Virus record (IMG/VR): IMGVR_UViG_3300034156_000029
Span: 1-44,801 of that record
Source: a virus
Direction: 5' to 3' (one strand)
DNA length: 44,801 nucleotides
The notes beneath the pieces are model-generated. The model was not told the origin of the DNA. It did no database searches and worked only from the letters and a program-made list of their open reading frames with translations. The position numbers and the translations under genes were made by a program. Shown here piece by piece: positions 1 through 44,801 of the stretch (positions are counted from its first letter, which is position 1; the number at the start of each line of letters is the position of its first letter).

Positions 1-375
1 TTCGCTTATAGGTTCCATTTGATGCGTTATCGCGTTGATAATCGATACGCCGTCATCGTCTCTTTGGCACGGCCAAAAACCATCCTTCATGGCCATAAGC
101 TTCAACGCTCGGCCTATCTCTTCGGGAGAATAGTGAACGGTCTTTGTTGACAGTTGTTCCGATATATCTTCGTAATGACCATGTGTGTGCGAGTTGAGGC
201 TACGATACCCCGTGCTTCTCGGCTTACTAGCCTTTTTCAATTCCAAATCGTATAGATCTTCTTTTTTGCACTTGCGCACAAGTTCCGCGTATTCAGCGTG
301 ATACTCGACGGAAAGGTCGAATGAGATTACGTCAGCGCTTCCGGTTTTTCGGCGATGAATACGCGGTACTTTCAT
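1..375 (-). CDS. Conserved phage protein, N-terminal part (left-edge copy)
   Basis: This is the first 125 codons of the 170-residue protein found whole at 44009-44521; the reading frame runs off the window at base 1. It starts with the same ATG, two bases downstream of the stop region of the SSB gene in transcription order. It is partial only because of the terminal redundancy, not because of mutation. See the full-length entry for motifs. Confidence 0.85.
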   Translation of the reverse strand, partial: MKVPRIHRRKTGSADVISFDLSVEYHAEYAELVRKCKKEDLYDLELKKASKPRSTGYRSLNSHTHGHYEDISEQLSTKTVHYSPEEIGRALKLMAMKDGFWPCQRDDDGVSIINAITHQMEPISE

Positions 376-655
376 GGCTAGAACGGAATATCATCCAAGA
401 AGGCATCGTCAGAGGGACCGCTTGAGCTTGCCGTTTTTTCGGGCGGCTGGAGCTGTTCGGCAATCATTTTGCTGACGAAGTTGGGGATATAGTCCGTTTG
501 GGTTTCCGGCTTCCAGTGAATCGCGACGACGTTCTTTTTTGCCTCAGGGTCCGGTACTTTTTGAGCCGGAAGTACCGAGGCGATTTTCACCCGATCATTG
601 TGGGGAACGACGTTCAACTGGCAAGCCTTGTTTTTAATATTGTCCAGGTCGAACC
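1..655. repeat. Left copy of the 655-bp terminal direct repeat
   Basis: Bases 1-655 match 44147-44801 in the same orientation with one difference: C at 542 versus T at 44688. The match ends exactly at the window edge, which is what an assembler leaves when it closes a circular or circularly permuted genome. A true physical terminal repeat is possible but would normally be identical at both ends. The repeat cuts two genes, so each appears once whole and once partial. Confidence 0.95.
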
Positions 656-944
656 CGGCCCGCTCTTCGTCGGTGAAAGCCTTACCGCGCCATGACGTAA
701 GATCGGCGCCAAGGTTGGATTTGTCTCCAATGCTCAGAGTGTAAATCTTCGTTATGGTGAAATGCTTCCCCGTCGTTTCCGATTTGGCTTCAAGCTCCCA
801 AAGTATGACGACTTTATGAGTCGGAGGTTTCCCCTGGTATCCAGGTTGAAAACCAATGTCAAAAACGTTGATGCAAATTGCGCGATGAAGGCCGATCGGA
901 ATCGGTTCATACTCTCCTCCCGTGTCCCTAGCGACTATTCCCAT
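378..944 (-). CDS. Single-stranded DNA-binding protein (SSB-like)
   Basis: A 188-residue protein with a beta-rich body and an acidic C-terminal tail ending DDAFLDDIPF. That tail is the classic SSB interaction tip (acidic run followed by D-I-P-F), which recruits replication and repair proteins. The body resembles the OB-fold SSB-like proteins of tailed phages that lie next to recombination genes. The start is supported by GGGGGAC just upstream of ATG. It overlaps the HTH gene by 17 bp and is followed by the 170-residue conserved gene. The role is inferred as coating single strands during replication or recombination. The tail is direct evidence; the OB fold is inferred. Confidence 0.8.
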   Translation of the reverse strand: MGIVARDTGGEYEPIPIGLHRAICINVFDIGFQPGYQGKPPTHKVVILWELEAKSETTGKHFTITKIYTLSIGDKSNLGADLTSWRGKAFTDEERAGFDLDNIKNKACQLNVVPHNDRVKIASVLPAQKVPDPEAKKNVVAIHWKPETQTDYIPNFVSKMIAEQLQPPEKTASSSGPSDDAFLDDIPF

Positions 945-1116
945 TTTGTCCCCCTTCCAGCTTTTTCAGTTTTTTGGCGTTCACTTCCCCGATACCGCGC
1001 AAGCCCTGCTCCCACCCCTCGACCGTTCGACGGCTTACACCACCGATTCGCCGGGCTAGTTCAGCTTGCGTGATACCGAGATTTGCGCGTATGCGTTTTA
1101 CGTCGTCGGCTTCCAT
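928..1116 (-). CDS. Small XRE-type helix-turn-helix protein
   Basis: A 62-residue protein whose residues 8-45 read as a helix-turn-helix: ITQAELARRIG is the first helix-turn and VSRRTVEGWEQG the recognition helix, as in Cro/CI-like XRE proteins. The ATG at 1116 is preferred over an upstream GTG because GAGG sits five bases before it. The gene overlaps SSB by 17 bp, so it is in the same transcript. The protein is only a DNA-binding domain with no dimerisation or cleavage domain. It may be a Cro-like switch protein or an accessory early regulator. The target is unknown. Confidence 0.75.
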   Translation of the reverse strand: MEADDVKRIRANLGITQAELARRIGGVSRRTVEGWEQGLRGIGEVNAKKLKKLEGGQNGNSR

Positions 1117-1123
1117 GCTCACC

Positions 1124-1843
1124 TCACAAAAACTTTGCGATCATGTCGCGGACAGCCCACATTGAACCGTCGTCGCCGAGATTAGTGGCCGCGTGTTCGC
1201 CGCCGGTTTCGAGCAACGTACGCCATTCGGCCTTAGTCTTTTTTTGGCAACCAATGATAATGTGGCCATCGAGTACGGTTATCATAAACCGGAATGACCC
1301 GACGATGTTGATGATGGTTTTTGACTCAATGCCTTTGACGGTTATCGCAGACTTAAACTTGATCCAGCCGCCAGCTTTGATACAGTCGCCAGCCTCGATC
1401 CAGCCGCCAGATTCGATACAGTCGCCAGCCTCGATCCAGTCGCCAGCTTTGATCCAGCCGCCAGCTTTGATCCAGCCGCCAGCCTCGATACAGCCGCCAG
1501 CTTTGATACAGTCGCCAGCTTTGATCCAGCCGCCAGCTTTGATCCAGCCGCCAGCCTCGATACAGCCGCCAGCCTCGATCCAGCCGCCAGCTTTGATACA
1601 GCCGCCAGCCTCGATCCAGCCGCCAGCTTTGATCCAGCCGCCAGCTTTGATCCAGCCGCCAGCCTCGATACAGCCGCCAGCCTCGATCCAGCCGCCAGAT
1701 TTGATCCAGCCGCCAGCTTTGATCCCGCTGCGAACACTGAGCGGTATTTCGATGGTCAACGTCTCTTCAGTTTCAATTGATCCTTCAAAGAAAAACCAAC
1801 CGCCTTTGTTTTTCAGCCCCGGAAAATCTTTGTCTATAGTCAT
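1124..1843 (-). CDS. Hexapeptide-repeat protein, probable beta-helix
   Basis: A 239-residue protein. After about 38 ordinary residues come 20 perfectly phased hexapeptides of the form I-[KE]-[AS]-G-[GD]-[WC] (roughly residues 41-160), then a non-repetitive C-terminal part of about 79 residues. An isoleucine every sixth residue with glycine turns is the pattern of a six-residue-per-face parallel beta-helix, although the Trp/Cys position is unusual. The start at 1843 has GGGGGA upstream; an upstream ATG gives a longer reading frame with no support. The repeat DNA keeps other frames open too, so shadow frames here are artefacts. Function unknown; surface or scaffold-like roles are speculation. 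Confidence 0.75.
   Translation of the reverse strand: MTIDKDFPGLKNKGGWFFFEGSIETEETLTIEIPLSVRSGIKAGGWIKSGGWIEAGGCIEAGGWIKAGGWIKAGGWIEAGGCIKAGGWIEAGGCIEAGGWIKAGGWIKAGDCIKAGGCIEAGGWIKAGGWIKAGDWIEAGDCIESGGWIEAGDCIKAGGWIKFKSAITVKGIESKTIINIVGSFRFMITVLDGHIIIGCQKKTKAEWRTLLETGGEHAATNLGDDGSMWAVRDMIAKFL
1364..1723. repeat. 18-bp tandem repeat, 20 units
   Basis: Twenty head-to-tail units of 18 bp (plus-strand consensus ccgccagctttgatccag) encode the hexapeptides of the minus-strand protein. Units vary at few positions (ctttga/cctcga, tcc/tac, gcc/gtc), giving K/E, W/C and G/D exchanges. The high DNA identity suggests recent expansion by slippage or unequal recombination, and copy number may differ between isolates or be miscounted in assembly. 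There are no spacers, so this is not a CRISPR array. Confidence 0.95.
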
Positions 1844-1886
1844 GCGTCCCCCATTGCCTTTAGTATACGTCCGTCCGTCCGTCCTG

Positions 1887-2153
1887 TCAAGGCTTGGCGT
1901 GTCGAATCGCTTGAACCCGCGCGATACTTTCCTTGTCGCCGTTTTCCAAGATGTACCGAAGCGCCACGGCCGCAACCTGCAATAGTTCGTATTGGCAACA
2001 ATCGGCCATGTTGCCCTTTATCGCGTCAAACCATTCGTCAACCTCTTCTTGAAGGACGGCGTATTGTTCGTGCGCGCTATGGTACGGTCCGTATTTGTCG
2101 CGGCCGAAAGCTATTTCGGCGTCGAGTAAAGGGATAAGGTCGGCGGTTGTCAT
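1887..2153 (-). CDS. MazG-like nucleotide pyrophosphohydrolase family protein
   Basis: An 88-residue all-alpha protein. It contains QEEVDEWFDAI near residues 35-45, matching the EExxE metal-binding helix of MazG-type NTP pyrophosphohydrolases, followed by ELLQVAAVALRYI, which matches the ELxQVAAVA helix of short phage MazG-like proteins. Such enzymes hydrolyse (d)NTPs or alarmones and may balance nucleotide pools or blunt host stress signalling. AGGAG lies seven bases before the ATG. It sits between the helicase-methyltransferase and the repeat protein in the early block. A single short domain is normal for the phage family. The substrate cannot be told. Confidence 0.7.
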   Translation of the reverse strand: MTTADLIPLLDAEIAFGRDKYGPYHSAHEQYAVLQEEVDEWFDAIKGNMADCCQYELLQVAAVALRYILENGDKESIARVQAIRHAKP

Positions 2154-2162
2154 GGGTTACTC

Positions 2163-4400
2163 CTAAAATAATTCGTTTACTATCCGTTTCCTTTCGGACT
2201 CGGCTTGCTTCAAGTTTTCGACGCCTTGGGTAAAGTACTCCGGTTTCAATTCCCCAATGATCGCCCTGCGGCCGCGTAGGATCGATTGATACCCCTCAGA
2301 GAACACGCCACCAAACGGGGAATAGACCGTTTCTCCTGGATTCGTGTAAAGCCGGACGAGAATGTCGATGACGTCCAGCTGGAGCGGGCATACGTGTCGC
2401 TCGTCGTTTTCATACTTGATCGTGTTGAGGGTGTATGTTTCGCGAACGTGGGAAAGGATTCCTGACGCGATGTCAATCCAATCATCCCGCGTAACCTCGG
2501 AGCCCTCAAAGTCTCCCTTCTTGATAGGCTCTTCCGGTTCTCCCGGCTTGCGAAATATTTCGACGTAATCCAAAAGGGCCGGGCGGCTCCATGATGTATC
2601 CTTTTCAAACTGCGTGAAAGTAAGCCCTTTCGAGTGGGTGCGTATCGACTGCGCTTGCGGGTTTTTAGGGATAACAAATTCCCCGTGATAGACGAAACCG
2701 GCGGCGGAAAAGTTATCGATGATTTGGCCGCGGAAGTCCTTGACGCCGATGTATCCATCCTTTCCAAGAAGTGCAGGGACTTGCATGCAATGGACCGCGC
2801 ACAGACGTCCGCGCTTCAAAACGCGAAGAAGTTCAGGGATGAGAAATTGAAAATGCGTCCAGAATTCGGAGTCATCGGTTGAGTTTCCCATGTCGCGGAT
2901 GGAAGGCGAATACGTGTAGAGTGAAAAGAACGGCGGAGAAAAGATCTGAAAATCGGTTGACTCGTCGGAAAGGGTTTTTATTGTTTCACACGAATCCCCA
3001 AGCATGGCCTTGAACGATTCACCTTCAACTATTTTCATTTCCATTTTGTCGGCGTAATGTACCGTACCCGTTTGGATCTCGTATTTTGTAAAGTCAGACA
3101 TTTCCTTTACTACTGCATCGATCATTTCGGCGTTCTCCTTTTCTTTCCGTAGCACGTTCGACAATATGGATTGTTCGGCGGTTGTTAGGACCAAATAGAC
3201 ATTTACCTGACATGGTTGACCATATCGATATTGTCTTCTAATCAATTGATAGTACATTTCGAAAGAATCGCTTAATCCGATAAATGCCGCATTGTGAGAG
3301 TTTTGAAAATTCATACCATACCCAGCGATACGGCCTTTGGTGTTGAGGATTCTATGCTTACCGTGTTTGAATTCGATCATCGATGACGACTTATATTCTA
3401 TCGAGTCCTCACCTTTTACAGTTACAACATCATTGAAGGCCTTCGCAACGGCTTTTGTTTCGTCGTTTAGGCCGGTCCACATGATCCATTGTGATTGATC
3501 GTTTTCGACATACGGAGCAATGGCCGCTATTTTGTTGTCTATCGTTCGTCGTCGTTCATCTATTCGGCCGGTCAATCCTTTTACTTTGTCTGTTGGGAAT
3601 AGCTCGCCGTTAGGGATGTATTCCGAATCGCAAAATACGGCCTGAATATTCAGCGGCGGAAGTTTGAACCCTTCATCAGAAAAACCAATATCGGATGGCT
3701 TGCGGATAAATACGCACCATGTCGCCATCCACCGATAAAAGTGAGTTTTCGAATGGCCCTTGAGTCTCCACCCTGAACCCTTAGCCGAGTCGTTTACAAA
3801 AAACTTGGATTCCATTTCCTTCGCCGACATGATGCCGAGGAATTCAACCTGGTTTTTCAATTCATCGATATCGTTAGGGCTTGGGGTGGCGGTACATGAA
3901 AGTCGATAGGGGATGTTTTTGAAAAGTTCAAATATCTTCGCCTTTGTTTTACCGTACTCGCCTTTAAGTATCGATGATTCGTCCAGGACGACGGCGCCGA
4001 AGTCATGGCCGGTAAAGTGGTCAAGGCGTTCGTAGTTTGTAATGTACAGGCCGAGCGGGTCCGAACACTCGGCGAATGATTTCGCGTATCTCAGGTCAAC
4101 GCCGATTGACTCAGCCTCTTCTATCGTCTGTTCAGCGACGGAAAGAGGGCAAACTATCAAGCCTTTTATTTTTTTGTGGTCGCGAAGTATTCGAATCCAT
4201 TCTACTTGCTGTTTTGACTTTCCAAGCCCGCAATCTTCGAACAATGCCGCTCGACCCTTTCGGACGGCCCATTTTACGATTGCGCCTTCGTAAGCCCATT
4301 GACCGGTTGTCAAAATGAGGTTGATCTCTGATAGCGGAATATCGAACCCGCAATCGTAATCTATTTCTGTTTTCTTTTTGAGAAAGTCGTCATACTCCAT
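2163..4400 (-). CDS. SNF2-like helicase fused to beta-class DNA methyltransferase
   Basis: A 745-residue fusion. Residues 1-430 hold helicase motifs: Walker A-like FEDCGLGKS (about 55-62), DESS (140-143), the TATP triad (170-173) and a motif VI-like YQLIRRQYRYGQ (about 384-395). Residues 455-745 are a permuted N6-adenine/N4-cytosine methyltransferase with catalytic SPPF (488-491) and a late SAM-binding SPFGGVFSEG. No nuclease domain is visible, so it probably modifies phage DNA rather than restricting host DNA. An intrinsic terminator lies between 4421 and 4451, so I place the start at the ATG at 4400. ATGs at 4409 or 4499 are possible, and the latter would translate through the terminator from the upstream gene. 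Confidence 0.85.
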   Translation of the reverse strand: MEYDDFLKKKTEIDYDCGFDIPLSEINLILTTGQWAYEGAIVKWAVRKGRAALFEDCGLGKSKQQVEWIRILRDHKKIKGLIVCPLSVAEQTIEEAESIGVDLRYAKSFAECSDPLGLYITNYERLDHFTGHDFGAVVLDESSILKGEYGKTKAKIFELFKNIPYRLSCTATPSPNDIDELKNQVEFLGIMSAKEMESKFFVNDSAKGSGWRLKGHSKTHFYRWMATWCVFIRKPSDIGFSDEGFKLPPLNIQAVFCDSEYIPNGELFPTDKVKGLTGRIDERRRTIDNKIAAIAPYVENDQSQWIMWTGLNDETKAVAKAFNDVVTVKGEDSIEYKSSSMIEFKHGKHRILNTKGRIAGYGMNFQNSHNAAFIGLSDSFEMYYQLIRRQYRYGQPCQVNVYLVLTTAEQSILSNVLRKEKENAEMIDAVVKEMSDFTKYEIQTGTVHYADKMEMKIVEGESFKAMLGDSCETIKTLSDESTDFQIFSPPFFSLYTYSPSIRDMGNSTDDSEFWTHFQFLIPELLRVLKRGRLCAVHCMQVPALLGKDGYIGVKDFRGQIIDNFSAAGFVYHGEFVIPKNPQAQSIRTHSKGLTFTQFEKDTSWSRPALLDYVEIFRKPGEPEEPIKKGDFEGSEVTRDDWIDIASGILSHVRETYTLNTIKYENDERHVCPLQLDVIDILVRLYTNPGETVYSPFGGVFSEGYQSILRGRRAIIGELKPEYFTQGVENLKQAESERKRIVNELF

Positions 4401-4411
4401 TCTTTCCATCC

Positions 4412-4451
4412 AATAAAAAAGCCCCGACGCCGTGACGGTGGCAATCGGGGC
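4412..4451 (-). terminator. Intrinsic terminator before the helicase-methyltransferase
   Basis: On the minus strand GCCCCGA and TCGGGGC form a 7-bp GC-rich stem around a 17-base loop, followed directly by TTTTTTATT. It separates the small gene at 4503-4673 from the fusion enzyme. The same reading frame is open through the hairpin from an ATG at 4499, so translation could suppress termination. Confidence 0.8.
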
Positions 4452-4502
4452 AAAGGGTGCGAAATGCGACCCGGAGTCCGTCACTACCCCGGAGCGCATC
4501 TA

Positions 4503-4673
4503 CTATCTATCGTGCTTTTGGATCTCGGCACGCCTGGTCCTGGCCTCCCGTTTTGACACGTAATCACGTATCGCGGTGGCTATCAGGAACTTGACGTTAT
4601 TTTTGTTCCCCTCGTCGTAAGCGCGAAGCCTTTCATACAAAGAATCCTCAATACTCAAAACCACCGTAATCAA
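4503..4673 (-). CDS. Small ribbon-helix-helix-like protein (TTG start)
   Basis: A 56-residue basic protein beginning ITVVLSIEDSLYERLRAY. A short beta strand followed by two helices is the layout of CopG/Arc ribbon-helix-helix repressors, and the C-terminus is rich in Arg and Lys. It starts at TTG, chosen because AAGGAGG lies five bases upstream and no ATG exists in frame. Its stop is followed, one codon later and in frame, by the ATG at 4499 that leads through a terminator into the helicase-methyltransferase, which suggests translational coupling. It may regulate this locus. The DNA target is unknown. Confidence 0.6.
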   Translation of the reverse strand: MITVVLSIEDSLYERLRAYDEGNKNNVKFLIATAIRDYVSKREARTRRAEIQKHDR

Positions 4674-4768
4674 CGTTTCCTCCTTCGGTGCCCGTATCCA
4701 GCTCCTCGACGCCGACCCATTGATTTCTTCGTAGTCCTGCGCAGCCCTGCGAGTTATCAGCTATTCAT

Positions 4769-4797
4769 AGCTTACACCATGGACGGCGTGAAATCAA
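4769..4797 (-). promoter_or_regulatory. Possible weak promoter upstream of the ribbon-helix-helix gene
   Basis: On the minus strand TTGATT (-35) and TAAGCT (-10) are separated by 17 bases in the 160-base gap upstream of the TTG-start gene. The -35 is good and the -10 is poor. The rest of this gap (4674-4834) shows no coding potential. Confidence 0.3.
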
Positions 4798-4834
4798 GCG
4801 TTTTGAGAAAATAGGTAAAGGCGTTTTTTGTGAC

Positions 4835-5107
4835 TCATTCGGGCGTCTCTAATGGGTTGCGGTCGGGGCTTAGGTCGATAGGCTTGGAAGCTCTTGGTAA
4901 AACAATGGCATTCCCGCGCTCAAGGTCTTCCGTGCTGATCCCTTCACACCGAGTGAGACATGCGGCAATACGCCGGGCGTCCCTTTCGTGTTGTTCTTCT
5001 GTATCATCACTATTGTCTACACACGCAATGTATTTGTTCCCATAAAACAACCGTACTGAGCCATATACCCATTTGTGTATTGACCATGTGTTTTCAGTAT
5101 ATCCCAT
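4835..5107 (-). CDS. Hypothetical early phage protein
   Basis: A 90-residue soluble protein of unrecognised family. The first half is aromatic and tyrosine-rich; the second half is charged and ends in a proline-rich tail. The ATG at 5107 is used because AAGGAG precedes it and it begins just after the stop of the upstream gene at 5112. An in-frame extension to 5233 would overlap that gene in another frame. It lies in a tight string of small early genes, a place where phages keep host-takeover or anti-defence proteins, but nothing in the sequence shows function. Confidence 0.6.
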   Translation of the reverse strand: MGYTENTWSIHKWVYGSVRLFYGNKYIACVDNSDDTEEQHERDARRIAACLTRCEGISTEDLERGNAIVLPRASKPIDLSPDRNPLETPE

Positions 5108-5111
5108 ACCT

Positions 5112-5387
5112 TCACTCCTTAACATTGTACACGTTGACCAACTTGGTCCCCGGCGTACCGTCCTTCCTGATCTTGTAGCCGAGTATCCAATTGTTACGAT
5201 ACCCGCCGACCCGGAACTTGACACCTCGGTCATCCTCGCATATCGAGCCTATGGGATTACTCGCCCACTTGATCGCCATGAGGCGCGACTCGATCTTGTT
5301 GATGTCGTGTTGAAGGGCCTTTGACTTTCGGCGTAGGGCGTCCAGTTCCGCGCGTAACGCCTTCGCCTCTGCGTTGTCACCTTGCAT
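5112..5387 (-). CDS. Hypothetical protein with N-terminal coiled coil
   Basis: A 91-residue protein. Residues 5-37 (AKALRAELDALRRKSKAL and onward) form a heptad-like coiled coil; the rest looks like a small beta domain with Gly and Tyr turns (VGGYRNNWILGYKI). The ATG at 5387 overlaps the last 11 bases of the upstream small membrane-protein gene, implying coupled translation; a GTG at 5417 is the alternative. A membrane peptide and a coiled-coil protein in tandem recall lysis-type pairs, but this locus is far from the lysis cassette. Function unknown. Confidence 0.65.
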   Translation of the reverse strand: MQGDNAEAKALRAELDALRRKSKALQHDINKIESRLMAIKWASNPIGSICEDDRGVKFRVGGYRNNWILGYKIRKDGTPGTKLVNVYNVKE

Positions 5388-5529
5388 GTATGTCCCACTT
5401 TCGTTGATTGCGAGCACGTCGGCGATTTCGCCACGGCTGGATCACGTTGAAGTAAAGCCACGCCAAGGCCGCGATAATGACGACGATGGCGTATGGAAGA
5501 ACGGAACCGAGGAAAGCGGAAAGGGTCAT
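5377..5529 (-). CDS. Small single-pass membrane protein
   Basis: A 50-residue protein. Residues 4-30 (AFLGSVLPYAIVVIIAALAW and onward) form one transmembrane helix, followed by a strongly basic tail (RNRRRARNQRK) expected to stay in the cytoplasm. AAGGAGA lies six bases before the ATG, and the ATG overlaps the upstream stop as ATGA. It is too short for common gene callers, but signal and topology are convincing. It could be an early membrane-acting peptide such as a superinfection-exclusion or holin-like factor. No family recognised. Confidence 0.65.
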   Translation of the reverse strand: MTLSAFLGSVLPYAIVVIIAALAWLYFNVIQPWRNRRRARNQRKWDIHAR

Positions 5530-6011
5530 ATCTTCTCCTTTAGGGCGGAGACGATGAGGTCAAGGGCGTTGAAGGCAACCTCGCCCTCCGACTCCAATGG
5601 CGGCATATAATCGCCGAGCTCTGCATGCCCTTGTTCGTACCAATCTCGAGTAGTCTTCATGTACTCACTCACCGTATATATCGCCTTCTCAACCTCGGCG
5701 CTCATTAAGCGAGAGAGGCGGCGGTTCCATCCAAATCTAAACAATCTATACTCTTTTGAGTCGATTGGCGGGGCAGAAACGCCTATTTGATGCGCTGGAC
5801 GATAATAATCTTCAAACGCCATTCTGCACTTATCCGCGTCTTGAGCGGCGGGGCGGGGCTTTACTCGCGACTCAAGGTCGTGGCGGTATTGGTCGCGGTC
5901 TAATATTGTATTGTTTTCTATGCGGAACCATATTCCCGCGACTCGCTGATGTATGGCTCCCATGTACTCATATCGGTCTTCGTCGCACGTCCTTCCCGTC
6001 GTCTCACTCAT
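5526..6011 (-). CDS. Hypothetical protein, paralogue of 40242-40640
   Basis: A 161-residue protein that shares three blocks with the product at 40242-40640: RPAAQDADKC in the middle, LMSAEVEKAI, and a C-terminal ALDLIVSALKEKI. The regions between differ in length, so the two look like diverged copies of a modular early protein. This copy lacks the N-terminal cysteine cluster of the other. Start and stop overlap neighbours by 4 bp on both sides (ATGA), placing it firmly in the early operon. Function unknown. Confidence 0.75.
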   Translation of the reverse strand: MSETTGRTCDEDRYEYMGAIHQRVAGIWFRIENNTILDRDQYRHDLESRVKPRPAAQDADKCRMAFEDYYRPAHQIGVSAPPIDSKEYRLFRFGWNRRLSRLMSAEVEKAIYTVSEYMKTTRDWYEQGHAELGDYMPPLESEGEVAFNALDLIVSALKEKI

Positions 6012-6205
6012 AGCACATCCCCCATAGCCCGCTCGATTGCGGCCGGCATGTCGCGGAGGATCTGGTCCTTGCGATCCTGGTCATAAGCAATGATGCGGGA
6101 TTCGAGCTTGTCTTGAATAGTCTGGAATTGCCCATCGGTGAGCGTAAAATACGTGTTGATGTCCTCGATGAGGTTGTCAACGAATATGCGCTGATAGTCG
6201 GTCAC
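6008..6205 (-). CDS. Small hypothetical protein (GTG start)
   Basis: A 65-residue, probably all-helical protein beginning TDYQRIFVDNLIEDINTYF and ending AAIERAMGDVL. GTG at 6205 is chosen because AAGGAGG stands six bases upstream; a longer in-frame ATG would read through unrelated sequence with no ribosome site. It overlaps the next gene by ATGA. It is the first protein gene after the tRNA cluster. No recognisable family. Confidence 0.65.
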   Translation of the reverse strand: MTDYQRIFVDNLIEDINTYFTLTDGQFQTIQDKLESRIIAYDQDRKDQILRDMPAAIERAMGDVL

Positions 6206-6359
6206 TGTTCCCTCCTTGGATAAAAATAGTTCAGTCGGGCACGATGCGCGACTCGCACCCCCGCTGTTCCCCGGCGCCCTTTTCCACACCCATCCCTCAC
6301 ACGTTTTCACGCAGATTAGGCCGCCGGTCAACAAGGACTTTACCCGGCATTTACTGGAC

Positions 6360-6430
6360 TCAGGGCGGAAGGGCTTGAACCTCCGATCGCGGGATCAAAA
6401 CCCGCCGCCTTACCGCTTGGCTACGCCCCG
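6360..6430 (-). tRNA. tRNA-Gln (anticodon TTG)
   Basis: A 71-base cloverleaf. Acceptor CGGGGCG pairs with CGCCCTG (one G-U), the D arm GCC/GGC, the anticodon stem GCGGG/CCCGC around TTTTGAT gives anticodon TTG, and the T arm is GGAGG-TTCAAGC-CCTTC. The discriminator is A; CCA is not encoded. It is the last tRNA of the cluster in transcription order. Confidence 0.9.
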
Positions 6431-6439
6431 AAATAAAAC

Positions 6440-6524
6440 CGGAATGCGCTGGAATCGAACCAGCTCGCCATTGCTGACGGCTTCGGTTTAGCAAACCGAC
6501 CGCTTACCACTCGCGCAGCATTCC
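6440..6524 (-). tRNA. tRNA-Ser (anticodon GCT)
   Basis: An 85-base class II tRNA. Acceptor GGAATGC/GCATTCC, anticodon stem TCGGT/ACCGA around TTGCTAA (anticodon GCT, reading AGC/AGU), and a long variable arm as expected for serine. Discriminator G; no encoded CCA. Confidence 0.92.
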
Positions 6525-6526
6525 AA

Positions 6527-6611
6527 CGGAAGACACAAGAATCGAACTTGCGCACCCTTTCGGATGTCCACCGCTTTCGAGGCGGGAGCCTTTCCACTCG
6601 GCCAATCTTCC
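6527..6611 (-). tRNA. tRNA-Ser (anticodon CGA)
   Basis: An 85-base class II tRNA. Acceptor GGAAGAT/GTCTTCC, anticodon loop CTCGAAA (anticodon CGA, reading UCG), a long variable arm, and T arm GCAAG-TTCGATT-CTTGT. The outermost anticodon-stem pair looks mismatched (C-U). Discriminator G; no encoded CCA. Only two bases separate it from the next tRNA. Confidence 0.9.
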
Positions 6612-6615
6612 AATA

Positions 6616-6700
6616 CGGATGATACAGGAATCGAACCTGTCCGGCGCTTTCGCAACCATGCGCTTTCCAGGCGCACGCAATACCACTCTGCCAACCATCC
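6616..6700 (-). tRNA. tRNA-Ser (anticodon GGA)
   Basis: An 85-base class II tRNA. Acceptor GGATGGT/ATCATCC, anticodon stem TGCGC/GCGCA around CTGGAAA (anticodon GGA, reading UCC/UCU), a long variable arm, and T arm ACAGG-TTCGATT-CCTGT. Discriminator G; no encoded CCA. Confidence 0.92.
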
Positions 6701-6703
6701 AGA

Positions 6704-6786
6704 CGGAAACGATAGGAATTGAACCTACTCCCCTTTCGAGGTCGCCGGGTTTCAAAGCCGGAGCCTTACCGATCGGCCACGTTTCC
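6704..6786 (-). tRNA. tRNA-Ser (anticodon TGA)
   Basis: An 83-base class II tRNA. Acceptor GGAAACG/CGTTTCC, anticodon loop TTTGAAA (anticodon TGA, reading UCA and by wobble UCG), a long variable arm, and T arm GTAGG-TTCAATT-CCTAT. The innermost anticodon-stem pair is C-C. Discriminator G; no encoded CCA. Confidence 0.9.
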
Positions 6787-6790
6787 ATTA

Positions 6791-6874
6791 TGGGCGGCGA
6801 GGGAGTCGAACCCCCTGAGCCGTTAGACGCCTGATTTACAGTCAGGTCCGCTTCCGATTACGGGATACCCGCCC
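6791..6874 (-). tRNA. tRNA-Tyr (anticodon GTA)
   Basis: An 84-base class II tRNA. Acceptor GGGCGGG against GCCGCCC (one mismatch at the inner pair), anticodon stem CCTGA/TCAGG around CTGTAAA (anticodon GTA), a long variable arm, and T arm GGGGG-TTCGACT-CCCTC. Discriminator A; no encoded CCA. It is the first tRNA transcribed. Confidence 0.9.
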
Positions 6875-6880
6875 AGGTAA

Positions 6881-6916
6881 AACACCCGCGCCCTTTGGCA
6901 TGATCCAGGCGCGGGG
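6881..6916 (-). terminator. Terminator-like hairpin upstream of the tRNA cluster
   Basis: On the minus strand CCCCGCGCC and GGGCGCGGG form a strong GC stem with a 13-14 base loop, followed by TGTTTTACC. The U tract is short, so termination may be partial. The stretch 6875-7056 otherwise holds no convincing gene. Confidence 0.5.
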
Positions 6917-7056
6917 ACTTGCAAACCAACAAAACTCACTTTTACTAGTGCGCTTTTTCCCGGTGCGCTAACCCGAAAGACTTATCTTTTTGTGCCTCCA
7001 TGCCGCCCTACTCACCGTATATCGGCCACCGGCGTATTTTATCAGAATTGTTTTGA

Positions 7057-7248
7057 CTAGCCCGACCGGTGCCCGACACATCGCGGCGAGTCTTTGGCCG
7101 ATTGCGCCCGGACTTCCGAACCGTGGCGCTTTTGGTTGATGCGTCTCTCGTCGATGGTGACCGCGATGCACACAGGCTGCGGTATGGTGGCCTCGACCGG
7201 TACGACCGGGAATGCGAAGTTGACGAGGGCCGCGAGGAGAAGGATCAC
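7057..7248 (-). CDS. Small exported or membrane protein (GTG start)
   Basis: A 63-residue protein. Residues 1-20 (ILLLAALVNFAFPVVPVEAT) are a hydrophobic signal-like segment with a possible cleavage after VEA; the rest is hydrophilic with two cysteines. GTG at 7248 forms a GTGA overlap with the upstream stop, and AAGGGGG lies just before it. It probably enters or crosses the inner membrane. Alone it is unrecognised; its position among early genes would fit an envelope-acting accessory factor. Confidence 0.55.
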   Translation of the reverse strand: MILLLAALVNFAFPVVPVEATIPQPVCIAVTIDERRINQKRHGSEVRAQSAKDSPRCVGHRSG

Positions 7249-7469
7249 CGAACCCCCTTCAACTTGGCGCAGTGTTCGGCCCAGGATCGATGATTGAATC
7301 CGACCGGTACGCCGACCGTGTTTTTTCGACCGAATGACGCCTTTTGCTTGCGCCGTTCGTGGCGGTTAATCTTGTTCGTTTCGATGATGAAATACGCCTG
7401 CGATACCGCGACCGGGTTCTTAATCCTCGCCGCGTTATTTCGGAAATCCTGTTCCGAATACGTAGCCAT
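7245..7469 (-). CDS. Small basic hypothetical protein
   Basis: A 74-residue protein with a highly basic middle (INRHERRKQKASFGRKN) that could bind nucleic acid. The ATG at 7469 is preferred because AAGGAGG is seven bases upstream, inside the preceding gene; an upstream in-frame ATG at 7496 has weaker support. It ends in a GTGA overlap with the next gene. No family recognised. Confidence 0.65.
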   Translation of the reverse strand: MATYSEQDFRNNAARIKNPVAVSQAYFIIETNKINRHERRKQKASFGRKNTVGVPVGFNHRSWAEHCAKLKGVR

Positions 7470-7582
7470 CAAGTAGCCTCCTTCCTGTTTTTCCACTTAT
7501 CGAAAATGTTAATCCGCACCGCACCGGCGCAGAAAACCGCCATGATTGCCAGTATCGCGAGGTTGATTATCAGGTCGCGCAT
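7469..7582 (-). CDS. 37-residue membrane peptide
   Basis: Residues 4-24 (LIINLAILAIMAVFCAGAV) form one transmembrane helix followed by a short basic tail. AGGGAGG lies four bases before the ATG. The stop shares one base with the start of the next gene. The strong ribosome site and clean topology support a real gene despite its length. It is one of several tiny membrane peptides in the early regions. Confidence 0.55.
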   Translation of the reverse strand: MRDLIINLAILAIMAVFCAGAVRINIFDKWKNRKEAT

Positions 7583-7591
7583 GGGGCCTCC

Positions 7592-7948
7592 CTAGAAAAC
7601 GTGGTTTATGATTTCCTGACGAGCCAAGGAGCGCGCATCTTTGTCGTACTCGGAAACCTTGTTGATTCTCATAATGATTTCTATCATGGAATCCTGAACG
7701 ATTGCCTGGACGCCCTTGGTCACGGATCGCGCCATTTCCTCGGCGAGGTGTTGCGTCAACGTATCGATGTCAATCGACGACGCGGCCTTTACGATCGCCT
7801 CCGTCATGATGGCGGGTATCACTGAATCCGCGATAGCCTTTTCCATGGCCGACCGCATACCGTAGCCCTCGAAAGAGCTTTTGACGCTGGCCGTAGCCTG
7901 TTCGTCAAGCACCTTTTGTAGTTCGGTCTCGTCAATTCGTATTTCCAT
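7592..7948 (-). CDS. Hypothetical helical protein
   Basis: A 118-residue protein predicted to be almost all helix (runs such as TLTQHLAEEMARSVTKG). GAAGGAGGG precedes the ATG. It overlaps the end of the upstream gene by 17 bp, so it is the second gene of the leftward early operon. No catalytic motif or known family is visible. Confidence 0.7.
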   Translation of the reverse strand: MEIRIDETELQKVLDEQATASVKSSFEGYGMRSAMEKAIADSVIPAIMTEAIVKAASSIDIDTLTQHLAEEMARSVTKGVQAIVQDSMIEIIMRINKVSEYDKDARSLARQEIINHVF

Positions 7949-8129
7949 GCCTTCCCTCCTTTTCTATCGGTTCTATCACGACGTTCATCCCGTCGTATAC
8001 AATTTGCGCCTTATCATAGCCAAGAGCCCGCCACTCATCGAGCTTTGATTCTTTAATGGTCGGCTGAAACTGGCGCCCGCCCTTTTTGGGGATTTCTACG
8101 ATTCCCATAACGATTCGTTGCGTTACCAT
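7932..8129 (-). CDS. First gene of the leftward early operon, probably leaderless
   Basis: A 65-residue protein with a basic N-terminal half (IPKKGGRQFQPTIKESK) and a short C-terminal beta region. There is no Shine-Dalgarno sequence. A near-consensus promoter (8136-8164) ends directly upstream, and its expected start site coincides with the A of the ATG at 8129, so I place the start there. An ATG at 8135 would lie inside the promoter spacing, and one further in (8105) is possible. Being first in the early operon it is likely among the earliest phage proteins made. Function unknown. Confidence 0.65.
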   Translation of the reverse strand: MVTQRIVMGIVEIPKKGGRQFQPTIKESKLDEWRALGYDKAQIVYDGMNVVIEPIEKEGRHGNTN

Positions 8130-8135
8130 GTCCAT

Positions 8136-8164
8136 AAGATATCACGCCAAAAACATCTTGTCAA
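8136..8164 (-). promoter_or_regulatory. Strong early promoter, leftward
   Basis: On the minus strand TTGACA (8164-8159) and TATCTT (8141-8136) are 17 bases apart: a perfect -35 and a good -10. The start site seven bases past the -10 is 8129, the A of an ATG. The region upstream is extremely AT-rich and may act as an UP element for both divergent promoters. Confidence 0.85.
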
Positions 8165-8198
8165 CATATTTTTTCTTTCTTTTTATGTTACTTTTATG

Positions 8199-8227
8199 TC
8201 GACACGGCCCGTATATGGTAGTATACT
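8199..8227 (+). promoter_or_regulatory. Strong early promoter, rightward
   Basis: TCGACA (8199-8204) and TATACT (8222-8227) are separated by 17 bases. Transcription would start near 8234 and leave a 24-base leader with GAGGAG before the first ATG. A palindrome CTGATATCAG (8226-8235) covers the start site. TGATATC also occurs at the -10 of the divergent promoter, so a shared operator is possible. Confidence 0.8.
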
Positions 8228-8257
8228 GATATCAGATTGAGAGTGAGGAGCGATAAA

Positions 8258-8434
8258 ATGAAGAACTTAAAGGAAATATTAGATACTCCGATAAAATACA
8301 AACCAAAATACGCTTACCTTGAACACGTTCATGAATCCTACTGTGGGATAAACATGAACCCGATAACCAATGGTGATATATCTGAGGCTATCCATACCGC
8401 AGCCGGTATTGATGATAGCTTGAGAAACAAGTAA
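8258..8434 (+). CDS. First gene of the rightward island, hypothetical
   Basis: A 58-residue soluble protein of no recognised family (starts MKNLKEILDTPIKYKPKYAY). The ATG at 8258 has GAGGAG seven bases upstream. Promoter and ribosome site are both strong, so this should be an abundant early product. The following 77 bases hold a GC-rich hairpin and the next ribosome site. Confidence 0.7.
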   Translation: MKNLKEILDTPIKYKPKYAYLEHVHESYCGINMNPITNGDISEAIHTAAGIDDSLRNK

Positions 8435-8436
8435 CC

Positions 8437-8460
8437 GCACCCCGGCGCCCTTCGGGGTGC
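8437..8460. other. GC-rich hairpin without U tract
   Basis: GCACCCCG and CGGGGTGC form an 8-bp stem with an 8-base loop just after the stop of the first rightward gene. No T run follows on either strand, so it is not a standard terminator. It may stabilise or attenuate the transcript. Confidence 0.5.
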
Positions 8461-8511
8461 TCATACCCCTCCGCATGGCGACGGTAACGAGGATGAGAAT
8501 GGAGGATAAAT

Positions 8512-8994
8512 ATGGGCCGAGAAGTTAGAATGGTTCCCGCGAATTGGGAGCACCCGAAACAGTCGAACGGAAGCTATCAGCCGATGTATGATAGCTGTTA
8601 CGATAATAGACTCGCCGAATGGAAGTCCGACAAGGCGAAATGGGAATCTGGCATATTTCCCGATTACGCCGACGAAGAAAACAAAAAACTTTCATTCGAG
8701 GAATGGGGAGGCGAGGCTCCCGACCCGGCATATTATATGCCGAACTTCAAGCCGGAAGATAAAACGCACTACATGATGTACGAAACGACTTCTGAGGGAA
8801 CTCCCATATCTCCAGCCTTCGCAACAAAGGAAGAGCTTGCGCATTGGCTTGCCGATAATGGCGCTTCGGCGTTTGGGCGAGACACGGCAACCTATGAGCA
8901 ATGGCTATCAACCATCAATCGCGGATGGGCTCCGTCGGCTGTTGGGTCAAGTCGAGGTCTTGAATCCGGCACCGTTGCCTTATCAAAGGAATAG
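8512..8994 (+). CDS. Conserved hypothetical phage protein
   Basis: A 160-residue acidic protein starting MGREVRMVPANWEHP, a beginning I associate with a widespread family of uncharacterised phage proteins. It is rich in Trp, Tyr and Asp, with segments such as LSFEEWGGEAPDPAYYMP and a helical ATKEELAHWLADNGAS. GGAGG precedes the ATG. It is the largest gene of the plus-strand island. The role is unknown; abundance of family members across phages argues for a general early function. Confidence 0.75.
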   Translation: MGREVRMVPANWEHPKQSNGSYQPMYDSCYDNRLAEWKSDKAKWESGIFPDYADEENKKLSFEEWGGEAPDPAYYMPNFKPEDKTHYMMYETTSEGTPISPAFATKEELAHWLADNGASAFGRDTATYEQWLSTINRGWAPSAVGSSRGLESGTVALSKE

Positions 8995-9052
8995 CCCCCT
9001 CATCCTAGCCGCTCACGGGCGGCCTGGACGAACGGGCTAAAAAGGAGAAATC

Positions 9053-9130
9053 ATGCGTATATTCATGGCGATTTTAGCGTGTGCGGCGGTCGTTACTTTG
9101 TTTCTCGTGATCGGCCTTTTTGCCATCTGA
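9053..9130 (+). CDS. 25-residue membrane peptide
   Basis: A very short reading frame encoding almost a single transmembrane helix (RIFMAILACAAVVTLFLVIG). AAGGAG stands six bases before the ATG, which is the main support. It lies in a gap that otherwise has no gene. Similar tiny hydrophobic peptides occur in many phage early regions. It could be a real peptide or a fortuitous frame. Confidence 0.45.
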   Translation: MRIFMAILACAAVVTLFLVIGLFAI

Positions 9131-9139
9131 GGCGCAACC

Positions 9140-9301
9140 ATGCAGGTAAACACCGTGATTACAAAAGAGCAATTACTTTCCGCCATTGCAAACGAGCGCA
9201 ACCCTAACGTGCTTATGAAATACGTGAATATGTGCTACGACCCGGACGCGATGCGGTCCGCGGCCAATCGCTGCTATGAACTAATGGAGGGGAAGAAATG
9301 A
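9140..9301 (+). CDS. Small hypothetical protein
   Basis: A 53-residue helical protein starting MQVNTVITKEQLLSAI. TGAGG lies a few bases before the ATG. It ends in an ATGA overlap with the next gene, which supports both. No family recognised. Confidence 0.55.
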   Translation: MQVNTVITKEQLLSAIANERNPNVLMKYVNMCYDPDAMRSAANRCYELMEGKK

Positions 9302-9453
9302 CCGCCACCATTCAACAGGTAGCCGACCAGCTGGACCTATCCCCACAGTACGCCGCAAACGTGGTCGCCGAGGTAGAGAACCGCGCACGGTGGGAGAGGA
9401 TGAGCGACGAGATAGACGAGGCCCTTGCGGTCGCGGAAGAATGGGGAGATTAG
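9298..9453 (+). CDS. Small acidic hypothetical protein
   Basis: A 51-residue protein whose N-terminal part (TIQQVADQLDLSPQYAANVV) resembles a short helix-turn-helix-like helical pair; the C-terminus is acidic. GGAGGGG precedes the ATG, which overlaps the previous stop. It may bind a host protein or DNA, but this is speculation. Confidence 0.6.
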   Translation: MTATIQQVADQLDLSPQYAANVVAEVENRARWERMSDEIDEALAVAEEWGD

Positions 9454-9461
9454 GAGGTAAT

Positions 9462-9665
9462 ATGATTATTGCGGCTGTCTTTATTTATTGGTTTGTTGGT
9501 TTTTGTTATATTCAAGCGCTTCCTAAAATAGGATTTAATAATGAATGGTTTGGAGACATGTTTATAGCTATAGTTTGGCCGTATTTGTTTCTAACACGCT
9601 TGTTTAAGCATCGAGTGTATTTGGCTGAAATGAAAAGAAAGAAAGCATTTAGAGGGAAGGAGTAA
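9462..9665 (+). CDS. Small two-helix membrane protein
   Basis: A 67-residue protein with hydrophobic segments at about residues 2-20 and 33-49 and a basic C-terminal tail (EMKRKKAFRGKE). The ATG at 9462 has TAGGAGG five bases upstream; a longer in-frame start would overlap the previous gene without a ribosome site. The DNA is more AT-rich than neighbouring genes, hinting at a separate origin. Unrecognised membrane protein. Confidence 0.65.
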   Translation: MIIAAVFIYWFVGFCYIQALPKIGFNNEWFGDMFIAIVWPYLFLTRLFKHRVYLAEMKRKKAFRGKE

Positions 9666-9667
9666 CT

Positions 9668-9925
9668 ATGTACACACTTCGGGAAGTGGTCGCCTACGCG
9701 ACAATGACGGGCTGCGTGGCGTTTATGGTCGGGTTTCTGATCGAGGCGTATACCCGGATATTTTCGGGTAGTGCCACACAAAAAGATCTTCCAAAATGGC
9801 AACAATTGGCATTAGACAAAGATCATTACATCGACGCCGTTCGCGAATATCGCAACTCTATGCACAGCACGTTGCGTGAAGCGAAAGAAGCCGTCGATAA
9901 CTTTTTGACGTACCATTCAAAATGA
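9668..9925 (+). CDS. Single-pass membrane protein with helical tail
   Basis: An 85-residue protein. Residues 8-33 are hydrophobic (YATMTGCVAFMVGFLIEAY), and the remainder is a charged helix. AAGGAG precedes the ATG. It follows another membrane protein by two bases and overlaps the next gene as ATGA. The pair may act together at the inner membrane; no function can be assigned. Confidence 0.65.
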   Translation: MYTLREVVAYATMTGCVAFMVGFLIEAYTRIFSGSATQKDLPKWQQLALDKDHYIDAVREYRNSMHSTLREAKEAVDNFLTYHSK

Positions 9926-10095
9926 ACCGCTGTTCTATCTGCGGCCACGATATCCCGCCCGGTAAAGAGAAGGCGCTAGGCCCTGGGGTAGCGATATGTC
10001 ACCATTGCGAGTGTAGGAGGGTGAAGTATGAAGGAATATTCCGGGGAGTTTTCAGAAACAGATACCAAAGAACTTTCGAAGCTGATAAGCGGTAG
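9922..10095 (+). CDS. Small zinc-finger-like protein
   Basis: A 57-residue protein. Two cysteine pairs, C-x2-C at residues 4-7 (CSIC) and C-x2-H-x-x-C-x-C around residues 30-35 (CHHCEC), should bind one zinc. A basic C-terminus follows. It begins within an ATGA overlap. Its last 68 bases overlap the next gene in another frame, which is unusually long, so one of the two may be shorter than given. Confidence 0.55.
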   Translation: MNRCSICGHDIPPGKEKALGPGVAICHHCECRRVKYEGIFRGVFRNRYQRTFEADKR

Positions 10096-10222
10096 AATCA
10101 TCCAATCGGTAAAAATAGAGTACGGCTATAAAGACTTTTTAGTATTTACTTTTACCACCGGATCAACCTTAAAGATTGATTACGATTGGTTATACGGATG
10201 GAATGTCGTTGACCCATTGTAA
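10028..10222 (+). CDS. Last gene of the rightward island, hypothetical
   Basis: A 64-residue acidic protein with a beta-like C-terminal half (FLVFTFTTGSTLKIDYDWLYGW). TAGGAGGG lies a few bases before the ATG, so initiation should be efficient. It overlaps the zinc-finger gene by 68 bp. Its stop abuts the stop of the converging lysis gene with no base between. Confidence 0.65.
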   Translation: MKEYSGEFSETDTKELSKLISGRIIQSVKIEYGYKDFLVFTFTTGSTLKIDYDWLYGWNVVDPL

Positions 10223-10723
10223 TCAAAAGAAGTGATTCACCGCGATATAGGCGCCTTCACCGGCCGCAACGAGTAAAGACAACTTACCGATGAACGACCA
10301 GAAGCGCGCCCGATTTTCAAGGCGGTCAGCTTCCTTTTGCGCTTGGGTGATAGAAAGCGTAGAGGCGTCTAAATCCTTCTGCAATTGCCCCGATTTGGCC
10401 TCGGATGTCGCCGCCTTGATTTCTGATTGTGTCAGCGATTCCGTCAATGATTCGTTGTTGGTCGTCAAGTCGTCGTTTGTTTTCTGCAATGATTCGTTGC
10501 TGTCCCTGAGCAAGCCGATTCGCATTTCCAATGTCGCTACGAAGTTGTCGAAGTTCTCCGGTAAGCTCGAGGTTTGACTGAGTAGCTCGTCCCAAAGAGT
10601 ATTGGGCGGTTGCGAGGTCGGCGGCGAGTTTGCTGTCACTTCCTCGGAATATGATAAACAGGGAAACGATAGCCCAAATACCAAGAACAGTAAGAGAAAG
10701 GTAAAGCCATTTTTGACGCACAA
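10223..10723 (-). CDS. u-spanin-like secreted coiled-coil membrane protein (TTG start, overlapping)
   Basis: A 166-residue protein. Residues 1-25 are a signal sequence (NGFTFLLLFLVFGLSFPC) with Cys22 in a poor lipobox; then comes a proline-rich stretch (PPTSQPPN), a long coiled coil (about 65-140) and a C-terminal hydrophobic segment (about 144-164). An N-terminal outer-membrane anchor plus a C-terminal transmembrane helix is the plan of a unimolecular spanin, such as phage T1 gp11. It starts at TTG, two bases before the GTG of the other frame, and both share GGAGG. The lipobox is weak, so it may be a plain secreted protein. Confidence 0.6.
   Translation of the reverse strand: MCVKNGFTFLLLFLVFGLSFPCLSYSEEVTANSPPTSQPPNTLWDELLSQTSSLPENFDNFVATLEMRIGLLRDSNESLQKTNDDLTTNNESLTESLTQSEIKAATSEAKSGQLQKDLDASTLSITQAQKEADRLENRARFWSFIGKLSLLVAAGEGAYIAVNHFF
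10326..10721 (-). CDS. i-spanin-like (Rz-like) inner-membrane coiled-coil protein, overlapping
   Basis: A 131-residue protein with an N-terminal transmembrane helix (residues 5-25, LYLSLTVLGIWAIVSLFIIF) and a long periplasmic coiled coil (about 30-110). This is the layout of an Rz-type i-spanin, which helps fuse inner and outer membranes at lysis. It starts at GTG with GGAGG seven bases upstream. It lies entirely within the 166-residue frame but in a different phase. It follows the holin-like gene by three bases, completing an amidase-holin-spanin order. Confidence 0.65.
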   Translation of the reverse strand: MRQKWLYLSLTVLGIWAIVSLFIIFRGSDSKLAADLATAQYSLGRATQSNLELTGELRQLRSDIGNANRLAQGQQRIIAENKRRLDDQQRIIDGIADTIRNQGGDIRGQIGAIAEGFRRLYAFYHPSAKGS

Positions 10724-10724
10724 G

Positions 10725-11090
10725 TCAGCCTCCGATTCCAGATAATTTCATGACGTAGGAAATAACCGTATTTGTGATTCCAGGAGCTCCAAGGCCGAAG
10801 AACATTGCGAACAGAAAACGCTTTACGATGTGCTTCTTTTTTGCGGACTTCTTTTCACTCATGGTCATTTTTGACGTGTTAGGGGGGTCGGGAAATATAA
10901 ACTCTTGGGCGAAGGTTAGGGCAAGCGACACGGTCGCGACGATAGAGAATCGGCCGATCTGGAAATTGAGAGATATGTTTTCACCTGTCTCGAGAACGGG
11001 AAGAGCGTACGAAATAAAGGTACACCATAGCGTAAGAATGTACGCTGTGAACTCGTCCCAGTTTTCTAAAAACCACCTTTTTAAGGTCAC
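10725..11090 (-). CDS. Putative holin
   Basis: A 121-residue protein with about three hydrophobic segments (near residues 15-33, 45-63 and 90-115) and a lysine-rich patch (SEKKSAKKKHIVKR) between the last two. This is consistent with a class I-type holin, which forms inner-membrane holes that release the endolysin. GTG at 11090 follows CAGGAG and overlaps the amidase stop as GTGA. Position directly after the endolysin and before the spanin-like genes is the main support; sequence alone gives no family. Confidence 0.7.
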   Translation of the reverse strand: MTLKRWFLENWDEFTAYILTLWCTFISYALPVLETGENISLNFQIGRFSIVATVSLALTFAQEFIFPDPPNTSKMTMSEKKSAKKKHIVKRFLFAMFFGLGAPGITNTVISYVMKLSGIGG

Positions 11091-11662
11091 GACATACTCC
11101 TGTCAACTTTCGACACAAACTCGGAAAAATGAGTCGGTTTGTTTACCCACAGACGCGGGCAGTCCTTCCATCCGACTACGAGGTTGTGAGTACCGATATC
11201 CTGGGGTTTTACGCCATGCGTTTTGCATAGCGAGTAACACATTTCAACGGCCGCTTCGATGGTAGCTTCGCGGAAGTTCCCTTCGGCGTCTATGGTGCAG
11301 AGTTCAATTCCGATTGTGCAATTATTCGGTGAAGACTTTTCCGAAGCGAACGATCCGAACTTATCGCGCGCCCAGTCGGTGTATATGAGTTTTGATACGG
11401 GATCTATTTTGTCAGAACCGCAATGATAGGCAACTTCCGAATCGGGAATGCAACGAATGATTTCTCCGGTAAAGTCGATAATGTAATGAGCGGAACCGTA
11501 TCCTAGTTTTCCTGATTTGCGTGACTCAAAAAAGTCTCGAACGGTTTTAGCCTGCTGCATGGGTACGCCGGTCCAGTGCATTATGATGGATTTTACCGAG
11601 GCAAGTTTTTTGCCTGGGCGGGAATACGGATTTACAGTTAAGAGCGAGTCGGATATTTTCAT
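11087..11662 (-). CDS. N-acetylmuramoyl-L-alanine amidase (endolysin)
   Basis: A 191-residue amidase_2-type enzyme. Zinc ligands expected from T7 lysozyme-like amidases are visible: the His in IIMHWTG, the His in IGTHNLVVGW and the Cys in WKDCPR. SAHYIIDFTGEI is the typical core strand. It cleaves the bond between muramic acid and the peptide stem. There is no signal peptide, so release depends on the holin. The ATG at 11662 overlaps the upstream stop as ATGA; a longer in-frame start would cover that gene. It is one of two cell-wall enzymes in the genome. Confidence 0.92.
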   Translation of the reverse strand: MKISDSLLTVNPYSRPGKKLASVKSIIMHWTGVPMQQAKTVRDFFESRKSGKLGYGSAHYIIDFTGEIIRCIPDSEVAYHCGSDKIDPVSKLIYTDWARDKFGSFASEKSSPNNCTIGIELCTIDAEGNFREATIEAAVEMCYSLCKTHGVKPQDIGTHNLVVGWKDCPRLWVNKPTHFSEFVSKVDRSMS

Positions 11663-11916
11663 TTCTTCCACAACCCCATAAATCCGACGCCGATAGCCAC
11701 GGCGATACCGGCCCACGACACGAACAAGCCACCTTTCGTAATGTGCGACTTAATATGTCGATCGATTCTTCCGTTGACGTGTTTGACGCTTTCGACGGTC
11801 GCAAGCTTTTCTTGACCTTTTAGGATCATGAGGGTGCGCTCGTCTATTCGAGCAATGGCGGCGAGTAAAGCCGGATAATCGGCTCTTCGCTCTTCTTCTC
11901 GGCAATCGTCCATCAT
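11659..11916 (-). CDS. XhlA-like membrane protein of the lysis cassette
   Basis: An 85-residue protein. An N-terminal helical part (LLAAIARIDERTLMILKGQE) leads to one C-terminal transmembrane helix (about 63-83, GGLFVSWAGIAVAIGVGFMG). This is the layout of haemolysin XhlA-type proteins found beside phage endolysins and holins. The start is ATGATG after GTGAGGG. A terminator-like hairpin lies 23 bases upstream, so it may head the lysis transcript or depend on read-through. It overlaps the amidase gene. Confidence 0.75.
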   Translation of the reverse strand: MMDDCREEERRADYPALLAAIARIDERTLMILKGQEKLATVESVKHVNGRIDRHIKSHITKGGLFVSWAGIAVAIGVGFMGLWKK

Positions 11917-11934
11917 GCCCTCACGTGGGTATAA

Positions 11935-11957
11935 ATATGCCCCTCACATGGAGGGGC
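11935..11957 (-). terminator. Terminator-like hairpin after the lipoprotein gene
   Basis: GCCCCTC-CATGT-GAGGGGC forms a tight 7-bp hairpin on the minus strand, followed by ATATTTATA. The U tract is imperfect, so termination may be partial. It lies six bases after the lipoprotein stop and upstream of the XhlA-like gene. Confidence 0.55.
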
Positions 11958-11962
11958 GAAGG

Positions 11963-12598
11963 CTATTCGTCAGTACCCCATACGATATGCGCGTCCGGGT
12001 CGTGTTCGAGGTTGTAGGATTCAAGTGTAATTTTAAGGCTATTTCCCGTTTTCCATTCGATCCAGTTCCATTCAAACTCGGCGGTTAGAGGTCCCATTAC
12101 GACAGTTCCGTCGTCAAGACAAAAACAAGTTTGCCATTTACCTAAAACAGGATCGTTCGATGTGTCGGGCGGTGGAGGTGCAGGCATAGGGACGTTTATG
12201 TACCCCCATTCCTCTTCTGGCTTTTCCATGTTGTGGGACTCAACCGTAAGTTTTACAGCGTATTGGACCAGGTCAATCCTTTCCGGGTATGGCTGATACC
12301 CAATCACCGCACCGTCATTGTAAAACAAATACGCCCATCCAGGTTCCGTGCAAAGCGCAGCCGCCGGGTCACCGTCTGCGATGTTGTACCGTATCGACTT
12401 GCTCGCCTTGGTAGGGTAGCGAATCCATACCGACGACTTAGCGTCACCAAACGCGGTTAGACGCATGTCGTTTGAATAATTAGGCTCATCTACTACGGGG
12501 TTTTCTACTACCGGATCTTCTACATCGGTTCCGCCCGATGTGTCACAGGCAAAAAACACCAAAGCGAAGACCGTAAAAATCAATATAATCCGTTTCAT
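11963..12598 (-). CDS. Phage-encoded lipoprotein
   Basis: A 211-residue protein. Residues 1-18 are a lipoprotein signal (KRIILIFTVFALVFFAC) ending in an F-F-A-C lipobox, followed by a Gly/Asp/Pro linker and a beta-rich domain. Two internal segments, VKLTVESHNMEKPEEE and LKITLESYNLEHDPDA, look like a repeated motif also present in the next upstream gene. The ATG at 12598 follows GGAGG. It sits between fibre and lysis genes, where phages often carry envelope-modifying cargo such as superinfection-exclusion lipoproteins. That role is inferred. Confidence 0.8.
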   Translation of the reverse strand: MKRIILIFTVFALVFFACDTSGGTDVEDPVVENPVVDEPNYSNDMRLTAFGDAKSSVWIRYPTKASKSIRYNIADGDPAAALCTEPGWAYLFYNDGAVIGYQPYPERIDLVQYAVKLTVESHNMEKPEEEWGYINVPMPAPPPPDTSNDPVLGKWQTCFCLDDGTVVMGPLTAEFEWNWIEWKTGNSLKITLESYNLEHDPDAHIVWGTDE

Positions 12599-12626
12599 TT
12601 CATGCCTCCTTAGCACCTGAAATATA

Positions 12627-12809
12627 TCACGCTTCCGCCTCGTCGTCCACGATGACCACTGTGCGCGGGTCGTCAGGATGCTCCATCGTCTGCGATTCCG
12701 CCGTGATCTTGTAGGCGTATTCAAGCGTCTCGTTGTAATGTTGATTCCCGTCCATAGGATTCCGCTGCAATTCAACGCCGTGCAAATCTAGGATCGTGCA
12801 GTATTTCAT
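12627..12809 (-). CDS. Small protein sharing a motif with the lipoprotein
   Basis: A 60-residue acidic protein. Its middle, AYKITAESQTMEHPDDP, matches the repeated motif of the neighbouring lipoprotein. There is no signal sequence. It begins two bases after the tail-fibre stop. It may be a fibre-associated chaperone or a cytoplasmic partner of the lipoprotein; function unknown. Confidence 0.6.
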   Translation of the reverse strand: MKYCTILDLHGVELQRNPMDGNQHYNETLEYAYKITAESQTMEHPDDPRTVVIVDDEAEA

Positions 12810-12811
12810 TT

Positions 12812-14119
12812 TTACGCCGCCTCATAATGACAGAGTTGGAGGTAGAGATGCATCGAAAACGCCGGGCTGTTCGTGTCTTTGGCAACGCGCGGGGTTCCGT
12901 TGGTGCCGTCAGAATACATGGTAGTTGCCATGTTAGCCGGGTTTGTGATTGCAGTTCCAGAGCTTCCGGCTATCCCTGCGGTTAAAGGTCCGTTACCCGA
13001 AGAGTTTACAATTACGCTCCCACTAATAGTTTCGAAGTGCCAATGCCCCTGTCCGAACCCTCTTCTTGCCAGGCCACTGACCATGTACCCGTTATCATCC
13101 CCGGCGCCATGGATCGCGCGGCCCCGGGCGCTAAACACGCGGGCGGTCGTCGTGCTTCCAGCTATGCGGTTCGCGTAGAAATCAACGGAAAACGACCCAG
13201 ACCCGGAAGAGTTCGCATGTGTGAACCCAAACGACACCGTGCGAGACCCGGCGTTTATGTTGGTCAAAAGATAATCGCCGGAAGTTATATCTCCAATAGT
13301 CGACCCCAAAGTAACCGTACGAAGATATGATGCGTATGATGTTTCATCTTCAAGAAGCGCGGAAAGAAAAGCCATGTGCGCCGCGTCATTAGTAAACGTC
13401 AGCGTAGCGACGTTGCTCGATATCGCCCATGCGGTTACTCCGAAGCTCGTCAAAGCCCCTGATAATCCATCTTTGTACGTTACCTTGAGCGAACGTAAGT
13501 AGTCGATTGCGTCTTGCCCCCAGTTGGTCGCCGATATGTCGGTATGCGTGTCGAAGTTGGTCAAACACAGGGCGGGGAAATATGTATCCGGGTCGCCTTC
13601 ATCCCACTCATGAGGCGCTTGATAGTGCATCATAGGGAAAATCATTCCACGCGGGAAACGCTTCTCTATGATTCTTTTATCGTTTGAAGGGGATTCCGCC
13701 ACGGTATCTATGAACCGTACCCAGTAGGTTCCATCATCCCCCACCGGGGTATGGTTTAGGTTTGGCGTTCCATCAGTCCCGTAGGTGGATTGATATATTA
13801 CCCCGTTGACCTGGCAGAATGAAACGAGATTGTAATACTCGGCCGTAGCAATCCACTCCGGTACTCCGTTTTGAAACAGGTATCGGAGCTGCGAGGAAAA
13901 CAGGAAGTAAAGCCCGTTGATGTCTTGAATCCTTGGCGGCTCATTCGCGGAAGCCGTGCCCGCGTAAAGACCTTGAAGGAATGGAGCGAGGCTTTGAATG
14001 GTTTCAAGGTTTTTCGTTGTAGTGGGCGTTCCAAGAGCATCGGAACCAAAAGCCCCAAACTCGCTTGTTCCACCCGTTTCCCCAAAAACCTTCTGATTGA
14101 TCCTACTAAGTTTCGCCAT
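12812..14119 (-). CDS. Tail fibre / collar-type receptor-binding protein
   Basis: A 435-residue protein. The N-terminal 120 residues resemble fibre attachment regions (INGLYFLFSSQLRYLFQNG, VNGVIYQS). The centre is beta-rich with Ser/Thr/Gly repeats. The C-terminus, with RAIHGAGDDNGYMVSGLARRG, GQGHWHFE and a final SPAFSMHLYLQLCHYE, resembles tail-collar or short-fibre tips. The ATG at 14119 is preceded by GGAGGATGGG. It follows the DUF2612/LamG baseplate gene with a 14-bp overlap. It likely contacts the host surface receptor. Confidence 0.8.
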   Translation of the reverse strand: MAKLSRINQKVFGETGGTSEFGAFGSDALGTPTTTKNLETIQSLAPFLQGLYAGTASANEPPRIQDINGLYFLFSSQLRYLFQNGVPEWIATAEYYNLVSFCQVNGVIYQSTYGTDGTPNLNHTPVGDDGTYWVRFIDTVAESPSNDKRIIEKRFPRGMIFPMMHYQAPHEWDEGDPDTYFPALCLTNFDTHTDISATNWGQDAIDYLRSLKVTYKDGLSGALTSFGVTAWAISSNVATLTFTNDAAHMAFLSALLEDETSYASYLRTVTLGSTIGDITSGDYLLTNINAGSRTVSFGFTHANSSGSGSFSVDFYANRIAGSTTTARVFSARGRAIHGAGDDNGYMVSGLARRGFGQGHWHFETISGSVIVNSSGNGPLTAGIAGSSGTAITNPANMATTMYSDGTNGTPRVAKDTNSPAFSMHLYLQLCHYEAA

Positions 14120-15485
14120 ATTGTGCCCATCCTCCAACTATATTTCTGTCAACGCCGTTCCCATCATTATACAGCCTACTAACATCATTTGACGATAGTG
14201 ATGATTCTATTGTTTCGGTTACGGCTATATGAATATTTGAATCGGTTGTATGTCCTTCATCTGTTTCAAACATAACAACACTTAAATAGGTAGAATCATT
14301 CATAGATTCAGGAATATTTATCGTATTTTCATTGTTTAATTCTCCGTTTAAATATATTTGCAATGATTCTCCTGGATTAAAAATGCCACAGACATGATCA
14401 AACGAAGATTCTGATATGCTTCCAATTAAGTAAACTTTATAAATAGTTGAACCATCTGATATTTTGAATACAAAAACACCCGTTTCATCTTCATACCCAA
14501 AATAATATACCGATATGTTCGGATCGTCGTTGCTCCACTGGCCAATAACAGACCCAACCGGATCACTGCCGTTTGTTCTTATTCTTGATGTTATGCTTAC
14601 GGGACCGGTAATTAAAGTCATGGTGTTAAATACTATATATAACTCAGACCCGTCTCTGTATATTGAGTCATACCCAAATACATTTTCTATTCCTATGTCT
14701 CCCCATATTGTCCCATCATTGTTTCCTAAATAATCATGAAGTACTGGATCGTTGTCATCCATCTTCCACAAAGATAATGCTCCGTTCGCAGAAAATGCAT
14801 ACATTATATATCCAACTGAGAAAGAGGGAGGAGAAGATCCGTATATTCCAAAAGCAAATATATGGTCAATATCAGGGACAACGCTTGTTACTACTCCAAC
14901 ACCAGCAGGATTTGGAAGAAGATTTGAGCTTTTTGCTATTTCAAATATTCTACGATATTTCTCTCCAATCAAATAGGAAACAACCGTCATGTTCTGTCGG
15001 TCAGTAAAATACACCTCAGAGCCGAAAAGATCATCGAGAATATCGTCAATCTGTTTTACGCTTGCATTTGACGAGTTTCGGACAATGCCAAGTTTGAGCA
15101 TTATTCTATATTCAGCATCCGTCAGAGTGTAAAGAGATTGATTGGACTCTTCATACCGGCGCATCTGTACATCTGGGACCACTTCCCCATACCTCATGTA
15201 CCCGTGAAAGTCAAAGTCATAATCCCCATATACGGCATACCCGAAGTATTCCCGAGTGAACGCCGTACCGGTTATGACCCTGTCAATTCCGATATACTTT
15301 CCAAGTATGTCGAGCTGAACACCTACTGCTAATTCAAGGTCATATCCTTCATCACGTATTTTTACCATTAGGTCGTAAATGACATGTGACCGTATCAAGG
15401 CGTCAATTGTGGCGCGCGCTTTCGGTTTATTGTTGTATTGAATTATGAGGAGTTTTACATAATACGCAATCAATTCTTCGTTCAT
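14106..15485 (-). CDS. DUF2612 baseplate protein fused to a LamG/ConA-like lectin domain
   Basis: A 459-residue protein. Residues 1-230 match the DUF2612 type of tail/baseplate protein downstream of baseplate J (GVQLDILGKYIGIDR, TLTDAEYRIMLKLGIVRN). Residues 235-450 are a jelly-roll, lectin-like domain (ALSLWKMDDNDPVLHDYLGN, ITSRIRTNG, LQIYLNGELNNE). The fusion probably ties the baseplate to fibres and adds sugar binding. The 3-prime two-thirds of the gene is clearly more AT-rich than the N-terminal part, which suggests the lectin domain was acquired from elsewhere. It overlaps baseplate J by 4 bp. Confidence 0.82.
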   Translation of the reverse strand: MNEELIAYYVKLLIIQYNNKPKARATIDALIRSHVIYDLMVKIRDEGYDLELAVGVQLDILGKYIGIDRVITGTAFTREYFGYAVYGDYDFDFHGYMRYGEVVPDVQMRRYEESNQSLYTLTDAEYRIMLKLGIVRNSSNASVKQIDDILDDLFGSEVYFTDRQNMTVVSYLIGEKYRRIFEIAKSSNLLPNPAGVGVVTSVVPDIDHIFAFGIYGSSPPSFSVGYIMYAFSANGALSLWKMDDNDPVLHDYLGNNDGTIWGDIGIENVFGYDSIYRDGSELYIVFNTMTLITGPVSITSRIRTNGSDPVGSVIGQWSNDDPNISVYYFGYEDETGVFVFKISDGSTIYKVYLIGSISESSFDHVCGIFNPGESLQIYLNGELNNENTINIPESMNDSTYLSVVMFETDEGHTTDSNIHIAVTETIESSLSSNDVSRLYNDGNGVDRNIVGGWAQYGET

Positions 15486-16666
15486 GATATGGCTATCCTG
15501 GCAATGTCATTTACAAAACGTGAAGCGGAATCCGCTGTATCGATTACCTCGTCCCATGTCGCGTTATCGTCGGAGAGTTCCATCCCGGTGATACGGTAAT
15601 TCGTGTTGACAGTTTTCAGGTAACATACAATTGTGTCTGCGCTTGCCGATTCTCCGACCCCCCACAATACATTTTCTACAATAAGTCGCTTCAATTCGTC
15701 GTCGTCCACGACTCCACCGCCGACCACTATGATAGCAAAACGTATCCACAGGTTTTGATTGTCAGGCCTGTCGAATCGTGCAGTATACGTTCGTCCGTTC
15801 GGGCGAGGAACGATTACTTCTTCGTCACCCCTTAGACCTGAACCGGCTGACTTTTTCGCGTAAATTACTTCGCCTATCTCGTCAGGGTCGCCACCTTCCA
15901 CGATTGCCCAAACGGTATGCGGCGGGGTTCCCTCAATGTCCGTCGCGTCGGTGTCGTTTGAATTGACTATCGCGGTCGTAACCCCATCGAGCGCAAGAAG
16001 GGCGGATTCGATCGAGTCCAGGTATCCGGTAGAAACGATCGCTGTACTTTTACGCCGGCGCAATCTCAATGAGGCGTCCGTCTCTTCGTCTCGGCCCTGG
16101 ACTGTAGGCGATGACGGGTTATTGATCGCGGTGACTCCGGCTATCGCAGTAACGGCCGTCGTGATCGTGTTGACCGATACTTCGACGTTTCCAATGTCTT
16201 TAGCTCGGAAGGTTAAGACGTAAGTCCCGGCGGACGCAATGGCTTCCGTTTCGATTAGACAGAACTGATTCCCTACATCATCTTTGACCGTGTAGGTCCC
16301 GGCCGGAATATCGATATCCTCGGAGGCGTCGTCAAGCCCTTGCAACGTTACGGCACGATCAACCGTGATCGATATCGGCGTTTGGGTAAACGTGGCGCCC
16401 TGTCGGAATATTCCATTGATCGCCACACGTTGATCTAACACTCGGCCCTGCGCCTGGTCGGGGTCAAAGCCAGAATTGATATCTTCCAACACTTCACGCT
16501 GATCTATACCAATTTGCGCTACAATGTTTATTTGCTGGCCGTCAGGGGTATCCGGTTCTACATTGATGTCGTCGCCGTAAATACCCTTCATGTCGTCGGT
16601 GAGTTCCGTTACCAGCTCGGTGAGGCTCTTTATCGTTAATCCGGTTTCGTCCAAAGTATCCGGCAT
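15482..16666 (-). CDS. Baseplate J-like protein
   Basis: A 394-residue baseplate wedge protein of the gpJ/gp6 type. Family features include GIYGDDINVEPDTPDGQQINI, DQRVAINGIFRQGATF, ETDASLRLRRRKST and the C-terminal NLWIRFAIIV region. The ATG at 16666 overlaps the preceding stop as ATGA and has GAGG upstream. The order W-like, J-like, DUF2612 is standard for contractile-tail baseplates. The length is normal for the family. Confidence 0.92.
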   Translation of the reverse strand: MPDTLDETGLTIKSLTELVTELTDDMKGIYGDDINVEPDTPDGQQINIVAQIGIDQREVLEDINSGFDPDQAQGRVLDQRVAINGIFRQGATFTQTPISITVDRAVTLQGLDDASEDIDIPAGTYTVKDDVGNQFCLIETEAIASAGTYVLTFRAKDIGNVEVSVNTITTAVTAIAGVTAINNPSSPTVQGRDEETDASLRLRRRKSTAIVSTGYLDSIESALLALDGVTTAIVNSNDTDATDIEGTPPHTVWAIVEGGDPDEIGEVIYAKKSAGSGLRGDEEVIVPRPNGRTYTARFDRPDNQNLWIRFAIIVVGGGVVDDDELKRLIVENVLWGVGESASADTIVCYLKTVNTNYRITGMELSDDNATWDEVIDTADSASRFVNDIARIAIS

Positions 16667-17013
16667 CAAATAACCTCGCTAAAATCGATTGTCCCTATCG
16701 TCGTATCCACCGAAGCGCTTACGCTTACCTCTCGGCTGTCACGGTCGAGTGTACTCGAAAAGCTGGAAATCCGCAACACGCCGCCCGTTTGAAGTATGAC
16801 CCGCTTTATGTCCACGTCAAGAAGAGTCTTACGCCCACGGTCTAAATAATTATTCCAGTCTACGCCGTCCTGGGTCGCAAAGAAGCAATCCCCTTTCCAC
16901 TGCTTGAGGCGAGTTTCGATTGACTGCATGATTGCGTCCATGTCAGTTTTGTATGAGTTCTTCCCCCGTCCGAAAACCCAATCCCCGAAGGAGTCAAGCG
17001 CTCGCATGATCAT
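16666..17013 (-). CDS. Baseplate wedge protein, W/gp25-like
   Basis: A 115-residue protein with the look of gp25/GP46-like baseplate proteins: an N-terminal amphipathic stretch, then DMDAIMQSIETRLKQWKGDCFF and a beta-rich end. It lies directly before baseplate J with a 4-bp overlap, the usual place for this subunit. GGGGG precedes the ATG. It probably initiates sheath assembly on the wedge. Confidence 0.78.
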   Translation of the reverse strand: MIMRALDSFGDWVFGRGKNSYKTDMDAIMQSIETRLKQWKGDCFFATQDGVDWNNYLDRGRKTLLDVDIKRVILQTGGVLRISSFSSTLDRDSREVSVSASVDTTIGTIDFSEVI

Positions 17014-17014
17014 T

Positions 17015-17644
17015 TCAACCCCCCGTCTTTATTGTAGTCGTTTCGGCCGCTGATATGTCAATGGTCAACGATCCTGGAGTCTGTAGGGTATCGTCTTTTT
17101 TAAAAGACAAAAGCAAGTTCAACGCGGTCACGAATGTTTGAAGCGCCGTATCAAGGGCAGCGTGAGTAACAAACGTTTTTGAATCCCCGTTGAGGTGGAT
17201 CTCATCCCCAAAAAATCGCATGTTGTTTCCATCAAAGTCGCGTACCGCCGTCTTTGGATTTACACCCACAAGAGCGATTGCGTCGGAAAATGAATGCTTC
17301 CTCGACGTGTTCGGGTCGTGCTCGCTTCCGTTCGTGGTCCACCATATATCTATGTCGCGATCGTTGAAAAGAACGAGGCAATAATCACCGGCTGTTATGG
17401 GCATGTCGATGTATGCCGATCCGCCTTGAAGAATGAAATACGGAACATCAACAAGTAGAGGAATGGATACACTTGATCCATCGGTGAGAGGTTGCTTTAT
17501 TTGTATCTGTACCTCTACGGTCTGGTCATCCTTGTTTACTTTCGCCACCTTTCCAATCTGTACGCAATTGAGCGTTGCGAATATGTCCCGCTTGAGGTCG
17601 GAAAGAATAACGTCAAGGTTCGGGGGGAGGTTCTTTTCTTCCAT
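17015..17644 (-). CDS. Baseplate spike protein, gpV/Gp138-like
   Basis: A 209-residue protein. Residues 10-110 resemble the OB-fold N-terminal domain of puncturing spikes (IGKVAKVNKDDQTVEVQI, ITAGDYCLVLFNDRDIDIWW), and the C-terminus is a Thr/Ser-rich beta segment fit for a trimeric needle. The ATG at 17644 overlaps the previous stop by one base (TGATG); a longer start at 17710 would run back into that gene. The spike pierces the outer membrane after sheath contraction. Confidence 0.8.
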   Translation of the reverse strand: MEEKNLPPNLDVILSDLKRDIFATLNCVQIGKVAKVNKDDQTVEVQIQIKQPLTDGSSVSIPLLVDVPYFILQGGSAYIDMPITAGDYCLVLFNDRDIDIWWTTNGSEHDPNTSRKHSFSDAIALVGVNPKTAVRDFDGNNMRFFGDEIHLNGDSKTFVTHAALDTALQTFVTALNLLLSFKKDDTLQTPGSLTIDISAAETTTIKTGG

Positions 17645-18516
17645 CACTGCGCCAACCTGTTGAATACTTTTCCGCCCGAAAGGGAAAGGCTTGTCCTTGC
17701 GTCCCCGCACGTCGCCCCGGAGAACGTGACGGAATGCTTCACGCCGATAGTTTTGTATTGCCCGTCGTATCGCTTGTCCATGCTGTGTATCTCGGTTACA
17801 TAATACATTCGTATTTCTGGTGAAAACAATGTTTCAACTTCCATGTATTCTTCCCGCCGTTTCGGAGTCGTGAACAATCCCCCATTGTTTGGGTCGTCTG
17901 GATCGCCAACTATGAAAGCATCCCCGCCTATTACTTCATCATCGTCCATGACATAGGCTGTTTCAGAATCGATATAAAAACGGTTATCGGTGAGCGTGTC
18001 CATTACACCCTTAGACGCTCCGAACAATACTTGCCCGCGTTGACTTTCACCTTGAGACGGTCGGCCGAAAAATCCGTCAATCAATCCGGGCATGGAATGA
18101 ACAACACGTTTCATTATGTCTAACTTTGGAGTTCCAGCCGTAACCGTTTCATTTATGAACCCGTTTTGAATTGAGTACGCCGCGTCATACCCTTCAATCT
18201 CAGTTATCCATTCAGTCCCTTGATGATATGAAAACGCCGTTTGAATGTTACCCCTGAATATTTCGTATAGTTCAGAATTACCGTAACCGGCCACGATTAT
18301 CATTTGCCAATATTTATCGAAGTCAAACACGTCCCGGTATATTTTGTTTCGTGTCGATTCTTTGAGATTGTACAATGTTATTTTGCAATTATTAACCGAA
18401 GCCCTCGCAGCTCGGTCTACGTCAATAATTGCTGAAATGGGAGGAGTTATAGTGATAAGGTCGCTATTCGGGGATGGCGTCTTGATCCTTATTTCGTACC
18501 ACCTTCCAAACTTCAC
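17644..18516 (-). CDS. Baseplate hub protein, gpD/gp27-like
   Basis: A 290-residue protein. Early residues (VDRAARASVNNCKITLYNLKEST) are typical of phage hub proteins that join the tube to the spike; later motifs include VAGYGNSELYEIFRGNI and a C-terminal MYYVTEIHSMDKRYDGQY. GTG start at 18516 makes a GTGA overlap with the preceding gene. Context between the baseplate plug protein and the spike agrees. Confidence 0.82.
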   Translation of the reverse strand: MKFGRWYEIRIKTPSPNSDLITITPPISAIIDVDRAARASVNNCKITLYNLKESTRNKIYRDVFDFDKYWQMIIVAGYGNSELYEIFRGNIQTAFSYHQGTEWITEIEGYDAAYSIQNGFINETVTAGTPKLDIMKRVVHSMPGLIDGFFGRPSQGESQRGQVLFGASKGVMDTLTDNRFYIDSETAYVMDDDEVIGGDAFIVGDPDDPNNGGLFTTPKRREEYMEVETLFSPEIRMYYVTEIHSMDKRYDGQYKTIGVKHSVTFSGATCGDARTSLSLSGGKVFNRLAQ

Positions 18517-18866
18517 GCGAGAACCCCAGCGTTTACGTCATCGATAACCTGGTCGCGCTCAGCCGTAGTGAGAAGGTAGAGGAAAACACGCTCCGTCGAA
18601 AAGTCATTGATAAACATGGGCTCGATTCCATCAGTTCCCGCGCACGCGAGGCCAAACGGCAAAAGGCGAAAATACTGATATATCAGATTAGGGGAAAGAA
18701 CGATCTTTGATCCTTTCAAGATAAATGACCCATAGGTAAGGTCAAAATACCAATTACGTGTGCGCGGTCGAAAGTGCAAAGTAAAATTAATCTGTATTCC
18801 CTTGTCAGGGTCGGGCATGTTGAATGTCTGTTCGGGGGATGCCTTGATACCAGTTATTCTAATCAT
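18513..18866 (-). CDS. Baseplate plug protein (Pam3 gp18-like)
   Basis: A 117-residue beta protein with INFTLHFRPRTRNWYFDLTY and LVLSP-like segments that recall small baseplate plug proteins of short contractile phages. It lies between the Dit-like protein and the hub, overlapping both by 4 bp. The assignment rests on size, pattern and synteny. Confidence 0.65.
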   Translation of the reverse strand: MIRITGIKASPEQTFNMPDPDKGIQINFTLHFRPRTRNWYFDLTYGSFILKGSKIVLSPNLIYQYFRLLPFGLACAGTDGIEPMFINDFSTERVFLYLLTTAERDQVIDDVNAGVLA

Positions 18867-19690
18867 CTTCTAACGGCCTCTCTTCCTGGTGTAAAGGATT
18901 TATAAAAAGCCGTCTCGTCATCTTCTTGACCTTGTACCGGCCCATTATCTACCGATTCGGCCGCTTGTATATTCTGTGCGGGCGGGAACAAGTCTTGATC
19001 GAACGTCGTAACTTTCACCTCAGCAAATCTAACTTCTTTCAAAACTATTGAAAATGACGTGATATCGTTCGACGTTTCATCTTGCGATGACGCTATCGAT
19101 TCTATCATCATTTTTGGGAAATACTCCCACGGAGTTTGAACCGTAACAATTTGTTTTGAACGGTGAAGAGCCGATAATTGAAGATAAGCCAACTGCATAG
19201 CGTTGATTTGCTGCCCATCCCCCGCGAAGTATTTCAGGATGTTGGTCGCACGTTTAGCGATCGCGTCGACTTGATTTGCAATGTACGAAGCGCGCTCCAA
19301 TGCCTTCGCGGCTTTCGACGCGTATTGATCGGTGAACGGCCCCACGTAGGCGTCAACCTCGGACAATTTGCTCGAAAGGTTTGAAAGAGCGTACCCTAGT
19401 TCACCCGGCTGAGGAGCATGATAGACAAGGTTTCCCACAAAACCGGAAAGCGTAATTCGAACCGGCTTTATTACGGCGTGGTCGTTTATGAATGAACCTG
19501 TTTCAATCCAATGGTCTGTAATGTCCGCCGACTGATCAACCGATTCCCCCGAAGGCACATCGAAAACCCACCCCGATATTCCTTGATTTAACGGGCTGGA
19601 AACTACCACACCTTGAGACTTTTCAAGGAACTTTTCAACGTCGATGCCGGTAAGGTTTTCAACCAAAGGGGAAATAGTGTTGAAGCTCAT
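18863..19690 (-). CDS. Dit-like distal tail/baseplate protein
   Basis: A 275-residue protein. TDHWIETGSFINDHAVIKPVRITLSGFVG is the signature of Dit-like proteins in this tail type (given here in parts: TDHWIETGSFINDHAVIKP and VRITLSGFVG). The C-terminal third is charged and low in structure. It follows the tape measure with a 4-bp overlap. It probably forms the ring where the tube meets the baseplate. Confidence 0.75.
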   Translation of the reverse strand: MSFNTISPLVENLTGIDVEKFLEKSQGVVVSSPLNQGISGWVFDVPSGESVDQSADITDHWIETGSFINDHAVIKPVRITLSGFVGNLVYHAPQPGELGYALSNLSSKLSEVDAYVGPFTDQYASKAAKALERASYIANQVDAIAKRATNILKYFAGDGQQINAMQLAYLQLSALHRSKQIVTVQTPWEYFPKMMIESIASSQDETSNDITSFSIVLKEVRFAEVKVTTFDQDLFPPAQNIQAAESVDNGPVQGQEDDETAFYKSFTPGREAVRR

Positions 19691-21174
19691 TTCATACCCT
19701 TATTACCGGCCGACTTCTGAACCCGCGTTGACTGCAAAGTCCTTTCAAGCTCACGCGCGGCGGCTTTCCCTGTGGCCTCCGGGTCCGTTGATCCGTACAC
19801 GTTTTGATTGATAGTCACATTGCCCGATGCGGCAGGCGCAAGTTGCGGACCAAACCGGGGAATATTGACGTCGGTTATGCCCAAGGTTTTCAGAAAGTTT
19901 TCCGACCCTTCGGCCAGTCTATCGATGGACGACTTCAATCCGGTCAAGTCTCCGGTAACAATAGCCTTCCCTCCCTCCCCGAGCATGTTCATGCCTTGAA
20001 GAAAAGTACGCCCAGCCCCCGCCGCCCCTAATGCCACCTTACCGGCCGTTCCTGCTTTCGCTGCAATCTTGGCGGCCGCTTCGTCTTGGCCTTTTCCCAT
20101 GAGGTCAAATATCTTAACAATGTTGGAAATTACTTCTTTAATGTCTAAAAATATTTTGAATGTTTTTTCAAGAACTTTTCCAAGCTCTGGAAATTGTTTA
20201 AGCATTACACCGAACGCGCTTTTCTTTCCTGACGCATACCCGGATAAATCGTCAAGCAGTCCTACCAAGAGAACAATTCCAGCTATAAACATACCCATAG
20301 GAGAAAGCAAAAATGATTTATTCATCAAAATCAAAACGCCAATAAGTATCTTTACCGCATTACCCCATCCAACCGTTCCGCGTACAATCTTATCGATCAT
20401 CAATCCAGCATTGAAGGCCGCTCCAATAAACCTTGTAATAATGTTGAATACATTGGAAATACCCTTTACGAGCCCTTCCTTATTCGCTCGGACCCATGCA
20501 AGCGACTTTTGCGTGATCTCCAATATTTTTGGCGCAAGTTGCGTGGCGATGAGCGACTTCATGTATTTTATGGCTTGGCTAACTTCAGTAAGGCTGGACC
20601 GCGCTTTGTTTAGGCTGTCTATTTGTGATTGTGGAATGATCCACGCTTTACGGGACATTGCGTCAAACTGTTCTCCGGTCAATTCCAGCGTTGAAATGAG
20701 ATCCCCGGACACGCCCATCTGTTCCATGATGTTGCGCTTCATGGCCTGAGAGAGTCCCTGTGTTTTCGTCCTGAGTTGTTCAAGAACAGCGAACGGGTCG
20801 GACCTTGGGTCAATCCCGAGCATCTGGAATGCCGAGATATTCCCGCCGCCGAGCTTGATCTTTTCTTGATTGCTCGCAATGGCACGAATGGACGCCGCGA
20901 CGGCTTGACCCGAACCGGACACCTGATCGGCGACCGCTTGCCATTTTTGGAGGGATTCAGCCGATGCGCCCGTCGAGTCCTGGAGCTTCTTTATCTCAAG
21001 GGCGGCGGAAAACGCCTCGTCAGTTATTTTCTTTATGGCAAAGGTGAAAGCAGTTGCTCCCGCTGCGGCCGCGACTAGACCAACCTTGATACCCTTGACG
21101 GTTCCGAGGAACTTATTCGCCTTTTCCTGGTCTGTCTTTACGCCAATGTGGGCGAATAACTCAACTATCGTCAT
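19687..21174 (-). CDS. Tape measure protein
   Basis: A 495-residue, Ala/Gly/Lys-rich helical protein with hydrophobic stretches around 235-320 (IITRFIGAAFNAGLMI, VKILIGVLILMNKSF, MFIAGIVLLVGLL), as expected of a tail length ruler that later contacts the membrane. SLQKWQAVADQVSGSGQAVA is typical of the N-terminal part. It is short for a tape measure, so the tail should be short. No Shine-Dalgarno sequence is present; a promoter at 21181-21209 would start the RNA at the ATG itself. A 44-codon frame that spans the upstream terminator also overlaps the start as ATGA. Confidence 0.88.
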   Translation of the reverse strand: MTIVELFAHIGVKTDQEKANKFLGTVKGIKVGLVAAAAGATAFTFAIKKITDEAFSAALEIKKLQDSTGASAESLQKWQAVADQVSGSGQAVAASIRAIASNQEKIKLGGGNISAFQMLGIDPRSDPFAVLEQLRTKTQGLSQAMKRNIMEQMGVSGDLISTLELTGEQFDAMSRKAWIIPQSQIDSLNKARSSLTEVSQAIKYMKSLIATQLAPKILEITQKSLAWVRANKEGLVKGISNVFNIITRFIGAAFNAGLMIDKIVRGTVGWGNAVKILIGVLILMNKSFLLSPMGMFIAGIVLLVGLLDDLSGYASGKKSAFGVMLKQFPELGKVLEKTFKIFLDIKEVISNIVKIFDLMGKGQDEAAAKIAAKAGTAGKVALGAAGAGRTFLQGMNMLGEGGKAIVTGDLTGLKSSIDRLAEGSENFLKTLGITDVNIPRFGPQLAPAASGNVTINQNVYGSTDPEATGKAAARELERTLQSTRVQKSAGNKGMK

Positions 21175-21305
21175 ATCTGAATAATACCGTCGTATCGGCC
21201 ATTTTGCAAGCCGACAAAAAGAAGCCCCTCAGCGGTAGGAGTAGACCGCGAGGGGCAAGACCGGAAGGAAAGAAGCTGAACCAATCCTAATCCATGCACG
21301 GTCAT
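21171..21305 (-). CDS. Terminator-spanning coupling ORF upstream of the tape measure
   Basis: A 44-codon frame begins with ATG one codon after the stop of the frameshifted chaperone, reads through the intrinsic terminator at 21224-21256 and ends in an ATGA overlap with the tape measure start. The peptide (starts MTVHGLGLVQLLSF) resembles nothing known. Its likely purpose, if real, is to carry ribosomes through the terminator and onto the tape measure ATG. It has no Shine-Dalgarno sequence of its own and would rely on reinitiation. Confidence 0.4.
   Translation of the reverse strand: MTVHGLGLVQLLSFRSCPSRSTPTAEGLLFVGLQNGRYDGIIQI
21181..21209 (-). promoter_or_regulatory. Promoter for the tape measure, predicted leaderless
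   Basis: Minus strand TTGCAA (21209-21204), a 17-base spacer and TATTAT (21186-21181), then six bases and the ATG. The expected start site is the A of the ATG at 21174. It begins right after the U tract of the upstream terminator. Confidence 0.65.
21211..21256 (-). terminator. Intrinsic terminator between tail chaperone and tape measure
   Basis: GCCCCTC and GAGGGGC pair on the minus strand with an inner GCGGT/ACCGC extension, followed by TTCTTTTTG. It should reduce transcription into the tape measure and baseplate genes. It is embedded in a small open frame (21171-21305). Confidence 0.8.
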
Positions 21306-21308
21306 CTG

Positions 21309-21886
21309 TCAAGTTTCCTTGTTCAATTCAAAGTACGCATCTTCAAAGTCCGAGTTGAACTTCTCGTAATCCATAGCCGCAAGCACGTGGTCAACCCTGC
21401 CTTGCAAGACTTTTTCGGGATCGCCACCGTAATACCCCGCCTTTGCCAGCCGGAGCGCTACGATGGTTTCTTCGTCGACGTTTACTTCGCTTTCGGGGTA
21501 CTTCTTATCTTTCCGATGATATCCCCGTACTGTGAAGCGATCCCGCTGAAAAAAGGGCCAACGTTGACCATGATGATTTCATACATGATCGTGTAATAGT
21601 GTTTGCGATGCTCGACCGGCTCGAAGTATTCCCGTGTTACCTTTTCAGTCCCGACGACGGCCCGCTCGGCGCACTTGAACAAACACGTCTCAACCGCATC
21701 GTCAACCACAACGCCGAGAATAGCGTTGATAATGTCGGCCATGCTTTCCGATTTGATATCCTCGGTGATGCTTGCCGGCAAGTCAAGGCGCGTACCCTTG
21801 AGCGCGCGCCCGATTGACTTCTGCAGGGCCATGGCGTCCGTGAAAGGCGCCGGGGTAATGATAAGCTCCTTCCCTTCAATTTGCAT
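21309..21886 (-). CDS. Tail assembly chaperone, -1 frameshift product (G-T like)
   Basis: Ribosomes that slip back one base at C CCT TTT (21557-21551) pass the frame-0 stop and continue through a second domain to the stop at 21309. This gives a protein of about 192 residues. The extension contains VDEETIVALRLAKAGYYGG and ends FEDAYFELNKET. It has no start codon or ribosome site of its own, and no stop lies between the slip site and its end. This is the lambda G/GT arrangement, conserved in many tailed phages just before the tape measure. The long form is thought to recruit tail tube to the tape measure. Confidence 0.8.
21482..21886 (-). CDS. Tail assembly chaperone, frame-0 form (G-like)
   Basis: A 134-residue protein located between tube and tape measure genes. 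Helical segments such as SESMADIINAILGVVVDDAV are consistent with tail assembly chaperones. Codon 111 is the CCT of the slippery heptamer C CCT TTT; without slipping, translation ends 23 codons further on, at 21484-21482. It overlaps the tube gene stop by one base. It is made in excess over the frameshifted form and coats the tape measure during tail assembly. Confidence 0.82.
   Translation of the reverse strand: MQIEGKELIITPAPFTDAMALQKSIGRALKGTRLDLPASITEDIKSESMADIINAILGVVVDDAVETCLFKCAERAVVGTEKVTREYFEPVEHRKHYYTIMYEIIMVNVGPFFSGIASQYGDIIGKIRSTPKAK
21551..21557 (-). other. Programmed -1 ribosomal frameshift site (CCCTTTT)
   Basis: The minus strand reads GGC CCT TTT TTC in frame 0, giving the X XXY YYZ heptamer C CCT TTT exactly in phase. 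The -1 frame is open from here to 21309. A T run after the heptamer lets both tRNAs re-pair. A stimulatory stem-loop downstream was not evaluated. Confidence 0.8.
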
Positions 21887-22341
21887 TACGACACAATCCT
21901 TTTACCGGCTCCAAATATGATAGGCCAAACCGATACGGCTTGTTCGGTGTCGCCCTCTATGTTTTCTTTTGCGCCGGGAATCTTTTGTATTACCCCGCCC
22001 TCAAGGCTGTACGTTATAGCGGTTACATTTCCTTTCCCGTCGCCAACTCTCTTTGTAAACTCACCGGCCATTAAAACGAACGCCGATGAATCATTCCTGA
22101 ACTCTGCCTGTCTTGAGTTTAGGTATTTATCGTCGGACGATCCGGCGATAAGCCTAAGGGTTGCGGTCGCAACTTCTCCTTGAGCGTTTGAGGCATAAAT
22201 GGCGTTCCCGTTTTTCCCTTTTTTGGTTTCGACGACATTGTTTGCAAAGTCTATGACGATGCAATCCCCGTCGGCAAAATCGTTGAAAACCCTTGAATCT
22301 ATGACGGTCGCATCTTTTCCGGTGAGAGCTACAGCATCCAT
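21886..22341 (-). CDS. Tail tube protein (DUF3277-like)
   Basis: A 151-residue beta-rich protein. The segments DSRVFNDFADGDCIVIDF and NGNAIYASNAQGEVATATLRL are characteristic of the DUF3277 tube proteins that follow DUF3383 sheaths. GGAGG lies seven bases before the ATG. It polymerises into the inner tube through which DNA passes. It is immediately downstream of the sheath gene. Confidence 0.85.
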   Translation of the reverse strand: MDAVALTGKDATVIDSRVFNDFADGDCIVIDFANNVVETKKGKNGNAIYASNAQGEVATATLRLIAGSSDDKYLNSRQAEFRNDSSAFVLMAGEFTKRVGDGKGNVTAITYSLEGGVIQKIPGAKENIEGDTEQAVSVWPIIFGAGKRIVS

Positions 22342-22345
22342 ATTT

Positions 22346-23824
22346 TTACGCCTCCACGTACACGACTACATCACTGGAATGAATCGCCCCGGAATCCTTG
22401 GCCGCGATGTAAATACTCGGCGCAATCCTTAATTCCCGGTCAGTCTGTGACTGTTGGGAAATGGGTTGCGCGTAGATGAAGTATCCGAGTTCCGCAATGT
22501 TTCGGATGTGGTCCTCGGGCGTTCCGAAGGTCGTCGGGTCGTTCCACGCACCGGGGGCGAACGTTCCATTCGACACGAACTGCCCACACACGTTCCGGTA
22601 TGCGTTCTTGAGCCCGGTCATTCCCGGTTCGGTCTGCGGGATCTTTGTGCTCGTCTTGGCGAGGTAGTTAAACCCGGCCACCTGGAGGCGAAGTTTGAAC
22701 GCGAGCCTCGTATACACCTGGTCGAAAAACTGATTGACGCCCGAAGTGAAAACCTTGGGCACGCCGCCGAGGTCCGCATACGTATCGACGCCGTTGTTTT
22801 TCGCGGAAGTTAGCACGGTTTGGGTCAAGCCCGGATCGGCTACCATTCCGATGACTTCTTTCAGGTGCATCGTGTGAGCCGTGTTGGTACCCGAGAAGTT
22901 GATGGATAATCCCCGCCCCGCGTACCCGGCCGCGAAGTAGAGCGCGTCGGATTCGGAATTGGAATAGTACAGACATCGGGTATGCGTGAGACCCGCGTCT
23001 TTTATTGTTTTGAACACGCCGACGATATCGCCTACCGTGGAGCTTCCAACGATGAGGAGCTTGTCCATGGTCTGCACGATGTTGGAAACTTCCAAAAGCG
23101 CCGCGTCGGTCATCTTTTCGTTGAGTATGATTCCGAAGTACGCCACCGATTGATAGGTCCGAAGGATTGCATCCTTGACCCGCTCGACACCTGCCGCCGC
23201 ACCGGTCGCCGTCTTGAGCGCGATTCCGAGTAGAGGGGCGATGTCGGTCCCGGTCGTCGCGGCCGAAAGCGTGATAGCCGAAGTTGCGCCCGTGATCGCG
23301 GATTTCAGCGTAATGAGCGCCGCAGTCACTTCACCGGTCACTTCGAACACAAGGCCCTCCGTTTCCAGTTCGTAGGAATTGAGGGAAGCCTCGGCCGTTT
23401 CCAGGCTGGACGAATCGATTGATCCGATGGTCAAGTCCGCCGCCGCTCCACCGTCCACCTCCGCCCGAAGCTCGTACGCGGTCCCCGTCAACTTCGTAAG
23501 GTCAACCGCGTTCGTTCCGAGGATGGTCGCCGCCACCGCTGCGGCCGTCTGGTCGCGGGGGATAATGACGAGATACCCGCCACCCGAAAGCATGTTCGGC
23601 GACTGCGAAAACGCTTTGACCGCTAGCCGGTACGTTTCGGAGTCGATGCCGAAATCGTCCGCAACTCCGGTCGGGTTCCGGTAAATCTGATAAACCCCGT
23701 AATCTGCCGGTATCGGCTCCTCGTCGGTAATCAGGGCAAGAACGGAGGTATTCACGTCCGAAAGGCCCCTAAGCGCCGAAAGAAGCGTGACCTGGATTAC
23801 ATTGTTGATATCCAGTTGAGCCAT
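22346..23824 (-). CDS. Tail sheath protein (DUF3383-like)
   Basis: A 492-residue protein. The N-terminus (INNVIQVTLLSALRGLSDVN) and the C-terminal region (QPISQQSQTDRELRIAPSIY) are typical of DUF3383 contractile sheath proteins. Residues about 125-210 form an Ala/Thr-rich inserted domain. GGAGG precedes the ATG. Presence of a sheath makes this a myovirus-like phage. Followed by the tube, as usual. Confidence 0.92.
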   Translation of the reverse strand: MAQLDINNVIQVTLLSALRGLSDVNTSVLALITDEEPIPADYGVYQIYRNPTGVADDFGIDSETYRLAVKAFSQSPNMLSGGGYLVIIPRDQTAAAVAATILGTNAVDLTKLTGTAYELRAEVDGGAAADLTIGSIDSSSLETAEASLNSYELETEGLVFEVTGEVTAALITLKSAITGATSAITLSAATTGTDIAPLLGIALKTATGAAAGVERVKDAILRTYQSVAYFGIILNEKMTDAALLEVSNIVQTMDKLLIVGSSTVGDIVGVFKTIKDAGLTHTRCLYYSNSESDALYFAAGYAGRGLSINFSGTNTAHTMHLKEVIGMVADPGLTQTVLTSAKNNGVDTYADLGGVPKVFTSGVNQFFDQVYTRLAFKLRLQVAGFNYLAKTSTKIPQTEPGMTGLKNAYRNVCGQFVSNGTFAPGAWNDPTTFGTPEDHIRNIAELGYFIYAQPISQQSQTDRELRIAPSIYIAAKDSGAIHSSDVVVYVEA

Positions 23825-23827
23825 GTT

Positions 23828-24325
23828 CTATGCCTCCGCCTTGATAGTAACCGGCGTGAACTTGTCAATCACGCTCGGCGTTGAATCCTTTGTTTCCACA
23901 TTCGAGACTATAACGGGCACGCGGTATCTTTTCAATGCCGCCACCCCTTCAATAGCCGTCAGGTTAAGTATAGCACCGGTTCGGAATATTCGGCAATTGT
24001 TCGCTTCCATGGTCATTTGAGCGGAAATGGAATTGAGCGCCATTGGTATTTCTTGGTGTCGCTCTTTCGCCCCGTCTCCCCGGGAAATTATTTCAATGTT
24101 ATACGGCATGTGATAGACGATGTGTCCTCGCTCGGTATTAGTCGATGGGATGTACTCGGATTTAACGGCGATTATCTTTGGATCTCCGAGTGCAAGGGTA
24201 ACGTATATACCCTTATCCTTCGGAGCGTCGAAGGTCTCGTCGGCCAATACCACGCGGTCAACGGTCAATCCCATGTACACGCGAATGATAGCGCCGAGCA
24301 TTTCGCCGACTTCTACGGAGTTCAT
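23828..24325 (-). CDS. Neck/tail terminator protein
   Basis: A 165-residue protein between head-completion genes and the sheath. Motifs such as KGIYVTLALGDPKII and RGHIVYHMPYNIEI fit phage neck or tail terminator proteins of this module. It overlaps the small zinc-finger gene by 4 bp. It probably caps the tail for joining to the head. The assignment is mostly positional. Confidence 0.6.
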   Translation of the reverse strand: MNSVEVGEMLGAIIRVYMGLTVDRVVLADETFDAPKDKGIYVTLALGDPKIIAVKSEYIPSTNTERGHIVYHMPYNIEIISRGDGAKERHQEIPMALNSISAQMTMEANNCRIFRTGAILNLTAIEGVAALKRYRVPVIVSNVETKDSTPSVIDKFTPVTIKAEA

Positions 24326-24498
24326 CGTCGCTTTCCGTTATTCCAGTCTGTAACGACGGTATTGAGGTTATGCCTCACGACTTTTACTCCGCATTGTGTG
24401 CACTTTATGATAAATATACCTCCATTGTGTCTTCGGTGGTATTTCTCCGAATACTCCGGGTCTCCACCGCACACCCTGCAAAGATTTATTACAATCAC
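24322..24498 (-). CDS. Small zinc-ribbon protein (Lar-like)
   Basis: A 58-residue protein with C-x2-C pairs at CRVCGG and CTQCG and a final VVTDWNNGKRR. Two zinc knuckles followed by a W-N-x-R ending is the pattern of Lar-type restriction-alleviation proteins, though the resemblance is short. GTG at 24498 makes a GTGA overlap and follows GGGAGG. It sits oddly inside the virion gene block, so it is probably a moron-type insertion. Confidence 0.6.
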   Translation of the reverse strand: MIVINLCRVCGGDPEYSEKYHRRHNGGIFIIKCTQCGVKVVRHNLNTVVTDWNNGKRR

Positions 24499-25088
24499 GG
24501 CAACGCCTCCCACTGCGCGTAAAGGGTAACGCTTTCGGTCATCGTTATTTCGTCGGCGTCATCGTACGCGGTCCCGTATCCATCATCCTCGGTATTCCAG
24601 CCGGTGAAAACATACCCCGTTTTCGCGTACGAACCGGTATTCCACAATACCGGTATATCGACGCCTTCCTCGTAATACGTCTTCACCCTGGGAGCGTTCC
24701 CGCTCGTCGATTCATTCCCGTCATAGGCAATGAAGTAAAGCGGGCCGAAGTCCTGGTAATCCTCGACACACTCGTATCGACGGAACCCGGCATCCTCCCA
24801 ATTCTGTACCGACTCCACGCGATACCGAATACCCTTGATTATAACGACATTATCGATATTAAGCGTGGTTGATAACTTTCGGGTGAGAAGTGAAAACCAT
24901 TTCCATGCGCGTTGCTCTTCCGGCTTGCGGTTTACCTTTTCAGCCTCAAGCGGCTGGAGGTTCATGTCCAGCGTAACTTCGGTCGCCGTCTGTATGACTT
25001 TCGAATTAACAACGGTTTTTGTGACGAGTAGGACGGGTGTCTTTTTGGTCCATCCGCGAAGGGCGCCGGAAAGGTTAGGTGTCGCCAT
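24495..25088 (-). CDS. Head-tail connector-type protein with C-terminal Listeria-Bacteroides repeat
   Basis: A 197-residue protein. The N-terminal 130 residues (LNIDNVVIIKGIRYRVESV) fit small head-tail joining proteins in this synteny. The C-terminus (GYVFTGWNTEDDGYGTAYDD, then TMTESVTLYAQW) is one copy of the InlB B-repeat/Flg_new fold, usually found in secreted bacterial surface proteins. On a virion it could form an exposed decoration or adhesion knob. It overlaps both neighbours by 1-4 bp. Confidence 0.75.
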   Translation of the reverse strand: MATPNLSGALRGWTKKTPVLLVTKTVVNSKVIQTATEVTLDMNLQPLEAEKVNRKPEEQRAWKWFSLLTRKLSTTLNIDNVVIIKGIRYRVESVQNWEDAGFRRYECVEDYQDFGPLYFIAYDGNESTSGNAPRVKTYYEEGVDIPVLWNTGSYAKTGYVFTGWNTEDDGYGTAYDDADEITMTESVTLYAQWEALP

Positions 25089-25561
25089 TACTCGACCTTG
25101 TGAGTGATTGACTTTCGGAGCGTACCGTCATCGATCAATGGCGAATCGCTTCCCTTAAGCTCGATGGTCATCTGCGCGTTTTCTTTCCAGGTTCCGAAGC
25201 CGCGAGTATCAAACGCCTCTTGTATGGCCGCTTCCCCCGCGAAGCCGATATCCTCGAATATGGCTTTCACGTCTCCGTCGGCGATGTGTTTCTTCGCCCG
25301 TCTTCCAACGTCGTCGGATATCTTGGATGCTTTCGTTTCAAGAGGCATACGAATGAAAGAGCGCTCGGGTATCTTTTTGGTCACTACGCCGAATTCGTTT
25401 TTTGCCCCATAGTCGGCTACGCTCTCACCTTCCGATGTTTTCGCGTCACTAAATACGCCGATCTTGACACTATGTTTCCCACCTAAAGCCGCGACGAGCT
25501 TTTCGAGTTTCGAGAAATCGCCCTTAACCTCGGATTGACCGTTGCGGATGGTGAAGCTCAA
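25088..25561 (-). CDS. HK97 gp10-like head-tail protein (TTG start)
   Basis: A 157-residue protein. ADYGAKNEFGVVTKKIPERSF and the following basic helix are typical of gp10-like minor head-tail proteins, with a C-terminal LIDDGTLRKSITHKV. TTG at 25561 is chosen because GGAGG stands five bases upstream and TTGA overlaps the previous stop; an ATG 12 bases earlier is the alternative. It lies in the connector block between DUF4054 and the tail genes. Confidence 0.78.
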   Translation of the reverse strand: MSFTIRNGQSEVKGDFSKLEKLVAALGGKHSVKIGVFSDAKTSEGESVADYGAKNEFGVVTKKIPERSFIRMPLETKASKISDDVGRRAKKHIADGDVKAIFEDIGFAGEAAIQEAFDTRGFGTWKENAQMTIELKGSDSPLIDDGTLRKSITHKVE

Positions 25562-25851
25562 CACTCCCTCCATACGCCATGTTCAAGATACCCGTGCCAA
25601 TGAGTATTTGTATCATGATGTTGTTTTGGGCCCCATAAAATGCTCGGGGATATGGTGACAGAACCATCTTCATGTTCTTCCACCGAATGAGTCCCAAGCC
25701 ACACTTGTTTTATTCCCCAGTTTTTCAACGCCTCATCGGTCCAGTTGGGAAGCCTTACATACCAGTCTCCCCATTCTGCTTTTCCGTAATCTCCGGGTTG
25801 TGTTAGGGCTACACACCCCTGATCGTCACAATAAACACGTCGTCCGGTCAT
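25558..25851 (-). CDS. Hypothetical protein in the head-tail block
   Basis: A 97-residue protein rich in Trp and His. The C-terminal part SVTISPSILWG and HWHGYLEHGVWREC recalls DUF6527-like proteins that carry a SPSI...H-W-H-G pattern, perhaps a metal site. It overlaps the DUF4054 gene by 4 bp. Presence within connector genes may mean a minor virion part or a passenger gene. Function unknown. Confidence 0.55.
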   Translation of the reverse strand: MTGRRVYCDDQGCVALTQPGDYGKAEWGDWYVRLPNWTDEALKNWGIKQVWLGTHSVEEHEDGSVTISPSILWGPKQHHDTNTHWHGYLEHGVWREC

Positions 25852-26264
25852 GGCAACGTCGACCCTTCGATTACCAGTACCACTCCGTCAAGGTAGGGCT
25901 TCGACAAGATAAGCCACTTTTGGCCGTAGTACGTGGTAGCGTAGAATGCAAACTCCCCTGACTTCATCCATTCGGGGATCTCCACCGATTCGGAAAGGCC
26001 GTCCGCGCTGCGACTGTTTTGGAGGAGCCGGACCTGGCCTCCCGAATCCGCCGCGTCAACGTCGCACGCGAGGAAATGAGCGGACAGGTAAAGATACGCA
26101 AGGTCCGCCGCCTCCACGGTTGGGTATAGCTCCTCATTGAACACAGCCGACGCTTCAACCATCGACGCGGTTACGTCTTCATCGCGAATGGCCGGGACCG
26201 TGGCCCCGTAGTCGAATTGACCACGGGAAAAAAGAGCTTTGAACGCGGCGACGTCACGGGCCAT
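25848..26264 (-). CDS. DUF4054 head-tail adaptor
   Basis: A 138-residue helical protein. AADLAYLYLSAHFLACDVDA and YYATTYYGQ-like motifs match DUF4054 adaptor proteins, which bind under the portal. It follows the coiled-coil head protein directly and overlaps the next gene by 4 bp. The length is normal. Confidence 0.75.
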   Translation of the reverse strand: MARDVAAFKALFSRGQFDYGATVPAIRDEDVTASMVEASAVFNEELYPTVEAADLAYLYLSAHFLACDVDAADSGGQVRLLQNSRSADGLSESVEIPEWMKSGEFAFYATTYYGQKWLILSKPYLDGVVLVIEGSTLP

Positions 26265-26798
26265 TTACTGCGCGGCCTTCGGCTTGCGGCCCCGTCGTTT
26301 CGGCATGGCGTCGGGAGGCGCGTCTCCGGTGTCGGGAAGTTGCTCGATGATGATATCCGTGGGAACTTCACCATCGGCCCACGCGCTGTTATCCTCGGAG
26401 AGATAAACCTGAGCCTCTTCCGAAAGATACGGCATGATGTCGGAAACTATTTCCCCAAGGCTCCGGGGCGGCTTGCCGTCCAGGTACTCTTCGGCGTTGA
26501 CGAGTTGGTCGGTAAGCGGCTTCGAGAGTTTCGCCTCACGCTCCTTCAACGCCGCTTCCCACTTCTTGAGGTTTTCCTCGCGGTCATTCACCGACTGCTC
26601 GCGGCGGGAAATGTCAGAGGAGGACACGACGGGGACGCCGTTGGTCGTGATATCGCGGGGGTAGTTCATGGCGAAACGACGGCCGAGGGCTTCATCCATT
26701 TCTGCCGATCCTTGCGGTTCAAGGTCTATTTCAAGGCCCTTGACCTGTTTCGGGCTCCAGGTCCGCTTCCCCTTGTTGTATACCGTGATCTTTGACAT
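26265..26798 (-). CDS. Hypothetical head-region protein with coiled coil
   Basis: A 177-residue protein. The first 50 residues form a small beta domain (KGLEIDLEPQGSAEMDEALG); residues 65-95 are a coiled coil (SVNDREENLKKWEAALKERE); the C-terminus is a basic tail (PKRRGRKPKAAQ) that may bind DNA. It lies between the Rossmann-like gene and DUF4054. It could be a head-completion or packaged internal protein. Confidence 0.6.
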   Translation of the reverse strand: MSKITVYNKGKRTWSPKQVKGLEIDLEPQGSAEMDEALGRRFAMNYPRDITTNGVPVVSSSDISRREQSVNDREENLKKWEAALKEREAKLSKPLTDQLVNAEEYLDGKPPRSLGEIVSDIMPYLSEEAQVYLSEDNSAWADGEVPTDIIIEQLPDTGDAPPDAMPKRRGRKPKAAQ

Positions 26799-26800
26799 TC

Positions 26801-27592
26801 CTATCCCTCCGCGTTAATCATACTTCCGCTCGCCTCTTTTGGCAACGGTTCTATTCTAAAGTCGCCCGGATACAGTTGCACGTATTTCTCCGCGACACAT
26901 TCCGGCATACTTTCGGCATTCCCTGAGTCTATCACGGTTTTACATTCTGAGAAATGCCATACCCGTTGACCGATGTTTCTGAGTAACACATGAGGGATGA
27001 GGTCATACACGCGTGAGTAGTCATTCGCCCATGCTTTCGTTATTCGGTCGTATTGGTCGTTATCGATATGAGGTTTCCCGTGCATGTACTCACGGGCGTA
27101 TTCTGACGGGTGACGGTGACTGAGCAAAAAGGGTTTATGATCGTATCCCCAAAATATAACGTTACCCGGACCGAATTCCCGAAGGATTAAGCGCCACCTG
27201 TTGACCCATGTCGTTTTGTTTTTCTTTTCGTGCCCGGGGGAATAAACGTCCAGGCCCCCAAGGTCGAACCCTACCACGTTGACACGCATCCCTCGCGTCA
27301 GGGCCTCGGCTACCAAAGTCGTACCCGTGTCTTTTCTGAACAGGTCTTTACAAGTGAAAGGGTTTTCTGTTGATCCAAGTATTGAAAAGTGTAGACCGTG
27401 CGCATCCCGATATCGTTCGGCTTCCCTCATTACGTCGTCATGCCCCGCGAGCCCGTGAAGCTCTTTGCCGAAATCAAGGTATACTCGATTACACCCCCAT
27501 AGTTTTTTCTTCCATTTTCGTATGTCCGTTTCAAAGGGTAGCCGTGATACGCCGTTTCCAAGAATTAGTATTTCGTCCATCGGTACAATCAT
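26801..27592 (-). CDS. Rossmann-fold-like protein, possible glycosyltransferase relative
   Basis: A 263-residue protein. It opens with EILILGNGVSRLPFE, a Gly-rich nucleotide-binding-like loop, followed by WGCNRVYLDF and VNVVGFDLGGLDVYSPG. Similar proteins with ILGNG...WGCN occur in phage head regions and resemble DUF115/sialyltransferase-like folds. There is no Shine-Dalgarno sequence; ATG 27580 (MDEILILG) is an alternative start and has TATGAT just upstream. A terminator precedes it, so it is expressed apart from the capsid. It may modify capsid or host surface sugars; unproven. Confidence 0.6.
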   Translation of the reverse strand: MIVPMDEILILGNGVSRLPFETDIRKWKKKLWGCNRVYLDFGKELHGLAGHDDVMREAERYRDAHGLHFSILGSTENPFTCKDLFRKDTGTTLVAEALTRGMRVNVVGFDLGGLDVYSPGHEKKNKTTWVNRWRLILREFGPGNVIFWGYDHKPFLLSHRHPSEYAREYMHGKPHIDNDQYDRITKAWANDYSRVYDLIPHVLLRNIGQRVWHFSECKTVIDSGNAESMPECVAEKYVQLYPGDFRIEPLPKEASGSMINAEG

Positions 27593-27606
27593 AACCCGAA
27601 ATCCGT

Positions 27607-27638
27607 AAATAAAAAAGGCCCCGCATTCCTGCGGAGCC
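27607..27638 (-). terminator. Intrinsic terminator after the major capsid gene
   Basis: GGCTCCGCA-GGAA-TGCGGGGCC is a 9-bp stem with a 4-base loop on the minus strand, followed by TTTTTTATTT. It lies 23 bases after the capsid stop and should insulate very high capsid transcription from downstream genes. Confidence 0.9.
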
Positions 27639-27660
27639 CTCGGCGTAATTTCCCTATAGG

Positions 27661-28641
27661 TTAGGTCGTCGCCGTCTTGTCGATGTACAGGACTTCCCTT
27701 GGCCTCGTGATGAGTACGCCAGAAATCTGGCCGTAGGCGAGCTGCTCGAAATCGAATCCGTTCACCGTGTACGCCTGATTCATCGTCAGGTCGACAGGGA
27801 TGGACAGCTTCATAACCTCGGGGTCGTTCCGGTACAGAGCGTACCGGTCCTTCGCGTCGGGGTTGAGCGCGGCCTGGGCGTAGGTCAGCGGCTTGATTTG
27901 GAAACCTTCGTTCGCGGTCATTTTCTTGAGGAAGTTTCCCATGTACTCCAACTTGGAAATGTTCGGGTACGTCGGGGAGGCCGCAACGCCGAGACCGAGA
28001 TAGTCATCGGTCGGTATGACGAAGGTGTCCGGGAGAACGGTACTATTCGAGTTGGCGTAGTACGCGGTGAGAAGTCCCGCGAGGAACGTCTGGAACTCGG
28101 TAGCGTCCATGGCGCTGATCGATTCGGCGATGAGGGTCGTATTGATGTTGACCGTGGCGTTGTTCAGGAACCCGGTAAGCTCGGGAGTGAAACCGGTGAA
28201 GGCCCCCTCCTGGATGCCAAGATCCCAGTTTTTCTTGAGGCTCCGAAGCTTTGCCTCGACAACGTCCCAGTTGCCCACGTTGGCCGATTCCTCGATCTCC
28301 GCGATGGTCCACCCGGCTTTTTTGGTCCACGTCATGGTAGGCATGGCCAGTTGCCCGAGGGCCGCGCTTACCTGCGCACGGCGGCTATTGCCCTGGTTGA
28401 CGAATCCGTCCTTGAACGAGCCACCCTCCAGGAACTCAAGATTCTGAACGACTTGAGATTTCCACGCGGCCTCGCCAACGTCTACCGGGATGTAATCCGC
28501 GATGGAAAGCTCGAAAAACTTTTGTTTTATGACCTGGGCCCGGATGTAGGTCATCGTGTCTATAGCGTACCGATACCCCGTGGAAGAGATGTCGATATCG
28601 CCGGAAGCGTTCAGAAGGGTCATACCCCGCTTGATTTTCAT
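27661..28641 (-). CDS. Major capsid protein (DUF2184-like)
   Basis: A 326-residue protein. The segments VGEAAWKSQVVQNLEFLEGG, MTWTKKAGWTIAEIEESA and LPDTFVIPTDDYLGLGV are typical of DUF2184 capsid proteins with the HK97 fold. It follows the protease and cement genes and is closed by a strong terminator, as expected of the most expressed virion gene. No long cleaved delta domain is visible. Confidence 0.9.
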   Translation of the reverse strand: MKIKRGMTLLNASGDIDISSTGYRYAIDTMTYIRAQVIKQKFFELSIADYIPVDVGEAAWKSQVVQNLEFLEGGSFKDGFVNQGNSRRAQVSAALGQLAMPTMTWTKKAGWTIAEIEESANVGNWDVVEAKLRSLKKNWDLGIQEGAFTGFTPELTGFLNNATVNINTTLIAESISAMDATEFQTFLAGLLTAYYANSNSTVLPDTFVIPTDDYLGLGVAASPTYPNISKLEYMGNFLKKMTANEGFQIKPLTYAQAALNPDAKDRYALYRNDPEVMKLSIPVDLTMNQAYTVNGFDFEQLAYGQISGVLITRPREVLYIDKTATT

Positions 28642-28653
28642 CTTACGGCCTCC

Positions 28654-29148
28654 TTACGCCGAACCGACGGCAACGCCGTTCGCCTGGATGAGTACGCGTC
28701 CTATGCCCGCGTCCGCGATTTTGTCGAGCGTGATCCCGTAATGTGTTTTCGTGGAAACGGCTTTCACGCTTCCAACGGTCGCCAGTACCGGAGTAACCGC
28801 CACGCCGCGGGAAAGAGCACCGGACGCCTTGAGGAACATGACCGCGCCCGCGACCGCTATTTCCACGATGTCGCCGGGCTTGAATTCGGACTGTTTGAGC
28901 GACCGTACGACGGTCCCGAAGATGGTCACGAGTTCGGTACCGCGCTTGTCGATGATGGGCGGACCCGCCACGTCATCCGCGCCGAGATCCTTCAAGAGCA
29001 CGGACTCGCCAGCCTTGAGGCGGTCGGTGCTTGTCGCTTCGGGATTGTACCGGCAGGAAATGCGGGACTCTCCCCCGAAGTAGTTCAAGTCCAGGTCGCC
29101 TATCGCGACGCCCTGCTTGAATTGGTTGATGTTGGTATCAAGGGCCAT
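28654..29148 (-). CDS. Capsid decoration/cement protein
   Basis: A 164-residue Gly/Ala/Val-rich beta protein between protease-scaffold and capsid genes. Segments FKPGDIVEIAVAGAVMF and GVAVTPVLATVGSVKAV fit structural cement proteins that bind capsomers. It overlaps the protease stop by one base. The role is inferred from position and composition. Confidence 0.75.
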   Translation of the reverse strand: MALDTNINQFKQGVAIGDLDLNYFGGESRISCRYNPEATSTDRLKAGESVLLKDLGADDVAGPPIIDKRGTELVTIFGTVVRSLKQSEFKPGDIVEIAVAGAVMFLKASGALSRGVAVTPVLATVGSVKAVSTKTHYGITLDKIADAGIGRVLIQANGVAVGSA

Positions 29149-29687
29149 TACTTAGTCCCTCCGTTTTTGACCGGGATGGTGTAGCGGTTTTTCCCCCGCT
29201 CCAGCCTGTTCGCCTCGGTTTCTATCCCACGGCCGGGATGCTCGCCGTCCGGGTTTAGGGCCGCGTTTCGAAGCGCCGTGTTTACGGTCTTCTTGGCCGG
29301 GGCCGCGTTGTTCATCTTCTTGGGATCGTTCGGGTCTTCGGCCGGGGTATCGGTCGGAGCCTCGGCGTTCTCCATGGCGGGCTCGGCGGGCTCGGCCTCC
29401 TCGCCTACAGATGCAGAAGCCTTTCGATAGATTTCTTTAAGCTCAGCAACGGTTTTCGTTGATCCGTCGCTAAGGGAAAGCTGATCCTCGTCCTTGGGTG
29501 CCTGCGTTCCGATCCCGAGGTATTCCTCGGCAAGGGAAATCATTTCATGGACCGGAACCTGTACGCCGTCCACGTCGATGGTAGCGTCATCGTTCAGCAT
29601 TTTCTTTCCCTCGTCGGGTTTCTTTTCGACCACGGCCGGGGGAATGGCGTTTTCTTTCGACTTCGGCTTAATACCGAACAGAGCCAT
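29148..29687 (-). CDS. Nested capsid scaffold protein (internal start)
   Basis: A 179-residue product in the same frame as the protease, starting at codon 163 of the longer protein (MALFGIKPKSKENA). AAGGAGG at 29701-29695 is a perfect Shine-Dalgarno sequence seven bases from this ATG, far better than the start of the full gene. The protein is acidic and low-complexity, typical of scaffolds. It matches the lambda C/Nu3 plan, giving many scaffold copies per protease. Confidence 0.8.
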   Translation of the reverse strand: MALFGIKPKSKENAIPPAVVEKKPDEGKKMLNDDATIDVDGVQVPVHEMISLAEEYLGIGTQAPKDEDQLSLSDGSTKTVAELKEIYRKASASVGEEAEPAEPAMENAEAPTDTPAEDPNDPKKMNNAAPAKKTVNTALRNAALNPDGEHPGRGIETEANRLERGKNRYTIPVKNGGTK

Positions 29688-30173
29688 ATTATGGCCTCCT
29701 TTGCTATTTGCGAGTATCTGCGATCCCTCGTATCGGGGCCGCGGCACGATTGCCATGTGTAGATAGTGGCCGTTTGTTATTTCCTGATCGTACGGGATTT
29801 GATGCCATTCTCCAGCCTCGCCCGTTTCGTCCACCTCATAGGCGCACGATACCGAGAAGCCGGATTCAATTGCTCTTTGTGCCTCCTCGTCCCATACGGA
29901 AATATCGACATACTGCCATCCATCGTCGCCCCAGTACGGTATCCCTGCTACAATTCCGCTTGCCGGGTTTGCGGACGTGTCATAGAAATTGAATGCGTTT
30001 TCCTTGTCGGCATCATTGTGATGCTCGGGTACAAAGATAACAGGACAATTCCTAAACGTCGCGGCCATTCGATCCAACGCGTCTTTCGACACCAGAACCG
30101 TGCCCTGATCGGAATCGGTATATGAGATTATACCGGGTTCTATGAACTTACAACGGTAACTCTTGGGAGCCAT
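29148..30173 (-). CDS. Prohead protease-scaffold fusion (DUF2213-like)
   Basis: A 341-residue protein. Residues 1-155 are a DUF2213-type protease: VPEHHND, SGFSVSCAYEV and HYLHMAIVPRPRYEGS carry candidate catalytic His and Ser. Residues 163-341 are acidic, Pro/Ala/Glu-rich scaffold. An internal ATG at 29687 with AAGGAGG seven bases upstream should make the scaffold alone. The main start has no Shine-Dalgarno sequence but a promoter directly upstream. The protease trims scaffold during capsid maturation. Confidence 0.85.
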   Translation of the reverse strand: MAPKSYRCKFIEPGIISYTDSDQGTVLVSKDALDRMAATFRNCPVIFVPEHHNDADKENAFNFYDTSANPASGIVAGIPYWGDDGWQYVDISVWDEEAQRAIESGFSVSCAYEVDETGEAGEWHQIPYDQEITNGHYLHMAIVPRPRYEGSQILANSKGGHNMALFGIKPKSKENAIPPAVVEKKPDEGKKMLNDDATIDVDGVQVPVHEMISLAEEYLGIGTQAPKDEDQLSLSDGSTKTVAELKEIYRKASASVGEEAEPAEPAMENAEAPTDTPAEDPNDPKKMNNAAPAKKTVNTALRNAALNPDGEHPGRGIETEANRLERGKNRYTIPVKNGGTK

Positions 30174-30180
30174 TTAATTA

Positions 30181-30209
30181 TATATCGCCCCTTTTCGATA
30201 AACTGTCAA
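30181..30209 (-). promoter_or_regulatory. Promoter before the prohead protease
   Basis: A perfect TTGACA (minus strand, 30209-30204) stands 17 bases before GATATA, with overlapping TATATA and TATAAT slightly downstream. The ATG follows seven bases after GATATA and lacks any Shine-Dalgarno sequence. The transcript would have little or no leader. Confidence 0.6.
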
Positions 30210-30210
30210 G

Positions 30211-31122
30211 TTAGTCTAGTATCCATGTCTTAGCACAACGGCACCCATAATCCTCCCCGGCATGTGCCCGGCGCCCGGTTTTCTTATCCACAATGGGCGG
30301 ATTGTCCAGGGATACGACGGTTCCCTGCAAGTCCTTGTGATCCTGCCTTACCCGTACATCGTGCGACGTTGACCACCGATACCGCCTAACCCCCGCACGA
30401 CCGGCCCGGTCAAGCTGGAGGTTTGAAAAAAATAGCGACGTTTCTTGACGAGCGAGAAACCGGGCTTTGTTGGCCGACGCGCTCCATTGGTTTTCGATCA
30501 TCTCGCGCAAGGATCGGTTATCCCCGGTCGTTTGGTATTGCTGGACCATCTCACGCAAACGGACTACTTGCTCCGGTGCCCAGTCCTTCACGTTTTTTTG
30601 TTGGTTGAAAGTGTACCGGTCGCGCATGGCCTTCTTCTCGCTATCGGTCAAAGGGGAATAAACACCTACGCCTAAAAGCTCCGACTTGACGCCTTCCTCC
30701 ATGGCAAATAGGGGCATGTCCAGGCCGAACGATAGTGACTTGATTTGTTGGTCTATGCGGGCCTCGATATCCCGCAATGCCGTATTCAGCCGGCCGACAA
30801 TCTCCGTACGCTTCCCATTGGCTACCACGGCGGCGGCTTTCACGTCGGGCGGGGGATTGCCATTCCAGGTGCGGGAACGTCGGTCATACGTGGCGAAGGT
30901 TGAAAGCTCGCGGGATAGGGTAATATTGAACTCTCCCCGGAACACTCCGCCGTCGTATTGGATCTTACCCGACCGTATCGCCGAGATAAGCGCCGAGGTG
31001 GAATTGACCAACGTCCGGGGCGTGTCGGTTATTTCCAGTATAGGGGCATAGAATTGATCGTATAGGAAATTGAGAATGTCGGTTTCAATGGGTTCAAAGT
31101 ACGACGGCTTAAGATCGGACAT
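30211..31122 (-). CDS. Minor head protein, Mu gpF-like
   Basis: A 303-residue protein. The C-terminus (YRWSTSHDVRVRQDHKDLQG and HAGEDYGCRCAKTW) is the signature of SPP1 gp7/Mu gpF head morphogenesis proteins; the middle is helical with RFLARQETSLFFSNLQ. It lies after the portal, as usual, with an 80-residue gene between. It is a few-copy capsid protein involved in assembly or DNA entry. Confidence 0.88.
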   Translation of the reverse strand: MSDLKPSYFEPIETDILNFLYDQFYAPILEITDTPRTLVNSTSALISAIRSGKIQYDGGVFRGEFNITLSRELSTFATYDRRSRTWNGNPPPDVKAAAVVANGKRTEIVGRLNTALRDIEARIDQQIKSLSFGLDMPLFAMEEGVKSELLGVGVYSPLTDSEKKAMRDRYTFNQQKNVKDWAPEQVVRLREMVQQYQTTGDNRSLREMIENQWSASANKARFLARQETSLFFSNLQLDRAGRAGVRRYRWSTSHDVRVRQDHKDLQGTVVSLDNPPIVDKKTGRRAHAGEDYGCRCAKTWILD

Positions 31123-31351
31123 AGCTTTCTATAGGTAGTTTTTCCCCAGTCTCGGGGCATATAGGCCATTCATCCGGTCCATTCGGATAGTATTCTTTAT
31201 GCAGCATGTAATCTAAATCCTTGCTTGAATAAACCCTGCCGCTAAATGCTAATTGATTACAAAGGGTCCACCCAAGAGTTACACCCGTTACCCCATTCTT
31301 ATCAGGGCCGTAGGTATAACGGTTGATTTTCTTTTTGAATAACCCAAACAT
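31109..31351 (-). CDS. Small hypothetical protein between portal and gpF
   Basis: An 80-residue protein starting MFGLFKKKINRYTYG and containing WPICPETGEKLP. It overlaps the portal stop by one base and the gpF-like gene by 14 bp, so it is translated with them. No family recognised. It might be a portal-associated factor or a passenger gene. Confidence 0.65.
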   Translation of the reverse strand: MFGLFKKKINRYTYGPDKNGVTGVTLGWTLCNQLAFSGRVYSSKDLDYMLHKEYYPNGPDEWPICPETGEKLPIESYVRS

Positions 31352-32763
31352 TATTTCCTACCCCCAATCTTCTCAACCGCCGATTTCAATCCGTCTTGCG
31401 CCTTCTTGAATACCGATATTCCTTGAGTCTGTGCGGGAGCCACGGATTCTGACCCGTTCGGCGGTATGGCCTTCACCTGGAACGCGGCGGCAAGCTCGGC
31501 GCTGATAACTTCATCCTTTGCCAGTTCGTCGGCAATCTTACGGCCGTCCGTTATCAAGCCACGATCGTACAGGGCCATGAGGCGATTGATCTTGGATTCG
31601 TTAATTTGCTCGCGGTCAACCTCGGGCAATACCTTGAGCGGGGGAAAGCTGAAGCGAAACTCGGGAACGTATCCGAACAGGTTCGCGCAAGAGATCTCGA
31701 TCAACTGGCGGATAGCAGGGCGCAAGGATGTTTGTATTTCGCTCTCGACCATTTGGTTGTAATTGTCTAGGTCTTCCTCACCCGTGGAGAAACCCGACGC
31801 CGAAATACCAAAAAGCTTCGTCAATGGCATACGGAACGCCGACGCTACCCCGATACGGTTTTCCCGCATGACTTCGGCGAGGCCCGCAAAGGTAAGCGTC
31901 TTTTGTTCGTACTCATCTTCCATGTCAAGAATTAGAGCGTTTACGTAATTCTTTAACTCGTTGACGGCTTTAATTCTGTTTTGTATCGAAGATGTCCCTC
32001 CAATTGTCAAAAGTTTATTTGAAAGGCCTTTTATCTTGTAAATGTCGAGTTTGGATTCGTCAAGGATTTCGTATAGTACGTCTTGCGTCTTTAGGTAGTT
32101 GTTCAAGTCCCTAAGCATCCGCTCTGCCTCGGACATGCCCCACCCGCGCAACTGACGCCGAACGTATGACGGGACGCGCTTGCCGGTCATCATGATCAAG
32201 TGAGACCGGTCCAGCTTTTGGCCATTGAGATACATTTCGTCAGATTTGGTCATGTCGTCGAAGCTCAGGTAATCATGCGCGCCGCTTCCCGTGATTGAAA
32301 GCTCCCACCTATCCACGTCGTAGAACTCAATCGGGGCGCCTTTGAGTCGGCGCATGTTCAGGGGCTTCTCGGGGTCCTGGTCGCAGTTGACGACAAGCGC
32401 CCCGCCGCCGTATAGCCTAGCCCATGTCTTCGCGTTTTGAATCGCGGCCCATACTTCGTGCTCCTCGAACCAATCTAGGATGAGGTCCACGTCTTCGGGC
32501 ACCATTTCCCCCGACTCTATCTTGATTCCCTTGGCAAGACCATCCTGTATTGGCAACTGCACGGCGGTCTGGAAAAGTCCGTTCCCCGAATATAGGTAGG
32601 TGAGAATTATACGGTTCAGGGTTATTAGGGCGTAATTGTTGGCATAGGCTACAGTGCCGTAGGATGAAAGCGATGACCCGCCCGTCGCCTGAATCTGAAT
32701 AGCCGCCACCAAGTCGGTCAACGAGTTATCGATACGCGCTCGGGCGTGTCCTTTCTTGCTCAT
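31351..32763 (-). CDS. Portal protein (DUF1073-like)
   Basis: A 470-residue protein. Features of DUF1073 portals include NAKTWARLYGGGALVVNCD, PIEFYDVDRWEL and LTKLFGISASGFSTGEEDLDNY. It forms the dodecameric ring through which DNA enters and leaves. There is no Shine-Dalgarno sequence; a TTGTAA-17-TATTAT promoter ends six bases before the ATG, predicting a leaderless message. It follows the large terminase. Confidence 0.92.
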   Translation of the reverse strand: MSKKGHARARIDNSLTDLVAAIQIQATGGSSLSSYGTVAYANNYALITLNRIILTYLYSGNGLFQTAVQLPIQDGLAKGIKIESGEMVPEDVDLILDWFEEHEVWAAIQNAKTWARLYGGGALVVNCDQDPEKPLNMRRLKGAPIEFYDVDRWELSITGSGAHDYLSFDDMTKSDEMYLNGQKLDRSHLIMMTGKRVPSYVRRQLRGWGMSEAERMLRDLNNYLKTQDVLYEILDESKLDIYKIKGLSNKLLTIGGTSSIQNRIKAVNELKNYVNALILDMEDEYEQKTLTFAGLAEVMRENRIGVASAFRMPLTKLFGISASGFSTGEEDLDNYNQMVESEIQTSLRPAIRQLIEISCANLFGYVPEFRFSFPPLKVLPEVDREQINESKINRLMALYDRGLITDGRKIADELAKDEVISAELAAAFQVKAIPPNGSESVAPAQTQGISVFKKAQDGLKSAVEKIGGRK

Positions 32764-32769
32764 GTCGTT

Positions 32770-32798
32770 ATAATAACCTCGTTTCTACGGGTTTACAA
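32770..32798 (-). promoter_or_regulatory. Promoter for the portal gene, predicted leaderless
   Basis: TTGTAA (32798-32793), a 17-base spacer and TATTAT (32775-32770) on the minus strand, then AACGAC and the ATG at 32763. The expected start site is the A of ATG. The -10 and the six-base gap match the tape-measure promoter. Confidence 0.65.
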
Positions 32799-32802
32799 TA
32801 CA

Positions 32803-34080
32803 TTACCCGACTACTTCAATCGACCACGGGTCAACGTCGCCCGTGAATTCGTGCATGCGCATAATAAGGGCGTCGAGCCCGTGATCGTCGCCGTCTTGTA
32901 GTTTCGGTAGTTGCTTCCCGTTTTTGTCCCTGGCCCATGAGTACGTGGATATCTCCCGGATCAAATCGGTATCGCCTTCGATGACGTGGATCTTGTAACC
33001 TTGTAGGCGAGTCGCTACGTCCTCTTTGTAGTTCGCCCGCTTCTTTACTCCCTCAATCCCAAGTAACCCTAGCCGGTAAAGGTCTGAAATGATATCCGGC
33101 CGCGCCGAGTCCGCAGTTACTTTTTCATACTCCCCCACCCCTGCGGCCCGTATCTCCGCATATAGGGCGTCATTGTGGAGGTCGGTTTTATAGACAAGCT
33201 GCTTGACCCATATCTCACGCTCGCGAACCCACACACGCACGGCCGCACTTGGATCGTTGGAAAAGCCAAAGTCCAGGCCAATGCCGATTGAATCATGGAT
33301 GATTTCGGGCGGAACTTCCTTCTTGATATCCCACCCGCTACCCGGCCCCTCGTTATACTTGAACACGCATCCTTCAAGGGTAGTGAATTCTCCGAGCGCC
33401 CATAGTTTGTACTTTTCGGGGTTTGTGTGCTTGTAGCCCTCGAGTACCGTCTTTGTGGCCTCGGGACAGAAGGCGTTGTCCTTGTACCACGTCCGGAGAA
33501 TCAAGGCTTTACCGGTCGGCGTGTCTACAATCTGGACTTTCGATAGCGGGATGTCACGATTCAAGAATCGGCGTTGAAGCCAATGGAGCGAGCCGGGTAT
33601 TTGTGGTATGGGGTTGAAGGTCAACACGATGCGCCCCGGATACTCACCCGGTGAAAGTCCCGCGTCGATAGAATCGAAGTCATCCTCGGATAGCTCGTTC
33701 GCCTCCTCAATGTGCATGACTGTCGCACCCATGAGGGACTTGAGCTTTTCAGGGTCATCAAGGCCGAAGCCACGTATACGGGACTTATTCGGTAGGACTA
33801 TCTCGCGGTCAGTAACGTTCCGGCGTACGGGGATATTGTTGCGCGTGAAGAAATCGACATACTCGGCGTATACCGAATCCTTTATCGTAGCCCCCACCTT
33901 TCGGACAATGGGTATGAAATGTCGCGGTTGGCTGCCGGCGGTTATGTTGACCACCTGGGCAACGTCGTGGGATTTTCCAGACCGGCGCCCTCCGAAGACG
34001 ATGAAATATCGAACGTCATCTCGAAGGACTCCGGCCGGATTGAATAGGGGTTGATAGACGCTATTTATCTGGATCGGCAT
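32803..34080 (-). CDS. Terminase large subunit
   Basis: A 425-residue packaging motor. Walker A is FGGRRSGKSHDVAQ (about residues 29-42) and Walker B VMHIEEANE (about 125-133). The RNase H-like nuclease acidic residues lie in GIGLDFGFSNDPSA, TADSARPDIISDL and DGDDHGLDALIM. ATP hydrolysis drives DNA into the prohead, and the nuclease cuts concatemers. It overlaps the small subunit by 20 bp. Confidence 0.94.
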   Translation of the reverse strand: MPIQINSVYQPLFNPAGVLRDDVRYFIVFGGRRSGKSHDVAQVVNITAGSQPRHFIPIVRKVGATIKDSVYAEYVDFFTRNNIPVRRNVTDREIVLPNKSRIRGFGLDDPEKLKSLMGATVMHIEEANELSEDDFDSIDAGLSPGEYPGRIVLTFNPIPQIPGSLHWLQRRFLNRDIPLSKVQIVDTPTGKALILRTWYKDNAFCPEATKTVLEGYKHTNPEKYKLWALGEFTTLEGCVFKYNEGPGSGWDIKKEVPPEIIHDSIGIGLDFGFSNDPSAAVRVWVREREIWVKQLVYKTDLHNDALYAEIRAAGVGEYEKVTADSARPDIISDLYRLGLLGIEGVKKRANYKEDVATRLQGYKIHVIEGDTDLIREISTYSWARDKNGKQLPKLQDGDDHGLDALIMRMHEFTGDVDPWSIEVVG

Positions 34081-34540
34081 CTTTCGGTTTTACGAATGAT
34101 ACAGTGAAATTAAGCGGAGCCCCATCGGCCCCCGTAAACTCATGACGGTCACGCCACTTTTCGGGCCTTCGGTTTTTGAGCCATATAAACGCGGCGGCAG
34201 TATCCGGGGCGAAGTATTCCTGGTATGGGGCATATACCGGCTCGTCAGCATTCGACGGCATGAATATCTTGACGGCTTCTTTTTCGAATCCTATCGCCTT
34301 CTTGAATAACGCCTGTTCGACTTGGTCGTCGGGCTCGTTACGTCCCCTTGTTATGGCGTCCGAAAACTCTTTATGCTCCTGTATCCATTTAGATACAGTT
34401 GACGTTGATACTTCAAGCTTCTTTGCTATTTCTTCGTTTATGAGCCCATTGCGTGCGAGGGCTTCACCCAAAAGCGGATGATACTGAGCGTTATACTTCG
34501 TCGGCCTTCCGCCTGGGTGCTTACCGTTGGTCTTTGACAT
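34061..34540 (-). CDS. Terminase small subunit
   Basis: A 159-residue DNA-binding protein. Residues 30-60 form a helix-turn-helix (GLINEEIAKKLEVSTSTVSKW), followed by a helical oligomerisation region and FIWLKNRRPEKWRDRHE, typical of PBSX-like small terminases. It recognises the packaging site and recruits the large subunit. It overlaps the ASCH gene by 20 bp. Confidence 0.9.
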   Translation of the reverse strand: MSKTNGKHPGGRPTKYNAQYHPLLGEALARNGLINEEIAKKLEVSTSTVSKWIQEHKEFSDAITRGRNEPDDQVEQALFKKAIGFEKEAVKIFMPSNADEPVYAPYQEYFAPDTAAAFIWLKNRRPEKWRDRHEFTGADGAPLNFTVSFVKPKDADPDK

Positions 34541-34913
34541 TACGCTGCCCTACCTCAAAAAAACCTAGTTGCCCTTTATACGGCAGAAAAGGTATGTCGA
34601 TTGCCGTTGATAGCACGAACCCATAAGGGCCAAAGAACCAAGGGCTATTACATTTGCTAACACAATCGACCAACTTTACAGCCCCTACAATCCCGCCCCG
34701 CTGTAACGAGTCAAAAGAAGGGAACCCATCTAAACTCCCGCGAGCTTCTTGTGTTGCCTCTAGGGCTTCGTCATATTCACTTCTTGTCATACCTTTGCTT
34801 GCGTGTATTAAAAGATCACCCCTATATTTGGTTGGCCATGACCTGTTTTCAATATCTTTCCACCCGTTGACAATAAGCCACGCCCATGGCTGCCGTATGC
34901 TAAGAGCTTTCAT
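34521..34913 (-). CDS. ASCH-domain protein
   Basis: A 130-residue protein whose start, KALSIRQPWAWLIVNGWKDI, followed by ENRSWPTKYRG and LLIHASKG, is the ASCH domain signature (RNA-binding PUA-like fold). ASCH proteins can bind RNA or act on modified nucleosides; some hydrolyse N4-acetylcytidine. AGCGGGG precedes the ATG. It sits just before the terminase genes. The specific role is unknown. Confidence 0.85.
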   Translation of the reverse strand: MKALSIRQPWAWLIVNGWKDIENRSWPTKYRGDLLIHASKGMTRSEYDEALEATQEARGSLDGFPSFDSLQRGGIVGAVKLVDCVSKCNSPWFFGPYGFVLSTAIDIPFLPYKGQLGFFEVGQRNVKDQR

Positions 34914-35125
34914 CCCCGCTTACTTTCCCGTTCTACCCGGTATGTGCCTTTCTCCCGGTGCGTGTTCCGTACTTCCTTGACTATGATGTCGGCCATGTGA
35001 GTTGACAGGTGGTCGATCGATTGCCGTAGCTTCTCAGGGTTCGCGTATGCGGCCTTGAGGTTCTGTATCCTTACCTCACGGGCGGCGCGCTCTTCAGGGG
35101 TTAGGAATGAATACCGGCGGTTCAT
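34910..35125 (-). CDS. Small basic hypothetical protein
   Basis: A 71-residue, highly charged helical protein (LTPEERAAREVRIQNLKAAY). It overlaps both neighbours by 4 bp. Basic and helical, it could bind nucleic acid or a terminase subunit. No known family. Confidence 0.65.
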   Translation of the reverse strand: MNRRYSFLTPEERAAREVRIQNLKAAYANPEKLRQSIDHLSTHMADIIVKEVRNTHREKGTYRVERESKRG

Positions 35126-35298
35126 TTCGGCAGATCCGGGAGAGGCATCCAGTGGGTCACGCCATGGTAAGATGACTCGTCATCCCACCATACACCAGTT
35201 GTACCAACCTCGCCTACAAAAGTTCGACCGTGCTCCCTGCATAACACCTCTTGGTCAAATGGCGGCAATCTGTCATCAGCGCTTATCCATTCGCTCAT
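35122..35298 (-). CDS. DUF551-like small protein
   Basis: A 58-residue protein beginning SEWISADDRLPPFDQEVL and ending GVTHWMPLPDLPK, the two hallmark ends of DUF551 phage proteins. A promoter (35304-35333) lies directly upstream, and AAGGAG stands 11 bases before the ATG. It overlaps the next gene as ATGA. A second relative lies at 39130-39360. Function of the family is unknown. Confidence 0.8.
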   Translation of the reverse strand: MSEWISADDRLPPFDQEVLCREHGRTFVGEVGTTGVWWDDESSYHGVTHWMPLPDLPK

Positions 35299-35303
35299 GA
35301 TTC

Positions 35304-35333
35304 AGTATACTCCTTTTTCCCCTGGTTTGTCAT
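35304..35333 (-). promoter_or_regulatory. Probable promoter ahead of the terminase/head operon
   Basis: Minus strand ATGACA (35333-35328), an 18-base spacer and TATACT (35309-35304), ending five bases before the ATG at 35298. The hexamers are close to consensus. AAGGAG lies inside the spacer, so a longer upstream transcript would have a normal ribosome site while a transcript from here would be leaderless. Confidence 0.5.
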
Positions 35334-35818
35334 ATATCAGACCACATACGGCCTATCTTTGTTTCATCCCCGTCATACGGCTTGAGGCGCGCCCCGGAAC
35401 GCTCGACGTGGAAAGATTGGTTTCCGTGGTACACGCGGCCCTTGATGTACGTACCGATACCGGCAATGTCGGTCCCCGCGTTGTACAACACCGCCTCGCC
35501 GTCTTGGGGCTGCCATGTGGGGAGGGGACGACTTATCGTCATGATGCGATCGCATATGTGGTCCGGTGGAGTGTTCTTCTTTGCATAAGCGATGCGAACT
35601 TCATCCGCCCACGGCCGAGACTCCCAGTCAATATCCGGGAATATGTTCGGCGCGTCTTGCTTATCGTATGGTCCGATGGTCGTTTTGTCCTTCACTGGTT
35701 CCTCCGTGTTGATACCGTTGGCGCAAAGGGCTGCTCCCCATGCCAATTCCGATTCCCTTCTACCCGTAATAGCCTTTCCATACCACCTATCAAACTTCCC
35801 TTCCTGTTCCTTGTTCAT
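35330..35818 (-). CDS. Hypothetical protein
   Basis: A 162-residue protein. The first half is mixed and Trp-containing (KFDRWYGKAITGRRESELAW); the second contains TWQPQDGEAVLYNAGTDIAG, which looks like a small beta-barrel segment seen in several phage proteins. AAGGAG precedes the ATG. No family recognised. It lies between replication and packaging genes. Confidence 0.65.
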   Translation of the reverse strand: MNKEQEGKFDRWYGKAITGRRESELAWGAALCANGINTEEPVKDKTTIGPYDKQDAPNIFPDIDWESRPWADEVRIAYAKKNTPPDHICDRIMTISRPLPTWQPQDGEAVLYNAGTDIAGIGTYIKGRVYHGNQSFHVERSGARLKPYDGDETKIGRMWSDI

Positions 35819-35822
35819 GGGG

Positions 35823-36164
35823 TTACTCCTTTAAGTCCTTAAAATCCTCTTTAGGGCTGAACCAGTCTTCTTTAACGATGTGCCCGATTGCTTCAACTCC
35901 CGAATGATCGCTTTTTACCCTTATTGTTTTTCCCTTGAGTTGATCCCATTTCCAAACCCCGGCAACTTCCATTACTCGCCATATGAAATGGCCCGCGACG
36001 CCTTCGAGCTTGTGATGCTTAAACGACTTGGGAAGATACAAAGCGTATCCCCCAAACCCTTGACACATTCCGCCGTAATCAAGTATCAGCCATGCGGTAA
36101 GTAATCCGTGGTCATCTGCATCGATCGACGCGCTTTCGATAATTGCATTCCTGATCTCGCTCAT
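35823..36164 (-). CDS. Conserved hypothetical phage protein
   Basis: A 113-residue protein containing [20 protein letters not shown] and [19 protein letters not shown]. This pattern is shared by a small family of uncharacterised phage proteins. GGAGG stands before the ATG. It is immediately downstream of DnaB, so it may serve replication, but no motif shows this. Confidence 0.7.
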
Positions 36165-36209
36165 CTTTTCCTCCTGTAGTCTTCCCCGGTGAACCGGAGT
36201 AATACCCCG

Positions 36210-37553
36210 CTATCGGGTTTCTTCGATCCTTGATTTCGTGTCAACAAACTTCGTCAACCGTGGGTGAAATATCAGATTAGCAACGCCCGTTGGCCCGTTC
36301 CTGTCCTTCGCTACGATCAATTCGGTCGGTATGCCGTCTTTCTCGTATTGGCTCCTTTCCTCCGTGCTCATGTCTTCCAGGCGGTCCCGGTGTATAAACG
36401 CTACCACGTCCGCGTCCTGTTCAAGGCTCCGGGTCTCCGCAAGGCTGTTCAGGGTCGGACGCTTACCCTCGGTGTCTCGAATAAGTTGAGAAAGTACAAC
36501 TATCGGGATGTCCAGCTCTTTCGCGAGCGCCTTGATATTCCGGCTCACCTCGGCGATCTGCTCGTTCCTGGGGATCTTTGCTTGCTCCGCGTCCACAAGT
36601 CCGATGTAGTCGATGAAAATAATCTTACACCCGTCAACCTTCACCATTCGGCGCGCCTTCATTTTCAATTCCGACAACTTTATTGAGCTTGTCTCGTCTA
36701 TGAAAAGCGGTGAATCGGCTACCTCTTGAAGAGCGACGGACAAACGCTCCTTGTCCCGTGTCCCGCGATATACTCCGCACGACACCCCGTAGGTGGAGAA
36801 TCCGGCCATGGTGCACACCATTCTGAAATTGAGTTGCTTTGCGGACATCTCAATCGAAAACATCCCGGTTGGTATTTTCTGCTTCACGGCTAACTCTTCG
36901 ATCATGTTGACCGCCATCGCGGTTTTACCCTGAGACGGTCGAGCGGCGATGATGATGTATTCCCCGTTACGAAATCCGGTTATGTCGTTCAGACTCGGGA
37001 AAGGAGCATCCACTCCACGGATTTTACCGTATGTCTCGATTGCCCAATCAAGCTCTGTGCATACGTCGCCGAGGTATTGAACGGCCTTCTTGTACTCGGT
37101 ACCGCTTGCGGTGAGGGTTACGCTCGATATCTTGCTTTCAATATCCCCCGCAATCTCCGCCCCGGACTCGTCAAACTTACCTACGCGCTCCCTGGCTTCC
37201 TGAGATATAGCCAGCACAAAACGGCGTAGAGCGAAGTCCTTCACGATCCCCACGTAATACGCGACGTTGGCCGATGAAGGTATCGATCCGTTAATCTCCA
37301 CGGCTTCCATCGCGGTATCAGGTTTCCCCTTCGTGCTAAACAGGGTATAGACGGCCTTCATGTCGTGAGGTTTTCCGCTGCGGTGAAGGCTTAGGACTTC
37401 GTTGTAAATGTCTCGGTGACTCTCGCGGGTGAAATACTCCTCTTTCACGTCAACCGCTATTTTCTCGATCGCGGCCGCGTCCATCATCATTGCGGCGAGG
37501 ATGGCCCGCTCTGACTCATGGTCGTAAAGGTTCACGATATTTCCCGCCCGCAT
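36210..37553 (-). CDS. dnaB: Replicative DNA helicase, DnaB-like
   Basis: A 447-residue hexameric helicase. An N-terminal helical domain (YDHESERAILAAMMMDAAAI) is followed by the RecA-like core: Walker A AARPSQGKTAMAVN, CKIIFIDYIGLVDAE (Walker B), PIVVLSQLIRDTEGKRPTL and DADVVAFIHRD. It unwinds the fork and moves on the lagging strand. ATG 37553 overlaps the initiator gene by 22 bp; an ATG at 37592 is an alternative. No phage polymerase is seen, so host DNA polymerase III is probably recruited. Confidence 0.93.
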   Translation of the reverse strand: MRAGNIVNLYDHESERAILAAMMMDAAAIEKIAVDVKEEYFTRESHRDIYNEVLSLHRSGKPHDMKAVYTLFSTKGKPDTAMEAVEINGSIPSSANVAYYVGIVKDFALRRFVLAISQEARERVGKFDESGAEIAGDIESKISSVTLTASGTEYKKAVQYLGDVCTELDWAIETYGKIRGVDAPFPSLNDITGFRNGEYIIIAARPSQGKTAMAVNMIEELAVKQKIPTGMFSIEMSAKQLNFRMVCTMAGFSTYGVSCGVYRGTRDKERLSVALQEVADSPLFIDETSSIKLSELKMKARRMVKVDGCKIIFIDYIGLVDAEQAKIPRNEQIAEVSRNIKALAKELDIPIVVLSQLIRDTEGKRPTLNSLAETRSLEQDADVVAFIHRDRLEDMSTEERSQYEKDGIPTELIVAKDRNGPTGVANLIFHPRLTKFVDTKSRIEETR

Positions 37554-38323
37554 TTCGTACAGAAGCCGCCCGGGTTGAACTCTCCCCCGCATTCACACTT
37601 AGGGCGAGCCTGGAATACGACTTTAGGCGTTCGACCCTCTACGGGCGCGGGTTTCTCGTAGTCAAGATAGTTGTTGAGAAAAGTAGAGGGGTTCTTGATG
37701 AACTGGTATTCCTTACCCGTCTTTCGGATCTCGTCCATATAGTTTTGAAGGCAAGAAAGTATAGAGTCAGCCCCTACCCCTCGCTTCATCATTGCCCCGT
37801 ATGTTTTCTCTGCCTGTCCCTTGGATACTTTTTTAGGGTAGAGTGACCAAAATGATTCAAATGATTCACTATATTTCTTTGGTTTCTCGTCTATATTATC
37901 CTTACCTAACCTTACCTTACCTATACTAACCTGGGTTTCACATTGGGGTACATTTGGTATGACGTTTGGTATACCAAGGGGCGCCATAGTATACGACCCG
38001 TTTTCTTTTACCGTAAGTTGATTCTTCTCCTCAAGATACGCGGTAGGCTTGTATCGATCACTTCGTATGTAGTTGTGAATCTTCCAGTGTTTTATTACGA
38101 CGACGCCACTTTCAAACGGTATCAAAAAACTCTTTGCAAGTAGGATGTTTAGATCATCATTACTTGATCCGACTGTTCTTTGTATCTTTTTTGGGTTGTT
38201 CACGAATCCGTCATCGTCGGCGTTCATATTAAGGTGAAAGTAAAGATTCTGCGATGACTGAGGCATGTCTAGGAAGGCGTCGGACTCGGTTATGGTCTTT
38301 GCAAGCATCCGACGCTCAGCCAT
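37532..38323 (-). CDS. Replication initiator / helicase-loader-like protein
   Basis: A 263-residue protein. Residues 1-90 resemble the N-terminal winged-helix of phage replisome organisers (FLDMPQSSQNLYFHLNMNAD). The middle is a variable linker. The C-terminal half (FESFWSLYPKKVSKGQAEKT, NPSTFLNNY) matches DnaD-like or replication-protein ends, closing with a zinc knuckle CECGG...CTKCG. It precedes dnaB, as in many phages. The ATG at 38323 has AGAGG six bases upstream. The linker DNA holds short repeats that may be the origin. Confidence 0.8.
   Translation of the reverse strand: MAERRMLAKTITESDAFLDMPQSSQNLYFHLNMNADDDGFVNNPKKIQRTVGSSNDDLNILLAKSFLIPFESGVVVIKHWKIHNYIRSDRYKPTAYLEEKNQLTVKENGSYTMAPLGIPNVIPNVPQCETQVSIGKVRLGKDNIDEKPKKYSESFESFWSLYPKKVSKGQAEKTYGAMMKRGVGADSILSCLQNYMDEIRKTGKEYQFIKNPSTFLNNYLDYEKPAPVEGRTPKVVFQARPKCECGGEFNPGGFCTKCGREIS
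37895..37935. other. Candidate replication origin repeats inside the initiator gene
   Basis: The plus strand shows consecutive near-identical pentamers (cttac, ctaac, cttac, cttac, ctata, ctaac) next to an AT-rich stretch. They lie in the linker-coding part of the initiator gene, the place where lambda O and related initiators keep their iterons. The repeats are short, so this is only a candidate. Confidence 0.35.
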
Positions 38324-38495
38324 TTTCAACCTCTTTGTGTATTCTATCTGTCTCTCGTCTTATCATTCTGATTGTCTTGTATATTTCTGTTCTAAAATAT
38401 TCTATCTCTTCGTTGTTAAGATCTCGAAGAAACGATTCGTTGACATCACATCCGCGCATTCCGCTTGTTGCGGATACTTCCCATGCTACAGACAA
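38316..38495 (-). CDS. Small helical protein (TTG start)
   Basis: A 59-residue charged helical protein (NNEEIEYFRTEIYKTIRMIR). It starts at TTG with GGAGG six bases upstream and ends overlapping the initiator start (ATGGCTGA). No ATG is well placed, which is why it is easy to miss. It fills the gap between the nucleotidyltransferase and initiator genes. Function unknown. Confidence 0.6.
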   Translation of the reverse strand: MSVAWEVSATSGMRGCDVNESFLRDLNNEEIEYFRTEIYKTIRMIRRETDRIHKEVENG

Positions 38496-38511
38496 AACAT
38501 ACCTCCAATAC

Positions 38512-38961
38512 TTAAAAGTCCGAAGTTTCGATAAAATCAGCAGGTTTCCGGCCCATTATTTTATCTTTCAATTTGTTATATTCGTTCAGAGTGCCTAATT
38601 CTTTTACGGTTCCCTTGTAAAGACATACTATTCCCATGAATACGGAATACTTTTTAATAGGGTCAACGATTCCGCTATCTTTCAATGTGGAGGTTATTGC
38701 CTTGGTGGCTAAATACCACGGAAGAAACTCATGCGGATGCACTGGAATAAGGTTGATGACTTTAAAGTCATCATCCAGTACATAGTAACCAGAAAAATAA
38801 TCGCTATTTGTTCTATCCCTGCCTGATATCAATTCATTTATTTTTTGAGAGTCATCTATTGAAAATACAATATCAATATCGCTGTCTTCTTTTGCGGTCC
38901 CAAATGCCTGAGAACCGGTCAAGAACCCGACTTCAAGAAGGCTGTCAATAAGTTTGCTCAT
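38512..38961 (-). CDS. Nucleotidyltransferase-like protein (Pol beta superfamily)
   Basis: A 149-residue protein. GSQAFGTAKEDSDIDIVFS is the G-S-x(n)-D-x-D metal-binding motif of MNT-type nucleotidyltransferases; the third acidic residue may lie in FKVINLIPVHPHE. Such enzymes transfer NMP groups to proteins, RNA or small molecules; in toxin-antitoxin systems they AMPylate the toxin. GGAG precedes the ATG, which overlaps a leader ORF as ATGA. The partner is unknown. Confidence 0.8.
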   Translation of the reverse strand: MSKLIDSLLEVGFLTGSQAFGTAKEDSDIDIVFSIDDSQKINELISGRDRTNSDYFSGYYVLDDDFKVINLIPVHPHEFLPWYLATKAITSTLKDSGIVDPIKKYSVFMGIVCLYKGTVKELGTLNEYNKLKDKIMGRKPADFIETSDF

Positions 38962-39047
38962 TCATTTCTCCAAATAAAAAAGCCGCTAACGATCCTCCCC
39001 GCGAGGGTTCGGGCTGGATAGGCCCTAGGATCGTCAACGGCTCTCAT
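38958..39047 (-). CDS. Leader peptide spanning a terminator (putative attenuator)
   Basis: A 29-codon frame (starts MRAVDDPRAYPARTL). GGGAGG lies nine bases before the ATG and could be masked in an AGCC/GGCT hairpin. The whole 16-bp terminator stem and U tract (38971-39042) lie inside it, and its stop overlaps the nucleotidyltransferase ATG as ATGA. Translation would melt the terminator and feed ribosomes to the next gene. The peptide itself is probably not functional. Confidence 0.5.
   Translation of the reverse strand: MRAVDDPRAYPARTLAGRIVSGFFIWRNE
38971..39042 (-). terminator. Long intrinsic terminator before the nucleotidyltransferase
   Basis: On the minus strand AGCCGTTGACGATCCT and AGGATCGTTAGCGGCT form a 16-bp stem (two G-U pairs) followed by TTTTTTATTT; further inner pairing is possible. 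It should stop transcripts arriving from the early operon and from the promoter at 39105-39133 unless suppressed. Confidence 0.85.
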
Positions 39048-39104
39048 ATTTTCCAGCCTCCCGGCTAGCGTGTCAACGGCTCTCGCGGTTCCCTTGACAC
39101 GATA

Positions 39105-39133
39105 ACTATACACCATAACGCCCGCCGCGTCAA
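39105..39133 (-). promoter_or_regulatory. Promoter upstream of the leader-terminator element
   Basis: Minus strand TTGACG (39133-39128), a 17-base spacer and TATAGT (39110-39105). The start site would be about 39098, inside an inverted repeat GTGTCAA...TTGACAC (39070-39100). It would drive the leader peptide and, past the terminator, the nucleotidyltransferase and replication genes. Confidence 0.65.
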
Positions 39134-39360
39134 TCAATTATAGGCGGCGCGGGCTGTTCGTCACCGTCCTCCCTGGGCATCCAATGCGTCACGTCGTCGA
39201 TCAAATATCCCCGCGACCCGATGAAGCAATGACGGCCGAATGTCGTATCTTTCATGCTTTCATACCGGCCGGAGAACACGCCGAGAAAGTCGAAGTAATA
39301 CCATACTTTCGAGTGGTCGTCGGGTACGGTGTCGGTGATACGGTGCCATTGTCGAGTCAT
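39130..39360 (-). CDS. DUF551-like protein
   Basis: A 76-residue protein with the family ends RQWHRITDTVPDDHSKVWYY and DDVTHWMPREDG. It is a second, diverged relative of the protein at 35122-35298, sharing VTHWMP. GGGGGA precedes the ATG. It is the last gene of the long leftward early operon before the promoter-terminator region. Confidence 0.72.
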   Translation of the reverse strand: MTRQWHRITDTVPDDHSKVWYYFDFLGVFSGRYESMKDTTFGRHCFIGSRGYLIDDVTHWMPREDGDEQPAPPIID

Positions 39361-39368
39361 GATTCCCC

Positions 39369-39611
39369 CTAATCAACTATCGCCCCGGACACCTTGGAAC
39401 CCGGCACGAACTGATACCGGCTTGTCCGGTTGCTGATACACCGAAAGATCGCCCCGGATGTGTCGGCGTAACGATGCGCGGCTTTGAGCACAGACGACGG
39501 ATAGACCCTCACACCGGTCTCTCGGCTCACGTGGTCAGTGAGTCCCCAGCCGGAAATGACGCAAGGGCCGAGAGTGTCCAGGTATGCCCAAGTAGCCGCG
39601 CGGATGGTCAT
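39369..39611 (-). CDS. Hypothetical protein, possibly winged-helix
   Basis: An 80-residue protein. The order of helices with SGWGLTDHVSRETGVRVYPS, then a likely wing and the end RYQFVPGSKV, recalls a small winged-helix DNA-binding fold. GGGGGA precedes the ATG. A regulatory role is possible but not shown. Confidence 0.6.
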   Translation of the reverse strand: MTIRAATWAYLDTLGPCVISGWGLTDHVSRETGVRVYPSSVLKAAHRYADTSGAIFRCISNRTSRYQFVPGSKVSGAIVD

Positions 39612-39624
39612 GGGTCCCCCGTGG

Positions 39625-40245
39625 TCATGATTCGCCGAGGATAGCGGCTGCGTTCAGGACGTGGTGATACAGCCTATCGGGTACTGATATTTCTTTGTCA
39701 CAAAGAACATCGGCGTACAGATGATGCAGAGCGGTCCGAACGTCCGCCGCCTTCCGTCGCTCGTCCGCGCGGATGGTGGCGTCATGGTCAGCGATCACGC
39801 CCAACCACGCCTCTACTTCCAGAACTCGGCGCTTTCGATATAGCTCAAGCTGCTCGTTGGTAAGGTTTTCTTTTTTCAAGCCGATGGCTCGCAGAGACGC
39901 CACCTCCAACGCATCGCATAGCCTATGCGCTATCTCCCTATCCGACGATTCCGGCTGCGGGGCGGTGGAGGCCGACTCATACGTTTTAGCAAATATATCG
40001 GGCTTACACGGGTAGAACTCTCCATTGACTCCTTTTATGATGTAGTCGCTGACGGCCGCTATTAAGGGCCCTTCAAGAGTAAAAATCTTGAGTCCATCCT
40101 TTTTTACAACTTGCTCGTATTCCTCCCATGTCCATTTCTCGGCTGATGAGTTTAGACCGGTAAAGTCTATTACTTCCCGCAGGTTACTTCCGGTCCATTC
40201 GACCGCCTCAATTACTACCGGCTTCTTCCTGTACTTCTGGTTCAT
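39625..40245 (-). CDS. Conserved phage protein with C-terminal extension
   Basis: A 206-residue protein. The first 95 residues (NQKYRKKPVVIEAVEWTG and VSDYIIKGVNGEFYPCKPDI) match a very common small phage protein that usually ends near residue 95. The second half is an unrelated helical extension (NLTNEQLELYRKRRVLEVEA), so this is a fusion. AAGGAG precedes the ATG. Function of the common domain is unknown. Confidence 0.75.
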   Translation of the reverse strand: MNQKYRKKPVVIEAVEWTGSNLREVIDFTGLNSSAEKWTWEEYEQVVKKDGLKIFTLEGPLIAAVSDYIIKGVNGEFYPCKPDIFAKTYESASTAPQPESSDREIAHRLCDALEVASLRAIGLKKENLTNEQLELYRKRRVLEVEAWLGVIADHDATIRADERRKAADVRTALHHLYADVLCDKEISVPDRLYHHVLNAAAILGES

Positions 40246-40640
40246 ACCTTCTCCTTGAGGGCGGCGACGATGAGGTCGAAGGCATGATTAGCGTGTATGG
40301 CTTTTCCGGAGTCATGATCGCCATGACATGCCATCGTAAGGTACACGCCCACCAGCCCAATCGCCTTCGCCACCTCGGCGCTCATGGGGCGGGAGGGGCG
40401 GCTGTTAGCCCACGTAACGCCAGCAATCCAGAATATCGACGCGAGTACATGGTGTTCCGGCTTCCCTTCCGGGTACATACCATTCATGAACTCGTCACAC
40501 GCTTCGTTGCACTCGTCCGCGTCTTGAGCGGCGGGGCGGGGATTCCATAAGTCACACCCTTCGCCAGGTATGGACTTTCGAAGGTCGCAGCACGTCGTAT
40601 CTCCGCACGTCTCGCACGTCCTTTCCGTCGGCGCGCTCAC
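40242..40640 (-). CDS. Hypothetical protein, paralogue of 5526-6011 (GTG start)
   Basis: A 132-residue protein. It has an N-terminal cysteine cluster (CETCGDTTCC) that may bind zinc, then RPAAQDADEC, RPMSAEVAKAI and AFDLIVAALKEKV, all shared with the product at 5526-6011. GTG start makes a GTGA overlap. The two copies lie at opposite ends of the early operon and may be a duplication whose centre has diverged. Confidence 0.72.
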   Translation of the reverse strand: MSAPTERTCETCGDTTCCDLRKSIPGEGCDLWNPRPAAQDADECNEACDEFMNGMYPEGKPEHHVLASIFWIAGVTWANSRPSRPMSAEVAKAIGLVGVYLTMACHGDHDSGKAIHANHAFDLIVAALKEKV

Positions 40641-40906
40641 CGGATGACCTCTCCTACTTTGTGATCGGGGCGCGGATCTTTTCGGGACTCCATTCGAGCA
40701 GCATAATTTGCAGTAACCAACCGAATCGCTGCCTTTCTTGATAGGCCCCAGTGTCCGGTATTTCGATACCGAATAGCCCGAACAAGCTCAGAAGCATCCA
40801 TTATCTTCTCACGATTGTCTGGGTTAGGCGTCGTCGCATGGCTCTTCCCGTCGCATTTGTCACCGCAGGCTAAGCCGGTGCAGTGGTCGCATTTTGTGTC
40901 GATCAT
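40637..40906 (-). CDS. Small cysteine-rich hypothetical protein
   Basis: An 89-residue protein. The N-terminus has CDHCTGLACGDKCDG, a likely zinc site; the rest is a basic helical region (LVRAIRYRNTGHWGLSRKAA). GGGGG precedes the ATG. It overlaps both neighbours by 4 bp. Function unknown. Confidence 0.65.
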   Translation of the reverse strand: MIDTKCDHCTGLACGDKCDGKSHATTPNPDNREKIMDASELVRAIRYRNTGHWGLSRKAAIRLVTANYAARMESRKDPRPDHKVGEVIR

Positions 40907-41076
40907 CGTTTACCCCCTAGTTTATGTCCCTCGCCTATGACTCCGTTAACCTTGCATTCCTTCACGCCGTTTTGTCTAAACTGTGATTTACCCCACGGGC
41001 ACGGGTAAGGCATTGTGCAACGTGATCCGCGATAGTAGAGGCATATACCGCTATCGACGTAATGAGGTTTGCTCAT
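40903..41076 (-). CDS. Small cysteine-rich hypothetical protein
   Basis: A 57-residue protein with four cysteines (Cys12, Cys20, Cys25, Cys39) spaced as a possible zinc knuckle. ATGA overlaps at both ends tie it to its neighbours. It has fewer than 60 codons and is easily missed. No family recognised. Confidence 0.6.
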   Translation of the reverse strand: MSKPHYVDSGICLYYRGSRCTMPYPCPWGKSQFRQNGVKECKVNGVIGEGHKLGGKR

Positions 41077-41597
41077 AGTTTCGGCTCCCTGGCGTTTATA
41101 ATGCGAAAAGCGTAAGCCCTGGTTTTTGCGTACCTTGGCAACGTAAAAACCTCACCAGATAAAACTTTGCTTTTACCAGCATTATACGCACATGCGGCCC
41201 GATACCACGTGCCTAGTAAATTGTGAAGGTCGGCAATATACCTCAATCCAAGTTTAGCCGAATGAATCGGATTTAATGGATCGAATATTTCCATTTCTCC
41301 GCGACCATACCAATACACTGCAAGAAGCCATTCTATATTTTCGGGTTTCATATATGGCTGATAAAGTCCGACACTAGGCCATCCTCCCGGCTCGTTTTTA
41401 TTGATTGCCGAAGCATCGCCACGCTCACCGGTAAACCGATTCCCCGACTCTTCAACTTGTAGCCAATAGGCAACGGATCGCGGGACACCTTCCCGGTCGG
41501 CGATGTGCATCACGTCGCGGAAAGTGGAGTCGTCAATCGGTTCGGCGGAAAGGGTTGAAGCTATGAATAATAGGATCGGTGCTATTATTCGTTTCAT
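41073..41597 (-). CDS. Secreted lytic transglycosylase-like protein
   Basis: A 174-residue protein. Residues 1-18 are a signal peptide (KRIIAPILLFIASTLSAE). The rest shows SLT-type lysozyme motifs: catalytic Glu in WLQVEESGNRF, SVGLYQPY and WYRAACAYNAGKSKV. It should reach the periplasm without a holin and cut glycan strands. It lies in the early operon, far from the lysis cassette, so it probably aids entry, superinfection control or envelope remodelling rather than lysis. Confidence 0.82.
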   Translation of the reverse strand: MKRIIAPILLFIASTLSAEPIDDSTFRDVMHIADREGVPRSVAYWLQVEESGNRFTGERGDASAINKNEPGGWPSVGLYQPYMKPENIEWLLAVYWYGRGEMEIFDPLNPIHSAKLGLRYIADLHNLLGTWYRAACAYNAGKSKVLSGEVFTLPRYAKTRAYAFRIINAREPKL

Positions 41598-41944
41598 TCT
41601 GCGTCTTCCTCCCTTAGAGCATCAATCGCGTATTGCGGGACTTGATATCCAAGGCCCCGTAATTCTTCGAGCCTGTCCGCGCATTCTCCTGCCGTTTCGT
41701 CGTTGAATTGTTCTCCGTCGTGAGGGAGCCCAATAGGAACCAACTTTGCACGGTCAAGTATTTTGTTGACTTTCTTGTATCGTTTTAGATACGCCTTGCA
41801 GTCGGACATATCGACCGGCGGCGGTAGCGGCTTCTTGAGAATATGGCGCATACCCGCAACGTGTGTTGTATAGCCCCCGTTGCAATCCACATAAACGTAC
41901 ACATCGCATTGAAAATCGTCAGAACTCCACCGGCAATAACTCAT
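41594..41944 (-). CDS. Conserved hypothetical phage protein
   Basis: A 116-residue protein starting MSYCRWSSDDFQCDVYVYVD, a beginning I recognise from a widespread family of small uncharacterised phage proteins. GGAGG lies 11 bases before the ATG, just after a GC-rich hairpin (41961-41983). It overlaps the transglycosylase by 4 bp. Function unknown. Confidence 0.75.
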   Translation of the reverse strand: MSYCRWSSDDFQCDVYVYVDCNGGYTTHVAGMRHILKKPLPPPVDMSDCKAYLKRYKKVNKILDRAKLVPIGLPHDGEQFNDETAGECADRLEELRGLGYQVPQYAIDALREEDAE

Positions 41945-41960
41945 GTTTGATTTACCTCCG

Positions 41961-41983
41961 GCCGGGAGTTGTCGGCCCCCGGC
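41961..41983 (-). other. GC-rich hairpin between DUF1351 and the next gene
   Basis: GCCGGG and CCCGGC (minus strand) can pair around GGCCGACAACT. No U tract follows, so it is not a standard terminator. It stands directly before the Shine-Dalgarno sequence of the downstream gene and may affect its translation or RNA stability. Confidence 0.45.
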
Positions 41984-41992
41984 TATCGTTGA

Positions 41993-42865
41993 TTATATCT
42001 TATCGTATTCGATGCCGTTGTCCGTCATGTACTGACGGAGGGAAATGAGTTGCGCCCGCGTTCCCCTGAATCTGAGCGTGTACTCGATGACCGGGTCAGC
42101 GTCGATTTCCAGTGCTTCAGCGGCAGCGGCGGCGATGGGTTCGGCCTTCGCTTCCTTAACCGCGTCAACCGCAAGCTCTTCCGCCTGGGCCTCGATGTGC
42201 TCCCCGTGCTCCCGTTCAGCTCGGTTTTTCTCTTCCTCTTCCAGGCGCGCCCGGTTTTCTCGGAGGCGTTTCGCCGTGGCGAGCGCGGCCCCGATGTCCA
42301 AAGTGTCCAGGTATTGCGCTTTCGTTTCGATGACGTCGGCGGGAAGGTCTTCAATGATTTGGATCTCGGCGTAAATCTTTTTGATCTTCGCCGTAAGCTC
42401 CGCGTCAACGTCTTTCATCGACGTGCCCTTGTTTAGCCATTTCTGATCGAAGAGACGGTCAAGGTTGACGAGGTTGAAAGACTTCGTTGCGAAGAGGCCT
42501 TCAATGTCTCGGCGCTTCTCGGCCTTTTGAGTCTCTACCACGGCGTCCCACACCTCGCCGAGCTTGTCCGCCCCGGACGTGAGCATATCCGTTGCCCGTT
42601 TGATAGCGGCCTTAACCTGTTCGAAAGGCGACATGAACTCGCGTTCTAGGGCAAGGCGTCGGCTATTCAAGTCCTTCGCTGCGGAGTTCAAAACGGCACG
42701 ATCTTTCTTGGCCTGTTCGGGATCGTCGAAATACTTTTCGGGCGTAAAGTCCTTGATACGCTCGGCAACAAAAGCCTCAATCTTGAGGGCGTTCGTGATA
42801 AGCTCGCCGGGTACTTGTTTCTCTACGGTGAGAGTAAGGTCCTTTACCTCAATTCCTGCGTTCAT
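41993..42865 (-). CDS. DUF1351-like phage protein
   Basis: A 290-residue helical protein. The segment LNSAAKDLNSRRLALEREFM followed by a basic amphipathic helix and a long Glu/Lys/Arg coiled coil (residues 190-245), then a C-terminal IEYTLRFRGTRAQLISLRQY, is typical of DUF1351. These proteins sit next to SSB and recombination genes in many phages. The function is uncertain; a recombination or DNA-binding accessory role is inferred. Confidence 0.8.
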   Translation of the reverse strand: MNAGIEVKDLTLTVEKQVPGELITNALKIEAFVAERIKDFTPEKYFDDPEQAKKDRAVLNSAAKDLNSRRLALEREFMSPFEQVKAAIKRATDMLTSGADKLGEVWDAVVETQKAEKRRDIEGLFATKSFNLVNLDRLFDQKWLNKGTSMKDVDAELTAKIKKIYAEIQIIEDLPADVIETKAQYLDTLDIGAALATAKRLRENRARLEEEEKNRAEREHGEHIEAQAEELAVDAVKEAKAEPIAAAAAEALEIDADPVIEYTLRFRGTRAQLISLRQYMTDNGIEYDKI

Positions 42866-43024
42866 TTATTTTGTCTCCTTTTTGGCGATAGTATCTCGGA
42901 GAGCCGAAAGTCCCACGTCTATAGCGTGTACTTTGTCGCTCCACAAATTGCACTTCCGGGCGGCCTCCATGGCTACTTCTAGCTTCCTTGCGTCCTCGAT
43001 TTCCATCTCAATTTTGACGATCAT
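42866..43024 (-). CDS. Small hypothetical protein
   Basis: A 52-residue helical protein (starts MIVKIEMEIEDARKLEVAME). AAGGAGG stands five bases before the ATG, a perfect ribosome site. The AAGGAG near its end serves the DUF1351 gene, one base beyond its stop. No family recognised. Confidence 0.62.
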   Translation of the reverse strand: MIVKIEMEIEDARKLEVAMEAARKCNLWSDKVHAIDVGLSALRDTIAKKETK

Positions 43025-43064
43025 CTATGCCTCCTTGGAAAACTCCAAACGCTAAGCGCCTGGT

Positions 43065-43256
43065 CTATTCTCTCCCCACCTGCGCCCGGATGACGGTCTG
43101 GTATCCGGTACGGTCTACCACTAGATACGCCCGGTTCGGCTCGTCGCCTATTTCCGCGCGCGCCTGGGTCATGATTCCGCTGATTGCGTGGTCGATGTCC
43201 AACTCAGTCGAAAACGGTTCGAGCTTTACAATGGACTTGATGATGGTTCCGGTCAT
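43065..43256 (-). CDS. Small hypothetical protein
   Basis: A 63-residue protein with a beta-rich end (NRAYLVVDRTGYQTVIRAQV). AGGAAG precedes the ATG, which overlaps the upstream stop by 4 bp. No family recognised. Confidence 0.62.
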   Translation of the reverse strand: MTGTIIKSIVKLEPFSTELDIDHAISGIMTQARAEIGDEPNRAYLVVDRTGYQTVIRAQVGRE

Positions 43257-43531
43257 TTATTGGCTTCCTGATATTTAGCTATTGCAAGTTCGGCCTTTAC
43301 TAGTTCGTCAAAAAGCTTTTCGGTAGGCCTTTTGCCAATTCGGTAACAAGTCGCAAGGTTTTGATAAGCAATCACTGCCTTTGCCAGATTTTGCACAGAT
43401 TTTTCGGCTACCCCGTGCCCGCTTAAAAAGCCATGCCAAAAAATATCTTTTGAACTTGGACCAAACATATCCTGCCAGTTTTTCAGCATTGATTCGTATT
43501 CCTTGTCGGCAATTTCACTTAAATCGCTCAT
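43253..43531 (-). CDS. Hypothetical helical protein
   Basis: A 92-residue protein of mostly helices (SVQNLAKAVIAYQNLATCYR). GGGGG precedes the ATG. It overlaps its neighbours by 4 bp. A segment DIFWHGFLSGHG resembles small phage proteins of unknown function. No catalytic motif. Confidence 0.65.
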   Translation of the reverse strand: MSDLSEIADKEYESMLKNWQDMFGPSSKDIFWHGFLSGHGVAEKSVQNLAKAVIAYQNLATCYRIGKRPTEKLFDELVKAELAIAKYQEANK

Positions 43532-43812
43532 TTGTCCCCCCCTGTCTTGTCGTACTCGCGGCCCATCCGTTCACATGCCGCCTTTATCTTGTCCCGAAAC
43601 TGCGGGAACTTGATCGCAAACCCTACACGCCCCAAACGGTGGAAAGCAAACGGACCTATTGTGTGATGAACCGGGCACAGATAGATGACGTTCCAAGGTT
43701 CACGAGGGCCACCGGTTGCGCGGGTAATTATCTCGTGAGGGTCGGCACGTTGACCACATAACTCACATTGATGGACTTCTCGGCAATCGTCGTATTTCAA
43801 AGACGGCCCCAT
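43528..43812 (-). CDS. HNH-fold-like zinc protein
   Basis: A 94-residue protein. CELCGQRADPHEIITRATGG, then WNVIYLCPVHHTIGPFAFHR give the Cys-x2-Cys, His-Glu-Ile and C-x2-H-H pattern of a small treble-clef HNH fold. Such proteins in phages are often recombination-linked nucleases near SSB. It may cut branched or mismatched DNA, but the catalytic competence is not certain. Confidence 0.72.
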   Translation of the reverse strand: MGPSLKYDDCREVHQCELCGQRADPHEIITRATGGPREPWNVIYLCPVHHTIGPFAFHRLGRVGFAIKFPQFRDKIKAACERMGREYDKTGGDK

Positions 43813-44000
43813 GTCATTTCATCAGCGAGACTCATTTCTTCCGACGGCCTTCTCATTTCCTCATTGTAATGATCTTGGCATAAAGTTTGAAAGTATCCAT
43901 GCCACTCGGCACGAACTTTCCCTTTACCTTCGCGTTTGCATTTTTCGCACCAGCATATACCGTTTTTTCTTTGCTTCTCTGTTATTCGTTTGAAGGCCAT
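43797..44000 (-). CDS. Small zinc-binding hypothetical protein
   Basis: A 67-residue basic protein. CWCEKCKREG and a later FQTLCQDHYNEE can form a four-ligand zinc site. AGGAAT precedes the ATG. It lies between the HNH-like protein and the conserved 170-residue protein, in the recombination-type cluster. Confidence 0.65.
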   Translation of the reverse strand: MAFKRITEKQRKNGICWCEKCKREGKGKVRAEWHGYFQTLCQDHYNEEMRRPSEEMSLADEMTWGRL

Positions 44001-44008
44001 ATTTATTC

Positions 44009-44521
44009 CTACTTTCGTATTCCCTGACCGCCGTATACCCTGGTCGGCACGTTATCAACATATTCAGTCAGCCAAAGTCCGTTAGTATCGGCCCACCAGT
44101 GGATATATTCGACCAACTTTGCAGACTCCGATTCACTTGAATCCGCTTCGCTTATAGGTTCCATTTGATGCGTTATCGCGTTGATAATCGATACGCCGTC
44201 ATCGTCTCTTTGGCACGGCCAAAAACCATCCTTCATGGCCATAAGCTTCAACGCTCGGCCTATCTCTTCGGGAGAATAGTGAACGGTCTTTGTTGACAGT
44301 TGTTCCGATATATCTTCGTAATGACCATGTGTGTGCGAGTTGAGGCTACGATACCCCGTGCTTCTCGGCTTACTAGCCTTTTTCAATTCCAAATCGTATA
44401 GATCTTCTTTTTTGCACTTGCGCACAAGTTCCGCGTATTCAGCGTGATACTCGACGGAAAGGTCGAATGAGATTACGTCAGCGCTTCCGGTTTTTCGGCG
44501 ATGAATACGCGGTACTTTCAT
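44009..44521 (-). CDS. Conserved phage protein of the SSB/recombination cluster
   Basis: A 170-residue protein. RSTGYRSLNSHTHGHYEDIS, then PEEIGRALKLMAMKDGFW and EPISEADSSE recall a family found beside SSB in many phages, marked by R-[ST]-T-G...S-x-N-x-H-x-x-G-H and a later P-x-S-E. The conserved His residues could bind metal. It starts two bases after SSB. Function not established; a recombination or nuclease accessory role is inferred from context. Confidence 0.7.
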   Translation of the reverse strand: MKVPRIHRRKTGSADVISFDLSVEYHAEYAELVRKCKKEDLYDLELKKASKPRSTGYRSLNSHTHGHYEDISEQLSTKTVHYSPEEIGRALKLMAMKDGFWPCQRDDDGVSIINAITHQMEPISEADSSESESAKLVEYIHWWADTNGLWLTEYVDNVPTRVYGGQGIRK

Positions 44522-44801
44522 GGCTAGAACGGAATATCATCCAAGAAGGCATCGTCAGAGGGACCGCTTGAGCTTGCCGTTTTTTCGGGCGGCTGGAGCT
44601 GTTCGGCAATCATTTTGCTGACGAAGTTGGGGATATAGTCCGTTTGGGTTTCCGGCTTCCAGTGAATCGCGACGACGTTCTTTTTTGTCTCAGGGTCCGG
44701 TACTTTTTGAGCCGGAAGTACCGAGGCGATTTTCACCCGATCATTGTGGGGAACGACGTTCAACTGGCAAGCCTTGTTTTTAATATTGTCCAGGTCGAAC
44801 C
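44147..44801. repeat. Right copy of the 655-bp terminal direct repeat
   Basis: This is the second copy of bases 1-655. The single T at 44688 (C at 542) changes Ala to Thr in the single-stranded-DNA-binding protein on the minus strand. Removing one copy gives a unique genome length of 44,146 bp. The mismatch suggests that reads from a mixed phage population were joined here. Confidence 0.95.
44524..44801 (-). CDS. SSB-like protein, C-terminal part (right-edge copy)
   Basis: This is the last 91 codons plus stop of the SSB found whole at 378-944. It is cut by the window edge because of the terminal redundancy. One base difference turns Ala into Thr in the segment PDPE[A/T]KKN. It keeps the acidic tail ending DDIPF. 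Confidence 0.85.
   Translation of the reverse strand, partial: FDLDNIKNKACQLNVVPHNDRVKIASVLPAQKVPDPETKKNVVAIHWKPETQTDYIPNFVSKMIAEQLQPPEKTASSSGPSDDAFLDDIPF

Follow-up and report, generated by a model that had tools for sequence, protein, structure and literature searches.

What kind of switch stands in front of the replication genes of this phage, and does it work through a translated leader peptide or through RNA? The locus lies in IMGVR_UViG_3300034156_000029, a 44.8-kb virus record that was analysed over its whole length (44,801 nucleotides, here called the window). The two contig ends (1-655 and 44147-44801) share a repeat of 655 bp, with one mismatch, and the record is therefore probably a complete genome, circular or terminally redundant, of about 44.1 kb. 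The leader cassette and the genes behind it lie on the minus strand, in the order nucleotidyltransferase (NTase), DnaD-like loader and DnaB. The original prediction described the leader as attenuator-like, and an intrinsic-terminator leader does precede this replication operon; it also held that translation of a leader peptide works the switch. Our analysis indicates that on/off control is probably exerted by RNA rather than by a translated leader peptide. Its parts, and the genes that follow, are these:

39105-39133, minus strand: promoter P1, TTGACG (39133-39128), 17-nt spacer, TATAGT (39110-39105); sigma-70-type, 10 of 12 matches
39070-39100, minus strand: hp1, GTGTCAAGGGAACCGCGAGAGCCGTTGACAC (predicted fold)
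39048-39076, minus strand: promoter P2 inside the leader, TTGACA (39076-39071), 17-nt spacer, GAAAAT (39053-39048); sigma-70-like motif
39053-39068, minus strand: hp2, CTAGCCGGGAGGCTGG, within the P2 spacer (predicted fold)
38976-39047, minus strand: Y-shaped intrinsic terminator, identical with the predicted P2 small RNA (from fold and complementarity); 5' arm 39047-39027, 3' arm from 38996, U-run 38981-38976
39026-39011, minus strand: terminator arm 1 (Y1), AGGGCCTATCCAGCCC, with TCCAGCC at 39018-39012; followed by GAA at 39010-39008
39007-38997, minus strand: terminator arm 2 (Y2), CCCTCGCGGGG, with CTCGCGG at 39005-38999
38958-39047, minus strand: 29-codon open reading frame, MRAVDDPRAYPARTLAGRIVSGFFIWRNE, ATG at 39047, TGA at 38960-38958; functional peptide improbable
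38512-38961, minus strand: small NTase, 149 aa, first gene after the cassette (Pfam NTP_transf_2, E 2e-5)
37532-38329, minus strand: DnaD-like helicase loader (PHROG 8489, E 1.2e-76)
36210-37592, minus strand: DnaB-like replicative helicase (Pfam DnaB_C, E 2.8e-72)

Upstream of the replication genes lies a gene for a transglycosylase SLT domain protein (41073-41597, minus strand). Elsewhere, also on the minus strand, the genome encodes a 778-aa protein in which an SNF2-type helicase part precedes an N6/N4 DNA methyltransferase part (2163-4499), and holds a match to HTH_3 of the Cro/CI type (961-1101). Six tRNA genes stand in a row at 6359-6873 (minus strand), for Gln(TTG), Ser(GCT), Ser(CGA), Ser(GGA), Ser(TGA) and Tyr(GTA). 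Four tRNA-Ser genes with different anticodons are unusual in a single phage, and perhaps counter host cleavage or modification of tRNA-Ser.

The TTGACG-17-TATAGT promoter named in the original prediction is present as P1, with a predicted start at about 39100-39098, and the inverted repeat said to follow it is found in hp1 and hp2. An imperfect G+C-rich inverted repeat (39123-39153; CCCGCGCCGC / GCGGCGGGCG) lies across the -35 of P1 and may be an operator, or else mark where the upstream operon ends; near it is a further promoter-like site, GTGACG-16-TATAAT, at 39164-39137. Two features had been overlooked, namely promoter P2, whose predicted start is at about 39042-39041, and a pair of nested loop complementarities. 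The terminator stem comprises 15 pairs (up to about 22 with an AU/GU extension) and carries a 30-nt two-armed apex, which makes the terminator, given as 16 bp in the original prediction, Y-shaped rather than a plain hairpin; a simple terminator scan, with loops of up to 8, overlooks it. The predicted fold of the 150-nt leader has an energy of -67.9 kcal/mol (z = -6.06), and none of 200 shuffled sequences was as stable.

Perfect complementary stretches of at least 6 nt occur in the window leader only in the terminator core, in the hp1 stem and in two nested loop matches. One joins the hp1 loop segment CCGCGAG (39088-39082) to CTCGCGG of terminator arm 2, the other joins GGCTGGA of the hp2 region (39058-39052) to TCCAGCC of arm 1. 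The GGGAGG at 39062-39057, which had been placed in a hairpin loop as a masked ribosome site, is indeed predicted to span the hp2 loop and to reach into the first part of its 3' arm; what all six elements described below conserve in this loop is its complementarity to arm 1.

Relatives of the locus show that leader and gene are exchanged separately. Contig L003 (IMG/VR 3300020045_004589) retains the promoter region and has an NTase with 96% identity, while the leader between them is unrelated sequence. Conversely, L084 (3300037424_000518) carries a leader nearly identical to that of the window, with three substitutions as judged by eye, and the gene behind it encodes not the NTase but a 204-aa protein with a KilAC antirepressor domain. 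With the leader swapped and the gene kept in one relative, and the gene swapped and the leader kept in the other, the leader is a module independent of both the peptide and the downstream gene. The NTase itself had relatives in only two IMG/VR contigs at the sensitivity used and no homologues among the cultured phages searched; the relative in L002 stands in another gene context, with no RNA cassette in front.

These comparisons bear directly on the leader peptide. The 29-codon frame of the window spans the whole terminator as claimed, has the GGGAGG 9 nt upstream and overlaps the NTase start codon as ATGA, all of which would suit an attenuator in which translation opens the terminator and couples to the NTase. 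One of the three substitutions in L084, however, turns its ATG into ACG, and a frame of at least 10 codons (from ATG, GTG or TTG) through the terminator is absent from four of the six elements (L003, L99a, L99b and L109). In L004 the frame ends before the downstream gene, and most downstream genes are preceded, behind the U-run, by their own Shine-Dalgarno-like sequence (GGAG at 38971-38968 for the NTase). The proposed check on conservation of the leader frame thus went against it, a frame with its start codon not being conserved among the elements; the predicted P2 transcripts, moreover, begin downstream of the ATG. We accordingly consider a translated switch extremely improbable, and found no indication that the leader senses ribosome or tRNA status, as had been suggested.

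L003 has the same two nested matches as the window despite the lack of leader sequence similarity. A nested score as high was reached by 67 of 20000 shuffled sequences for the window and by 18 of 20000 for L003. Searching further contigs for Y-shaped terminators with nested loop matches yielded four more cases, which gives six independent elements on four contigs; a fifth contig, L084, carries the window leader in nearly identical form. The L004 contig (3300025018_000306) holds two elements, one before a DnaD-like gene and one after DnaB. The L002 contig (3300025000_000039) likewise holds two, the first upstream of a small frame with replication genes behind it, the second before a 210-aa gene ahead of terminase genes. 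Elements L99a and L99b denote plus-strand positions 7399-7650 and 12147-12400 of L099, and L109 denotes 13278-13532, flanks included. Those named L004, L99a and L109 are related to each other, having part of the terminator stem in common (ATGAATCC) with different loops. All six share P1, hp1, hp2 and a long Y-shaped terminator, with loops that differ between versions, and the genes behind them vary from the NTase (window and L003) to DnaD or unidentified genes, with the antirepressor in L084 only. What is conserved is the RNA architecture, kept with different letters.

If the loops pair, hairpin and terminator arm should match best within the same element. Alignment of the arms with MAFFT was too poor for a useful covariance model. 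RNAduplex energies were blurred by the G+C-rich stems, for which reason perfect loop matches were used instead. The longest perfect match was tabulated for each P2 spacer against each Y1 loop; the diagonal of this 6x6 matrix reads 5, 6, 7, 8, 6 and 6, with an off-diagonal mean of 3.1, and the true assignment is the best of all 720 permutations. For the region upstream of the P2 -35 against the Y2 loops, the true assignment is within the best 2 of 720. The wrong pairings (upstream region with Y1, spacer with Y2) gave no signal, at 496 and 616 of 720. The hp1-Y2 match of L99b is weak, at 4 bp, and that of L109 gains from G-U pairs, which make up part of it. The complementarity thus covaries across elements, with each hairpin following its own arm.

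The same regularity extends to the promoters. P1, with its 17-nt spacer, stands at the same place in all six elements. So does P2, which invariably has an exact 17-bp spacer containing hp2, a -35 that coincides with the 3' side of hp1 or directly follows it, and a predicted start at the 5' arm of the terminator, in most cases AGAGC. In 312 kb of strand such tandem promoters occur eight times, against 0.8 expected, and six of the eight are these elements. A composite scorer combining tandem 17-bp promoters, Y terminator and nested loop match gave the elements scores of at least 31, compared with at most 28 in 1.87 Mb of shuffled DNA and at most 26 in 252 kb from six cultured phages (of Hujiaoplasma, Thermoanaerobacterium, Lactobacillus, Paenibacillus, Bacillus and Listeria), among which it found no element; having been shaped on the first examples, it is a specificity check and not an independent test of discovery.

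A reading in which the unit is a structure of single-stranded DNA (an origin, packaging or recombination site) that resembles a promoter-terminator unit by chance would account for its place beside replication genes and for its exchange by recombination. It sits badly with U-runs on one strand only, with tandem sigma-70 motifs, with a position always right before a gene start and with the presence of copies at two different genes in one phage, and we hold it to be very unlikely.

We favour instead, with about even confidence, a same-strand RNA attenuator in which the Y RNA and the P1 leader would pair loop to loop and so set read-through. P1 would give a leader with hp1, hp2 and the Y-shaped terminator, while P2 would give the Y only, as a hairpin RNA of about 65-70 nt lacking hp1 and hp2. 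In all six elements the 5' part is predicted to fold into hp1 and hp2, and the Y alone is predicted to fold at -37 to -45 kcal/mol (-40.1 in the window). When the terminator 3' arm is left out, as a model of the nascent RNA, hp1 pairs with Y2 at a probability of 0.73-1.0 in four of the six elements; in the window hp1 itself is favoured, the hp1-Y2 probability being 0.01, though a start two bases further on raises it to 0.67. Once the 3' arm is included, the terminator wins in every element. These folds suggest a kinetic switch. On a P1 transcript, the early hp1 and hp2 would pair in cis with Y2 and Y1 before the 3' arm exists, which would delay termination and let transcription run on into the NTase-DnaD-DnaB operon. 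Once terminated, Y RNA made from either P2 or P1 would act in trans by binding hp1 and hp2 of the nascent leader, freeing the leader's own Y and restoring termination. The replication genes would in this way be self-repressed in a dose-dependent and sequence-specific manner. We infer from these patterns that P1 and P2 are both active, that loop pairing takes place in cells and that the effect has this direction; the model draws on a small phage group, with six elements and predicted transcripts, and we put its chances as high as those of its failing.

The covariation is equally expected if hp1 and hp2 meet Y1 and Y2 within a single transcript and there set termination efficiency, or if a protein of the phage or its host reads the compact fold, P2 then being an extra promoter with no RNA acting in trans. 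The nascent cis pairing predicted in four elements would fit such a switch too. It leaves unexplained why the second promoter always starts exactly at the Y, giving a free Y RNA, and why whole loop sets are exchanged between near relatives. We regard a cis-only control as a possible, distinctly less probable account than the attenuator with a trans-acting Y RNA.

Among known systems, the attenuator may be compared most closely with the immunity system of satellite phage P4, in which CI RNA, a small RNA derived from the untranslated leader of the phage's replication operon, pairs with same-strand segments of that leader (seqA, seqB and seqC) and causes premature termination (as summarised in PMC4825925). 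Here too, at the level of sequence, a predicted small RNA is complementary to parts of its own leader on the same strand. The P4 RNA is made by processing, whereas the present RNA would be delimited by an internal promoter and an intrinsic terminator, P2 suggesting an origin other than processing. The present cassette further differs in having two loop pairs, with hairpins as both partners, in a Y-shaped terminator; by analogy, P4 is nevertheless its nearest working counterpart.

In the IsrK/orf45/anrP system of Gifsy-1, IsrK activates via translation of orf45 (PMC4825925). The cassette resembles it in combining a promoter, a short RNA with an intrinsic terminator and read-through into an operon, the AUGA frame overlap being confined to the window; it differs in having two promoters instead of one and an upstream frame that is unconserved. 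The Y RNA could by this precedent be an activator, its pairing with hp1 and hp2 refolding the read-through RNA and raising downstream expression, much as IsrK, a short terminated RNA that shares its promoter with the antirepressor operon, raises antirepressor expression in trans (PMC4825925). The antirepressor gene behind the same leader in L084 is in keeping with this idea. IsrK, however, acts through orf45, and a conserved upstream frame coupled to the gene was not found among the six elements; activation in trans therefore seems to us unlikely.

The C4 antisense RNA of P1 and P7 is a short RNA lying ahead of an antirepressor gene; two of its segments are complementary to two others further along the same transcript. 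Two complementary segments on one transcript recur here, and an antirepressor (KilAC) gene in L084 only, but the targets lie in the terminator and there is a second promoter. No relevant Rfam family, C4 (RF01695) included, was recovered at gathering or relaxed thresholds. In ColE1 (RNA I/II), pT181 and pIP501, plasmid copy number is controlled by antisense RNAs through loop-loop pairing or RNA-switched termination. Their regulator comes from the opposite strand, whereas both partners here are on the same strand; a scan of 36000-42000 with the sigma-70 consensus only gave no plus-strand promoter match, and hence no antisense promoter of the pT181/pIP501 type. The cassette is not assigned to the P4, C4 or IsrK class, the latter two failing on the features tested.

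A type III toxin-antitoxin system (ToxIN-like) was considered for a 13-nt direct repeat in the window leader and dropped, since the repeat has only two copies and is not retained in L003; the downstream genes are NTP_transf_2, ANT or DnaD and not a ToxN-like toxin. Comparison of the leader and two sister elements with cultured phages by DNA similarity gave nothing meaningful. A pattern scan of viral contigs added one copy of the L99a type (L126), and its matches beyond this and the known elements look like coding coincidences. In the genome contigs no TerL relative was found, and the sole pattern match, in a Verrucomicrobia MAG, has neither promoters nor terminator and was taken as chance.

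We tentatively propose, at somewhat less than even confidence, that the leader encodes its own same-strand repressor RNA, the Y RNA of an internal promoter whose two loops must match two leader hairpins, and that this would be an undescribed phage RNA family. With similar caution, loop pairs may be exchanged between close relatives as specificity types, and a single phage can house two copies whose loops differ. Such a system could time replication, or govern superinfection immunity, with no need of a protein repressor; a Phage_integrase domain found no match in the window or its sister contigs (five contigs in all, some of them fragments), which is why immunity is put forward only as a possibility.

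If this reading is right, replication genes would be controlled by a self-encoded RNA lock and key within about 150 bp, a distinct and easily tested addition to the few RNA-based phage controls represented by P4 CI, P1/P7 C4 and IsrK. The loop pairs look orthogonal, and might offer compact natural orthogonal attenuators. More broadly, a hypervariable RNA that forms no family at the level of sequence may be recognisable by its pattern of pairing.
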